A stretch of 46,788 nucleotides of DNA from Lachnospiraceae bacterium (GTDB lineage: Bacteria; Bacillota; Clostridia; Lachnospirales; Lachnospiraceae). The stretch lies in the NCBI GenBank assembly GCA_021770755.1, contig JAETQI010000036.1:1-46788 (forward strand). The letters run 5' to 3'. Both the position numbers and the translations under genes were made by a program. Under the pieces are notes generated by a model. The model did not search any database. It was not told the DNA's origin and saw only the letters and a list, made by a program, of their open reading frames with translations. Of the stretch, positions 1-46,788 are shown in pieces. Positions within the stretch are counted from its first letter, which is position 1. Every line of letters starts with the position of its first letter.

Positions 1-685
1 GTTCCTTAACCATGCGGTCAGCGCTGAGCTCATACATCGTATTGGCGGCGGATTCCATATATTGATTTGTCGTAGCCATAGCCTTCAACTCCTCCCATGT
101 CTTAGCCTTAAAGAGTCTTGCCCACTGGTCGATCCGGTATAGGCGGTCCTCCTCGGTGGCGAGTTTGATACTATTTAATTCTACCACAGACAGCCACATC
201 TTGTCTGTATAAATCCTGTGATTTTTCACATTCTGCATCTTGTATGTGGCATAAAATTCGGGGGCATCTTCAAAAAGGGAAAAGTCGATAAAACCGATGT
301 GCACCGCAGGAGGCAGGTCGATGTAATTGGCGCCTCTGGTGAGGCTGTCAAATGAGCGGCACAGATAACTTAGGGAGCGCTCCTTCCAGTTGCCGTAGTT
401 GATGACCTGCATCTCAAGATCCAGATGCGTCTTCTTATTGACAGTGACCTCCACGTCAAGTACAAAGGTCTTGTCGTCGATGGATTCCCCGAGAATGATC
501 GGATTTGCGATCTCCACGTCGAGTGTTTCGGGATCCAGATGGAGCAGGGAGCCGACAAGTCCTGCAAGAACCTTTTTGTTTTTCTGCAAAACGGCACGGA
601 ACATGTAGTCGTTTGTCATGTTGTATGGGATCTCGCCGCTGGCGTTGACAAAAGACGGCGTTGGGGTAGTATTTGAGTGGTTCAT
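1..685 (-). CDS. Rpn-family PD-(D/E)XK nuclease/putative transposase, 3' end cut by window edge
   Basis: Reading the minus strand from an ATG at 683-685 gives an open frame of 228 codons that runs off the window. The N-terminal part contains NDYMFRAVL, like the D-x-x-F-K/R-x-x-(F/L) opening of the Rpn (recombination-promoting nuclease, PDDEXK_2) family. About residues 75-95 contain VLDVEV followed by HLDLEMQV, which matches the family's D...(D/E)xQ nuclease core. Members are DNA endonucleases that stimulate recombination and are often annotated as transposases. They occur in many scattered copies in Clostridia. The upstream AAAGGA is a modest ribosome binding site. A decayed relative lies upstream at about 930-1110. 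The family call rests on motif recognition; the C-terminal part is outside the window. Confidence 0.8.
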   Translation of the reverse strand, partial: MNHSNTTPTPSFVNASGEIPYNMTNDYMFRAVLQKNKKVLAGLVGSLLHLDPETLDVEIANPIILGESIDDKTFVLDVEVTVNKKTHLDLEMQVINYGNWKERSLSYLCRSFDSLTRGANYIDLPPAVHIGFIDFSLFEDAPEFYATYKMQNVKNHRIYTDKMWLSVVELNSIKLATEEDRLYRIDQWARLFKAKTWEELKAMATTNQYMESAANTMYELSADRMVKE

Positions 686-930
686 ATGTTAAGTATGTCC
701 TTTCCGGTTCAGTAATATTTTTATGTCCGATCGGTGTGGAGCACATCGTAACATATTAGAAAAACATCTGTCTACCCAAATGTAAAAATTCATACGTGAA
801 ATGTCAAAAATAATACAAATTCGGCAGTAATTCGTTTGAATTATTGCAGTTCATATACTGGGGTGGGGCTTTCGATGCGATTGCTATATTTTGGTCGTTA
901 AACAATGCGGCAGATTACGCTGGATAAATC
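686..930. other. Intergenic DNA between the Rpn-type gene and its decayed relative
   Basis: AT-rich sequence that should hold the promoter and leader of the Rpn-type gene on the minus strand. I see no convincing -35/-10 pair, no hairpin with a T-tract and no coding frame with a ribosome binding site. Confidence 0.4.
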
Positions 931-1110
931 TTCGTGTCAGTCTTTTCTTCAAAGAGCTTTGCCTGCTGGCTGATCCTGCATGGCAAAGCTTCTTTGGCGG
1001 CGGGGTCAATTTTATCGATTTCTTCCTATTGTAAGACGTACCTAAATTTTACGCCAACGACGCTTTTCAGGATATATGTGTCAAATTCAGCCGACGCAGC
1101 CCACTATGCC
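930..1110 (-). pseudogene. Decayed fragment of a second Rpn-type nuclease gene
   Basis: The minus strand around 1095-940 translates to pieces that line up with residues near 135-190 of the gene at 1-685. AEFDTYILKSVV matches PEFYATYKMQNV, and CRISQQAKLFEEKT matches YRIDQWARLFKAKT, in the same order and spacing, with a TAG stop between the two blocks. The DNA similarity is visible directly: CTTCAAAGAGCTTTGCC here against CTTAAAGAGTCTTGCCC near 108. No start and no continuous frame remain, so this is a relic. It suggests past duplication or insertion of this family upstream of the flagellin cluster. The boundaries are approximate. Confidence 0.6.
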
Positions 1111-1255
1111 GCCTTCATTTAGCACAAATCTTCCATGAACTGTGACGCACATCTGACGAAAAGCATTTTTCAAACACGCTCTGCAAAAGAAACTGACACA
1201 AATTGCGCCAATTAAATATACGAATAAAAAAATATAAAAAGTTTTCAGACAACTA

Positions 1256-1282
1256 TAAAGTATATTGGGTATTGTCCGATAT
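1256..1282 (+). promoter_or_regulatory. Sigma-28 type promoter of the first flagellin gene
   Basis: TAAA (1256-1259), 15 bases, TCCGATAT (1275-1282), followed by AATAAG. This fits the Gram-positive SigD/FliA consensus TAAA-N15-GCCGATAA with one or two differences. It leaves a leader of about 180 bases before the flagellin start at 1471. Confidence 0.85.
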
Positions 1283-1438
1283 AATAAGTGAATGGAAACA
1301 GAAATGAGACCATTCATCAAAACCGGTAAAAACTTTAAGTGGATGCCGAAATGGAATTTAAAGCATTTTCCGGGGAATATAAAAACTTAATATAGTAAAA
1401 TTTTGTGTAACAAATGGGGCGAAGGGAATCGCCGACAT

Positions 1439-1463
1439 CCGTATGCGGGGGAGTCGCATGCGG
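1439..1463 (+). promoter_or_regulatory. Leader hairpin presenting the ribosome binding site of the first flagellin
   Basis: CCGTATGC (1439-1446) pairs with GCATGCGG (1456-1463), eight pairs including one G-U. The nine-base loop GGGGGAGTC contains the only good Shine-Dalgarno-like sequence. The stem ends 8 bases before the ATG at 1471. A GGA in a hairpin loop at the ribosome binding site is the kind of site CsrA binds in the Bacillus hag leader, so CsrA/FliW-type control is possible. That is inference: neither csrA nor fliW is in this window. Confidence 0.5.
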
Positions 1464-1470
1464 TAATTAT

Positions 1471-2895
1471 ATGGTAGTACAGCACAATCTTAGAGCAATG
1501 AACGCAAACAGAATGTTAGGAATCACAACAGGTGTTTTGTCAAAGTCTTCAGAGAAGCTTTCTTCTGGTTACAAGATCAACCGCGCGGCAGATGATGCGG
1601 CAGGGCTTGCGATTTCAGAGAAGATGAGAAAACAGGTGAGAGGTCTCACACAGGCTTCCTCCAACGCTGAGGACGGCATCAGTGCAGTGCAGACAGCAGA
1701 AGGCGCTCTGACAGAAGTGCATGATATGTTACAGAGAATGAATGAGCTTGCAGTGAAGGCAGCGAACGGAACGAACGCTTTGTCTGACCGTCAGACGATC
1801 CAGGACGAAGTTACCCAGCTCCTTACTGAAATCGATAGAGTAGCAGAGACAACCAAGTTTAACGAGATCTACCTCTTGAAGGGCGACGCGAACAGGGTTG
1901 AGAAGTATCTTGCGGCGAAGGATGCAGGCATCGAGGGAACGCTTCAGGATGGCGCGACATTTGCGACATTTACTATGAATGCTTTGCAGTTCGGTGACAG
2001 CATCAAGATTGGTGGTAAGGAGTACCAGATTGGTAAGACTGTAGCTGAGGGTGGTGATACAGCCGTTAAGGATATGATTACCCAGTCAGCGGCAGCAGGT
2101 GAGCTTATTACAATCGATGGTGTTCAATATACAGTAGCTAGTGATCCAACGACTGAAAATGAAGACAAAAATATTTTAACGGCTGCCAATATTGCATCGA
2201 AAGTAGTGGAGCAGAGTTCAGTACTGTATAAAGGAAACACATATCATATAATGAAAGACGAGAAAAGCGTTAATGGAGCGGCTCAAAAGGATGGAGTGGA
2301 TGATGTGGATGCATCTGTCATCACAGCGGCAAAGGCATATTCAATGATTCGTCAGGAGCTTGCACTTGCAAACAGTATCGGAGCAAAGGCAGGCGGAAAT
2401 GCTGATGTAGATGACGTAGATTTGGCAACTGATCCTGAAAAGGCAATTTTTGCTATAACACAAAAAGGCAAATACGACGTCCAGGAATCACTCACTTTCA
2501 ACGTTCACGTAGGTGCAGATGCAGACATGACAAACAAGATCGGTATCACGATCGATGCGCTGGATACCAGGGGGTTAGGCATCAATGGTCTAAATGTTGC
2601 GGACAGTACAGGAACATATGCGACTTACGCAGTCGATTCTATCGCAGAGGCGATCGCACATGTTTCCCAGCAGCGGTCTATGATCGGTGCGATCCAGAAC
2701 AGATTAGAGCATACCATTAATAACCTGGATAACGTTGTTGAGAACACGACAGCCGCAGAGAGCCAGATCCGTGATACAGACATGGCAACTGAGATGGTGA
2801 AATACTCGAATGCAAATATCCTTCAGCAGGCTGGACAGTCCATGCTGGCACAGTCCAACCAGGCAAATCAGGGTGTACTTAGCTTACTGCAGTAA
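1471..2895 (+). CDS. fliC: Flagellin A, 474 aa
   Basis: Flagellar filament subunit, exported unfolded through the flagellar type III apparatus. It starts with MVVQHNLRAMNANR and carries the conserved D0/D1 N-terminal helices ([20 protein letters not shown], residues about 30-50) and C-terminal helices ([20 protein letters not shown], then ...[20 protein letters not shown]). The middle, about residues 150-370, is a variable surface domain that includes a segment GDSIKIGGKEYQIGKT shared in style with flagellin D. I chose ATG 1471 over an in-frame upstream ATG at 1414 because flagellins begin MVVQHN-like and the 19 extra residues contain two cysteines and no family similarity. It is preceded by a sigma-28 promoter and followed by a strong terminator, so it is probably monocistronic. 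It has no cysteine, unlike flagellins B and C next door. Confidence 0.95.
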   Translation: MVVQHNLRAMNANRMLGITTGVLSKSSEKLSSGYKINRAADDAAGLAISEKMRKQVRGLTQASSNAEDGISAVQTAEGALTEVHDMLQRMNELAVKAANGTNALSDRQTIQDEVTQLLTEIDRVAETTKFNEIYLLKGDANRVEKYLAAKDAGIEGTLQDGATFATFTMNALQFGDSIKIGGKEYQIGKTVAEGGDTAVKDMITQSAAAGELITIDGVQYTVASDPTTENEDKNILTAANIASKVVEQSSVLYKGNTYHIMKDEKSVNGAAQKDGVDDVDASVITAAKAYSMIRQELALANSIGAKAGGNADVDDVDLATDPEKAIFAITQKGKYDVQESLTFNVHVGADADMTNKIGITIDALDTRGLGINGLNVADSTGTYATYAVDSIAEAIAHVSQQRSMIGAIQNRLEHTINNLDNVVENTTAAESQIRDTDMATEMVKYSNANILQQAGQSMLAQSNQANQGVLSLLQ

Positions 2896-2939
2896 TCACC
2901 GATTCCACAGGAAGGGAACGTTAATTTCTACCATGATTA

Positions 2940-2972
2940 AGAGACTGCTGATATTTCAGCAGTCTCTTTTTT
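2940..2972 (+). terminator. Intrinsic terminator after flagellin A
   Basis: Perfect 11-bp stem AGAGACTGCTG / CAGCAGTCTCT with a 6-base loop, ending in a run of six T. Confidence 0.9.
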
Positions 2973-3139
2973 GCACAGTCCTATGCAGAGGGAGTATGAC
3001 ACCAAAATGGTGCATATTTTATTTTTTCTGCAAACGCTAATTATGGAAAATGCAAAAGGAATTCGTCATTTTTCATAAAAATAATGAAAGAAAGGATACT
3101 TGAACAGGTCTTTGGCAGATATCAAGGAGGATGAATGTC

Positions 3140-4606
3140 ATGAGAATACAGCATAATATAGAAGCAATGAATGCAAACCGCCAGTTGAATATTACAGGAG
3201 GATTCCTTGCAAAATCAGCCAGAAACCTCTCAAGCGGTTATAAGATCAATATAGCGGCGGATGATGCGGCGGGTCTCTCCATATCAGAGAAGATGCGCAA
3301 GCAGGTTCGCGGGCTGACACAGGCGTCCACGAACTCCGAGGACGGGATTTCCATAATACAGATCGCAGACGGCGCCCTGGCGGAAGTGCACGATATGATC
3401 GACCGGTGTCTGGAGCTGTCTGTACAGGCGTCAAATGGTACCAATAGTGCATCTGACAGAGAGAAGATCCAGGACGAGATCAACCAGATCATCACGGAGA
3501 TCGATATGATCAAAGAGCGGACGATGTTCAACGAAGTCAATGTGCTCAAAGGGATCGGCGTGTATGCGCCGGACAAGATCGTTCGGAGTATGTTTCCTGT
3601 AGGAAGTCTGCCGGACTGGGTGGACTGTCCATCGATCAAGTATGAGAATGAACAAGATGGGAAAACAGTATTCGCGGAGAAATATACGGGTACGAACAAA
3701 AAGGGCGATCAGGGTACTTTCACTGCAGCAAGCATGGATTTTACGGATTATGCGGCGAATAAGAATGATCTGTATGGAAAAGGGTTCAGCACGACATGCT
3801 GTACATGCAATAATTATTATTGCGTGGAGTTTACAAAGGGTACGGGGCCGCAGCCGCCTATTCAGTCAGGAAGTTCCTACATTTATCAGTTGGGGATAGA
3901 CAATATCAATACGGCATCGGATCTGATCGACGCGATTCTGGATCTGACAAAGGGCACGAACTTTCCAGGAAATCCGGCAGATCATTTTACCGAGCTGGTA
4001 AAGGATCCGGCAAATCCCAACAAGCTCTGGGTGTATGATAATCGTATTGGACAAAAACCGTATCCCAAGGGCGATCAGGGATTGTTTGCGGCGGGTGTCA
4101 TGTACGAGCAGGAAAAGGTGATTCCCGGCTCGCGCGAGAATCCGCAGCAGCTCGCCCTGCAGGTGGGTGCGGATACAGGAAATCAGATGATCCTGAAGAT
4201 GGCAGTCATATCGAGCCATGCACTTGGCATAGACACGGTGGACGTGCGGGGCGGATATGTCTATGAGAGACAGGTCGTGCGTACGTCAAAAGGTGAATAC
4301 AGGAGACTCACGGTCGAGGTGAGCGGCGCAGACCAGGCGATCCGGGCGTTTAGCAATGCGAAGGACAAGGTCAGCAAGGAGCGCAGCCGTCTTGGTGCAT
4401 ACCAGAACCGTCTGGAACACACAGTGGGCAATCTGGACAACGTTGTGGAGAACACGACGGCAGCCGAGAGTCAGATCCGCGATACGGATATGGCAAAAGA
4501 GATGGTGCAGTATTCGAATAAGAATATTCTCCAGCAGGCAGGCCAGTCAATGCTCTCACAGGCAAACCAGTCGAGACAGGGAATCCTGTCCTTACTGTCG
4601 GCGTAA
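3140..4606 (+). CDS. fliC: Flagellin B with cysteine cluster, 488 aa
   Basis: Flagellin with intact terminal domains: MRIQHNIEAMNANRQLNI at the start, [18 protein letters not shown], and the C-terminal [20 protein letters not shown] and SQANQSRQGILSLLSA. The start at 3140 is preferred over an ATG at 3131 because AAGGAGG (3124-3130) then sits 9 bases away and the protein begins at the family position. The exposed domain (about 150-370) contains STTCCTC followed by YYC, that is C220, C221, C223 and C228. With Cys in IDRCLEL and VDCPS this makes six cysteines, rare in flagellins. It is a close paralogue of flagellin C (4825-6285), the two sharing IGVYAPD, FPVGSLPDWV, LYGKGFSTTCCTC and the whole C-terminal domain, so it is probably a tandem duplication. 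No convincing sigma-28 promoter is seen upstream. Confidence 0.93.
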   Translation: MRIQHNIEAMNANRQLNITGGFLAKSARNLSSGYKINIAADDAAGLSISEKMRKQVRGLTQASTNSEDGISIIQIADGALAEVHDMIDRCLELSVQASNGTNSASDREKIQDEINQIITEIDMIKERTMFNEVNVLKGIGVYAPDKIVRSMFPVGSLPDWVDCPSIKYENEQDGKTVFAEKYTGTNKKGDQGTFTAASMDFTDYAANKNDLYGKGFSTTCCTCNNYYCVEFTKGTGPQPPIQSGSSYIYQLGIDNINTASDLIDAILDLTKGTNFPGNPADHFTELVKDPANPNKLWVYDNRIGQKPYPKGDQGLFAAGVMYEQEKVIPGSRENPQQLALQVGADTGNQMILKMAVISSHALGIDTVDVRGGYVYERQVVRTSKGEYRRLTVEVSGADQAIRAFSNAKDKVSKERSRLGAYQNRLEHTVGNLDNVVENTTAAESQIRDTDMAKEMVQYSNKNILQQAGQSMLSQANQSRQGILSLLSA

Positions 4607-4624
4607 TTAAATATTTTGGCGGAA

Positions 4625-4661
4625 ACAGCCCCTGGGTGTTAGACACCTGGGGGCTGTTTTT
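4625..4661 (+). terminator. Intrinsic terminator after flagellin B
   Basis: 15-bp stem (4625-4639 with 4643-4657, two G-U pairs), 3-base loop TAG, then TTTTT. Confidence 0.9.
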
Positions 4662-4683
4662 GCACATTTTTGTAAAATAATAT

Positions 4684-4710
4684 TAAGTTTTTCAAGAAAT
4701 GCGCCGATAA
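4684..4710 (+). promoter_or_regulatory. Sigma-28 type promoter of flagellin C
   Basis: TAAG (4684-4687), 15 bases, GCCGATAA (4703-4710): an exact match to the consensus -10. It lies directly behind the flagellin B terminator. A 10-bp palindrome ACTCGCGAGT sits in the leader at 4756-4765. Confidence 0.9.
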
Positions 4711-4824
4711 TCAAGATAAGGTTGAGTGCTATCTAAACAGTGCTGTACCTTTATAACTCGCGAGTAACATACCGTTATCCGGCTTGGGTTATATGCGACC
4801 AGAATGTTAAGGAGGATGATGGTC

Positions 4825-6285
4825 ATGAGGATACAACATAATATCAGGGCAATGAACGCGGACCGCCAGTTAGGCATGACGGAAGGGATTCTGGGAAGAT
4901 CCGCGGAGAAGCTCTCAAGCGGGTACAAAGTAAACAGGGCGGCGGATGATGCCGCGGGCTTGAGCATATCAGAAAAGATGCGAAAGCAGATCCGCGGGCT
5001 GACACAGGCGTCCGCAAACTCAGAGGACGGAATATCGATGATCCAGATCGCGGATGGGGCGCTGACGGAGGTGCACGATATGATCGACCGTTGCCTGGAA
5101 CTGTCCGTCCAGGCATCAAATGGCACCAACAGCATATCGGACAGACAGAAGATCCAGGACGAGATCGACCAGATCATCACGGAGATCGATGCGATCAAGG
5201 AGCGCACGAAATTTAATGAGATCCAGGTGCTCAAAGGGATCGGCGTGTATGCGCCCGACAGGGTGGTAAGAAGCCTGTTCCCGGTAGGAAGCCTGCCGGA
5301 CTGGGTGGAGTGCCCGTCTATTAAGTATGAGAACGAAGTTGACGGAGAGACGGTACTGTTTGAAGAGTATACAGACGGCGCAGGTGGCAGGCATGTTGCC
5401 GCCAGTATGGATTTTAAGGAATTTTCAAACGATACGAAAGCGGATCTTTATGGCAAAGGATTTAGTACAACGTGCTGTACCTGTGATAAATTCTATTGTG
5501 TGGAGTTTACAAGCGGCACTGGTGCGCAGGCGCCTGTTATTTCGGGTAATTCATTTGTATTTAAGTTGGGAATAGATGATATTCATTCTGCCTCGGATCT
5601 GGTGGATGCAATCATTCAGCTTACGACAAGTAATACTGGAAATCCGGGAAATCCAGATGATCATTTTACAGTGTTGGAAAAGGATGCGGCAAATCCGAAC
5701 AAGCTCTGGGTGTATGATAACCGTACATGGGCAACGCCTACTCCAAGTAGGGGGGAAGGACTTTTTGCAGCCGGCGTCATGTACGAGATGGAAAAGGTCA
5801 TACCTGGTTCGCACGAGGAACCGCTGCAGGTCGCACTGCAGGTTGGCGCGGACACGGGAAACCAGATGATCCTAAAGATGGCGACCATATCAAGTCATGC
5901 GCTCGGTATAGACAATATCGATGTGCGCGGGGGATACATTTATGAGAGACAGGTCGTGCGGACGTCGAAGGGGGAATACAGGAGACTTACAGTACAAGTC
6001 AGCGGAGCAGACCAGGCGATCAGGGCATTTGGCAACGCAAAAGACAAGGTCAGTGCGGAGCGGAGCCGCCTTGGCGCATATCAGAACCGTCTGGAGCACA
6101 CGGTTGACAATCTGAACAATGTCGTGGAGAACACGACGGCTTCCGAGAGCAGGATCCGGGATACGGATATGGCTCGTGAGATGGTGCTGTACGCCAACCG
6201 CAATATACTCCTGCAGTCGGGACAGGCGATGCTCGCACAGGCGAACCAGTCCGGGCAGGGTATTCTGTCACTGTTGTCAGCGTGA
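4825..6285 (+). CDS. fliC: Flagellin C with cysteine cluster, 486 aa
   Basis: Flagellin, closest relative of flagellin B. It has D0/D1 helices at both ends ([75 protein letters not shown]). The central domain repeats the FSTTCCTC...YC motif, giving C217, C218, C220 and C225, and the Cys in IDRCLEL and VECPS are also kept. The start at 4825 is chosen over in-frame ATGs at 4804, 4816 and 4819 because AAGGAGG at 4809-4815 is then 9 bases away and the MRIQHN start is aligned with flagellin B. It has its own sigma-28 promoter. Whether the cysteines form disulfides or bind metal outside the cell cannot be read from the sequence. Confidence 0.94.
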   Translation: MRIQHNIRAMNADRQLGMTEGILGRSAEKLSSGYKVNRAADDAAGLSISEKMRKQIRGLTQASANSEDGISMIQIADGALTEVHDMIDRCLELSVQASNGTNSISDRQKIQDEIDQIITEIDAIKERTKFNEIQVLKGIGVYAPDRVVRSLFPVGSLPDWVECPSIKYENEVDGETVLFEEYTDGAGGRHVAASMDFKEFSNDTKADLYGKGFSTTCCTCDKFYCVEFTSGTGAQAPVISGNSFVFKLGIDDIHSASDLVDAIIQLTTSNTGNPGNPDDHFTVLEKDAANPNKLWVYDNRTWATPTPSRGEGLFAAGVMYEMEKVIPGSHEEPLQVALQVGADTGNQMILKMATISSHALGIDNIDVRGGYIYERQVVRTSKGEYRRLTVQVSGADQAIRAFGNAKDKVSAERSRLGAYQNRLEHTVDNLNNVVENTTASESRIRDTDMAREMVLYANRNILLQSGQAMLAQANQSGQGILSLLSA

Positions 6286-6359
6286 TTGAATAGTCAATAG
6301 ACAATGCAAACTTTATAGAACATACAAGAAAGCTAAATCCGGCGATTCCGGTAGCAGCA

Positions 6360-6389
6360 AAAAGCCGTCATATAACTGACGGCTTTTTG
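6360..6389. terminator. Bidirectional terminator between convergent flagellins C and D
   Basis: AAAAAGCCGTCA (6360-6371) and TGACGGCTTTTT (6378-6389) form a perfect 12-bp stem with a 6-base loop and T-tracts on both strands. It serves flagellin C on the plus strand and flagellin D on the minus strand. Confidence 0.92.
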
Positions 6390-6404
6390 CATGGAAATGG
6401 TTCT

Positions 6405-7931
6405 TTAACCTAACAGGCTGAGGACACCCTGATTGGACTGATTGCCCTGTGCCAGCATGGACTGACCTGCCTGTGAGAGAATGTTGGCATTGGAGTATTT
6501 TACCATCTCTGTCGCCATATCCGTATCGCGGATCTGGCTCTCTGCGGCTGTCGTGTTCTCCACAACATTGTCCAGGTTGTTGATCGTATGCTCTAAACGG
6601 TTCTGGACTGCGCCGAGCAGGGAACGCTGCGCCGATACGGTTGCGATGGCATCTGCGATGGAATCGATCGCGTAAGTGGCGCTTGCGCCTGTTGAATCCT
6701 TTACGTTCAGTCCGTCTATGCCGAGTCCGGCTGTGTCGAGCGCCTTGATACCCACGCTGATCTTGTTGGTCATGTCCGCGTCTGCGCCTACGTGGAGCGA
6801 GAAGTTGAAGTCCTCTTTTGCGGTGTACTGGCCTTTGTCGAAGGTGAAGGTGACTTTCTTCGCGTCCGTGATTGGCGTTGTATCCGCGGCGGTTGACAGA
6901 TTAAGGGTTTTAGTGGCGTCTGCAGCATCTTTTATGATAATATCTACATCGGAATTCTCCTTGTTTGCTCCGATATTGTTTGCCAGACCGAGTTCCTGAC
7001 GGATCATCTTATATGCCTGCAGGTCTGTGATGTAGGAGGGATTGATATCATCGATATCATCACCATTTTGCAGTGGTGGGCGGGCAGTAGTGTTATCTAC
7101 AAGTGTATGGTATGTTTTGCCATTGTAAATGGCGGTACTGCCTGCTTGTATCTTTTCCATAATGTTGGAGAGTAACAGCATATTCTTGTCTGCGTTCTCC
7201 TGTGAACTGTCAGTGACGATCGTGTATTGTGTACCATCAACATCGATATGTGCGCCTCCCATTACCGCAGCGTTTAGGGCGTCTGGGGCGTTTAGGTCAT
7301 TTGCTGTAAACTGACCGTTTGTCATAGCTTTGATAATGGCGTCCTGTGTCAGCTCTTCAAAATGAGAACAGATTGTATACTCCCTCCCGGCGATCGTAAT
7401 ACTGTCGCCATTCTTAAGCGCAGTCATCGTAAATGACGCCCGTGTCGCATTCTGTGTGATCGTACCCTCCAGACCGGCGTCCTTGGCGTTCAGATACCTG
7501 GTCACTTTGTCGGTATCTCCTTTTAATAGATACATTTCATTGAATTTCGTCGTCTCGGATACGCGGTCGATCTCCGTGAGGAGCTGGTCTACCTCATCCT
7601 GGATCGTCTGGCGGTCGGAGAGCGCGTTGGTGCCGTTTGACGCTTTGGTCGCAAGCTCGTTCATGCGCTGCAGCATATCATGCACTTCGGTGAGTGCGCC
7701 CTCTGCTGTCTGTACTGCGCTGATGCCGTCCTCTGAGTTCAGGGAAGCCTGTGATAAGCCGCGGATCTGTTTTCGCATCTTTTCGGAGATGGAAAGACCG
7801 GCTGCGTCGTCCGCTGCGCGGTTTACCTTGTAACCTGACGACAGCTTTTCGGCTGATTTGGATAGCGTTCCCTGCGTGATGCCCAACATTCTGTTGGCGT
7901 TCATTGCCCTGAGATTGTGTTGTACTACCAT
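6405..7931 (-). CDS. fliC: Flagellin D, 508 aa
   Basis: Flagellin on the minus strand, converging on flagellin C. It starts [20 protein letters not shown] with ribosome binding site GGAGGT 9 bases upstream; the in-frame ATG at 7946 overlaps that site and is rejected. The conserved N-terminus ([20 protein letters not shown]) and C-terminus ([20 protein letters not shown] ... [16 protein letters not shown]) are intact. The central domain (about 150-390) carries NGDSITIAGREYTI and DVDGTQYTIV segments, similar in pattern to flagellin A, and SLHVGADADMTNKI as in A. A and D are thus related copies in opposite orientation with B and C between them. It has its own sigma-28 promoter at 8100-8126. One Cys, in YTICSHFE. 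Confidence 0.95.
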   Translation of the reverse strand: MVVQHNLRAMNANRMLGITQGTLSKSAEKLSSGYKVNRAADDAAGLSISEKMRKQIRGLSQASLNSEDGISAVQTAEGALTEVHDMLQRMNELATKASNGTNALSDRQTIQDEVDQLLTEIDRVSETTKFNEMYLLKGDTDKVTRYLNAKDAGLEGTITQNATRASFTMTALKNGDSITIAGREYTICSHFEELTQDAIIKAMTNGQFTANDLNAPDALNAAVMGGAHIDVDGTQYTIVTDSSQENADKNMLLLSNIMEKIQAGSTAIYNGKTYHTLVDNTTARPPLQNGDDIDDINPSYITDLQAYKMIRQELGLANNIGANKENSDVDIIIKDAADATKTLNLSTAADTTPITDAKKVTFTFDKGQYTAKEDFNFSLHVGADADMTNKISVGIKALDTAGLGIDGLNVKDSTGASATYAIDSIADAIATVSAQRSLLGAVQNRLEHTINNLDNVVENTTAAESQIRDTDMATEMVKYSNANILSQAGQSMLAQGNQSNQGVLSLLG

Positions 7932-8099
7932 AATAAATACCTCCATGTGTTTCTATGGTGATTGGTTGCCAAATGGACAGCGCATTACTCCAGGGACAAT
8001 TCCTTTTGCCCGTTGGCTTTCCAGCAGGTACTGCATCCGCCATTCTTTGTAAACTGGTGCTATATAATCTGCATCATATGCAAGACTATATTAACATAT

Positions 8100-8126
8100 A
8101 TATCGGATGATATCCACTCATTCTTA
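8100..8126 (-). promoter_or_regulatory. Sigma-28 type promoter of flagellin D
   Basis: On the minus strand: TAAG (8126-8123), 15 bases, TCCGATAT (8107-8100). It leaves a leader of about 165 bases to the ATG at 7931. Confidence 0.87.
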
Positions 8127-8357
8127 AACAATTTTATATGTTTTTGTGAAAACGGTTACTGTTGACACCGGACTGGGCATTTCCTGCTAAATCCGTATGA
8201 AAACGTATATATTGCAAATTACCATACGTCCAGCAATGCGGACGCCTCTCTCTGCTACGGATCTTTCGCAGATTGTGACACACATCGGACAGGAATGATC
8301 AATTAAATTTTTCTGTTGTTTTTTCAGCTATTTTCGTATAAAATATAGATATACCAT

Positions 8358-8384
8358 TAATTTTTCAATAGAATTTGACGATAT
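8358..8384 (+). promoter_or_regulatory. Sigma-28 type promoter of the flaG-fliD-fliS gene run
   Basis: TAAT (8358-8361), 15 bases, GACGATAT (8377-8384). It is divergent from the flagellin D promoter about 230 bases away. I see nothing else in the 8127-8357 gap. Confidence 0.83.
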
Positions 8385-8538
8385 AGTAAATGAAATTATT
8401 TAGATTGCAGTTTGTTTGATGAAGTTGGTAACTGTTTGGGACAGGATTTTGCGGGGCATCGCGTCTGCGGGAATGAGGGACTGAACGGTTAAGAGAATTG
8501 CATGAAGAATGCGCATGCGTGACATGGAGGTGATTAGC

Positions 8539-9003
8539 ATGTATATGGAGCCTATATCAGGGAGCAAGACCCGGCAGCAGACCGTTTCGGCTACACAGGC
8601 CGTTCAGAACAATCAGACAAGAAAGGTGCCTGAGCAGTCAGCAGCACCCGCTGCGGAGGCTAGAAAGACAGAATCCACGGATGGAGTAATGGATGTACAG
8701 ATCGCAAAGGAATCAGATGAATCAGTAACGTTGTCTATACAGGCTGACAGAAAGCAGCTCATCGACGATCAGAAGGATGTCAATCTCGACAAACTCAAGA
8801 AAGTCATGGAGAAAGCTGTCGCATCACTGCCCCATTATTCCGACGCAAAGTTCGGGATTCACGAGAAGACGAACCGCATCGTCATCAAGCTGGTGGACAG
8901 AGACACGCAGGAAGTGATCAAGGAGATTCCGCCTGAGAAGACACTGGATCTGCTGGCAAAGCGGATGGAGCTTGCAGGCGTACTGGTTGATCAGAGAATG
9001 TGA
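8539..9003 (+). CDS. flaG: FlaG family flagellar protein, 154 aa
   Basis: FlaG family. Members affect filament length and sit next to fliD and fliS in many bacteria; the molecular role is not firmly known. The C-terminal half has the family's pattern: NLDKLKKVMEKAV, FGIHEKTNRIVIKLVDRDTQEVI as a short beta region, then IPPEKTLDLLAKRMELAGVLVD. The first 60 residues are polar and low in hydrophobics. The start at ATG 8539 is chosen because GGAGGTGA (8526-8533) lies directly upstream, whereas the longer frame from 8509 has no such site. It is the first gene of the run flaG-fliD-fliS. Confidence 0.88.
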   Translation: MYMEPISGSKTRQQTVSATQAVQNNQTRKVPEQSAAPAAEARKTESTDGVMDVQIAKESDESVTLSIQADRKQLIDDQKDVNLDKLKKVMEKAVASLPHYSDAKFGIHEKTNRIVIKLVDRDTQEVIKEIPPEKTLDLLAKRMELAGVLVDQRM

Positions 9004-9044
9004 TCGGGAGTGAAATAGTATCAGTATAATATGGAGGGATTACA

Positions 9045-11084
9045 ATGTCAGATTTATTGAGAATGACTGGTATGTATTCAGGTATGGATACGGAGTCGGT
9101 AATACAGCAGTTGGTTCAGGCGAAGTCACAGAAAGTAACGAACCTGAAACATGACCAGAAGAAACTGGAATGGAAGACGGCGAAGTGGCAGGATCTCAAC
9201 AAGCGCATCTACAAGCTCTACACAGGTACTTTGTCCAACATGCGACTGGTGGGAAGCTATGCCAAGAAGAAGACGACAGTCTCTGATCCGGCGAAGGCGA
9301 CGATCACGGCGAGTGAAGGCGCGGTGAACGGAACGCAGTCCTTGAGGATCAATAAGCTTGCCAAGGCAGGTTATCTGACGGGCGCGAAGGTGTCCATGAA
9401 GAAAAAGGGCGATGTCTCGATCTTTGACGAGGAGAAGGCAAAGGCAGCAGCAAAGGAATCACAGGATGTCCAGGACGGAACGATAACCGAAGAAGAGTTT
9501 ATCAAGAATTACAATTCATCGCTGACACTGAAAGATCTGGGTGTTGCGGATGACAACGGCCAACTGACGGTTACGGTCGGCGCGGATACATTTACAGTTA
9601 ACAATGTCAACAGCACGGATACGATCAGTGATTTTATAACGAAGTTTAATGATGCAGCGGCTGCCGCGGGCAAAAATGTTTCGATGGAGTATGACCGGGG
9701 CAAGGTTACAGTGACCGGAGCGGATGCGACGACAACGGTCAAGATGTCAAGCAGCTCGCCGTCAGGCACAAACAAGACGATCCTGCAGGGACTCGGACTC
9801 GCAGACATGAGCGACGGTCAGCAGGATACCTTCACGGGCAACGCGATCACGATGAAGGACTACATTTACGAGCCGGGCGATTTCAAGAACTATTCCGAGA
9901 AGGGTAAGGATTACAAGGCGAAGGTGAGTGATATCTCGCCGGATCTGGTCGGCAAGAAGCTTAAGCTCACAGTCGGCAAGGGTGCGGACGCGAAGGTGAC
10001 AGAGGTGGAGATCACTGCGGACATGGAGATCGGACAGCTCGCCTCGAAGCTGTCGGAGGGCGGCGTCAAAGCGAGCTTTGACGAGGCGAACCAGCGCTTT
10101 TTCATCTCCGCGGCGGACACAGGAGCAGACAAGGAATTCGTACTCGAAGGACTCGACGCTGCAGGGAATACAGATGACAGCGTGCTGGCAGATCTGGGTC
10201 TTAAGGCGGGGCATAAGTATGCAAACGGTTCAGAGGCTACGCGTATCGAAGCACAGGATGCGGAGATCGTCTTAAACGGAGCGGTATTTACCTCCGACAA
10301 GAATACCTTTACGATCAATGGTCTCAGCATCACGGCAAACGCAGTGATGAAGGATACGGATGAGACGCTCAACATCACGACCGACACCGATTATGACGGC
10401 ATCTACGACATGATCAAGGACTTCCTCAAGGAGTACAACGACATCATGAACGAGATGACGAAGCTCTACAGCGCTGATTCCGCTAGGAAGTTCAACATGC
10501 TCACCGACGAGGAGAAGGAAGCCATGTCCGACGACGAGGTCGAGCAGTGGGAAGATACGATCAAGGGTTCCCTGCTTAGGAAGGACAAGGATCTCTATAC
10601 AGTGATGCAGTGTATGACGGGTGCGATCAATAAAGGATATGATATCGGCGGCGAGACATTGTATCTTGTCAATTTCGGTATCGGGACGGGCAGCTATTTT
10701 GACACGGAGAAGGCGGAGCGCAACGCGCTTCACATCTTTGGTGACAGTGACGACGAGAAGTTTTCCGACGAGAAGAATAAACTCAAGGAAGCGATCGCGG
10801 CGGATCCCGACAAGGTGATCGAGCTCTTTACGACCATGAGTAAGGAGATGTATGGTTCGCTCAAGGAGACGATGGCGAGCACAGAATACAGGAGCATCTA
10901 CAAGGTATATGACGACAAGCGTATGAAGACAGAGTACGACGACTATTCCAAGAGGATCAAGGAAGCGCAGAAGAAACTGGATGCTTATGAGGATAAGTGG
11001 TACAAGAAATTCTCCGCGATGGAGGTTGCGCTGTCGAAGCTGCAGTCAAGCCAGAACTCCCTCGCTAGTATGCTGGGACAATAA
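9045..11084 (+). CDS. fliD: Flagellar filament cap protein FliD (HAP2), 679 aa
   Basis: FliD forms the cap at the filament tip and folds incoming flagellin. The N-terminal FliD_N domain starts MSDLLRMTGMYSGMDTESVIQQLVQAKS, with the coiled-coil LKHDQKKLEWKTAKWQDLNKRI (about 35-60), and the FliD_C domain ends with SKRIKEAQKKLDAYEDKWYKKFSAME and LSKLQSSQNSLASMLGQ. Two internal Ig-like stretches (LKDLGVADDNGQLTVTVGADT and a later repeat) make it longer than the 450-550 residues common in the family. GGAGGG precedes the ATG. It lies 41 bases after flaG and about 95 bases before fliS, so it is probably cotranscribed with both. Confidence 0.95.
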   Translation: MSDLLRMTGMYSGMDTESVIQQLVQAKSQKVTNLKHDQKKLEWKTAKWQDLNKRIYKLYTGTLSNMRLVGSYAKKKTTVSDPAKATITASEGAVNGTQSLRINKLAKAGYLTGAKVSMKKKGDVSIFDEEKAKAAAKESQDVQDGTITEEEFIKNYNSSLTLKDLGVADDNGQLTVTVGADTFTVNNVNSTDTISDFITKFNDAAAAAGKNVSMEYDRGKVTVTGADATTTVKMSSSSPSGTNKTILQGLGLADMSDGQQDTFTGNAITMKDYIYEPGDFKNYSEKGKDYKAKVSDISPDLVGKKLKLTVGKGADAKVTEVEITADMEIGQLASKLSEGGVKASFDEANQRFFISAADTGADKEFVLEGLDAAGNTDDSVLADLGLKAGHKYANGSEATRIEAQDAEIVLNGAVFTSDKNTFTINGLSITANAVMKDTDETLNITTDTDYDGIYDMIKDFLKEYNDIMNEMTKLYSADSARKFNMLTDEEKEAMSDDEVEQWEDTIKGSLLRKDKDLYTVMQCMTGAINKGYDIGGETLYLVNFGIGTGSYFDTEKAERNALHIFGDSDDEKFSDEKNKLKEAIAADPDKVIELFTTMSKEMYGSLKETMASTEYRSIYKVYDDKRMKTEYDDYSKRIKEAQKKLDAYEDKWYKKFSAMEVALSKLQSSQNSLASMLGQ

Positions 11085-11179
11085 ATCGTGAAATGTAGTA
11101 TCAATCGATATAGTGATATAGGTGAAAATGGAGTACAACGCGGATCCCGGGAGGGGTTCGCGTAGAAAGAGGGAAATGC

Positions 11180-11632
11180 ATGCTCAAACAAAATGGATAC
11201 GCACAATATCAGAACGCGAAGATTATGACAGCCTCACCGGCGGAGCTGACACTGATGCTCTATGATGGGGCGATCAAGTTCGGAAACGTGGCAATTCTTG
11301 CCATGGAAAACAAGGATCCTGCAAAGGCGCATGAGAATATCGTCAAGGTTGAGAAGATCATCCAGAATTTCAGGGATACGCTTGACAGAAAATATGCGGT
11401 ATCGCAGGAGTTTGAAAATGTGTATGTATATCTGTTGAGGCGGTGTCATGAAGCAAATATAGCCAAGGATCCGGAGATCATGGAGGAAGTGTTGAAGCAT
11501 TTGCGTTCCATGAGGGATAACTGGAAAGAGGTCATGAAGAAAGTTGCCGGAGATAAGAGCAATCCGGTGGCTCAGGCGAGAGTGGCTGGCGGGCAGGGCA
11601 ATCTGGGCGCTTACAAGAGAACTGGAACCTGA
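11180..11632 (+). CDS. fliS: Flagellar export chaperone FliS, 150 aa
   Basis: FliS binds the C-terminus of flagellin in the cytoplasm and stops early polymerisation. The family signature is clear: Y-x-Q-N near the start (AQYQNAKIMTASPAELTLML), YDGAIKFGNVAILAMENKD, KAHENIVKVEKIIQNFRDTLD, and YVYLLRRCHEANIAKDPEIMEEVLKHLRSMRDNWKEVM. The length is near the usual 120-140, with a short basic tail. It follows fliD in the standard order. With eight flagellin-type products in the island this single FliS would be the main C-terminal chaperone, unless the small coiled-coil proteins at 11653 or 22362 share the work. Confidence 0.95.
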   Translation: MLKQNGYAQYQNAKIMTASPAELTLMLYDGAIKFGNVAILAMENKDPAKAHENIVKVEKIIQNFRDTLDRKYAVSQEFENVYVYLLRRCHEANIAKDPEIMEEVLKHLRSMRDNWKEVMKKVAGDKSNPVAQARVAGGQGNLGAYKRTGT

Positions 11633-11652
11633 AGTATGGAAGGGGAACAGAC

Positions 11653-12129
11653 ATGACAGAAAATTATCTGCAGATCATGACAGAAAGTCTGGAAAAGAAA
11701 CTTGAAGTACTTGACAAAGTCTATGAGATCAATAAACGCCAGTTGGCGGTTTCTTCAAAGAGACCTTTCGACACGGAGGCGTATGATGAGATCATGGATG
11801 AGAAAGGTGAGCTGATCGAGGAGCTGAACCGTCTTGATGACGGGTTTACATCGACCTACGAGCTTGTCAGAAAGGAAGTACAAAGCAATCCTGACAAGTA
11901 CAGGGAAAAGGTTCAGATCATGCAGGATCTGGTCCGGGAGGCAGTTGCAAAGGGCGTCTCGATCGAGGCACAGGAGCAGCGCAACAAGGCTTCGATGGAG
12001 ACGGCATTGACCTCGAAGCGCCAGGAAATCAAAGAGCGCAGGGTGACAGCGAGCGCGGCGACGAAGTATTATAAAGCTGTCAGTAGGCTGAACACAGTTG
12101 ACCCACAGCTTATGGACAGCAAGAAATAG
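11653..12129 (+). CDS. Probable FlgN/FliT-like flagellar chaperone, 158 aa
   Basis: Small, highly charged, almost entirely helical protein beginning MTENYLQIMTESLEKKLEVLDKVYEI. It contains a central MDEKGELIEELNRLDDGF block that resembles the E-K-x-x-L-I-x-x-(I/L)-x-x-L-D pattern of FlgN/FliT-type export chaperones, which bind hook-associated proteins or FliD. The C-terminus (residues about 95-158) is another charged helix ending DPQLMDSKK. It starts 20 bases after fliS with a fair ribosome binding site (GGAAGGGGA), so it is probably translated from the same mRNA. The family assignment is by pattern and position only; sequence conservation in this group is weak. Confidence 0.6.
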   Translation: MTENYLQIMTESLEKKLEVLDKVYEINKRQLAVSSKRPFDTEAYDEIMDEKGELIEELNRLDDGFTSTYELVRKEVQSNPDKYREKVQIMQDLVREAVAKGVSIEAQEQRNKASMETALTSKRQEIKERRVTASAATKYYKAVSRLNTVDPQLMDSKK

Positions 12130-12151
12130 GAATGTTATAACGTCATGGATG

Positions 12152-12187
12152 ACGCGCAGGCATATTTGTTCGAATATGCCTGCGCGT
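12152..12187 (+). terminator. Perfect 15-bp hairpin between the chaperone and glycosyltransferase genes
   Basis: 12152-12166 pairs perfectly with 12173-12187 around loop TGTTCG. It is followed by TTGTTGC rather than a clean T-run. It could be a leaky terminator, letting part of the flaG-fliD-fliS transcription into the glycosyltransferase and flagellinolysin genes, or an mRNA stability element. Confidence 0.6.
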
Positions 12188-12221
12188 TTGTTGCATTAAA
12201 AAGTATTGGAGGAACAAAAGT

Positions 12222-13295
12222 ATGTCAAAGGTGCCGGTATCGGTATGCATCATCGCGAAAAATGAGGAGAAATTTATAGAGGACTGTCTGAAACATTTGC
12301 TGCCGTACGGTATGGAAGTGATCGTGGCGGATACGGGCTCCACCGACAGGACGAGGGAGATTGCGGAGAAATATGCCGATAAGGTGGTTGACTTTGAGTG
12401 GATCAATGACTTTGCGGCAGCCAGGAATTATTGTGCTTCCTTTGCGTCCAACAACTGGATACTGGCAATCGACTGTGACGAGATCGTCCAGTCGATCGAC
12501 ATCAGGATCCTGCGGATGCTGATGCAGAAGCACGTGAGGTACACAGGTGTGCTGCGGCTGAAAAATATCACAGATAACGGCAGGGGGAACAAGGGATATG
12601 TCAATACGGACGTCCCGCGTCTGTATAACAAGAATTTTTATACATTTGACTATTCCATTCATGAGCAGATCGTGCCGATCGATCCGGCTAAGCGGGATGA
12701 TGCGATGGATGGATTTCTGCTCCCGATCGATGTCATTCATTATGGATATGCGCTCGACAATGAGACCATGAAGAAGAAACAGGTCAGAAACCTCGAACTG
12801 CTCTATCAGGAGCTGGACGCGTCGCCGGACAAGGGCTATGTCTATTTTCAGATCGGCCAGTCACAGCTAACGCTCAGCGGAGCGCAGGAGGCGATCGAAG
12901 CTTACGAGAAGGCGATGGAGCATATACCGGGTCTGGAGAAATATTACGTGCCGGAGCTGATCATGTCCCTCGCAAACACGTATGCCGACGCGGGCAGGAT
13001 ACCGGATGCGCTGGCGCTGATGGAGAAGTATGCCAAAGATTTCAACACGGCAAAATACGTGTTTACATATGCCAATATCCTGTGGAAAGACGAGCAGATA
13101 TTGAAGGCGCTGGGAAATTATATCAAGGTGACGACGCTGCCCGACATGGGAACGCTGGGCGGGGAGCTGACCGACTGCTATGGCAGGATCATACAGATCT
13201 ATGAGGCGTTCGGGGAGAAGGAGATGGCGGAGAATTTCCATCAGCGCTTCCTCGCTTACCATGCGGACAAAGAGCGCGTGACCAGCGCGGAATAA
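12222..13295 (+). CDS. Family 2 glycosyltransferase with C-terminal TPR-like repeats, 357 aa
   Basis: GT-A fold glycosyltransferase. Residues 1-100 carry the GT2 pattern: VSVCIIAKNEEKFIEDCL, VIVADTGSTDRTREIAEKYA, and the metal/nucleotide-sugar DxD-type site in LAIDCDEI. Residues about 195-340 are helical repeats (GYVYFQIGQSQL, AQEAIEAYEKAME, PELIMSLANTYADAGRIPDAL) of TPR type. Such GT2-TPR proteins beside flagellin genes in Clostridia are commonly linked to O-glycosylation of flagellin; that role is inferred from position here. The donor sugar cannot be told. It is a paralogue of the next gene, which starts 22 bases downstream. Ribosome binding site GGAGGA. Confidence 0.87.
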   Translation: MSKVPVSVCIIAKNEEKFIEDCLKHLLPYGMEVIVADTGSTDRTREIAEKYADKVVDFEWINDFAAARNYCASFASNNWILAIDCDEIVQSIDIRILRMLMQKHVRYTGVLRLKNITDNGRGNKGYVNTDVPRLYNKNFYTFDYSIHEQIVPIDPAKRDDAMDGFLLPIDVIHYGYALDNETMKKKQVRNLELLYQELDASPDKGYVYFQIGQSQLTLSGAQEAIEAYEKAMEHIPGLEKYYVPELIMSLANTYADAGRIPDALALMEKYAKDFNTAKYVFTYANILWKDEQILKALGNYIKVTTLPDMGTLGGELTDCYGRIIQIYEAFGEKEMAENFHQRFLAYHADKERVTSAE

Positions 13296-13317
13296 AACAC
13301 AGTAAGGGGAGAAAAGT

Positions 13318-14406
13318 ATGTCCAAGCTACCGATAACAGTGTGCATCATCGCGAAAAACGAGGAGGAGCATATAGAGCAGTGTCTCAGACATCTGAAAAA
13401 ATATGACTGGGAGATCGTCGTGACAGACACCGGATCCACGGACCGCACGAGAGAGATCGCCGAAAAATACGCGGATAAAGTGGTTGATTTTGAGTGGGTA
13501 GATGATTTTGCGGCCGCGAGGAATCACTGCGCTTCCTTTGCCCAGAATAACTGGATCCTGGTGGTCGACTGTGACGAGTATGTCACCAGCGTCGATGTCA
13601 GCGCACTGCGGATCCTGATGCAGCGGTATCCGCGCTATGCGGGTGTGATGCGCCTCACGAATCTGGTCACCAAGGAAAATGGAGAGACCGGATATATCTC
13701 GGATGATGTTCCGCGGATGTACAATAAGAATTATTATCAATACTTTTTTCCGATCCACGAGCAGATCTGCACGACGCAGTCCGGCAAGGATATGGATTCG
13801 CTGGAGGTGTTTCTGCTTCCGATGGAAGTCATTCACCACGGTTATGCCTTGTCGGGCGAGGTGATGGAGAGGAAACAGCGCAGAAATCTCGACCTTCTGC
13901 GGAAGGTCATCGAGAAAGACGGCGGCAGCGGATACCACTATTTCCAGATGGGACAGTCCTACTTTGTGCTGGAAGAGATGGACAATGCGATCGATGCATA
14001 TGAGAAGGGACTGAGCATGGCGGAGAGCGCAGAGCGTGCGTATGTGCCGGAGCTGATCATGTCGCTGGCAAAGGCGTACTGCCGCAGCGACCGCTTTCCG
14101 GATGCACTGGAACTGCTGGAGAAATACAATCGGATATACAATTCGGCGAAGTTTACGTATGAGTACGCAAATCTTCTGCGGGAGAACGGGCGGATCGTCA
14201 AGGCACTGATGCTGTATGTCAAGGTGACCACGATGAAGGATCTCGAGACGCTCGGAGAGAACCAGTTGTCATGTTATACCCACATTGTCAATCTATACAG
14301 AGGAATGGGCAATATGGAGATGGCGGAGTTGTTTGACCAGAAGCTCCAGCAGTGTGCTGCTGAGAGGGAACGGGTTGTTAAGGAGGTGGGGCCTGGAAAG
14401 AATTGA
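13318..14406 (+). CDS. Family 2 glycosyltransferase with C-terminal TPR-like repeats, 362 aa
   Basis: Close paralogue of the preceding gene with the same layout: ITVCIIAKNEEEHIEQCL, IVVTDTGSTDRTREIAEKYA and the DxD-type VVDCDEYV in residues 1-100, then VPRMYNKNYYQYFFPIHEQI and helical repeats (GYHYFQMGQSYF, NAIDAYEKGL, PELIMSLAKAYC). The two probably arose by tandem duplication and act on the same or neighbouring acceptors, most likely flagellin. Ribosome binding site AAGGGGAG. The stop lies 66 bases before the flagellinolysin start with no terminator between, so the three genes are likely cotranscribed. Confidence 0.87.
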   Translation: MSKLPITVCIIAKNEEEHIEQCLRHLKKYDWEIVVTDTGSTDRTREIAEKYADKVVDFEWVDDFAAARNHCASFAQNNWILVVDCDEYVTSVDVSALRILMQRYPRYAGVMRLTNLVTKENGETGYISDDVPRMYNKNYYQYFFPIHEQICTTQSGKDMDSLEVFLLPMEVIHHGYALSGEVMERKQRRNLDLLRKVIEKDGGSGYHYFQMGQSYFVLEEMDNAIDAYEKGLSMAESAERAYVPELIMSLAKAYCRSDRFPDALELLEKYNRIYNSAKFTYEYANLLRENGRIVKALMLYVKVTTMKDLETLGENQLSCYTHIVNLYRGMGNMEMAELFDQKLQQCAAERERVVKEVGPGKN

Positions 14407-14472
14407 TCCATGCCGCTTCAAGGATGGAAATTGCGCGGCGCCTAACGATAAGGAAATCAGGGGGAAAAATGT

Positions 14473-16569
14473 ATGGTAATAACACACAATCTTAAGGCTA
14501 TGAACAGCCAGAGGCAATTATCTATAGTAAGCGGTACGGTATCAAAGAAGGCAGAGAAGTTATCCAGCGGATATAAGATCAACAGGGCAGCGGATGATGC
14601 GGCAGGTTTGTCGATCTCCGAGAAGATGAGACGTCAGATCAGGGGACTCACCAAAGCTACAGTAAATGCAGAGGACGGGATCTCCATGGTACAGATCGCA
14701 GACGGCGCACTCAGCGAAGTCCAGGAAATGCTCCAGCGCATGAACGAACTCTGCGTGCAGGCTGCAAACGGCTCAAATGCTGCATCCGACAGACAGAATA
14801 TCCAGGATGAGATCTCTCAGCTCATCACAGAGATCGACAGAGTAGCTGAGACGACAAAGTTCAACGAGACAAACCTTCTTGACGGCACTCTTTCCAAAGG
14901 CGGCAGGGGTGCGTATCTGAAAGCAATCGACAACAGAAAACTGGAGGCTATCAAGGAAAAGTATGAGGAAGACAAGAAGAAACTTTATCTGAAAGCCTTG
15001 AATGGCGACAATGCAGGTAAGGTTTTGTCTGCTGACGAGCTGGCTGGCATGGAAGGCACAAAACTGGTCTACACAGTGGAATACGGTGTCAATGCAGCAC
15101 AGCAGGGCAACAATGTCTCTCCGACACAGGGGTTGTCCGGAAATGATCTGACAAAGGCAACTGCACTGATGCCAGTGCTTCAGCAGTCGATTGTGCCACA
15201 AGCAGTCACGTCTCTGATGAATACATTTCAGAATACATTCGGTTATCTCCAGGGTTCAGAGATCGGGATCGGGCTTAAGATGTATAGTGATCCTAGCTCA
15301 AGCGTTCTGGCATCAGTAGGGATGCAGTTCGGTTCAAGCAACAGTCTGGGATTTAATCTCAGTGTCAATATGGCATCGCTGACAACGGTTCCGTTGAATG
15401 ATGTAACCAGGGATGAGCTGGAAGTGACCATCGTCCATGAGATGATGCATGCATTTATGGATGAGGTGCTCACGAACGGTATGACGGGAAATGTCAACGG
15501 AGAGTTTATGAAGGATAGATTTCCGTTATGGTTTATCGAAGGAATGGCGCAGAGTGCTGCGGGCGGATGCTTTCATGGAAATCCATGGGTACAGGGACTT
15601 GGGATTAACAAAAACTCCTCTGAGGCAGCAATCACAAGCGCAATCAACAGTGCGCCGCTCACCAGCTCGGGAAGCAGCAGCGGTAAGTCGGATTATGCGA
15701 CTGGTTATCTCGCAAGCATGTATTTGGGATACATGGCAGCAGGCGGAAATTCTGTGAAGCAGGCGGATATGAGCCGTGGACTTGACATTGTTTTAAAAGA
15801 GATCAAGGACGGGGCAAGTCTCGATGCAGTCCTTCAGAAATATACGGGCAAAGGTTTGAAGCAGTTCCAGAAAGATTTCGGGCAGATGGGTGCAAGTTTC
15901 GTGAAGAAGCTCATGAATGAGGTGGATCAGGGAACAGGCGGCGTTGCAACAGGAAGCTATGGAACTCCGACGAGACCAAACGGCGGTGCGGATATCCTTG
16001 CGGATGGTACGATCAACAATCTTAAGTTGTTTGAGGTGAGTGGTACAAGTCAGTGGGTGACCAATACTTATCCTAACGGATATGATATCTATGTTGGTGG
16101 CACAGCCACCAACGGAAAAGGCTACAGCGATGGACCGCTTGAGATCGTAGCGAGCAAACGTCCTATAGGTTTTGGCGCAGCGATCCACGCAGGTACGGAT
16201 GCAGATATGAACAACAAGATTCATCTCTACATCGATGCTATGGACGCAGAAAGTCTTGGTGTTGACCAAGTTGACGTTCGCACGGAAGATCTTGCAAGCA
16301 TTTCGATTGAGCGTGTAGCGTTCGCGCTGGCTCGGGTATCTGCACAGCGTTCCGAGCTTGGTGCATGCCAGAACCGTCTCGAGCACACAGTCAACAATCT
16401 CGACAATGTGGTGGAGAATACAACAGCATCTGAGAGCCAGATCCGTGATACGGACATGGCGAAAGAAATGGTAGCATACTCCAACGCAAACATCTTACAG
16501 CAGGCTGGCCAGGCAATGCTTGCACAGATGAACCAGAGCAGCCAGGGCGTGCTTTCGCTGATCGCATAA
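14473..16569 (+). CDS. Flagellin with embedded zinc metallopeptidase (flagellinolysin type), 698 aa
   Basis: Both flagellin ends are intact: MVITHNLKAMNSQRQL and [20 protein letters not shown] at the N-terminus, [20 protein letters not shown] and LAQMNQSSQGVLSLIA at the C-terminus. The variable domain between is replaced by a gluzincin-like peptidase. H322-E-M-M-H326 sits in VTIVHEMMHAFMDE, and a third zinc ligand candidate E356 lies in WFIEGMAQSAAG, 30 residues after H326. A helical tail around residues 415-480 (GYLASMYLGYMAAGG, LDAVLQKYTGKGLKQFQKDFG) completes it. This matches flagellinolysin, a published class of flagellins that make the filament proteolytic. All zinc-site residues are present, so activity is plausible. 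Ribosome binding site AGGGGGA. It is last in a run after fliD, fliS and two glycosyltransferases and ends at a terminator. No good sigma-28 promoter of its own was found. Confidence 0.93.
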   Translation: MVITHNLKAMNSQRQLSIVSGTVSKKAEKLSSGYKINRAADDAAGLSISEKMRRQIRGLTKATVNAEDGISMVQIADGALSEVQEMLQRMNELCVQAANGSNAASDRQNIQDEISQLITEIDRVAETTKFNETNLLDGTLSKGGRGAYLKAIDNRKLEAIKEKYEEDKKKLYLKALNGDNAGKVLSADELAGMEGTKLVYTVEYGVNAAQQGNNVSPTQGLSGNDLTKATALMPVLQQSIVPQAVTSLMNTFQNTFGYLQGSEIGIGLKMYSDPSSSVLASVGMQFGSSNSLGFNLSVNMASLTTVPLNDVTRDELEVTIVHEMMHAFMDEVLTNGMTGNVNGEFMKDRFPLWFIEGMAQSAAGGCFHGNPWVQGLGINKNSSEAAITSAINSAPLTSSGSSSGKSDYATGYLASMYLGYMAAGGNSVKQADMSRGLDIVLKEIKDGASLDAVLQKYTGKGLKQFQKDFGQMGASFVKKLMNEVDQGTGGVATGSYGTPTRPNGGADILADGTINNLKLFEVSGTSQWVTNTYPNGYDIYVGGTATNGKGYSDGPLEIVASKRPIGFGAAIHAGTDADMNNKIHLYIDAMDAESLGVDQVDVRTEDLASISIERVAFALARVSAQRSELGACQNRLEHTVNNLDNVVENTTASESQIRDTDMAKEMVAYSNANILQQAGQAMLAQMNQSSQGVLSLIA

Positions 16570-16670
16570 CCGTTTACAAACTAGACATATTGTCTGAAAC
16601 GAATCAAATGGTTTTGTGCATATTGTTGCACGGATCGTAAGAAAACTGAATATGCAACATTTATTTGACA

Positions 16671-16704
16671 AAAAGGGCACCTATAACTGCAAATGCCCTT
16701 TTTG
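16671..16704 (+). terminator. Intrinsic terminator after flagellinolysin
   Basis: AAAAGGGCA (16671-16679) pairs with TGCCCTTTT (16694-16702), loop of 14, continuing into T residues. Confidence 0.82.
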
Positions 16705-16787
16705 TTTTGCTTTCTGATAGAAATAAGGGTGAAATTGTACGAGTTTTCTGAAATTAAAGAAATTTACATAAAATTTGAAATAATTAG

Positions 16788-16828
16788 TTGACATAGTCTG
16801 ACAATTCGGGTACAATAATAATTGTCAG
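16788..16828 (+). promoter_or_regulatory. Vegetative promoter with flanking inverted repeat, upstream of the mini-flagellin
   Basis: TTGACA (16788-16793), 17 bases, TACAAT (16811-16816): a near-perfect sigma-A promoter, unlike the sigma-28 promoters of neighbouring flagellins. CTGACAATT (16798-16806) and AATTGTCAG (16820-16828) form a perfect 9-bp inverted repeat around the -10 box, with half-site centres 22 bases (two helical turns) apart. This looks like an operator. A second pair, TGACA/TGTCA, follows at 16834-16851. Confidence 0.8.
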
Positions 16829-16898
16829 GAGGGTGACATAATATAGTGTCATCGAAAGAATATAAAGGAATAATTGTTTTTCACAAGGAGGTATTAGT

Positions 16899-17234
16899 AT
16901 GGATATCAAGAGTAGTTTCACCTATGACAGCAAGATCGCAAACGAATCATACGCGGCAAAGGCAAGTGCATCGATGGCAAAAGAGAACAGGCTTGCAACA
17001 GGACAGAAAGTAGCTGATTCATCTTCTGACGCAGCAGCATCCCTTCAGATCAAGTCCAGGACGAACGAGGCGGCGCTTGAGAACATCAACGCAGCATCCA
17101 GCGCAGTCGAGGACGTGGCAAGGGCAGAGGAGATGATCCGTGAGGCGAACCGCCGCATTCTGGAGCAGTCTGATGATTCTGTGCTCGCACAGGCAAACCA
17201 GTCAACGGACGCCGTTACAAAGCTGTTGGGTTGA
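16899..17234 (+). CDS. Mini-flagellin: conserved flagellin ends joined without a middle, 111 aa
   Basis: The protein aligns with flagellin D0/D1 ends only. Residues about 25-75 (NRLATGQKVADSSSDAAASL, then IKSRTNEAALENINAASSAV) follow the [20 protein letters not shown]...ASxNxEDG pattern. Residues about 76-111 (AEEMIREANRRILEQSDDSV, then LAQANQSTDAVTKLLG) follow the flagellin C-terminus MAxEMVxYSNxNILQQAGQSM. The outer D1 helices, the NRLEH motif and the whole surface domain are absent. The start is well supported by AAGGAGGT. It has its own vegetative promoter and its own terminator, so it is an independent gene and not a fragment. Possible roles are a thin filament or adaptor subunit, or a decoy for a chaperone; these are guesses. 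Confidence 0.85.
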   Translation: MDIKSSFTYDSKIANESYAAKASASMAKENRLATGQKVADSSSDAAASLQIKSRTNEAALENINAASSAVEDVARAEEMIREANRRILEQSDDSVLAQANQSTDAVTKLLG

Positions 17235-17255
17235 TATTGAATTATAAGAGTGATA

Positions 17256-17285
17256 AAAAAGCCAATCAGGGGATTGGCTTTTTTG
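17256..17285 (+). terminator. Intrinsic terminator after the mini-flagellin
   Basis: AAAAAAGCCAATC (17256-17268) and GATTGGCTTTTTT (17273-17285) form a perfect 13-bp stem with a 4-base loop. Confidence 0.92.
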
Positions 17286-17338
17286 TTGTCTGTTTTTACT
17301 AAATTGTATAAATTGTGTATTTTTTTAGAAAAATATAT

Positions 17339-17365
17339 TAAATTCACATAACGACTAACCGATAA
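17339..17365 (+). promoter_or_regulatory. Sigma-28 type promoter of the stop-interrupted flagellin
   Basis: TAAA (17339-17342), 15 bases, ACCGATAA (17358-17365). The promoter is intact although the gene behind it is interrupted. Confidence 0.88.
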
Positions 17366-17436
17366 CATAAATATGTAAACTTTTTAATTTAACTTATTAT
17401 GGCATATATGACATACCACCAAGGAAGGAGGGGCAT

Positions 17437-19788
17437 ATGGTCATACAGCATAATATGGCGGCGGAAAATAGTGGGCGTATGCACAAGATCATCTCTGGAA
17501 AGCTGGCAGGGTCATCGGAGAAACTGTCGTCAGGATACCGGATCAACAGGGGAGCGGACGATGCAGCAGGGCTGTCCATCTCAGAGAAGCTGCGGTTTCA
17601 GATCAGGGGACTGGACAAGGGGTCGGCAAACATCGACGACGGCGTCGGATACTGCCAGGTCGCGGACGGCGCGCTCAATGAGATGCATGACATGCTGCAG
17701 CGCATGAATGAGCTGTGCATACAGGCGGCAAACGGCACGCTCTCGGACACGGACCGCGAGTGCATCGATCTGGAAGTCCAGAAGCTGAAAGAGGAGATCA
17801 ACCGCATCTGCCGCACGACAAAGTTTAATGAGGAGTACATATTTCTGTGCGAGGACGTTGTGCCGAACCTGTCGCATGAGGTCTACAAGATGTCCTTTTC
17901 AGGCAGGCCCAAAGATCTGTTTATCTATAACAGTTCCTACGACGCGGTCGATCAGTATGCTGGCGTCGCGTTCCGGGGAAGGCGTTATTCATGGGACGAG
18001 ATCGATCCGCTGATGTACAATAAGAACACGCATGAGTTCCGGGAAGGGAAGTATTCGATCCGCGCGGACGACGGCACAATCCTCACGCTTGTCTGCGAGA
18101 AAGGCGCAAAGCTGCCGCAGGTGTCGCGCCAGTTCATGACGACCGCTGACACGAAAGGGATCTATGTCAACAGTGACCTCGTGAAATGGCAGGATATCCG
18201 GCAGTCGGGTGACACATATACCTTTGACTACCATGGCATGACGATCTCCTTCACCAAGGAAGCGGACGATAGCTGGGATGATATGCTCACCAAGCTGTCG
18301 GGAACTTTGTGGGAGAGTACTTATGAGACGCCGGTGGAGGCGTACTCGGTGGATGCATCGTTCAGCTTTGGGACGACCTATCGGTTTGTGAGCAATAAGC
18401 GGATCCAGAGCTACCTGGCAAGAGGGTCGATGCCAAAATATATCCTGCATGCGGAGGATGGCAACCACGGGGGAACGATCTCTGTGCATGATGCCAATGG
18501 CAACTTTCTGCGGTATGATCCCTTTGACGGCGTGTGGCTCGAGGGTACGAACGAGGACGGGACGCCAAACGGCAAAGTCGTGTATGAGCTGCTTCCCAAC
18601 GGGGATAAGAAGCTGTGTACGATGACGTGGGCGGAGTTTGGGTTTGACTGCGGTGAGGACAACGGGGACTGGGGCAATCAGAGTACGGATATCTGGTCAG
18701 GCGCGGGCAGCATCAAAGACGATCCCAGGCCGCCGTACCCTGCGGATTCGGCGCCGGACGTCAATCTTGGAACGCAGTATTTTCCCAATTATGACCCGTA
18801 CAAAAGGTTTGAGTTTTATGTTTTTAACAATACGGTAGCGCCCCCGGACGACCGGGAGCACGTCAGCTTTTATTTCAGCGTGATCAACGAAGTGAGCAAG
18901 GAGCAGGTGATCAAGACGCTCGACAACATTGTGATCGGTTATCCGCGGATCACGCCGCATGACCATGCGGAGACAGCGCCTGTCACTAATAATAAGGTAA
19001 CGATCAGCAAAAAAGATCTGTATCTGTCGCTGTCTGATGAGTATGCCCTGGGAAGGGACTATGAGAACCAGCTCGCCCAGTACATGCTGAAAGGACCGCA
19101 GCAGCTTGCGTATTCAAACGGCGTGTTTTCCCTGACCTATGGGTATGATCCCGGCAGAAAAGGCGGGAATATGGTGCTGAGCGGGAGAAGTGACCTGAAT
19201 TTGTACGATCTGAAAGAAAAGATCATCACAGGAGGGACTCTTAGTGGAAGCGGAAATAATCTGAAACTGAGTGCGAGCAATACCAATCCGTCGTTCAATG
19301 TGAATCTGACCGGCGGCGTGGGAAGCGAACTGGACCTTTCCTTCCGTTACAATATTTCGGACTTTTTTTCCGGCGGCGGCGCGTCGGTCACAGAGACACA
19401 GAATCAAAACGGAAAGTATGTCAAGATCAATAACAGGTATGTGGAGTACCGCGCATGGGATCCGTCGCATAAGAACCTACAGCGGTACAATGTGGATATC
19501 ACCGGCGCGGGAGGCCAGTCACTGGACGATTATTTCACCAATACCGTATATAAGGATATTGCCAACGCGACCACAGTCAGCCTGCACACGGACGATTATC
19601 CGACTGGCGGCATAACGGGCTCGGAAGTGCAGCAGACAGCGATGGTCACGCGCTGGCAGACACCGTTCCAGCACAAGCCGGGAGAGCCGGATCCGCCGCC
19701 GACCTATGAGCCGGAGTACCTCAAGATCCAGTGCAGCTCCAACACGATCGACTACATTACGATACAGAAGCAGCGGCTGTCGGTCTAA
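17437..19788 (+). CDS. Large flagellin, N-terminal 783 residues before an in-frame stop
   Basis: Begins MVIQHNMAAENSGRMHKI with KLSSGYRINRGADDAAGLSI and NELCIQAANGTLSDTDRECI: normal D0/D1 N-terminus. Then follows a very large variable region of about 600 residues (160-760), rich in Tyr, Asp, Gly and Pro with no domain I recognise. It ends at TAA 19786-19788, right where other flagellins enter the C-terminal D1 domain. The same frame continues without any other stop to 20106 and encodes the missing C-terminus (next entry). Without that C-terminus the product could not polymerise in the normal way. Ribosome binding site AAGGAAGGAGG and a sigma-28 promoter are intact. Either a recent nonsense mutation (CAA, GAA or AAA to TAA is one change), a sequencing error, or stop readthrough. 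Confidence 0.85.
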   Translation: MVIQHNMAAENSGRMHKIISGKLAGSSEKLSSGYRINRGADDAAGLSISEKLRFQIRGLDKGSANIDDGVGYCQVADGALNEMHDMLQRMNELCIQAANGTLSDTDRECIDLEVQKLKEEINRICRTTKFNEEYIFLCEDVVPNLSHEVYKMSFSGRPKDLFIYNSSYDAVDQYAGVAFRGRRYSWDEIDPLMYNKNTHEFREGKYSIRADDGTILTLVCEKGAKLPQVSRQFMTTADTKGIYVNSDLVKWQDIRQSGDTYTFDYHGMTISFTKEADDSWDDMLTKLSGTLWESTYETPVEAYSVDASFSFGTTYRFVSNKRIQSYLARGSMPKYILHAEDGNHGGTISVHDANGNFLRYDPFDGVWLEGTNEDGTPNGKVVYELLPNGDKKLCTMTWAEFGFDCGEDNGDWGNQSTDIWSGAGSIKDDPRPPYPADSAPDVNLGTQYFPNYDPYKRFEFYVFNNTVAPPDDREHVSFYFSVINEVSKEQVIKTLDNIVIGYPRITPHDHAETAPVTNNKVTISKKDLYLSLSDEYALGRDYENQLAQYMLKGPQQLAYSNGVFSLTYGYDPGRKGGNMVLSGRSDLNLYDLKEKIITGGTLSGSGNNLKLSASNTNPSFNVNLTGGVGSELDLSFRYNISDFFSGGGASVTETQNQNGKYVKINNRYVEYRAWDPSHKNLQRYNVDITGAGGQSLDDYFTNTVYKDIANATTVSLHTDDYPTGGITGSEVQQTAMVTRWQTPFQHKPGEPDPPPTYEPEYLKIQCSSNTIDYITIQKQRLSV

Positions 19789-20106
19789 CGTCTGGGTTTG
19801 TTAAATGTAGGGACGCTCTCGGAGATCCAGGCGACCAGTTGCATCGATACAGTGGGGAAGGCGCTTGCCAAGGTCAATTCTGTGAGGAGCTTGTTCGGTG
19901 CGTATCAGAACCGGCTCGAGCACGCGTATGCGATCAACCGCAACACGCATGAGAACACGCAGGGCGCAGAGTCGGTGATACGCGATACGGATATGGCGGA
20001 AGAGATGGTCGGACACACCAACAACAGTGTCCTGCAGCAGTCGGTCAACGCGATGCTGGCACAGGCGAACCAGGCAAACCGTGGGGTGCTGACAATGCTG
20101 GGGTAG
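19789..20106 (+). CDS. C-terminal D1/D0 part of the interrupted flagellin, in frame after the TAA
   Basis: In the same frame as the gene at 17437, after one TAA. It encodes RLGLLNVGTLSEIQATSCID, TVGKALAKVNSVRSLFGAYQNRLEH and the end [16 protein letters not shown], which is the standard flagellin C-terminus. The flanking residues join smoothly: ITIQKQRLSV-stop-RLGLLNV corresponds to the I-x-I...S-LG-(V/I)-x-x-(L/V)-x-V stretch of the neighbours. A TTG at 19798 could serve as start, but no ribosome binding site precedes it, so independent translation is unlikely. NRLEHAYAINRNTHENTQGA replaces the usual [12 protein letters not shown], so it is also diverged. Confidence 0.7.
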   Translation, partial: RLGLLNVGTLSEIQATSCIDTVGKALAKVNSVRSLFGAYQNRLEHAYAINRNTHENTQGAESVIRDTDMAEEMVGHTNNSVLQQSVNAMLAQANQANRGVLTMLG

Positions 20107-20190
20107 CTGCCTGCGGCGAAGGCTGTTTCAGAGAATAATCTGAATTTTTGGATAAAAATGAGAAAAATTTGAAAATTTCACACAATAAGC

Positions 20191-20217
20191 TAAATTTTCA
20201 GAAAATAAAGCCGATAT
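20191..20217 (+). promoter_or_regulatory. Sigma-28 type promoter of flagellin F
   Basis: TAAA (20191-20194), 15 bases, GCCGATAT (20210-20217): the best match to consensus in the window. The leader to the ATG is about 135 bases. Confidence 0.92.
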
Positions 20218-20361
20218 ATATACTGTAAACGGAGTTACAGAAAATATTAACGATAATAAAAACGACCGATTCAAGGGGAATGGTCAAAAAAATAATAAAT
20301 AATAATATGGGAAAGTTGCTTGGTGAAAGGGATGTCCTGGGCTGCTAAAGGAGGAGAAATT

Positions 20362-22110
20362 ATGGTAGTACAGCACAATCTTAAAGCTATGAACGCGAAC
20401 AGAATGTTGAACATCAATACGAATGCGTCAGCGCGTTCCACAGAGAAACTTTCAAGCGGCTATCGCGTGAACAGGGCTGCTGACGACGCGGCAGGACTCG
20501 CGATCTCAGAGAAGATGAGAAAGCAGATCCGTGGTCTGACACAGGGTTCGCGCAATGCGGAGGACGGTATCTCCTGCGTGCAGACAGCAGAGGGCGCACT
20601 TGCGGAAGTGCAGGATATGCTGCAGAGAATGAATGAGCTCTGCGTGCAGGCTGCAAACGGCACAAACTCCGTCACAGACCGCCAGTATATCCAGGACGAG
20701 ATCGACCAGCTCGTGACAGAGATGGACAGAATCGCAGAGACGACCAAGTTCAATGAGACTTATCTTTTGAAGGGTGACAAGACACAGCCGGAGAATCTGG
20801 TACATACCTTTAATTATATCAAGGGCGATGAGATCGACCAGACTAAGATGTCCAAGGTCGTAAACAGCTCCGGTGCCCTGGTAAAAGTAAATTATAACGG
20901 AACGGATAATGTATATGTGGTAAATGCGGCAAGCATCAGCGCTTCTACCGTGAACAGCCCGATGACAGCGGATGTTGTCTCAAAGGGATCTGATTTTACG
21001 AAGTATCTGGATGGAGATCCGGACAAATTTAAAGCTGACCCGACTACATATGACGATACAATGGGAACGATGGTCGGTGCGAGCTCTTCAATCACACAGT
21101 TGAAGCTCAGCCAGGATTATGCGATATTCAGGAATACAAAATTAGATCCGGAGTCACTTGAGATTCAGCCGGGAACAAAGAATCTTGTGAGCAAAGATGA
21201 CAAAGATGCTTACATTTACGATACATCGACAAAGAATATCATCCATGTAAAGGCAGGGGAGGATCTGTCAAAGTATGTGAAAGAGATCAGCGGTGAGAAA
21301 GGCAAGTACACGATGGATGACCGCTACAGATTGCTTTATAATGCAAATCCGAAGGCGACGAGTGTAGGCGATACTACATTAGGATATCCTACAGGTGCTG
21401 CCGAAGAGATAGAGAAGAAGGATCTGATCGGTGCAGTATCAGAGAATAAGCTTTATAATAAGGACGGCGAAGAAGTATCTGGTATGGGATTATACAAGTA
21501 CTTTAACGAGAACGGCGACTACAAGGGCGGTTTGTTCGCAGACAAGGATGCTACGATGAAGATTACTGAGAACAAATTTATTGTGGATAAGGATGGCAAT
21601 CCTGTTATGGATGCAAATGGTAAACCACAGCCAGTATCCCTGTATTTCGGCGGCTACATCAGCAATCTGCGCGAGAAGGTTACAGCGGCATTGACATTCA
21701 GCGTTCATGCAGGTTCAGACTCTGACCTCACCAACAGGATCTCTGCAACGATCGACACGATGTCAGCAGCAGGACTTGGCGTGAATAAGTTAAAGAGCAC
21801 ATCGATCGGTATCGTGGATGAGACCGGTGACAATGCGAGAGAGGCGATCGACGTTGTCGGCGAGGCGTTAAAGGTCGTATCCACACAGCGTTCTATCCTC
21901 GGTGCAGTGCAGAACCGCTTAGAGCACACGATCTCGAACCTGGACAATGTCGTTGAGAACACCACGGCAGCGGAGTCCGCGATTCGTGATACAGATATGG
22001 CGGAGGAGATGGTGAAGTTCTCCAACAACCAGGTGCTCATGCAGGCAGGCCAGTCGATCCTTGCACAGGCAAACCAGGCAAACCAGGGTGTACTCTCACT
22101 CCTGCAATAA
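20362..22110 (+). CDS. fliC: Flagellin F, 582 aa
   Basis: Flagellin starting [18 protein letters not shown] with [20 protein letters not shown] at the N-terminus, and [20 protein letters not shown] and [16 protein letters not shown] at the end. The variable domain (about 150-440) is longer than in flagellins A-D and is rich in Asp, Lys and Thr. ATG 20362 is chosen over the in-frame upstream ATG at 20320 because AAAGGAGGAG (20347-20356) lies 5 bases before it and the MVVQHN start is conserved. Cys occurs at ISCVQTAE and NELCVQAA in the D1 domain. It has its own sigma-28 promoter and terminator, so it is a single-gene unit. The consensus promoter and strong ribosome binding site suggest a major filament subunit. 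Confidence 0.95.
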
Positions 22111-22146
22111 TATTGCATTCACTCTAACCAATCTAACATATGTGAA

Positions 22147-22176
22147 AAGAACCGTCCAGATTCTGGGCGGTTCTTT
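22147..22176 (+). terminator. Intrinsic terminator after flagellin F
   Basis: AAGAACCGTCCAGA pairs with TCTGGGCGGTTCTT (one G-U pair) with a tight loop, then T residues. Confidence 0.82.
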
Positions 22177-22212
22177 AACATTTTTATCTTTTTAAAATTT
22201 TTCTAAAATGTA

Positions 22213-22342
22213 TTGACTAAGATGGAAAATAGTGTTAAACTGTACGAGTACGTTTGGTAGATATACCAGAAGTGTACACAGCTCACTCTAACTATTTAAT
22301 AATGTAAGCGTGCAGGAAAGATTAGTCTCTCCTGCACGCTTA
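22213..22342 (+). ncRNA. Candidate small RNA between flagellin F and a sigma-28 gene
   Basis: TTGACT (22213-22218), 17 bases, TAAACT (22236-22241) looks like a vegetative promoter pointing right. No plus-strand gene follows: the next gene is on the minus strand and ends at 22362. A perfect 13-bp hairpin at 22305-22342 would end a transcript of about 95 bases. The -10 matches only 4 of 6, so this is a weak-to-moderate candidate. Confidence 0.35.
22305..22342. terminator. Hairpin terminator for the minus-strand 157-aa gene, usable on both strands
   Basis: TAAGCGTGCAGGA (22305-22317) and TCCTGCACGCTTA (22330-22342) form a perfect 13-bp stem with a 12-base loop. T-tracts are short on both sides. 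Confidence 0.7.
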
Positions 22343-22361
22343 TATTATTATCCGTATACTG

Positions 22362-22835
22362 TTAATTTTTCTTCTCAGGCACAAGCATAAAAATCTGTTT
22401 CTGCGAATCCGGAACTTCGCTGAGCGCCTTGTCCAGCTCGAGCGATTCCTTGTAATCGTTGAGGCGGTTGATGATATCCGGATTGTTGATATCCTCCTTG
22501 TTGATGACCTGCCGGATATAGTAGTAGACCAGTAGCTGCAGGTCCGTCAGGTGGAGGTACATCGGATGATCGTCGATCTCCTGGCAGAGTGCGCGCAGAC
22601 CGTCAAGCTGGTCGTGTATGGGATCGATGGCGATCGAAATCTGGTCCATGGTGACGATCAGGCGTTCCTTGTATTCGGTGACACGGCAGACCTCCTCGAC
22701 GCTGGGACGGTTGATCCGGGACAGGCGCGAAAGCTCCTTGTCGCAGTGTTCCACGCCTTCCAGCAACTTGAATATTTTATTGTATGCATTGCACAGCGTC
22801 TGCAGCAAACGCTCATATTTCTGCTGATATTCCAT
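22362..22835 (-). CDS. Sigma-28 controlled helical protein of unknown function, 157 aa
   Basis: All-helical, charged protein starting MEYQQKYERLLQTLCNAYNK with IFKLLEGVEHCDKELSRLSR. It has a middle block VTEYKERLIVTMDQISIAID and the tail SQKQIFMLVPEKKN. I do not recognise the family. Size, coiled-coil character and the E-K/R-x-x-L pattern resemble FlgN/FliT-type flagellar chaperones, and its promoter at 22880-22906 is a clear sigma-28 type, so a flagellar role is likely. It starts at an ATG with GAGGAGG 6 bases upstream. It is divergent from the glycosyltransferase gene at 23037 and convergent with flagellin F. Confidence 0.75.
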   Translation of the reverse strand: MEYQQKYERLLQTLCNAYNKIFKLLEGVEHCDKELSRLSRINRPSVEEVCRVTEYKERLIVTMDQISIAIDPIHDQLDGLRALCQEIDDHPMYLHLTDLQLLVYYYIRQVINKEDINNPDIINRLNDYKESLELDKALSEVPDSQKQIFMLVPEKKN

Positions 22836-22879
22836 ATGAATCCTCCTCGAATTATTTACATAATTATACTACATAAGTT

Positions 22880-22906
22880 ATATCGTCAGAATATTCTGAA
22901 AACTTA
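22880..22906 (-). promoter_or_regulatory. Sigma-28 type promoter of the 157-aa gene
   Basis: On the minus strand: TAAG (22906-22903), 15 bases, GACGATAT (22887-22880). It places this unknown gene in the late flagellar regulon. Confidence 0.85.
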
Positions 22907-22970
22907 ACCTCTTGCGGCATATATTTAGACGGAAATCACCGGATATTTCGATATTTTATCAAAGAAACAG

Positions 22971-22999
22971 TTGAGAAATTATGTAAAGTTCGTTACAAT
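22971..22999 (+). promoter_or_regulatory. Vegetative promoter of the glycosyltransferase-glf pair
   Basis: TTGAGA (22971-22976), 17 bases, TACAAT (22994-22999). It is of sigma-A type and lies back to back with the sigma-28 promoter of the minus-strand gene. Confidence 0.7.
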
Positions 23000-23036
23000 A
23001 ATATCAAGCAAAAATATGAGACCATGGAGGATGCGT

Positions 23037-24131
23037 ATGAAATTCAGTTTATGCATGATTGTAAAAAACGAGTCTGCAGTATTGCAGGACTGTCTTGATT
23101 CCCTAAAGGACATTATGGATGAGATCATCATAGTGGACACCGGCTCCACGGATGATACCAGGAAGATCGCGGCACAGTACACGCCATATCTGTATGACTA
23201 TGAGTGGAATGATGACTTTGCGGCTGCCAGGAATTTTGCGTTCTCAAAAGCGACCGGGGATTATATCTACTCGGCGGATGCCGACGAGGTGTTAGACCGC
23301 GAGAACCAGGACAAGTTCAAGGCGCTGAAGCGTGCGATGCTGCCCGAGGTGGAGATCGTGCAGATGGTCTATGTGACAGAGCAGATCAACCATCCGACAG
23401 AAAATTTTGCGCGTGACCTGCGTCCCAAGCTTTTTAAGCGTCTCAGGGAGTTTACATGGATCGAGCCGATCCATGAGACTGTGAACATCAACCCGGTCAT
23501 CTATGACAGTGACATCGAGGTTCATCACCGCCCCCGGGGGAGCCACAGCACACGGGATCTCGGGGTGTTTGAGAAGATCATAGCGGAGCGGGGAGTGCTC
23601 TCCGACCGGCTGATGGGAATGTATCTGAGGGAACTCTACAAGGCGGGCACGGAGGAGGAGCTTAGGACAGCGGAAGGATTTTTTGAGCGGTCACTGGTCG
23701 AAAAGCGGGCGGAGGGGAAAGAACTGTTGTGCCGTCAGATGATCGCGGTGCTGTTGAAGATCTACAGGATAGCGGACAATCCGGTCAGCATATTAAAGGT
23801 CGCTCTGAGCGAGGAGGCGACGGTACCATCGGCGGAGATGTGCATGGAGCTTGGATACTTCTTTATGAAAAAGGAGGATTTCGAGGAGGCGGCAAACTGG
23901 TTCCACAGGGCAGGTTATGACTGCGAGAGCGAGATCGACGTGGCGAGCAGCGGAACATCCGCGTTTATGGCGCTTGCGCTGTGCTGCAGGAAGCTTGCCA
24001 AGTCGCCCAGGACAAAGGCGCTGCCGCAGCGGGAGTATGACCTGGAATGTGCGAGACTGACAGAGCAGGCGGCTGAGTACGAACAGCTTGCGCGGGACTG
24101 GAAGCCGGTGGAACCAAGGCTCTTTAATTAG
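23037..24131 (+). CDS. Family 2 glycosyltransferase with C-terminal helical repeats, 364 aa
   Basis: Third GT2 enzyme of the island. Residues 1-100 contain FSLCMIVKNESAVLQDCLDS, IIIVDTGSTDDTRKIAAQY and the DxD-type YSADADEVLD. The middle has the PKLFKR...EPIHETVN pattern of this group, and the C-terminal half is TPR-like (SAEMCMELGYFFMKKEDFEE, AANWFHRAGYDCE). The start at 23037 is used because GGAGG at 23026-23030 is 6 bases upstream; an earlier in-frame ATG at 23031 is too close to that site, and the longer open frame overlaps the promoter. It is followed after 40 bases by glf, so the pair may make and transfer a sugar. The acceptor (flagellin or surface glycan) is not shown by the sequence. 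Confidence 0.85.
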   Translation: MKFSLCMIVKNESAVLQDCLDSLKDIMDEIIIVDTGSTDDTRKIAAQYTPYLYDYEWNDDFAAARNFAFSKATGDYIYSADADEVLDRENQDKFKALKRAMLPEVEIVQMVYVTEQINHPTENFARDLRPKLFKRLREFTWIEPIHETVNINPVIYDSDIEVHHRPRGSHSTRDLGVFEKIIAERGVLSDRLMGMYLRELYKAGTEEELRTAEGFFERSLVEKRAEGKELLCRQMIAVLLKIYRIADNPVSILKVALSEEATVPSAEMCMELGYFFMKKEDFEEAANWFHRAGYDCESEIDVASSGTSAFMALALCCRKLAKSPRTKALPQREYDLECARLTEQAAEYEQLARDWKPVEPRLFN

Positions 24132-24171
24132 AGCCAGTTAGAACAAATACGATCAGTTAGGAGAACAGAGA

Positions 24172-25305
24172 ATGAAATATGACTATTTGGTAGTCGGCGC
24201 AGGACTTTTTGGCGCCGTGTTTGCCAGTGAGATGAAGAGATCCGGCAGAAGATGCCTCGTGATCGACAGGAGGGGGCATATCGCAGGAAACATTTATACA
24301 GAGGAGGTGAACGGAATCCATGTCCACAGATATGGCGCGCATATTTTCCATACTTCCGACGCGAAGATCTGGCGCTATGTCAATGAACTGGCAGAGTTCA
24401 ACCATTACATTAACTCTCCGGTGGCAGTGTATAAGGACGAGCTTTACAATCTTCCGTTTAATATGAATACATTTGCGAAAATGTGGCATGTGAAAACGCC
24501 AAAGGAAGCGGCGGAGCGCATCCGCTCCCAGATCGCAGACCTCAACATCGGGGAGCCGGCAAATCTGGAGGAACAGGCGCTGTCACTGGTCGGGAAGGAT
24601 ATCTATGAGAAGCTCGTGAAGGGCTATACGGAGAAGCAGTGGGGGCGCGACTGCAAAGAACTGCCCGCATTTATCATCAAGCGGCTCCCTGTCCGCTTCA
24701 CGTTTGACAACAATTACTTTAATGATCCGTATCAGGGGATCCCCAAGGGCGGTTATACAGCCATGGTGCAAAAACTGCTGGACGGCATCGAGGTGCGGCT
24801 TGACACGGCGTTTGAGGACTTTGTCAGAAAGGATGGGCAAAACGGTACATATGTTACATGTGACGGGCAGCACTCGTTTGGGAAAGTGCTGTACACGGGC
24901 ATGATCGACGCGTTTTTTGATTATTGCGAGGGCGCGCTGGAGTACCGTTCCCTTGAATTCCAGACAGAACTTCTGGAGGGTGAGGAGAATTATCAGGGAA
25001 ATGCGGTGGTCAATTATACAGAACGTGAAGTGCCGTTCACGCGCATCATAGAACACAAGCACTTTGAGTTCGGACATCAGCCGGATACCGTGATCACAAG
25101 AGAGTATCCAAAGGAGTGGAAGCGCGGCGACGAGCCGTACTATCCGGTCAATGACGAGCGGAACGCTGCGCTGTATCAGAAGTATCTGCGCCTTGCGTCG
25201 GAGCAGAAAAATGTGCTTTTTGGAGGACGGCTGGGGCAGTACAGGTATTATGACATGGACAAAGTGATCGCCGCGGCACTTGAAATGGCGGAAAGCGTAA
25301 AGTAA
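24172..25305 (+). CDS. glf: UDP-galactopyranose mutase, 377 aa
   Basis: FAD-dependent enzyme that converts UDP-galactopyranose to UDP-galactofuranose for galactofuranose-containing surface glycans. It begins YDYLVVGAGLFGAVFASEMK, the Rossmann FAD-binding motif, followed by CLVIDRRGHIAGNIYTEEVN and VHRYGAHIFHTSD. YTEKQWGRDCKELPAFIIKR, RFTFDNNYFNDPYQGIPKGG and the C-terminal FGGRLGQYRYYDMDKVIAAA are all family hallmarks. The length is typical (about 370-380). It follows a GT2 gene in the same direction, hinting that galactofuranose or a related sugar is used on the filament or the cell surface. Ribosome binding site AGGAGA. Confidence 0.96.
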   Translation: MKYDYLVVGAGLFGAVFASEMKRSGRRCLVIDRRGHIAGNIYTEEVNGIHVHRYGAHIFHTSDAKIWRYVNELAEFNHYINSPVAVYKDELYNLPFNMNTFAKMWHVKTPKEAAERIRSQIADLNIGEPANLEEQALSLVGKDIYEKLVKGYTEKQWGRDCKELPAFIIKRLPVRFTFDNNYFNDPYQGIPKGGYTAMVQKLLDGIEVRLDTAFEDFVRKDGQNGTYVTCDGQHSFGKVLYTGMIDAFFDYCEGALEYRSLEFQTELLEGEENYQGNAVVNYTEREVPFTRIIEHKHFEFGHQPDTVITREYPKEWKRGDEPYYPVNDERNAALYQKYLRLASEQKNVLFGGRLGQYRYYDMDKVIAAALEMAESVK

Positions 25306-25315
25306 TATGAAAATG

Positions 25316-25347
25316 AAAATACAAGCGCATGTGCGCTTGTATTTTTT
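25316..25347. terminator. Bidirectional terminator between glf and the FliD-like gene
   Basis: AAAATACAAGCGCA pairs perfectly with TGCGCTTGTATTTT around the centre at 25330. T-rich on the plus side and, read the other way, on the minus side, so it can end both convergent genes. Confidence 0.9.
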
Positions 25348-25349
25348 TG

Positions 25350-26729
25350 CTACATATAATTATTGTACAACATTCCTGTGTAGATGCTCGTCATATAAGG
25401 GTTCGGGTAGCTCGCGTTGGGATTGGGGTACGCACAGATCCTCCTGTCGATGTACTCCATCGGGTCGAGCGAGATCGCGCTGAGCTTGCGCAGGACCTGT
25501 GAGCCAAAACCCTTGATGGCGGCCGCGTCGGTGAGCACATCGCTCTTCTGATAGTCGAGTGTCGCATCCTCGTTGATATGGATACCATATTTCTCGAGAT
25601 TGTAGCTGTGCAGATCCAGGAATTTGTGCAGATCCTTGGACAGCAGTTTCGTGAGCGCGGTGTCTGTCTCGTTGTTGATCACGCCGTTCATAAAGCTGTT
25701 GTAGCCTTCCACAAAGGTTTCGATATTGTTGGAGAGCGATTCGGCGTCGGGATACAGACCGATCCTGGCACTGGCATTCTGGGCGCGGGCGTTGTTCGCG
25801 CTGGTCATCGCGGCAGCGCGCGCCGTGATCTGGTCGGACATGGAAGCCATGCCCGCAGCAGAGTTCTCGGGATGCAGCGTCACATGATAGGCACCGTGTA
25901 CGTTGAACGTGTTGGAATACGAAGATTCTTCATTTCCGTTGATGCTGTAGATCGCGTTGGTGGCTTCCTTGATACTTTTGTTCAGTCCCAGATAATCAAC
26001 GATACCGCTGCGGTAGGTCGTGTTGTCGTCCGTGATCGTGAAATGCCGTTCTCCCTGGACGGGGAGACCGTAGGCATCGGAGGTTACCTCCAGCGCCGTG
26101 AGCCCGCGGGTTTCGACGACCTTTGCCGACACCCCGATATCGGAGTTGTTGATCAGGCGGGAGAGCTTGTTCTGAAGGTCCTTGTTCGTGTCGCCTTCAT
26201 GTACGTTAAACTGCAGCTCGTAGTGGAGCTTGTTGGTCAGGATGTCAAAGGAATAACTGCCCGGATCCAGTGAAACGGGCTGGTTTGCTTTCAAAAATTT
26301 GCTGGTGTTGACCTGCGGCGAGGCGAAATTTTCCACCTCGAGCGTAAAGTCTGTAGGAACCTCGCCCTCGGCATCGTCCGGCTCATACTCCACACTCGCC
26401 AGCGATTCGTTGTCGCTGTAGGCGGATTTCATAGAGAACAGGTCATCATCCTCGCTGAGCGCACCGATCGTCTGCTTTAAGTTGTTGGCGCTCTCTTTTA
26501 AGTGGATCGCGTATGCGATCGAGCGCGGCGTGGGATCTGTGAGATAGAGTGGTGCGAAACGGTTTTTCCACTGGATGGTGCTGTATAGGTTCTGCAGTTC
26601 GCTGGAATCGTGCATGGCAAACCGGGAACTTCGCTTGTTGTATTTCCGGTTGGGATTGCTGTTGTCACTGCTGGCATATGTAGTCATATACTGATCCAGA
26701 GCCTGCAAAGTGTTCATGGTAACTGACAT
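25350..26729 (-). CDS. Second, divergent FliD-like (hook-associated protein 2) protein, 459 aa
   Basis: A FliD_N-like region is seen at about residues 128-200: FTLEVENFASPQVNTSKF, LDPGSYSFDILTN and LQNKLSRLINNSDIGVSAKV follow the V-x-V-x-x-L-A-x-x-Q, G-x-x-x-(F/L)-x-I, L-x-x-x-I-N pattern. A FliD_C-like region is seen near 335-410 (IETFVEGYNSFMNGVIN; YNLEKYGIHINEDATLDYQK). The long N-terminal segment (1-120) is not typical, and the C-terminus ends PNPYMTSIYTGMLYNNYM without the coiled-coil D0 tail, so it may not form a normal cap. The true FliD is at 9045. Start ATG with AAGGAAGGAGG 7-8 bases upstream on the minus strand. No clear sigma-28 promoter was found. It could be a cap variant or a partner for a special flagellin. 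Confidence 0.65.
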   Translation of the reverse strand: MSVTMNTLQALDQYMTTYASSDNSNPNRKYNKRSSRFAMHDSSELQNLYSTIQWKNRFAPLYLTDPTPRSIAYAIHLKESANNLKQTIGALSEDDDLFSMKSAYSDNESLASVEYEPDDAEGEVPTDFTLEVENFASPQVNTSKFLKANQPVSLDPGSYSFDILTNKLHYELQFNVHEGDTNKDLQNKLSRLINNSDIGVSAKVVETRGLTALEVTSDAYGLPVQGERHFTITDDNTTYRSGIVDYLGLNKSIKEATNAIYSINGNEESSYSNTFNVHGAYHVTLHPENSAAGMASMSDQITARAAAMTSANNARAQNASARIGLYPDAESLSNNIETFVEGYNSFMNGVINNETDTALTKLLSKDLHKFLDLHSYNLEKYGIHINEDATLDYQKSDVLTDAAAIKGFGSQVLRKLSAISLDPMEYIDRRICAYPNPNASYPNPYMTSIYTGMLYNNYM

Positions 26730-27035
26730 ACTGATGTCCTCCTTCCTTGGGTAGTACAGGCTTTATGTGAACTTGATTTTGAACACATAATTGAATATAA
26801 AATTCAATAAACTTCCCTGTTTTAGAGCGATACAAGACTTTTATTGTGCGAATATTCACAAAAATGTTATGTATATCTCTTTTTAAATTTAACTTATCAC
26901 GAATTGTGCGAAAATGCAAGGGGTTTACCGCAGAAAAAATGAAAAATTTTTCCATAATTGATTTAAAATACTGAAAATAGCATGAAATGTTTCAAAAATA
27001 GGCACAATAAGAAAAATAAATGTTTTAAATAAATA
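26730..27035. other. AT-rich intergenic region between the flagellar island and the ribosomal genes
   Basis: About 300 bases separating the divergent FliD-like gene and rpmG. It should carry the minus-strand promoter of the FliD-like gene, but I see no strong match. The 96-residue minus-strand open frame overlapping it is low complexity and lacks a ribosome binding site. Confidence 0.4.
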
Positions 27036-27064
27036 TTGACGCAGGGCTGCCCGTATGGTATATT
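27036..27064 (+). promoter_or_regulatory. Vegetative promoter of rpmG-secE-nusG
   Basis: TTGACG (27036-27041), 17 bases, TATATT (27059-27064). Confidence 0.85.
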
Positions 27065-27158
27065 GGTAAAGCAAGATGAATATGAGGTCTTTTTTTTATG
27101 CAATTTATCCTGCTTAGGAACATTTGAGGATTTTTAGAACGCTAGCGGAGGTGGAATT

Positions 27159-27308
27159 ATGCGTACAAAGATTACATTGGCATGTACAGAGTGCAAACAG
27201 CGCAACTACAATACGACAAAGGAGAAGAAGACGCATCCTGACAGGATGGAGATCAAGAAGTATTGTAGATTCTGCAAGACTCATACACTGCACAAGGAAA
27301 CAAAATAA
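27159..27308 (+). CDS. rpmG: Ribosomal protein bL33, 49 aa
   Basis: Short reading frame [20 protein letters not shown]...[17 protein letters not shown]. It keeps the two CxxC pairs of the zinc-binding L33 form and the basic K/R-rich layout; 49 residues is the standard length. It starts with GGAGGTGG just upstream and lies about 95 bases after a strong vegetative promoter. The order rpmG-secE-nusG is the common Firmicutes arrangement, which supports the call. Confidence 0.95.
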
Positions 27309-27362
27309 GCAATCGCATCAGGTGGACGCAAGGATCGCAAAAGGATCAGAAATAGGAGGCAC

Positions 27363-27587
27363 ATGATGGCAGATTCAGCAAAGTCGGCTAAAAAGGAAGC
27401 GAAGAAGGACAGCTTCTGGAAAAGTGTAAAAACAGAATTTAAGAAGATCGCCTGGCCTGACCAGAAAGAAACTGTGAAGCAGTCCGTAGCAGTTCTCTGT
27501 GTTTCGGTTGTAGTGGGACTTATCATTACCTTTTTGGATACCATTATCCAGTATGGCATTAACTTCCTGACAAGTATCGGTGTGTAG
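27363..27587 (+). CDS. secE: Preprotein translocase subunit SecE, 74 aa
   Basis: Membrane subunit of the SecYEG protein channel. A lysine-rich N-terminal part, then the conserved FKKIAWPDQKETVKQSVAVL and one transmembrane helix (about residues 40-62, VSVVVGLIITFLDTIIQYGI). The length fits the short Gram-positive form. Ribosome binding site AGGAGGC; the start could be either of two adjacent ATG codons (27363 or 27366). nusG follows after 15 bases. Confidence 0.95.
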   Translation: MMADSAKSAKKEAKKDSFWKSVKTEFKKIAWPDQKETVKQSVAVLCVSVVVGLIITFLDTIIQYGINFLTSIGV

Positions 27588-27602
27588 AAGAGGTGATTAT
27601 AT

Positions 27603-28415
27603 ATGGAAGAAAAGAAACGGGCAGTGGCAAAAAAGCTCATTACTCCCAATATGCAGGAGTGGCTTCCTGTATCGCCAAAGATGCCGGAAAAACCGTACGG
27701 GGAGCCGGCGGATCCGGAGACGGAAGCTGTTGAAGGATCAGAGGAGTCAGCACAGGACACAGAAGAGACGAGCCTGGCGGACGCTGCCGGGGAAGCTTTC
27801 GAGGAGACACAGACGATAGAGACAGAGCCTGTTATGGAGGAGCCGGTCGAGGAGGAGCCTCACAGCAGGGTTGCGCTCAGCGACAACAAGAGCGGTCTGG
27901 GCATGGGCTGGTATGTAGTCCACACCTATTCCGGCTATGAGAATAAGGTAAAGGCAAACATCGAGAAGGCGATCGAAAACAGACATCTTGAGAACGAGAT
28001 CCTTGAAGTGAGGGTTCCGCTGCAGGATGTCATGGAACTCAAGAACGGTGTGGAGAAAACATCACAGAAAAAGATGTTTCCGGGCTACGTGCTCCTGCAC
28101 ATGGATGCGGACAATAACGATGCATGGTATGTTGTCCGGAACACGAGAGGTGTCACAGGGTTTGTCGGACCGGGAAGCAAGCCGGTGCCGCTCACGGAAG
28201 CAGAGCTCAAGGCGCTTGACTTTGGCGTTGACACGACTGTTGAATTTGCGGAGGGTGACGTGATCAGCGTTACGGCAGGTGTGTGGAAGGACACGGTCGG
28301 CACGGTTCAGAAGATCGACGTATCCAGACAGACACTCACGATCAATGTCGAGATGTTCGGACGCGAGACGCCGGTTGAGATCAATTTTGCAGATGTGAAG
28401 AAGATGTGGGACTAA
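27603..28415 (+). CDS. nusG: Transcription factor NusG with long acidic N-terminal extension, 270 aa
   Basis: NusG binds RNA polymerase and influences pausing and termination. The NGN domain begins near residue 100 (GWYVVHTYSGYENKVKANIE) and includes MFPGYVLLHM and VVRNTRGVTGFVG. The C-terminal KOW domain is EGDVISVTAGVWKDTVGTVQ. The usual length is about 175-180 residues. The extra 95-100 at the N-terminus are very acidic and low complexity (EAVEGSEESAQDTEETSLAD), with a basic start MEEKKRAVAKK. Starts at ATG 27603 with GAGGTGA upstream; I see no good later start with a ribosome binding site, so the extension appears real. Confidence 0.95.
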   Translation: MEEKKRAVAKKLITPNMQEWLPVSPKMPEKPYGEPADPETEAVEGSEESAQDTEETSLADAAGEAFEETQTIETEPVMEEPVEEEPHSRVALSDNKSGLGMGWYVVHTYSGYENKVKANIEKAIENRHLENEILEVRVPLQDVMELKNGVEKTSQKKMFPGYVLLHMDADNNDAWYVVRNTRGVTGFVGPGSKPVPLTEAELKALDFGVDTTVEFAEGDVISVTAGVWKDTVGTVQKIDVSRQTLTINVEMFGRETPVEINFADVKKMWD

Positions 28416-28429
28416 AACATGAAAAGTTA

Positions 28430-28458
28430 TTGACAATAGGATCGTATAGGGTTAAAAT
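28430..28458 (+). promoter_or_regulatory. Vegetative promoter of rplK-rplA
   Basis: TTGACA (28430-28435), 17 bases, TAAAAT (28453-28458). Confidence 0.9.
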
Positions 28459-28469
28459 GAGTAACGGAC

Positions 28470-28555
28470 TCATGTTCCCGTGGGAGGGTTATCCACCCAG
28501 AGTACCACAAAACAGTCCTGCAGCGAGCAGGGCTGAGAATAAATTAGGAGGTGCC
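28470..28555 (+). promoter_or_regulatory. Structured leader of rplK (probable ribosomal-protein autoregulatory leader)
   Basis: Contains CCCGTGGGAGGGTTATCCACC and then TACCAC, the pattern often seen in Firmicutes rplK leaders, where GTGG can pair with the later CCAC. A second small hairpin CCTGCAGCGAGCAGG follows before the ribosome binding site. Feedback by a ribosomal protein (L1 or L11) is inferred. Confidence 0.5.
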
Positions 28556-28559
28556 TGAC

Positions 28560-28985
28560 ATGGCAAAGAAAGTAGAAGGATATATTAAATTACAGATTCC
28601 TGCCGCAAAAGCAACACCGGCTCCGCCGGTTGGACCTGCTCTTGGACAGCATGGTGTAAACATCGTAGAGTTTACGAAACAGTTTAACGCAAGGACAGCA
28701 GATCAGGAAGGTATGATCATCCCTGTTGTCATCACGGTATATGCAGACAGAAGCTTCAGCTTCATCACAAAGACTCCGCCTGCAGCAGTCCTGTTAAAGA
28801 AGGCGTGCAACCTTAAGTCTGCTTCGGCAGCACCTAACAAGACAAAAGTTGCAAAGATTTCAAAGGCAAAGATCCAGGAGATCGCTGAGCTTAAGATGCC
28901 TGACCTGAATGCGGCGAGCCTTGAGGCCGCTATGAGCATGATCGCAGGTACAGCAAGATCTATGGGTATCACAGTAGAAGATTAA
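28560..28985 (+). CDS. rplK: Ribosomal protein uL11, 141 aa
   Basis: Large-subunit protein of the GTPase-associated centre. [55 protein letters not shown] and the C-terminal [17 protein letters not shown] are canonical; 141 residues is the standard length. The start is set at the ATG of MAKK (28560) with AGGAGGTG 5-8 bases upstream, not at an earlier in-frame codon at 28551 that overlaps this site. rplA follows after 16 bases. Confidence 0.97.
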
Positions 28986-29001
28986 GCGGAGGTAAAGTAG
29001 A

Positions 29002-29691
29002 ATGAAACATGGTAAGAGATATAATGAATCCGCGAAGTTGGTCGATCGCGCAACATTTTATGAGATTGAGGACGCTATAGCACTGACAAAGAAGTGCGCT
29101 GTTGCAAAGTTCGATGAGACCGTGGAGGTTCACGTCAGGACAGGATGTGACGGACGTCACGCAGAGCAGCAGATCCGCGGTGCTGTCGTGCTTCCGAACG
29201 GAACAGGTAAGTCTGTTAAGGTATTGGTTTTCGCCAAGGGCGACAAGGTGGCGGAGGCTGAGGCAGCCGGTGCTGATTACGTTGGCGGCGACGAACTCAT
29301 TCCTAAGATCCAGAATGATGGCTGGCTGGATTTTGATGTAGTGGTTGCAACACCGGATATGATGGGTATTGTCGGCCGTCTCGGTAAGGTTCTGGGACCT
29401 AAGGGTCTGATGCCAAACCCGAAGTCTGGTACTGTAACGATGGATGTCACAAAGGCGATCAACGATATCAAGGCTGGTAAAGTTGAGTACAGGCTTGACA
29501 AGACAAACATCATCCACTGCCCGATCGGAAAAGTTTCTTTCTCGGAGGAGCAGTTGACGCAGAATCTCAATACGCTGCTGGAAGCGATCGTAAAGGCAAA
29601 ACCGTCATCACTTAAGGGACAGTATTTGAGGAGCATCACGCTTTCATCGACAATGGGACCTGGCGTAAAGGTTAGTGTTGCTAAGTTCTAA
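29002..29691 (+). CDS. rplA: Ribosomal protein uL1, 229 aa
   Basis: Large-subunit protein of the L1 stalk, and in many bacteria a translational repressor of its own operon. [59 protein letters not shown] and [19 protein letters not shown] are typical. The second residue stretch keeps the usual 229-232 length. GGAGG upstream. Followed by a terminator, so rplK-rplA form a two-gene unit separate from rplJ-rplL. Confidence 0.97.
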
Positions 29692-29707
29692 TCATTAATA
29701 AGATATC

Positions 29708-29743
29708 AAAAGGTCTCGTTTGCAATAGAACGGGACCTTTTTT
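29708..29743 (+). terminator. Intrinsic terminator after rplA
   Basis: AAAGGTCTCGTT pairs with AACGGGACCTTT (one G-U), loop of 8, then TTT. Confidence 0.85.
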
Positions 29744-29765
29744 CAATATAGAAGCAGGTGGGTAA

Positions 29766-31112
29766 GTGGCTGGAAAGAGGACAGGGAAGAACGCTGGAAA
29801 AAGCGTACATAGGAAGAAAAATAGGAATCTGGGCGTATTTTTCATGGTACTGGTGATCGTGCTGGTATCAGGGGGGGCTGCGATGCTGGGATACGCTGCC
29901 ATGACAGGGAAAAAAGCCCCGGAGGTGCCGCCGGTTGTTGTCGATTTTGCGGGACTTGGACAACAGGGCAGTCCGTCCCATGGCGAGAGTGCAGAAAAAC
30001 CCGAGGATACGACTGTCAGTGAGACGACAGACGAGCCCGCCGTTCCAGAGCAGACAGAACCTACGGCAGAGGAGCAGATGGCTGCAGAGAACGAGAGGCT
30101 CTATAATGAAGCAGTCCAGAAGGGTGAGAAGGTGTATCTCGTAAACTGCATGGACAGTGAGCGCGTCACATTTGCGTTCGCGGGCGACATCCTGCTCGAC
30201 GATGAGTATGCCATGATGTTTCACTACAGGACCAGGGGCAGTGATATCAATGACACTTTCTCGGCGGATCTGCTGGAACGGATGCGCAGTGCGGATGTCT
30301 TTATGCTCAACAATGAGTTTCCGTTTTCGAAGAGGGGAACGCCGACGGAGGGAAAGACCTTCACATTTCGGGCAGATCCGGCAAATGTAGAGCTGTATGA
30401 GCTTCTTGGGGTGGATATCGTGTCGCTTGCCAACAATCACGCCTATGACCACGGCGAGGAGGCGCTCCTTGACACATTTACCACACTCGAGGAGGCGGAG
30501 ATCCCTTATGTCGGCGCGGGGCGGAACATTGACGAGGCGAGAAAACCAGTGTATTTCATCGCAAACGGGATCAAGATCGCCGTTGTGAGCGCGACCCAGA
30601 TCGAACGCAATGCAGTGCCCGACACCAGGGAAGCCACGGCAACGAGCGCCGGCGTGCTCCGGTGCATGGATCCGGCGGCGCTTCTGGAGGTCATCGCCGA
30701 GGCGAAAGCCAACAGTGACTTTGTGATACTCTATATTCACTGGGGGACGGAAAGCCAGGCGGAGACAGACTGGCTGCAGGATAAGCAGGCGCCGGTCTAT
30801 GCGCAGGCGGGGGTGGACCTCATCATAGGCGATCATCCGCACTGCCTGCAGAAACTGGATTCCGAGTCGGGCGTTCCGGTCGTGTACAGCCTCGGAAATT
30901 ACTGGTTCAATTCAAAGACACAGAACACCTGCCTTGTCGAGGTCGGGATCAGGAAGGAGGGGATGGAGTATTTCCGCTTCGTCCCGTGCATACAGGAGAA
31001 CTGCCGCACAAGGCACCTCGAGGGCACCGAGAAGGCGGAGGCTTTGAACTACATGCGCGGCTTGTCGCCGGGTGTCACCATTGACGACGAGGGATATGTG
31101 ACATTTGGCTGA
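29766..31112 (+). CDS. CapA-family (YwtB-like) cell-surface protein, 448 aa
   Basis: Metallophosphatase-like fold of the PGA_cap family, linked in Bacillus to poly-gamma-glutamate capsule but widespread with unknown substrates. A basic start followed by one transmembrane helix (about 25-45, FFMVLVIVLVSGGAAMLGYA), then an acidic Pro/Thr/Glu linker (60-115), then the domain with FAGDILLDDEYAMM, LNNEFPFSKRGTP, DIVSLANNHAYDHGEEALLD, LYIHWGTESQ and IIGDHPHCLQKL. No other capsule gene is near. The start is GTG 29766 with only a weak GGTGGG site. Its place between rplA and the rplJ leader is unusual. Confidence 0.88.
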   Translation: MAGKRTGKNAGKSVHRKKNRNLGVFFMVLVIVLVSGGAAMLGYAAMTGKKAPEVPPVVVDFAGLGQQGSPSHGESAEKPEDTTVSETTDEPAVPEQTEPTAEEQMAAENERLYNEAVQKGEKVYLVNCMDSERVTFAFAGDILLDDEYAMMFHYRTRGSDINDTFSADLLERMRSADVFMLNNEFPFSKRGTPTEGKTFTFRADPANVELYELLGVDIVSLANNHAYDHGEEALLDTFTTLEEAEIPYVGAGRNIDEARKPVYFIANGIKIAVVSATQIERNAVPDTREATATSAGVLRCMDPAALLEVIAEAKANSDFVILYIHWGTESQAETDWLQDKQAPVYAQAGVDLIIGDHPHCLQKLDSESGVPVVYSLGNYWFNSKTQNTCLVEVGIRKEGMEYFRFVPCIQENCRTRHLEGTEKAEALNYMRGLSPGVTIDDEGYVTFG

Positions 31113-31138
31113 AAAATCAGGAATTTGAAAAAAATGGG

Positions 31139-31168
31139 TTGACAGCCGCATGGAAGATATGCTATGTT
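31139..31168 (+). promoter_or_regulatory. Vegetative promoter of rplJ-rplL
   Basis: TTGACA (31139-31144), 18 bases, TATGTT (31163-31168). Confidence 0.75.
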
Positions 31169-31174
31169 ATTAGA

Positions 31175-31327
31175 GGTTCTAAGACCATGCCGAAGACAGT
31201 AGGTGCAGACATATTTCACGAAGATGATCATGTGTTCTGCGTAAGTGTAACGCCTACCGAGGAAAGAGTTTTTATGATGATGACTTTTACCTCCCGTTTT
31301 CTGTGTATATAGGATCGGGAGGTTTTT
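31175..31327 (+). ncRNA. Ribosomal L10 leader with terminator
   Basis: The leader shows the L10-leader pattern: GAAGACAGTAGGTGC at 31191-31205, GTAGG pairing with CCTAC in GCCTACCGAGGAAAG (31252-31266), and a final hairpin ACCTCCCG (31289-31296) / CGGGAGGT (31316-31323) with TTTTT. L10 (with L12) binds such leaders and lowers expression of its own operon. The terminator-like end suggests transcription attenuation. Confidence 0.85.
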
Positions 31328-31410
31328 ATGCGCAGACCCGTGCAGAGGAAATATGCCGTCAGTGCGGCGCACGGGTCGCGCGAGTCGGGAAGATGTTTTT
31401 TCCCAACTTG
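31323..31410 (+). repeat. Three-stem structured element, copy 1 (upstream of rplJ)
   Basis: Starts at the T-tract of the L10 leader terminator. Stem 1: 31335-31343 with 31369-31377 (GACCCGTGC/GCACGGGTC, 9 perfect pairs). Inside it, unpaired AGAGGAAATAT (31344-31354) and a small hairpin GCCG/CGGC (31355-31368). Then GCGC and a third hairpin, AGTCGGGAA with TTCCCAACT (one mismatch). The same layout with different stem bases is found at 40316-40423. Not recognised as a known RNA class. Confidence 0.65.
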
Positions 31411-31493
31411 ATTATATGGTCAGAAACTCCTGTCGGCAGGACGGACGTCTCTAATACAGCGTTCGTTTATCAAATCTATAAGGAGGTAAGAAA

Positions 31494-32057
31494 ATGGCAA
31501 AGATTGAATTAAAGCAGCCGATCGTTGAGGAAATCGCAGCTACGGTCAAAGATGCAGCCACGGTTGTGATCGTAAGTTACAGCGGGATCACTGTAGCTCA
31601 GGACACACAGCTTCGCAAGCAGCTTCGTGAAGCGGGCGTTACGTACAAGGTATACAAGAATACCCTGATGACCCGTGCGTTCAAGGGCACTGCATTCGAA
31701 GGTCTGACAGAGAGCCTGAAAGGCACAAATGCGATCGCGGTCTGTAAGGACGATGCGACAGCTCCGGCAAGGATCCTGAGCAAATTCGCAAAGGATTGTC
31801 CTGCAATCCAGCTCAAGGCAGGCGTTGTGGAGGGCATTGTTTACGACGAAAAGGGAATGGCAGAGATCGCAAAGATCCCTTCAAGGGACGAGCTTATTTC
31901 CAAGTTCCTTGGAAGCATCCAGTCTCCGATCACGAACTTCGCCCGTGTGCTTAACCAGATCGCGGAGAAGGGCGGCGCAGGCGCTTGTGAGCCGGCTCCG
32001 AAGGAAGCAGAGGCTGCTGCAGAAGAAGCCGCTGCAGAGGCTCCCGCGGCTGAGTAG
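31494..32057 (+). CDS. rplJ: Ribosomal protein uL10, 187 aa
   Basis: Anchors the L7/L12 stalk to the ribosome. MAKIELKQPIVEEIAATVKD, VVIVSYSGITVAQDTQLRKQ, LREAGVTYKVYKNTLMTRAF and FAKDCPAIQLKAGVVEG are typical. The C-terminal region is an Ala/Glu-rich tail (residues about 163-187), longer than in Bacillus. GGAGG ribosome binding site. Regulated through the L10 leader. Confidence 0.97.
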   Translation: MAKIELKQPIVEEIAATVKDAATVVIVSYSGITVAQDTQLRKQLREAGVTYKVYKNTLMTRAFKGTAFEGLTESLKGTNAIAVCKDDATAPARILSKFAKDCPAIQLKAGVVEGIVYDEKGMAEIAKIPSRDELISKFLGSIQSPITNFARVLNQIAEKGGAGACEPAPKEAEAAAEEAAAEAPAAE

Positions 32058-32124
32058 CATGTAAGGCAGTGTTCAGCGAAAATAAAAATGATATCAACAA
32101 ATTATATTATGGAGGGAAACAATA

Positions 32125-32499
32125 ATGGCAAAGTTAACAACAGCAGAATTTATTGAAGCGATCAAAGAGCTTACAGTTTTAGAGTTAAATGATCTTGTGA
32201 AGGCTTGTGAGGAAGAGTTCGGCGTATCAGCAGCGGCAGGTGCGGTTGTTGTGGCAGCAGGCGATGGCGCTCCGGCAGCAGAGGAGAAGGACGACTTCGA
32301 TGTAGAGCTTACAGAGGTAGGTCCGAACAAGGTTAAGGTTATTAAGGTTGTTCGTGAAGTGACAGGTCTTGGCCTGAAGGAAGCAAAGGATCTTGTAGAC
32401 GGAGCTCCTAAGCTCGTTAAGGAGGCAGCGGCTAAGGCTGAGGCTGAGGAGATTAAGACAAAACTTGAAGCAGAGGGCGCAAAGGTTACACTTAAGTAA
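32125..32499 (+). CDS. rplL: Ribosomal protein bL12, 124 aa
   Basis: Stalk protein that recruits translation factors. N-terminal dimerisation helices ([36 protein letters not shown]), an Ala/Gly-rich hinge (35-55) and the globular C-terminal domain [39 protein letters not shown]. Standard length. AUG preceded by GGAGGG. Confidence 0.98.
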
Positions 32500-32503
32500 T
32501 CTG

Positions 32504-32554
32504 AACCAAAGGACTATTACAGGTCGGGATCGAATCCCGGCCTTTTGGTTTTTA
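32504..32554 (+). terminator. Two-tier hairpin terminator between rplL and rpoB
   Basis: Inner stem GGTCGGGAT (32522-32530) with ATCCCGGCC (32534-32542), outer stem AACCAAA (32504-32510) with TTTGGTT (32544-32550), then TTTATT. Probably partial termination, as in other rplL-rpoB junctions. Confidence 0.75.
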
Positions 32555-32577
32555 TTCCAAATTTTTGTATTTTTTCA

Positions 32578-32606
32578 TTGACTTCAAAAAGGACTTGTGG
32601 TAATAT
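32578..32606 (+). promoter_or_regulatory. Vegetative promoter of rpoB-rpoC
   Basis: TTGACT (32578-32583), 17 bases, TAATAT (32601-32606). Confidence 0.8.
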
Positions 32607-32720
32607 GTAGAGTGCACTATTGTGAAAAATTGTACCTATTTCAATGAGTGTCATTGGCTGTGGCAGGAAGCTGGAAGGTGACCTGCTGCGATGTATTAAA
32701 AAAGAACGGGGTGAAATGTC

Positions 32721-35700
32721 ATGGAAAAGAACAGAATACGTCCAGTGGTCTCCGGTAAGACGATGCGTATGAGCTATCAGAGACAAGAAGAGGTTCTGGA
32801 AATGCCGAATCTGATTGAAGTCCAGAAAGATTCCTACAAATGGTTTCTCGAGGAAGGCTTTCGGGAAGCGTTAGCAGATATCTCTCCGATAACCGACTAC
32901 AGTGGACGTCTCAGTCTGGAATTTGTAGATTACGTTTTGGCGGAGGACGAAATCAAGCATACGATCGAGGAGTGCAAGGAGAGAGACTTAACATATGAGG
33001 CTCCCGTTAAGATCAAGGTTCGCCTTCACAATAAAGAAAAAGAAGAGATCACCGAACATGAGATCTTTATGGGTAATTTTCCTCTGATGACAGAGACAGG
33101 TACTTTCGTGATCAACGGCGCGGAACGTGTTATCGTCAGCCAGTTGGTGCGTTCACCTGGCATCTACTATGGCATTGCACATGACAAGATTGGTAAGAGA
33201 CTGTTTTCGTGTACTGTCATCCCCAATCGCGGTGCATGGCTCGAGTATGAGACCGATTCCAATGACGTTTTCTACGTTCGTGTAGATAGAACAAGAAAAG
33301 TACCGATCACTGTGCTGGTCCGCGCGCTCGGTGTAGGTACAAATGAAGAGATCCTGGAGCTCTTTGGCGAGGAGCCCAAGATCCTGGCAAGCTTTGCCAA
33401 GGATACTTCTGAGAATTATCAGGAAGGTCTAAAGGAGCTGTACAGCAAGATCCGTCCCGGTGAGCCGTTTAGCCTGGACAGTGCTGAAAACCTTGTGACA
33501 GCGATGTTCTTTGATCCCAGAAGATATGATCTTGCGAAGGTTGGCAGATATAAATTTAACAAAAAACTTGCCTTGAAGAACAGGATCAGAAACCAGATCC
33601 TCGCGGAGGATGTGGTGGATCCTTTTAGCGGAGAGGTTCTTGGGCAGAAAGGCGATAAAGTTACGGTAGAGATGGCTGAGAGTATCCAGAACGCGGCTGT
33701 TCCTTTTGTGTGGATCCAGACAGAGGAACGGCTTGTAAAGGTACTCTCCAATATGATGGTCGATATCACGAACTTTGTCGACTGTGAGCCGAGAAGCCTT
33801 GGCATCACAGAGCAGGTCTATTTCCCGGTACTGCGCCAGATACTTGAGGAGTATTCCGAGAATCCGGAGGAACTGGCGGACGCGATCACCAGAAATGTAC
33901 ATGAGCTGATCCCAAAACATATTACAAAAGAAGATATTTTAGCGTCGATCAACTACAACATGCATCTCGAGTTTGGCCTTGGAAACAGCGACGATATCGA
34001 TCACCTGGGCAACAGGCGCATCAGGGCGGTCGGCGAGCTGTTACAGAACCAGTACCGCATCGGTCTCTCCAGGATGGAGCGCGTTGTGCGTGAGCGCATG
34101 ACGACGCATGACTCGGATGAGGTGTCGCCGCAGGCACTCATCAACATCAAACCTGTACAGGCTGCCATCAAGGAATTCTTCGGTTCCTCACAGTTGTCGC
34201 AGTTCATGGATCAGAACAATCCGCTCGGCGAGCTGACGCACAAGAGGCGTCTCTCTGCACTGGGACCAGGCGGTCTCTCCAGGGACCGTGCGGGATTTGA
34301 GGTTCGGGATGTGCACTATTCGCACTACGGCAGAATGTGCCCGATCGAGACGCCAGAAGGACCAAACATCGGCCTGATTAACTCTCTTGCATCTTATGCA
34401 AGGATTAATGAATACGGATTTGTCGAGGCACCTTACCGCAAGATCGACAAGTCAGATCCCAAGAATCCGCGTGTCACGGACGAGGTGGTTTACATGACTG
34501 CCGACGAGGAGGACAATTACCATGTAGCGCAGGCGAATGAGCAGCTTGACGAGAATGGTTATTTTGTGCGCAATTCCGTGTCCGGACGTTATCTTGACGA
34601 GACACAGGAGTATCCCAAAGCGATGTTTGACTATATGGACGTGTCTCCGAAGATGGTGTTTTCTGTCGCTACGGCGCTGATCCCGTTTTTGCAGAACGAC
34701 GACGCCAACCGCGCGCTGATGGGTTCCAACATGCAGCGCCAGGCGGTTCCGCTCTTGTTCACGGAGGCGCCGGTCGTCGGGACAGGTATCGAGGTGAAGG
34801 CTGCTGTCGACTCCGGTGTCTGTGTGGTGGCAAAGAAGCCGGGCACGATCACTTATGTCTCGTCAAGACTGATCAGGCTTACCTATGATGACGGTGAGAA
34901 GGCGGAGTTTAAGCTGCACAAGTTTGAGCGCAGCAACCAGTCAAACTGCTACAATCAGAAGCCGATCGTGTTCAAGGGAGATCATGTGGAAGCTGGGCAG
35001 GTGATCGCTGACGGTGCGTCTACCAGCGGCGGAGAGCTTGGACTTGGCAAGAATCCGCTGATCGGTTTCATGACATGGGAGGGTTATAATTACGAGGATG
35101 CCGTTCTTCTGAGTGAGCGGCTTGTCATGGAGGATGTGTATACCTCCATTCATATAGAAGAGTACGAGACAGACGCGCGCGATACAAAGCTCGGGCCGGA
35201 GGAGATCACAAGAGATGTGCCCGGTGTCGGCGATGATGCGCTCAAGGATCTCGACGATCGGGGAATTATCAGGATCGGTGCGGAGGTTCGCGCCGGTGAT
35301 ATCCTTGTCGGCAAGGTTACACCGAAGGGGGAGACTGAGCTGACAGCGGAGGAGCGTCTTCTCCGTGCGATCTTTGGTGAGAAGGCAAGGGAAGTGCGTG
35401 ATACTTCATTGAAAGTGCCGCACGGTGAGTACGGTGTTGTTGTCGATGCGAAAGTATTTTCGAGGGCAAACGGCGACACGGAGCTTGCGCCCGGAGTAAA
35501 CCAGACGGTGCGTATCTATATCGCCCAGAAGAGAAAGATTTCTGTCGGTGACAAGATGGCTGGACGTCACGGCAACAAGGGTGTCGTTTCGCGTGTGCTC
35601 CCGGTGGAGGATATGCCGTATCTGCCGAACGGGCGTCCGCTTGATATTGTGTTAAATCCGCTCGGCGTGCCTTCCCGTATGAACATCGGGCAGGTGCTGG

Positions 35701-36581
35701 AGATTCATCTCTCGCTGGCGGCAAAAGCGCTTGGCTTCAATGTTTCCACGCCCGTGTTTGACGGCGCAAACGAGCTTGATATCATGGATACGCTCGATCT
35801 TGCAAACGACTATGTCAATCTCGATTGGGAGGAGTTTGAGGCAAAACACAAGGAGGAGCTTCTGCCCGAGGTGATGGACTATCTGTCGGAGAACAGGGAG
35901 CACAGAAAGCTCTGGAAGGGTGTGCCGATCTCGAGAGACGGCAAGGTGAGGCTGCGCGATGGTAGGACAGGCGAGTACTTTGACAGTCCGGTCACGATCG
36001 GACACATGCATTACCTGAAACTCCATCATCTGGTAGATGACAAGATCCACGCGCGCTCGACAGGACCGTATGGTATGGTAACGCAGCAGCCGCTCGGCGG
36101 TAAGGCGCAGTTTGGCGGACAGCGTTTCGGAGAGATGGAAGTGTGGGCGCTGGAGGCATATGGCGCATCCCATACACTGCAGGAGATCCTGACCGTAAAA
36201 TCCGATGATGTTGTAGGACGAGTTAAGACTTATGAGGCGATCATCAAAGGTGAGAATATCCCTGAGCCGGGTATTCCGGAATCGTTTAAGGTGCTGCTCA
36301 AGGAGCTCCAGTCGCTTGGCCTTGATGTAAAGGTGTATGATGAAAATCAAAACGAAGTGGAGCTCAAGGAGTCGGTTGATTATACAGAGACGGATTTCCG
36401 TGTTGAGATGGAAGGTGACCGCAAGTATGACAACAGGGAGAATCTCGACGGCTATCAGCAGAAAGAGTTTGACACGGTGAGCGGCGACCTGGTTGATGCT
36501 GAGGATGATTTTGAGGACGATGATTTTTCCGACGATGATTTCGAGGGCGATGATGATAATTTTGATGACGATGAATTTTAA
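32721..36581 (+). CDS. rpoB: RNA polymerase beta subunit, 1286 aa
   Basis: Catalytic beta subunit. Hallmarks in order: [39 protein letters not shown], the rifampicin region with [20 protein letters not shown] and [55 protein letters not shown], and the C-terminal [20 protein letters not shown]. The rifampicin region shows no obvious resistance substitution. It ends with an acidic Asp-rich tail of about 35 residues beyond the core. GGGGTGA upstream. rpoC follows after 26 bases. Confidence 0.98.
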
Positions 36582-36607
36582 TAAAAAGATTCGGAAGGAG
36601 TACCAAA

Positions 36608-39600
36608 ATGTCTGAAATGAAAAATGAACAGAGTCAGTCGATCTCTTTTGATGCGATCAAGATCGGTCTGGCTTCCCCTGAAAAGATCAGGGAATGGTCA
36701 AGAGGCGAGGTAACGAAACCGGAAACCATCAACTACAGGACGTTAAAGCCTGAGCGGGATGGCCTGTACTGCGAAAAGATCTTTGGACCCAGCAAAGACT
36801 GGGAATGCCATTGTGGAAAATACAAGAAGATCCGCTATAAGGGCGTGATCTGTGACCGCTGCGGGGTGGAAGTTACAAAGTCAAGCGTGCGCAGGGAGCG
36901 CATGGGACATATCGAGCTTGCAGCCCCTGTGTCACATATCTGGTACTTCAAGGGGATCCCGAGCCGGATGGGACTCATACTGGATCTGACGCCGCGCGTG
37001 CTGGAGAAGGTATTGTACTTTGCGTCCTACATTGTGCTGGATCCAAGAGAGACTACGCTGGAATACAAGCAGGTGCTGTCGGAGAAGGAATACCAGGACA
37101 ATGTGGAGAAGTGGGGCAAAAGCGCCTTCCGTGTAGGTATGGGGGCAGAGGCGATCAAGGAGCTTCTCGAGGCGATCGATCTGGAGCGCGAGTGCAACGA
37201 ACTCTCGGCAGAGCTGAAAAATGATAATACAAAGGGGCAGAAGCGCGCTAAGATCGTGAAGAGGCTTGAGGTTGTCGAGTCCTTTAGGGCATCCGGAAAC
37301 AGGCCGGAGTGGATGATCATGGATGCGATCCCGGTGCTCCCGCCCGATCTGCGCCCGATGGTTCAGCTTGACGGCGGCAGATTTGCGACTTCTGACTTAA
37401 ATGACTTATATCGCAGGATCATCAATAGAAACAACCGTCTGAAAAGACTGCTCGAGCTTGGGGCGCCGGACATCATTGTCAGAAATGAGAAGAGAATGCT
37501 CCAGGAGGCAGTTGATGCGCTGATCGACAACGGCAGACGCGGACGTCCTGTCACCGGACCCGGAAACAGGGCGCTCAAGTCCCTGTCCGATATGTTAAAG
37601 GGTAAGGGCGGACGTTTCCGTCAGAACCTGCTTGGCAAGCGCGTTGACTATTCGGGTCGTTCTGTTATCGTCGTGGGACCCGAGTTAAAGATCTATCAGT
37701 GCGGTCTGCCCAAGGAGATGGCGATCGAACTTTTTAAGCCCTTTGTCATGAAGGAGCTTGTGTCAAGGCAGATATCACAGAATATCAAGCATGCCAAGAA
37801 GCTTGTGGAGAAACTGGATCAGGCTGTGTGGGATGTGCTCGAGGAGGTCATCAAGGAGCATCCGGTTATGCTGAACCGTGCGCCGACACTGCACAGGCTT
37901 GGTATTCAGGCGTTTGAGCCGATCCTGGTCGAAGGTAAGGCGATCAAGCTCCATCCGTTGGTATGTACGGCGTTCAATGCTGACTTTGACGGCGACCAGA
38001 TGGCGGTGCATCTTCCGCTCTCGGTGGAGGCGCAGGCGGAGTGCCGTTTCCTGCTGCTGTCGCCGAACAATCTGCTGAAGCCTTCCGACGGCGGCCCGGT
38101 GGCTGTCCCTTCACAGGATATGGTGCTTGGCATCTACTATCTGACGCAGGAGCGGCCGGGGGCAGTCGGCGAGGGCAAATATTTTAAGAGTGTAAACGAG
38201 GCGATCCTCGCCTATGAGAATAAGGCGTGTACACTCCACTCGAGGATCAAGGTGCGTGTGGCAAAGACGCTGCCGGACGGCGAGGTGCTCACAGGCATCG
38301 TGGAGTCCACGTTAGGACGCTTCATATTCAATGAGATCCTTCCGCAGGATCTGGAATTTGTGGACAGGAGCAAGCCTGAGAACAGGCTGCTTCCCGAGGT
38401 GGATTTCCATGTGGGCAAGAAGGGATTGAAGCAGATCCTCGAGAAAGTCATCAACATTCACGGCGCGACCAAGACGGCGGAGGTTCTTGACAGTATCAAA
38501 GCGATGGGATATAAGTACTCGACGCGCGCGGCGATGACAGTTTCCATTTCGGATATGACAGTGCCTGCCGAGAAGGCGCAGATGCTTGCGGAAGCGCAGA
38601 AGACAGTTGACCGCATCACGGTGAATTTCAGGCGCGGACTGATGACGGATGAGGAGCGCTACAAGGCTGTCGTGGAGACCTGGAAAGAGACGGATGACGC
38701 GCTTACCGAGAAGCTGATCGGCGGTCTTGACAAGTACAACAATATCTTCATGATGGCGGACTCCGGTGCGCGCGGATCCAACCAGCAGATCAAGCAGTTG
38801 GCAGGCATGCGCGGACTGATGGCAGATACGACAGGACGGACCATCGAGCTGCCGATCAAGTCAAATTTCCGGGAAGGACTTGACGTATTGGAGTATTTCA
38901 TGTCAGCGCACGGCGCGCGGAAAGGTATGTCCGATACAGCGCTGCGAACCGCGGACTCGGGATATCTGACACGCCGAATGGTCGATGTCTGCCAGGAGCT
39001 GATCATCCGCGAGATCGACTGTTGCGAGGGCAAGGATTTCATACCTGGCATGGAAGTGGCAGCGTTCATGGACGGCAAGGAGACGATCGAGGGCTTAAAG
39101 GACAGGATCACAGGCAGATATTCGTGCGAGGACATCAAGGATCGGGACGGCAATATTCTCGTGAAGAAGAATCATATGATCACGCCGAGCAGGGCGGCAA
39201 AGATCCTGGGCAGGGGCGTTGATGAGAAGGGCGAACCGATCGAGAAGGTTAAGATACGCAACATTCTCTGCTGCAAGTCCCACATTGGTATCTGTGCGAA
39301 GTGTTATGGTGCCAACATGGCTACAGGCGAGCCTGTCCAGATCGGTGAGGCTGTCGGCATCATCGCCGCGCAGTCGATCGGCGAGCCGGGTACGCAGCTT
39401 ACCATGAGAACATTCCACAGCGGCGGCGTTGCCGGTGATGATATCACACAGGGTCTTCCCCGTGTCGAGGAGCTTTTCGAGGCGAGAAAGCCGAAGGGAC
39501 TTGCGATCATCGCCGAGTTTGGCGGTACAGCCACGATCAAGGATACCAAGAAAAAGAGGGAGATCATCGTGTCGGACGGGATCAACGAGAAGACGTATCT

Positions 39601-40273
39601 GATCCCATATGGATCCCGCATCAAGATCGCGGACGGCGCGGAGCTTGAGGCCGGCGACGAGCTGACAGAGGGTAGTGTCAACCCGCATGACTTGCTGGAG
39701 ATCAAGAAGATCGGCGCTGTTCAGAATTACCTGCTGCGCGAGGTTCAGCGAGTATACCGTCTGCAGGGTGTTGATATCGCTGACAAGCATATCGAGGTCA
39801 TTGTGCGCCAGATGCTTAAGAAAAAGCGCATCGAGACGAGCGGCGATACGGACTTTCTGCCGGGGACACTCGTTGACGGCATCGAGCTTGAGGACATCAA
39901 TGAGCAGCTTCTGCTGGAGGGCAAGCAGCCCGCAGAGTACAAGGATGTGATCCTTGGTATCACGAAGGCAGCACTCGCGACAAGCTCGTTCCTGTCGGCG
40001 GCATCCTTCCAGGAGACGACAAAGGTGCTCACAGAGGCTGCGATCAAGGGCAAGATCGATCCTTTGATCGGCCTTAAGGAGAATGTGATCATCGGTAAGC
40101 TCATTCCGGCTGGTACAGGACTTAGGCGTTACAGGAATGTCAGGCTCAATACGGATGTGGATCTGGACTCTACACTGGATCTGGATGACGAGATCGATTT
40201 CGGATATGATCCGGAGACAGAGGACGAGGACAGAATGGCAGGAGTAGCACGGCCGGTAGGCGTTATGGAATAA
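36608..40273 (+). CDS. rpoC: RNA polymerase beta' subunit, 1221 aa
   Basis: Holds the active-site magnesium: [16 protein letters not shown] is present (NADFDGD). The N-terminal zinc ribbon [55 protein letters not shown], the trigger-loop region [20 protein letters not shown] and the second zinc site [14 protein letters not shown] are all kept, as is [20 protein letters not shown]. The length is typical for Clostridia. GGAAGGAG ribosome binding site. Cotranscribed with rpoB. Confidence 0.98.
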
Positions 40274-40279
40274 AGAACA

Positions 40280-40320
40280 CAGGATCGGGAAGACAGATGT
40301 CCGCCCGGTCCTGCATTTTT
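40280..40320 (+). terminator. Intrinsic terminator after rpoC
   Basis: CAGGATCGGG (40280-40289) pairs with CCCGGTCCTG (40304-40313, one G-U), then CATTTTT. Confidence 0.87.
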
Positions 40321-40423
40321 ATGCACACGGGCGCCCAGAGGAAGAATGTCAGCATGCGCTGACGGGTGCCCGGCGCATGAGTAGGGGAAGAAGGCTCTTC
40401 CCTACTCGATTGCACACGGGCGC
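40316..40423 (+). repeat. Three-stem structured element, copy 2 (between rpoC and rpsL)
   Basis: Starts at the T-tract of the rpoC terminator. Stem 1: GGGCGCCC (40329-40336) with GGGTGCCC (40364-40371). Unpaired AGAGGAAGAAT (40337-40347). Hairpin 2: GTCAGC/GCTGAC (40348-40363). Then GGCGCAT and hairpin 3: GAGTAGGG with CCCTACTC plus AAGA/TCTT (40379-40407). It matches copy 1 at 31323-31410 in layout. A 13-base direct repeat TGCACACGGGCGC brackets it (40322-40334 and 40411-40423). Confidence 0.65.
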
Positions 40424-40475
40424 AAATTGTTTATAATAAAAAACAGCAAAATGTAAAAAATAATGAAAAAAGTGA

Positions 40476-40504
40476 TTGACATTCCCAAATACTGTAAGTA
40501 TACT
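40476..40504 (+). promoter_or_regulatory. Vegetative promoter of rpsL
   Basis: TTGACA (40476-40481), 17 bases, TATACT (40499-40504). Confidence 0.9.
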
Positions 40505-40539
40505 ATTCTAGTGTGTGTAAACGCACCATTTAATGTGCC

Positions 40540-40615
40540 TATTTAGGCGTAGATCTTTGCATCAGGCTGCCGTAAAGCGGCATGCATTGTCTGATGCCTG
40601 GCATTTAGCGAATAA
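40540..40615 (+). promoter_or_regulatory. Structured leader of rpsL
   Basis: GCATCAG (40559-40565) pairs with CTGATGC (40591-40597), enclosing a small GCCG/CGGC hairpin. It may be a translational control site; no known class was recognised. Confidence 0.4.
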
Positions 40616-40633
40616 AACAGGAGGTGAAAAAGA

Positions 40634-41053
40634 ATGCCAACATTTAACCAATTAGTAAGAAAAGGACGTCAGGAAACAGTAAAGAAGTCTACTGCACCAG
40701 CACTTCAGAGAGGATACAACTCTTTGAGAAAGAAAGCGACAGATACATCTGCTCCTCAGAAGAGAGGCGTATGTACAGCAGTTAAGACTGCAACACCGAA
40801 GAAGCCTAACTCAGCGCTCAGAAAGATCGCCAGGGTACGTCTTTCCAACGGTATGGAAGTGACAAGCTACATTCCGGGAGAGGGACACAACTTGCAGGAG
40901 CACAGTGTTGTACTGATCAGAGGCGGACGTGTTAAGGACTTGCCAGGTACAAGATACCATATCATCAGAGGTACACTTGATACCGCGGGAGTTGCTAACA
41001 GAAAGCAGGCTCGCTCTAAGTATGGAGCGAAGAGGCCAAAAGCAGGTAAGTAG
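40634..41053 (+). CDS. rpsL: Ribosomal protein uS12, 139 aa
   Basis: Small-subunit decoding-centre protein. [60 protein letters not shown] and [20 protein letters not shown] are canonical. Lys at the streptomycin positions (TPKKPNSA) is wild-type. Opens the str group with its own promoter; AGGAGGTG ribosome binding site. Confidence 0.98.
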
Positions 41054-41265
41054 GATTTACTGCCTTGTACCACAAAAAACTAATTAGTGTTGGGATTCTG
41101 ATTTCATACCCTTATCGTATAAAATGATCGTGATCAAGTAAGGTTAGAATAGAAAACCGCACGAACACAAAGTTTTTATTCATGTGAGTACCGTTGATTT
41201 AATCAAGTAGTGTACAGTCCGCTGGAGCGGCGGTCATACTATCAGTAATTAAGGAGGGAAGAATC

Positions 41266-41736
41266 GTGCCACGTAAAGGACATATTCAAAAAAGAGATGT
41301 ATTAGCAGATCCTATTTACGGGAATAAAGTCGTTACCAAGCTTATCAATAACGTTATGTTAGACGGTAAGAAGGGTGTAGCGCAGAAGATCGTATATGGA
41401 GCATTTTCCAGAGTAGAGGAGAAGGCGCAGAAGCCTGCGGTGGATGTATTTGAGACGGCTATGAACAACATCATGCCGATGCTTGAGTGCAAGGCAAGGC
41501 GTATCGGCGGTGCTACGTATCAGGTGCCGCTTGAGGTAAAGCCGGAGCGCCGTCAGACATTAGGTCTTCGCTGGCTGGTATTTTTCGCACGCAAGAGAGG
41601 CGAGAAGACCATGGAAGAGAGACTTGCAAATGAGATCCTGGATGCATCAAATAACACAGGTGCTGCAGTAAAGAGAAAAGAAGATATGCATAAGATGGCA
41701 GAGGCAAACAAGGCTTTCGCGCATTACAGATTTTAG
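41266..41736 (+). CDS. rpsG: Ribosomal protein uS7, 156 aa
   Basis: Assembles the 3' head of 16S r[63 protein letters not shown] and [18 protein letters not shown] are typical; 156 residues is standard. The start is GTG at 41266 behind AAGGAGGG. The 212-base gap after rpsL has no clear terminator and a small CCGC/GCGG hairpin just before the ribosome binding site. Confidence 0.97.
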
Positions 41737-41813
41737 TGATATTTGGCATTATGCGCGCGAAATCCTCAGCTTTTGCGCATCATCGTTTCTAATTTTTTTA
41801 AGGAGGAAGAACT

Positions 41814-43931
41814 TTGGCTGGAAGAGAATATCCTTTAGAGAGAACCAGAAACATCGGTATCATGGCGCATATTGATGCTGGTAAGACTACTCTTACAGAG
41901 CGTATCTTATACTATACCGGTGTTAACTATAAGATCGGCGATACACACGAGGGCACTGCGACCATGGACTGGATGGAGCAGGAGCAGGAGAGAGGTATCA
42001 CGATCACATCAGCCGCGACAACATGTCACTGGACACACCAGGAGAATGCCAAGCCACAGGAAGGTGCTCTGGAGCATCGTATCAACATTATCGATACACC
42101 GGGACATGTGGACTTCACTGTGGAGGTTGAGCGTTCCCTTCGTGTACTTGACGGCGCAGTAGGTGTTTTCTGTGCAAAGGGTGGTGTGGAGCCACAGTCA
42201 GAAAATGTTTGGCGTCAGGCTGATACCTACAATGTACCGAGAATGGCATTTATCAACAAGATGGATATCCTGGGTGCCGATTTCTATGGTGCTGTAGAGC
42301 AGATCCGGACCAGATTGGGCAAGAATGCGATCATTCTTGAGATACCGATCGGCAAGGAAGATAATTTTAAGGGAATCGTCGATCTGATGGAGATGAAAGC
42401 CTACATCTACAATGATGACAAGGGCGACGACATCACCATTTGCGAAATTCCTGCAGATATGGCAGACGACGCAGAGCTTTATCACTCGGAGATGGTGGAG
42501 AAGATCTGCGAGCTGGATGATGATCTGACAATGATGTACCTGGAAGGTGAGGAGCCAACGGTGGAGCAGCTTAAGGCAGTGCTTAGGAAAGGCACCTGCG
42601 AGTGTACGGCTGTTCCGATCTGCTGTGGTTCTGCGTATAGAAATAAGGGTGTCCAGAAGCTGCTGGACGCGATCCTTGATTTTATGCCGGCACCTACGGA
42701 TATCCCGTCGATCAAGGGTACTGATCTGGAAGGCAACGAGGTGGAGAGACACTCCTCAGACGAAGAGCCGTTCTCGGCACTCGCATTTAAGATCATGACC
42801 GATCCGTTTGTCGGCAAGCTTGCATTCTTCAGAGTGTACTCTGGTACGATGAACTCAGGTTCTTACGTGCTGAATGCGACAAAAGATAAAAAAGAGCGTG
42901 TGGGACGTATCCTGCAGATGCACGCAAACAAGAGGCAGGAGCTTGACAAGGTTTACTCCGGTGATATCGCGGCGGCAGTCGGATTCAAATTCACGACGAC
43001 CGGCGATACGATCTGTGATGACCAGCATCCTGTGATCCTCGAGTCCATGGAATTCCCAGAGCCGGTTATCGAGCTTGCGATCGAGCCGAAGACAAAGGCT
43101 GGACAGGGCAAGATGGGCGAGGCGCTCGCAAAGCTTGCGGAGGAAGATCCTACATTCCGTGCTCACACAAATCAGGAGACAGGACAGACGATTATCGCAG
43201 GTATGGGTGAGCTCCATCTGGAGATTATCGTGGACAGACTCTTGCGCGAGTTCAAGGTGGAGGCGAACGTTGGTGCACCTCAGGTTGCATATAAGGAAGC
43301 GATAACGAAAGAAGTCGAGGTGGATTCCAAGTATGCGAAGCAGTCGGGCGGACGTGGACAGTACGGTCATTGTAAAGTCAGATTTGCCCCGATGGACGCA
43401 AACGGCGAAGAACTCTACAAGTTTGAGTCCAGCGTGGTCGGTGGCGCGATTCCGAAGGAATATATTCCGGCGATCGGAGAAGGTATCGAGGAGGCAACCC
43501 ATGCCGGTATCCTTGGCGGATTCCCGGTAGTCGGCGTGTACGCAAATGTATACGACGGATCTTACCATGAGGTGGACTCTTCCGAGATGGCATTCCATAT
43601 TGCAGGTTCCCTCGCATTCAAAGAGGCAATGCAGAAGGCTGCTCCGGTGCTGCTTGAGCCGATCATGAAGGTGGAAGTGACAATGCCTGAGGAGTATATG
43701 GGAGATGTCATCGGTGACATCAATTCACGCCGCGGCCGCATTGAAGGTATGGACGACCTGGGCGGTGGAAAGATCGTCAGGGGATATGTTCCGCTTGCGG
43801 AGATGTTTGGCTATGCTACAGACCTGCGCTCTAGGACACAGGGACGTGGAAACTATTCGATGTTCTTTGAGAAGTACGAGCAGGTTCCGAAGTCGGTGCA
43901 GGAGAAGGTGCTTGCGGCAAAAGCGAAATAA
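41814..43931 (+). CDS. fusA: Elongation factor G, 705 aa
   Basis: GTPase that moves the ribosome along the mRNA. G1 [20 protein letters not shown]2 with [13 protein letters not shown]3 DTPGHVDF, G4 NKMD, then domain [18 protein letters not shown] and domain [20 protein letters not shown]. The start is TTG at 41814, 6 bases after AAGGAGGA, giving [20 protein letters not shown], a normal EF-G start. Part of the rpsL-rpsG-fusA-tuf group. Confidence 0.98.
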
Positions 43932-43965
43932 TTGATCTTCAAGGTATGATTTTATGAAATAATGC

Positions 43966-44006
43966 TTGAAAATTCCAACTGTTTTTACTATAATGAAAAC
44001 AGTTGG
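43966..44006 (+). promoter_or_regulatory. tuf promoter with an 11-bp inverted repeat around the -10 box
   Basis: TTGAAA (43966-43971), 17 bases, TATAAT (43989-43994). CCAACTGTTTT (43975-43985) and AAAACAGTTGG (43996-44006) form a perfect 11-bp inverted repeat with the -10 in the 10-base centre. It could be an operator, or the fusA 3' hairpin; no T-run follows it. Confidence 0.7.
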
Positions 44007-44071
44007 GTTAAGTTTTATAAAATATGAAACTAATGTAATGAATATTAACTATTTTAAGGAGGACTTTTAAA

Positions 44072-45259
44072 ATGGCAAAGGCTAAATTTGAAAGAAGCAA
44101 ACCCCATTGCAACATTGGTACGATCGGACACGTTGACCATGGTAAGACAACTTTGACAGCCGCGATCACAAAGGTGCTGGCTGCAAGAGTTGCTGGTAAC
44201 GTAGCTACAGATTTTGAGAACATTGATAAGGCTCCGGAAGAGAGAGAGCGTGGTATCACGATCAATACTGCTCACGTTGAGTACGAGACAGAGAAGAGAC
44301 ATTATGCACATGTGGACTGCCCGGGTCATGCTGACTATGTAAAGAACATGATCACAGGTGCTGCACAGATGGACGGCGCTATCCTTGTTGTTGCTGCAAC
44401 AGACGGCGTTATGGCGCAGACAAAGGAGCACATCCTTCTGTCCCGTCAGGTAGGTGTGCCTAAGATCGTTGTATTCCTGAACAAGTGCGACATGGTTGAC
44501 GATCCTGAGCTGATCGAGCTTGTCGAGATGGAAGTAACAGAGCAGCTTGAGGAGTACGAGTTCACAGACTGCCCGATCATTAAGGGATCTGCGTTGAAGG
44601 CTCTTGAAGATCCCAGCAGCGAGTGGGGCGACAAGATCATCGAGCTGATGGATACAGTTGACGAGCATATTCCTGATCCTGTTCGTGAGACAGATAAGCC
44701 GTTCCTGATGCCGATCGAGGATATCTTCACGATCACAGGTCGTGGTACAGTTGCTACAGGCCGTGTTGAGCGTGGTACACTCCATGTCAACGAGGATGTT
44801 GAGATCGTTGGTATCAGCGAGGAGACAAAGAAGACAGTATGTACAGGTATCGAGATGTTCCGCAAGCTTCTTGATGAGGCTCAGGCAGGTGACAACATCG
44901 GTGCGCTGCTCCGTGGTATCCAGAGAACAGAGATCCAGAGAGGACAGGTTCTTGCAAAACCCGGCACAGTTACATGCCACAAGAAATTTACAGCTCAGGT
45001 TTATGTACTGACAAAGGACGAGGGTGGACGTCATACACCGTTCTTCAACAACTACAGACCCCAGTTCTATTTCAGAACAACTGACGTTACAGGTGTCTGC
45101 AATCTTCCAGATGGCACAGAGATGTGTATGCCTGGCGATAACGTAGAGATGACGATCGAGTTGATCCATCCGATCGCTATGGAGCAGGGACTTACGTTTG
45201 CTATCCGTGAGGGTGGTCGTACAGTAGGTTCAGGTAGGGTTGCTACAATCATTGAGTAA
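44072..45259 (+). CDS. tuf: Elongation factor Tu, 395 aa
   Basis: Delivers aminoacyl-tRNA to the ribosome. [39 protein letters not shown] (G1), [14 protein letters not shown] (G2), [20 protein letters not shown] (G3), NKCDMVDD (G4) and domains II/III ([45 protein letters not shown]) are canonical. AAGGAGGA ribosome binding site. A terminator and a mobile element lie directly downstream. Confidence 0.98.
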
Positions 45260-45292
45260 TCTTGTAATTAGAGCCAAATAATAAAAATAAGC

Positions 45293-45334
45293 ACCGCAAT
45301 CCTTTGAAAAATCAAGGGATTGCGGTTTCTTAAT
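45293..45334 (+). terminator. Intrinsic terminator after tuf
   Basis: ACCGCAATCC (45293-45302) pairs with GGATTGCGGT (45317-45326), extended by three more pairs, then TTTCTT. Confidence 0.8.
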
Positions 45335-45419
45335 GTCTAAAAATAATAGCGAACAAAAGGAGAAGCCACTTGCCGGAATTTCATTGAAAATGGCTTGTGG
45401 CTCTAAAATGGCTCTATTT

Positions 45420-46043
45420 TTATTCGCTGTCACTCTGATTTTTCTTAAATTGCCGCTCTAAATGTTCATTTCGGAGTTTCATTCTTGTAGCATTGTCTAT
45501 ATCCTCATACACTTTCTTTGTCACTGGCAAGGTGGAGTAATCAGCAATTTTCTGTTTTTTCCAAATATCAAACATATCCTTTGGCGTAAAGTAGGATTCA
45601 AAACTTTCCCGGCTCTCATTCAGTGAAGCAAGGAATTGACACATATCCGCATTATACAAGTGTCCTTTTTCATTCCCATAGAATTTAATATTGGCATACC
45701 AACGGTTATCTTCGGTTTCTATGTCATTGAAAAATTTATCATTGATTTCCAGTTCATAGCGCAATTCTTTTAATTCGTTCAATTCCAATAAAAAACTAAT
45801 AATATCGCCCATAGACGATAAAGAAAATTCATTGTCTGAAATACCAAAAAGCCAATCCAAAGAAACGTGATACTGCTTAGCTATGGCATAGAGTACCTCA
45901 TTGGACGGAGATACCGTTCCGTTTTCATAACTGGATAGGGTGGATTGCTTTATGCCTAGCTTTTTGCAAAATTCACTTTGGTTCAAACCTAGATTTTTAC
46001 GGAGTTGTTTTATACGTTCTGCTATCTGAATTGTATTATCCAT
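45420..46043 (-). CDS. Xre-family transcriptional repressor of a mobile element, 207 aa
   Basis: N-terminal helix-turn-helix of the Cro/CI type: IAERIKQLRKNLGLNQSEFC, KKLGIKQSTLSSYENGTVSP, VLYAIAKQYHVSLDWLFGIS (residues about 5-65). The C-terminal part (70-207) is an uncharacterised acidic region (LLELNELKELRYELEINDKF). ATG 46043 with AGAGG is preferred over the in-frame upstream codon, which would add 34 Ile/Tyr/Cys-rich residues overlapping the promoter. It is divergent from the xis-like and integrase genes, the classic arrangement of an element repressor. Confidence 0.88.
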   Translation of the reverse strand: MDNTIQIAERIKQLRKNLGLNQSEFCKKLGIKQSTLSSYENGTVSPSNEVLYAIAKQYHVSLDWLFGISDNEFSLSSMGDIISFLLELNELKELRYELEINDKFFNDIETEDNRWYANIKFYGNEKGHLYNADMCQFLASLNESRESFESYFTPKDMFDIWKKQKIADYSTLPVTKKVYEDIDNATRMKLRNEHLERQFKKNQSDSE

Positions 46044-46075
46044 ACCGTTACCTCTTTTCTTTTTCGCTTTCTTAT

Positions 46076-46104
46076 AGTATAGCACTTTCAATAAATATTG
46101 ACAA
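46076..46104 (-). promoter_or_regulatory. Promoter of the Xre repressor
   Basis: On the minus strand: TTGTCA (46104-46099), 17 bases, TATACT (46081-46076). Confidence 0.75.
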
Positions 46105-46138
46105 CAATAATAAATATGAAAAATACAGATAAAAATTA

Positions 46139-46167
46139 TTGACATAAATGATAGAGGGTGCTAGAAT
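46139..46167 (+). promoter_or_regulatory. Promoter of the xis-like/integrase genes
   Basis: TTGACA (46139-46144), 17 bases, TAGAAT (46162-46167). TAAATGATA occurs at 46145 and again near 46194, a possible operator repeat for the divergent repressor. Confidence 0.75.
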
Positions 46168-46214
46168 ATCATTAACACTAATAAATAGTGAAATAAATGA
46201 TAAGGAGAGGTTGC

Positions 46215-46415
46215 ATGAACGGACAGAACTACTTATTGACTGCCGGAGAAGTTGCGGAAACATTGGGTGTTTCCAAAGGACACGCTTACAAACTGATAAG
46301 AGAATTAAATGAAGAATTACAGAGCAAAGGCTATCTTGTTGTTGCCGGGAAAGTGCCAAAGGCATTTTGGGAAACAAAGTTTTATGGTTACAATCAGCCG
46401 AACCAAACCGCATGA
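46215..46415 (+). CDS. Excisionase-like small DNA-binding protein, 66 aa
   Basis: Helix-turn-helix protein: LTAGEVAETLGVSKGHAYKL, IRELNEELQSKGYLVVAGKV, PKAFWETKFYG. Short proteins of this pattern sit directly before tyrosine integrase genes in Firmicutes conjugative elements and prophages, where they act as excisionase or directionality factor, or as regulators; that role is inferred from position. ATG 46215 is used because AAGGAGAGG lies just upstream. The integrase follows after 14 bases. Confidence 0.8.
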   Translation: MNGQNYLLTAGEVAETLGVSKGHAYKLIRELNEELQSKGYLVVAGKVPKAFWETKFYGYNQPNQTA

Positions 46416-46429
46416 AAGGGGGATAAGAA

Positions 46430-46788
46430 ATGTCTGCTTCAAGAGATGAAAAGACCGGGAAATGGACTGCTCAATGCTATTACGAAAACTGGAAAGGGGA
46501 GAAGAAGCACAAAAAGAAGCGTGGTTTTGCCACGAAAAAAGAAGCGTTGGAGTGGGAAAGAGAATTTCTGAAAAGTACATCTGCCAATATGGATATGATG
46601 TTAGGCGCATTTGTTGATGTGTATTTTCGGGATAAGGCAGGAGAACTAAAGGAACGCACGATAAAAAACAAGCGGTACATGATAGAAGCCCATGTATTAC
46701 CGTATTTTGAGAATAAGCAAATGAACGAAATAAGCCCCTCTGATATTATCCAGTGGCAGAACGCTATCAGAGCAAAAGGGTATTCGCA
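46430..46788 (+). CDS. Tyrosine-family site-specific integrase, N-terminal part cut by window edge
   Basis: The first 119 residues are visible. An Arm-type DNA-binding domain opens the protein (ASRDEKTGKWTAQCYYENWK, GEKKHKKKRGFATKKEALEW), followed by the SAM-like core-binding domain (MLGAFVDVYFRDKAGELKER, TIKNKRYMIEAHVLPYFENK, INEISPSDI-type end seen as MNEISPSDIIQWQNAI). The catalytic domain with the R-H-R-Y residues is beyond the window. Start ATG 46430 with GGGGGAT upstream. With the repressor and the xis-like gene it marks one end of an integrated element next to tuf. Confidence 0.92.
   Translation, partial: MSASRDEKTGKWTAQCYYENWKGEKKHKKKRGFATKKEALEWEREFLKSTSANMDMMLGAFVDVYFRDKAGELKERTIKNKRYMIEAHVLPYFENKQMNEISPSDIIQWQNAIRAKGYS

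What the first reader, a model, noticed from the sequence alone, without database searches (positions are those of the whole stretch)
31323..31410. A three-stem structured element occurs twice beside ribosomal/RNA polymerase genes
Copy 1 (31323-31410) and copy 2 (40316-40423) share a layout: TTTTTATGC, stem 1, an 11-base unpaired AGAGGAA-containing segment, hairpin 2 closing directly against stem 1, GCGC, then GAGT-headed hairpin 3. The stem bases differ between copies yet pair in both: stem 1 is GACCCGTGC/GCACGGGTC against GGGCGCCC/GGGTGCCC, and hairpin 2 is GCCG/CGGC against GTCAGC/GCTGAC. The unpaired block AGAGGAAATAT/AGAGGAAGAAT is kept. Compensating changes with a conserved loop are what a functional RNA, or a palindromic mobile repeat, leaves behind. 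I do not recognise a known class. Both copies begin at a terminator T-tract and lie in the gene sense.
Basis: seen in the sequence. Interest (0 to 1): 0.78.

Follow-up and report, generated by a model that had tools for sequence, protein, structure and literature searches.

The report
Mobile mini-elements parked behind gene terminators
The two hairpin clusters are copies of a short non-coding mobile element, found about 129 times in this gut bacterium, that lands just behind the stop signals of genes and seems to borrow the landing sites and 3' end of self-splicing group II introns, as a SINE borrows from a LINE.

Summary
Both copies belong to a dispersed, structured, non-coding repeat (unit about 84-95 nt): 129 matches in this genome, 34 of 38 genomes of the genus, 29 of 392 sampled genomes of the order; no Rfam match. 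29 of 30 base pairs show changes on both sides over 54 sequences. Three sites are filled in some species and empty in relatives, with clean joins and no target duplication. It inserts behind intrinsic-terminator hairpins at the T-tract and stacks into polar arrays whose terminator-proximal unit is best preserved (40 of 48). Group II introns of the same bacteria use the same kind of site. Those of one class end in CTACTCGAT or one letter off, as do 85 of 99 elements, and 3 of 15 directly abut an element. A model built only from intron domains 5-6 hits elements in exact register (43 of 46 matches). Best reading: a non-autonomous satellite of terminator-targeting group II introns. The helper is inferred, not shown; intron maturases went undetected in several high-copy genomes.

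The parts
31290..31327 (+). terminator hairpin of the L10 (rplJ) leader attenuator with its T-tract: the landing site of copy 1
   Evidence: sequence: CCTCCCG..CGGGAGG-TTTTT; RF00557 match 31172-31337; the same hairpin is followed by the empty site in relatives
31329..31412 (+). copy 1 of the element (type A), TGCGCA..CTTGAT; its ends are uncertain by 1-3 letters
   Evidence: model R1 match 31327-31415, 90.8 bits (this copy is one of the 14 that built the model); empty sites in relatives
31335..31377 (+). core of copy 1: stem 1 GACCCGTGC (31335-31343) / GCACGGGTC (31369-31377), 11-nt unpaired AGAGGAAATAT (31344-31354), hairpin 2 (31355-31368)
   Evidence: fold; covariation
31382..31412 (+). 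hairpin 3 of copy 1 with an intron-like 3' end (CAACTTGAT, 2 mismatches to CTACTCGAT)
   Evidence: fold; 3' ends
31494..32057 (+). rplJ, downstream of copy 1
   Evidence: ORF; homologues in 33 of 38 genomes
40280..40320 (+). rpoC terminator hairpin and T-tract: the landing site of copy 2
   Evidence: sequence: CAGGATCGGG..CCCGGTCCTG-CATTTTT
40322..40410 (+). copy 2 of the element (type B), TGCACA..CTACTCGAT
   Evidence: model R1 match 40320-40413, 95.8 bits (also one of the 14 that built the model)
40328..40372 (+). core of copy 2: stem 1 CGGGCGCCC / GGGTGCCCG, 11-nt unpaired AGAGGAAGAAT (40337-40347), hairpin 2 GTCAGC-ATGC-GCTGAC (40348-40363)
   Evidence: fold; covariation
40379..40410 (+). 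hairpin 3 of copy 2 with the 3' end CTACTCGAT, the same letters as at the end of group II introns of the genus
40412..40423 (+). remnant of a second, older unit (GCACACGGGCGC, first letters of a type B unit)
   Evidence: sequence; remnants follow 32 of 106 clusters

Best explanation
It is a non-autonomous, non-coding mobile element that uses the target and the 3'-end signals of terminator-targeting (IIC-type) group II introns. Shown by comparison: the unit is about 84-95 nt; it lies directly 3' of an intrinsic-terminator hairpin and its T-tract, always the same way round to the T-tract, with no target duplication; successive insertions at the same T-tract build polar arrays; group II introns of the same bacteria occupy the same kind of site, share the element's 3' end (a domain 6-like hairpin, CTACTCGAT, then T) and stand in some of the same arrays. 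Inferred: an RNA copy of the element is taken up by a group IIC intron ribonucleoprotein, attached through its domain 6-like 3' end to the hairpin-T-tract target, and copied into DNA by the intron's reverse transcriptase, as a SINE uses a LINE. The unpaired purine segment AGAGGAAA might help to find the T-tract, but my test of that gave nothing. Inside transcripts such as the rplJ operon leader the element is probably a tolerated passenger.
For: 129 matches in 106 clusters. Structure kept under change: 94.2% of cells paired, 29 of 30 pairs with both-sided changes, covariation score 0.60 against 0.18 for shuffles and 0.06-0.11 for slid partners. Filled and empty sites: at rplJ 3 of 29 readable loci are filled; rplL-rpoB is filled in G042 and empty in the 9 others shown; rpoC-rpsL has a model match only in G000 among 29 loci, not all of which keep rpoC upstream. 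Terminator target: mean folding energy of the 42 nt upstream -14.6 kcal/mol against -6.0 at 248 other TTTTAT sites; a hairpin ends within 6 nt in 72 of 99 against 71 of 248 (Fisher p 8e-14). Polar arrays: remnants right of 32 and left of 4 of 106 clusters (2 of 207 background windows); terminator-proximal unit best preserved in 40 of 48, p 3e-6; neighbours of unlike type in 27 of 52 pairs, so not mere tandem copying. Introns: 6 of 8 readable 5' flanks are a strong terminator hairpin plus T-rich stretch; 15 introns of one class end within one mismatch of CTACTCGAT, 9 exactly (found with a pattern of that shape), and so do 85 of 99 full element matches but 0 of 485 control windows; 3 of those 15 introns directly abut an element (L344, L349, L352). 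Model R3, made from intron domains 5-6 alone, gave 46 matches at E<=10 in 191 kb, 43 of them ending exactly at an element's GAT. Group IIC introns insert after intrinsic terminators (PMC4424553, passages), and intron proteins can mobilise ORF-less introns in trans (PMC2882425, passages).
Against: The group II maturase domain was found in only 27 of 65 genomes searched, and not in several with 87-103 element copies (G040, G015, G021). In the genus copy number does not depend on its presence (median 27 with, 14 without, p 0.45). Many assemblies are fragmented. The element lacks a recognisable catalytic domain 5 and the intron 5' motif GUGYG. The base that bulges in intron domain 6 is paired in hairpin 3. 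R3 scores on elements are weak one by one (best non-intron E 0.015). R2 without filters mixes intron domain 5-6 hits with chance hits, and R1 matched domains 5-6 in only five of ten intron loci. Introns of other classes end differently. Relatives elsewhere in the order ('form I': own first hairpin, other third hairpin) share the core but not the CTACTCGAT end. The purine segment pairs with the T-tract no better than its shuffles (5.3 against 5.1 bases). No movement and no RNA was observed.
Confidence: 0.5

Rival explanations
1. A PATE- or REP-like element moved as single-stranded DNA by a Y1 (HUH) transposase of the IS200/IS605 or RAYT kind; the hairpins are DNA hairpins, the T-tract end is the target sequence, and no duplication is made.
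For: No target duplication, hairpins near both ends, insertion 3' of a short fixed sequence, as described for IS200/IS605 (PMC7290912, passages). Y1_Tnp occurs in 20 of 38 genus genomes, with weakly higher copy number (median 18 against 6, p 0.05), though copy number also rises with genome size (rho 0.58).
Against: 18 of 38 genus genomes have no Y1 match, among them G048 with 38, G012 with 47 and G006 with 51 copies; 7 of 28 genomes searched lack it (one of the 28, G046, also belongs to the 38). Only one of 30 Y1 loci has an element within its flanks, a 35-bit match about 0.4 kb away (L096), and none of 21 loci (one of them seen before). It does not explain the shared intron 3' end, the intron-element junctions or the hairpin in front.
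Confidence: 0.17
2. A mobile repeat of the bcr1 kind, moved by an unknown site-specific recombinase or other enzyme; likeness to intron ends is convergence or acquired sequence.
For: bcr1-bcr3 of the Bacillus cereus group: bcr1 11-130 copies, TTTAT motif, MITE-like, often in untranslated regions (PMC6542083 and PMC3446304, passages). Here too the letters are TTTTTAT and the copy number is similar. No gene family recurs beside the elements.
Against: No sequence of bcr1 was compared. Convergence on the same 9-letter 3' end, the same hairpin-T-tract target and the same junctions as local group II introns seems unlikely.
Confidence: 0.17
3. A cis-acting or small regulatory RNA (termination back-up, mRNA stabiliser, leader element) kept by selection at each site.
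For: Strong covariation; very stable fold; sits in untranslated regions, including an essential operon leader.
Against: The sites examined are not conserved between species; copies decay into remnants; copy number ranges from 0 to 112 within one genus; no neighbouring gene family recurs.
Confidence: 0.07
4. Decayed 3' fragments (domains 5-6) of group II introns that spread only by recombination, with no current mobility of their own.
For: Domain 6-like end; R1's only matches at E<=3 in ten intron loci are five domain 5-6 regions.
Against: Copies have fixed 5' and 3' ends, stems that vary with pairing kept, and occupy different sites in different species.
Confidence: 0.09

Closest known systems
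Group IIC introns (bacterial class C); here the Rfam group-II-D1D4-3 introns of the same genus and order
   Same: Insertion directly 3' of intrinsic terminators, no target duplication expected, 3' end CTACTCGAT followed by T on a hairpin like domain 6; some shared arrays and junctions
   Different: The element is about 20 times shorter, has no ORF, no match to domains 1-4, no recognisable domain 5, no GUGYG start. That these introns are IIC is my reading from target site and protein size, not from a tree
Group III introns of Euglena chloroplasts
   Same: About 90-120 nt, reduced group II introns that can lack domain 5 and keep domains 1- and 6-like parts; thought to need help in trans (PMC4424553, PMC2882425, passages)
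   Different: Those interrupt plastid genes and are spliced; here intergenic and bacterial, splicing untested
ORF-less group II introns of Thermosynechococcus elongatus
   Same: Non-autonomous introns mobilised in trans by a driver protein (PMC2882425, passages)
   Different: Those lack the ORF but are otherwise group II introns, not 90-nt elements
bcr1-bcr3 repeats of the Bacillus cereus group
   Same: Short structured intergenic repeats, bcr1 with 11-130 copies, TTTAT motif (PMC6542083, passages)
   Different: No link to group II introns known to me; not compared by sequence
REP/RAYT repeats and IS200/IS605-derived PATEs
   Same: Short hairpin-bearing intergenic repeats, often downstream of genes (PMC3733652, outline and passages; PMC7290912, passages)
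   Different: No unpaired GTAG or CGTC tag, no Y1 gene close by except one 35-bit match, bigger unit, structured 11-nt bulge
BOX/RUP repeats of pneumococcus, NEMIS, ERIC
   Same: Small structured intergenic repeats
   Different: Other architecture and hosts (recalled; named in search listings and passages only)

Membership tests
Group II intron (any class) | catalytic domain 5 | tested here: not met
   no RF00029 match on elements in 9 loci at E<=10; the core has a 9-bp stem and a 5-6-bp hairpin but an 11-nt bulge on the 5' side
Group II intron (any class) | 5' end GUGYG | tested here: not met
   the element starts (TA)TGCRCA, the introns GTGCG, GCGCG, GTATG or GTGTG; placed at ATGCG the start would be one letter off
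Group II intron (any class) | domain 6 hairpin ending in AY at the 3' splice site | tested here: met
   85 of 99 ends within one mismatch of CTACTCGAT; 43 of 46 R3 matches in register; but the bulged branch A is paired, so met for shape and end only
Group IIC target specificity | insertion after intrinsic terminator hairpin plus T-tract | tested here: met
   for elements (72 of 99), for introns (6 of 8)
Group III-like intron | spliced from RNA | not testable with these tools
   no RNA data
REP (GTAG/CGTC families) | short palindrome with unpaired GTAG or CGTC tag | tested here: not met
   GTAG lies inside the paired arm of hairpin 3; definition from the PMC3733652 abstract
REP (GTAG families) | RAYT gene flanked by the repeats | tested here: not met
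   no element next to Y1/RAYT-like genes apart from one match 0.4 kb away
MITE | target site duplication | tested here: not met
   empty-site comparison shows a clean join
MITE | terminal inverted repeats of 15-30 bp | not tested
   only a 4-position clamp joins the unit's start to the middle; no formal search for terminal repeats was made
bcr1 | sequence homology to bcr1 | not tested
   no bcr1 sequence was at hand (PMC524882 not held)
Rfam families | match to a covariance model | tested here: not met
   gathering scan of the window, E<=10 scan of 9 element loci

The most novel reading that the evidence does not exclude
Bacteria carry SINE-like retroelements: 84-180-nt RNAs without domain 5 that are taken up by group IIC intron ribonucleoproteins, reverse-spliced and reverse-transcribed into terminator sites, up to about 130 copies per genome, and perhaps removed from RNA in trans like Euglena group III introns.
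Probability: 0.33. Interest if true: 0.9.

Novelty: new variant of a known kind. Interest (0 to 1): 0.72.

Why it matters
If the helper is a group II intron, this is a bacterial case of a short non-coding RNA parasitising a retroelement. It would resemble the step, proposed for the origin of the spliceosome, from self-contained ribozymes to many small introns served by one machinery. It would also be a natural system in which to ask what minimal RNA a group IIC ribonucleoprotein will accept. Even without that link it is a family of structured mobile repeats in gut bacteria, not found described in the searches I made, which puts extra RNA structure into untranslated regions, including an essential ribosomal operon leader.

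Tried and rejected
Rfam membership: none. L10-leader extension: rejected, because the leader ends in the terminator before the element and 26 of 29 readable rplJ loci lack it. REP/RAYT: Y1 genes searched in 38 and 28 genomes, loci checked for neighbouring elements: no consistent association. RAYT-like genes of 193-290 aa seen there (the label is my reading) have other, GGGGACGGGG-type repeats beside two of the five whose flanks I printed. An autonomous copy with its own gene: no recurring gene family beside elements; the two largest groups I read as translations of the element itself. Guide pairing of the purine segment with the T-tract: no better than shuffled letters. Core homology to domain 5: left open. 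Presence of a maturase as predictor of copy number: not significant. A mechanical gene-context count put a same-strand gene upstream in 66 of the 88 clusters with a called upstream neighbour, but the ORF caller also placed 30 of 106 clusters inside long, probably spurious ORFs, so I give it little weight. Wider search with R2: 2 of 398 genomes of the phylum sample, this genome and one of its family. Papers: 10 searches showed no description of this repeat in their listings, which show at most 20 papers each; supplements and preprints were not readable, so an unnamed entry elsewhere (for instance among microbiome RNA candidates, PMC8040213, listing only) is possible.

Full report
What was checked. 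The window is contig C114 of a 4.7-Mb, 122-contig genome. All 23 stretches with an exact core match in the public genome collection are titled Lachnospiraceae bacterium, among them COE1 and IMSAGC_011.

Not two copies but a family. The motif AGAGGAANNATG occurs 64 times in the genome, against 8 for the same pattern read backwards. A covariance model (R1) from 14 copies of this genome finds 129 matches at E<=0.001 (150 of 2821 candidates scored). They form 106 clusters: 86 single, 17 double, 3 triple. Two main sequence types exist, 56 type A and 73 type B. In the genus 34 of 38 genomes have matches, 0 to 112 per genome (113 candidates scored per genome). In an even sample of the order 29 of 392 genomes and 23 of 173 genera have matches, with stricter filters and 10 candidates scored per genome. 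A broader model (R2) matches 2 of 398 genomes in a phylum-wide sample, this genome and one of the same family, under the same limits. No Rfam family matches.

Structure. The unit reads TGCRCA, stem 1 (9 bp), an 11-nt purine-rich unpaired segment, hairpin 2 (5-6 bp), stem 1', GCGC, hairpin 3, GAT. Over 54 aligned sequences 94.2% of pair cells are standard pairs. 29 of 30 pairs have changes on both sides, and the covariation score is 0.60 (shuffles 0.18; slid partners 0.06-0.11). The alignment was fitted to the model, which favours the structure; two of the 54 rows are poor (a decayed copy and a chance reverse-strand hit). Elsewhere in the order a second form ('form I') has the same core, its own first hairpin and a mini-hairpin in front, and a different third hairpin, often with a T-run. 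In one genus it is 182 nt long, identical in two copies up to sharp borders.

It moves. At the rplJ leader, 3 of 29 readable loci of the genus carry it: G000, G009 and a decayed copy in G042; one further locus was too short to read. Example: GGGAGGTTTTTA|element|TATATGGTCAGAAACTCC in G000, GGGAGGTTTTATATATCAAAAACTCC in G017. At rplL-rpoB it is present in G042 and absent from the window and the eight other loci shown. At rpoC-rpsL only G000 of 29 loci gives a model match; several of these loci have another gene upstream, and G012 seems to hold a decayed relic there, by eye. No target duplication is seen. Ends are uncertain by one to three letters because flank and element share T and A.

Target. 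Of 99 clusters with a usable left end, the 42 nt upstream fold at -14.6 kcal/mol on average (248 other TTTTAT sites -6.0; shuffled letters -6.3). In 72 of 99 a hairpin ends within 6 nt of the insertion point (71 of 248 control sites, 37 of 99 shuffles) (Fisher p 8e-14). Selection against insertion in genes may add to this contrast. The letters are T-rich up to TTTTTAT.

Arrays. Partial units follow the last full unit in 32 of 106 clusters and precede the first in 4 (2 of 207 background windows reach the same score). 27 of the 32 start at the unit's first ten letters. The terminator-proximal unit is best preserved in 40 of 48 informative arrays (p 3e-6): 15 of 20 with two or more full matches, 25 with one match and a right-hand remnant, against 3 with a left-hand one. 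Neighbours are of unlike type in 27 of 52 pairs, about what independent insertion gives, although hairpin 3 is more alike between neighbours (0.88 against 0.78), so some local copying or conversion is likely. The simplest account is repeated insertion at the same T-tract, older units being pushed away from the terminator and eroding.

Link to group II introns. The maturase-domain search showed one of the two intron proteins of this genome directly beside an element. I fetched 22 intron loci. In 8 the 5' end was readable. Six follow a strong terminator hairpin (-11.9 to -19.5 kcal/mol) and a T-rich stretch; L359 has a strong hairpin followed by ATACCTGATT; L354 has a weaker hairpin and TTTTCAAT. 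3' ends of 15 were found with a search pattern shaped like CTACTCGAT, so their likeness is partly built in: 9 are exact, 15 within one mismatch, 14 followed by T. For L345, L351, L355 and L361 the same end is where Rfam's domain 5-6 model stops. Of the other seven loci, six end differently or belong to other classes (CTACCCGAC twice, TTACCCGAC, CTACTCTAC, CTACTTACT, and L354 with CTACTCTAT) and L350 was not read. Among elements, 85 of the 99 matches of 60 bits or more lie within one mismatch of the same word, 0 of 485 control windows do. Three of the 15 introns are followed at once by an element, with the junction seen between two elements: L344 (this genome), L349 and L352. L361 is followed by a sequence like the first hairpin of form I, without a core match.

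A model of intron domains 5-6 only (R3, 14 sequences), run over 62 element loci (191 kb), gives 46 matches at E<=10: one is the intron itself, two are elsewhere, and 43 end exactly at the GAT of an element on the right strand. Single scores are weak (best non-intron E 0.015); the register is not. In the reverse direction R1's only matches at E<=3 in ten intron loci are domain 5-6 regions of five of them, at E 0.011-0.38. R1 contains many type A units whose stem letters resemble domain 5, and R2 without filters mixes domain 5-6 hits with chance hits. So likeness of hairpin 3 and the 3' end to domain 6 is well supported; descent of the core from domain 5 is not established.

How it probably works. 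Group IIC introns insert at intrinsic terminators (PMC4424553, passages) and recognise a DNA stem-loop (PMC10190682, passages). Intron proteins can mobilise ORF-less introns in trans (PMC2882425, passages). Reduced introns of 90-120 nt without domain 5 exist in Euglena plastids (PMC4424553). I infer that the element RNA, through its domain 6-like end, borrows such a ribonucleoprotein. Shown: shared kind of site, shared 3' end, shared junctions, mobility by comparison. Not shown: any RNA, any helper dependence, any splicing.

Against. Maturase domains were found in 27 of 65 genomes, not in G040, G015 or G021 with 87-103 copies, and copy number in the genus does not follow their presence (p 0.45). 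Assemblies are fragmented and introns are repeats, so absence is uncertain, but this is the main weakness. Y1 transposases show a borderline association (p 0.05) confounded with genome size, and in the loci examined only one has an element in its flanks.

Verdict. The finding is real and was under-called by its reader. Filing it as a group II intron would be wrong: domain 5 and the 5' motif fail. That it works like a satellite of group IIC introns is the best-supported reading, at 0.50.

Noticed in passing
L199-L200, L203-L204, L207-L208, L210-L211, L213-L220, L301, L303-L305, L307-L320: 'Form I' relatives in other genera: same core preceded by a long hairpin (often with TAGGAAATTCCTA-like letters) and a mini-hairpin, third hairpin often followed by T-runs; 182-nt version in genus g29.
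   Followed up: partly
L205, L206, L291 (G173, G315): A variant whose first and third hairpins share the letters GTCGTTTACTATA; several contigs begin with it, so it is probably abundant there.
   Followed up: no
L365 and L352: Group II introns that seem nested in or next to other group II introns.
   Followed up: no
L331, L333, L334, L336, L337: RAYT-like Y1 proteins of 193-290 aa in several element-bearing genomes; in L331 and L333 GGGGACGGGG-type repeats lie beside them.
   Followed up: partly
L144 (G048), rplJ leader: About 200 extra bases between the attenuator and the rplJ ribosome-binding site that are not this element.
   Followed up: no
window 31427-31438 and relatives: A block like CTCCT-TCGGCA is kept between the attenuator terminator and rplJ in most relatives shown; purpose unknown.
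   Followed up: no
L133 (IMG/VR contig), 599-690: A strong element match (92.9 bits) on a contig labelled viral; not checked whether it is prophage or host DNA.
   Followed up: no
L358 and L361, 3' side of the introns: Sequence after the intron in L358 (TATGCG..GCCGCCAGGGCGGCGC) may be a decayed element; in L361 a form I-like first hairpin follows the intron at once. Possible further intron-element junctions.
   Followed up: partly
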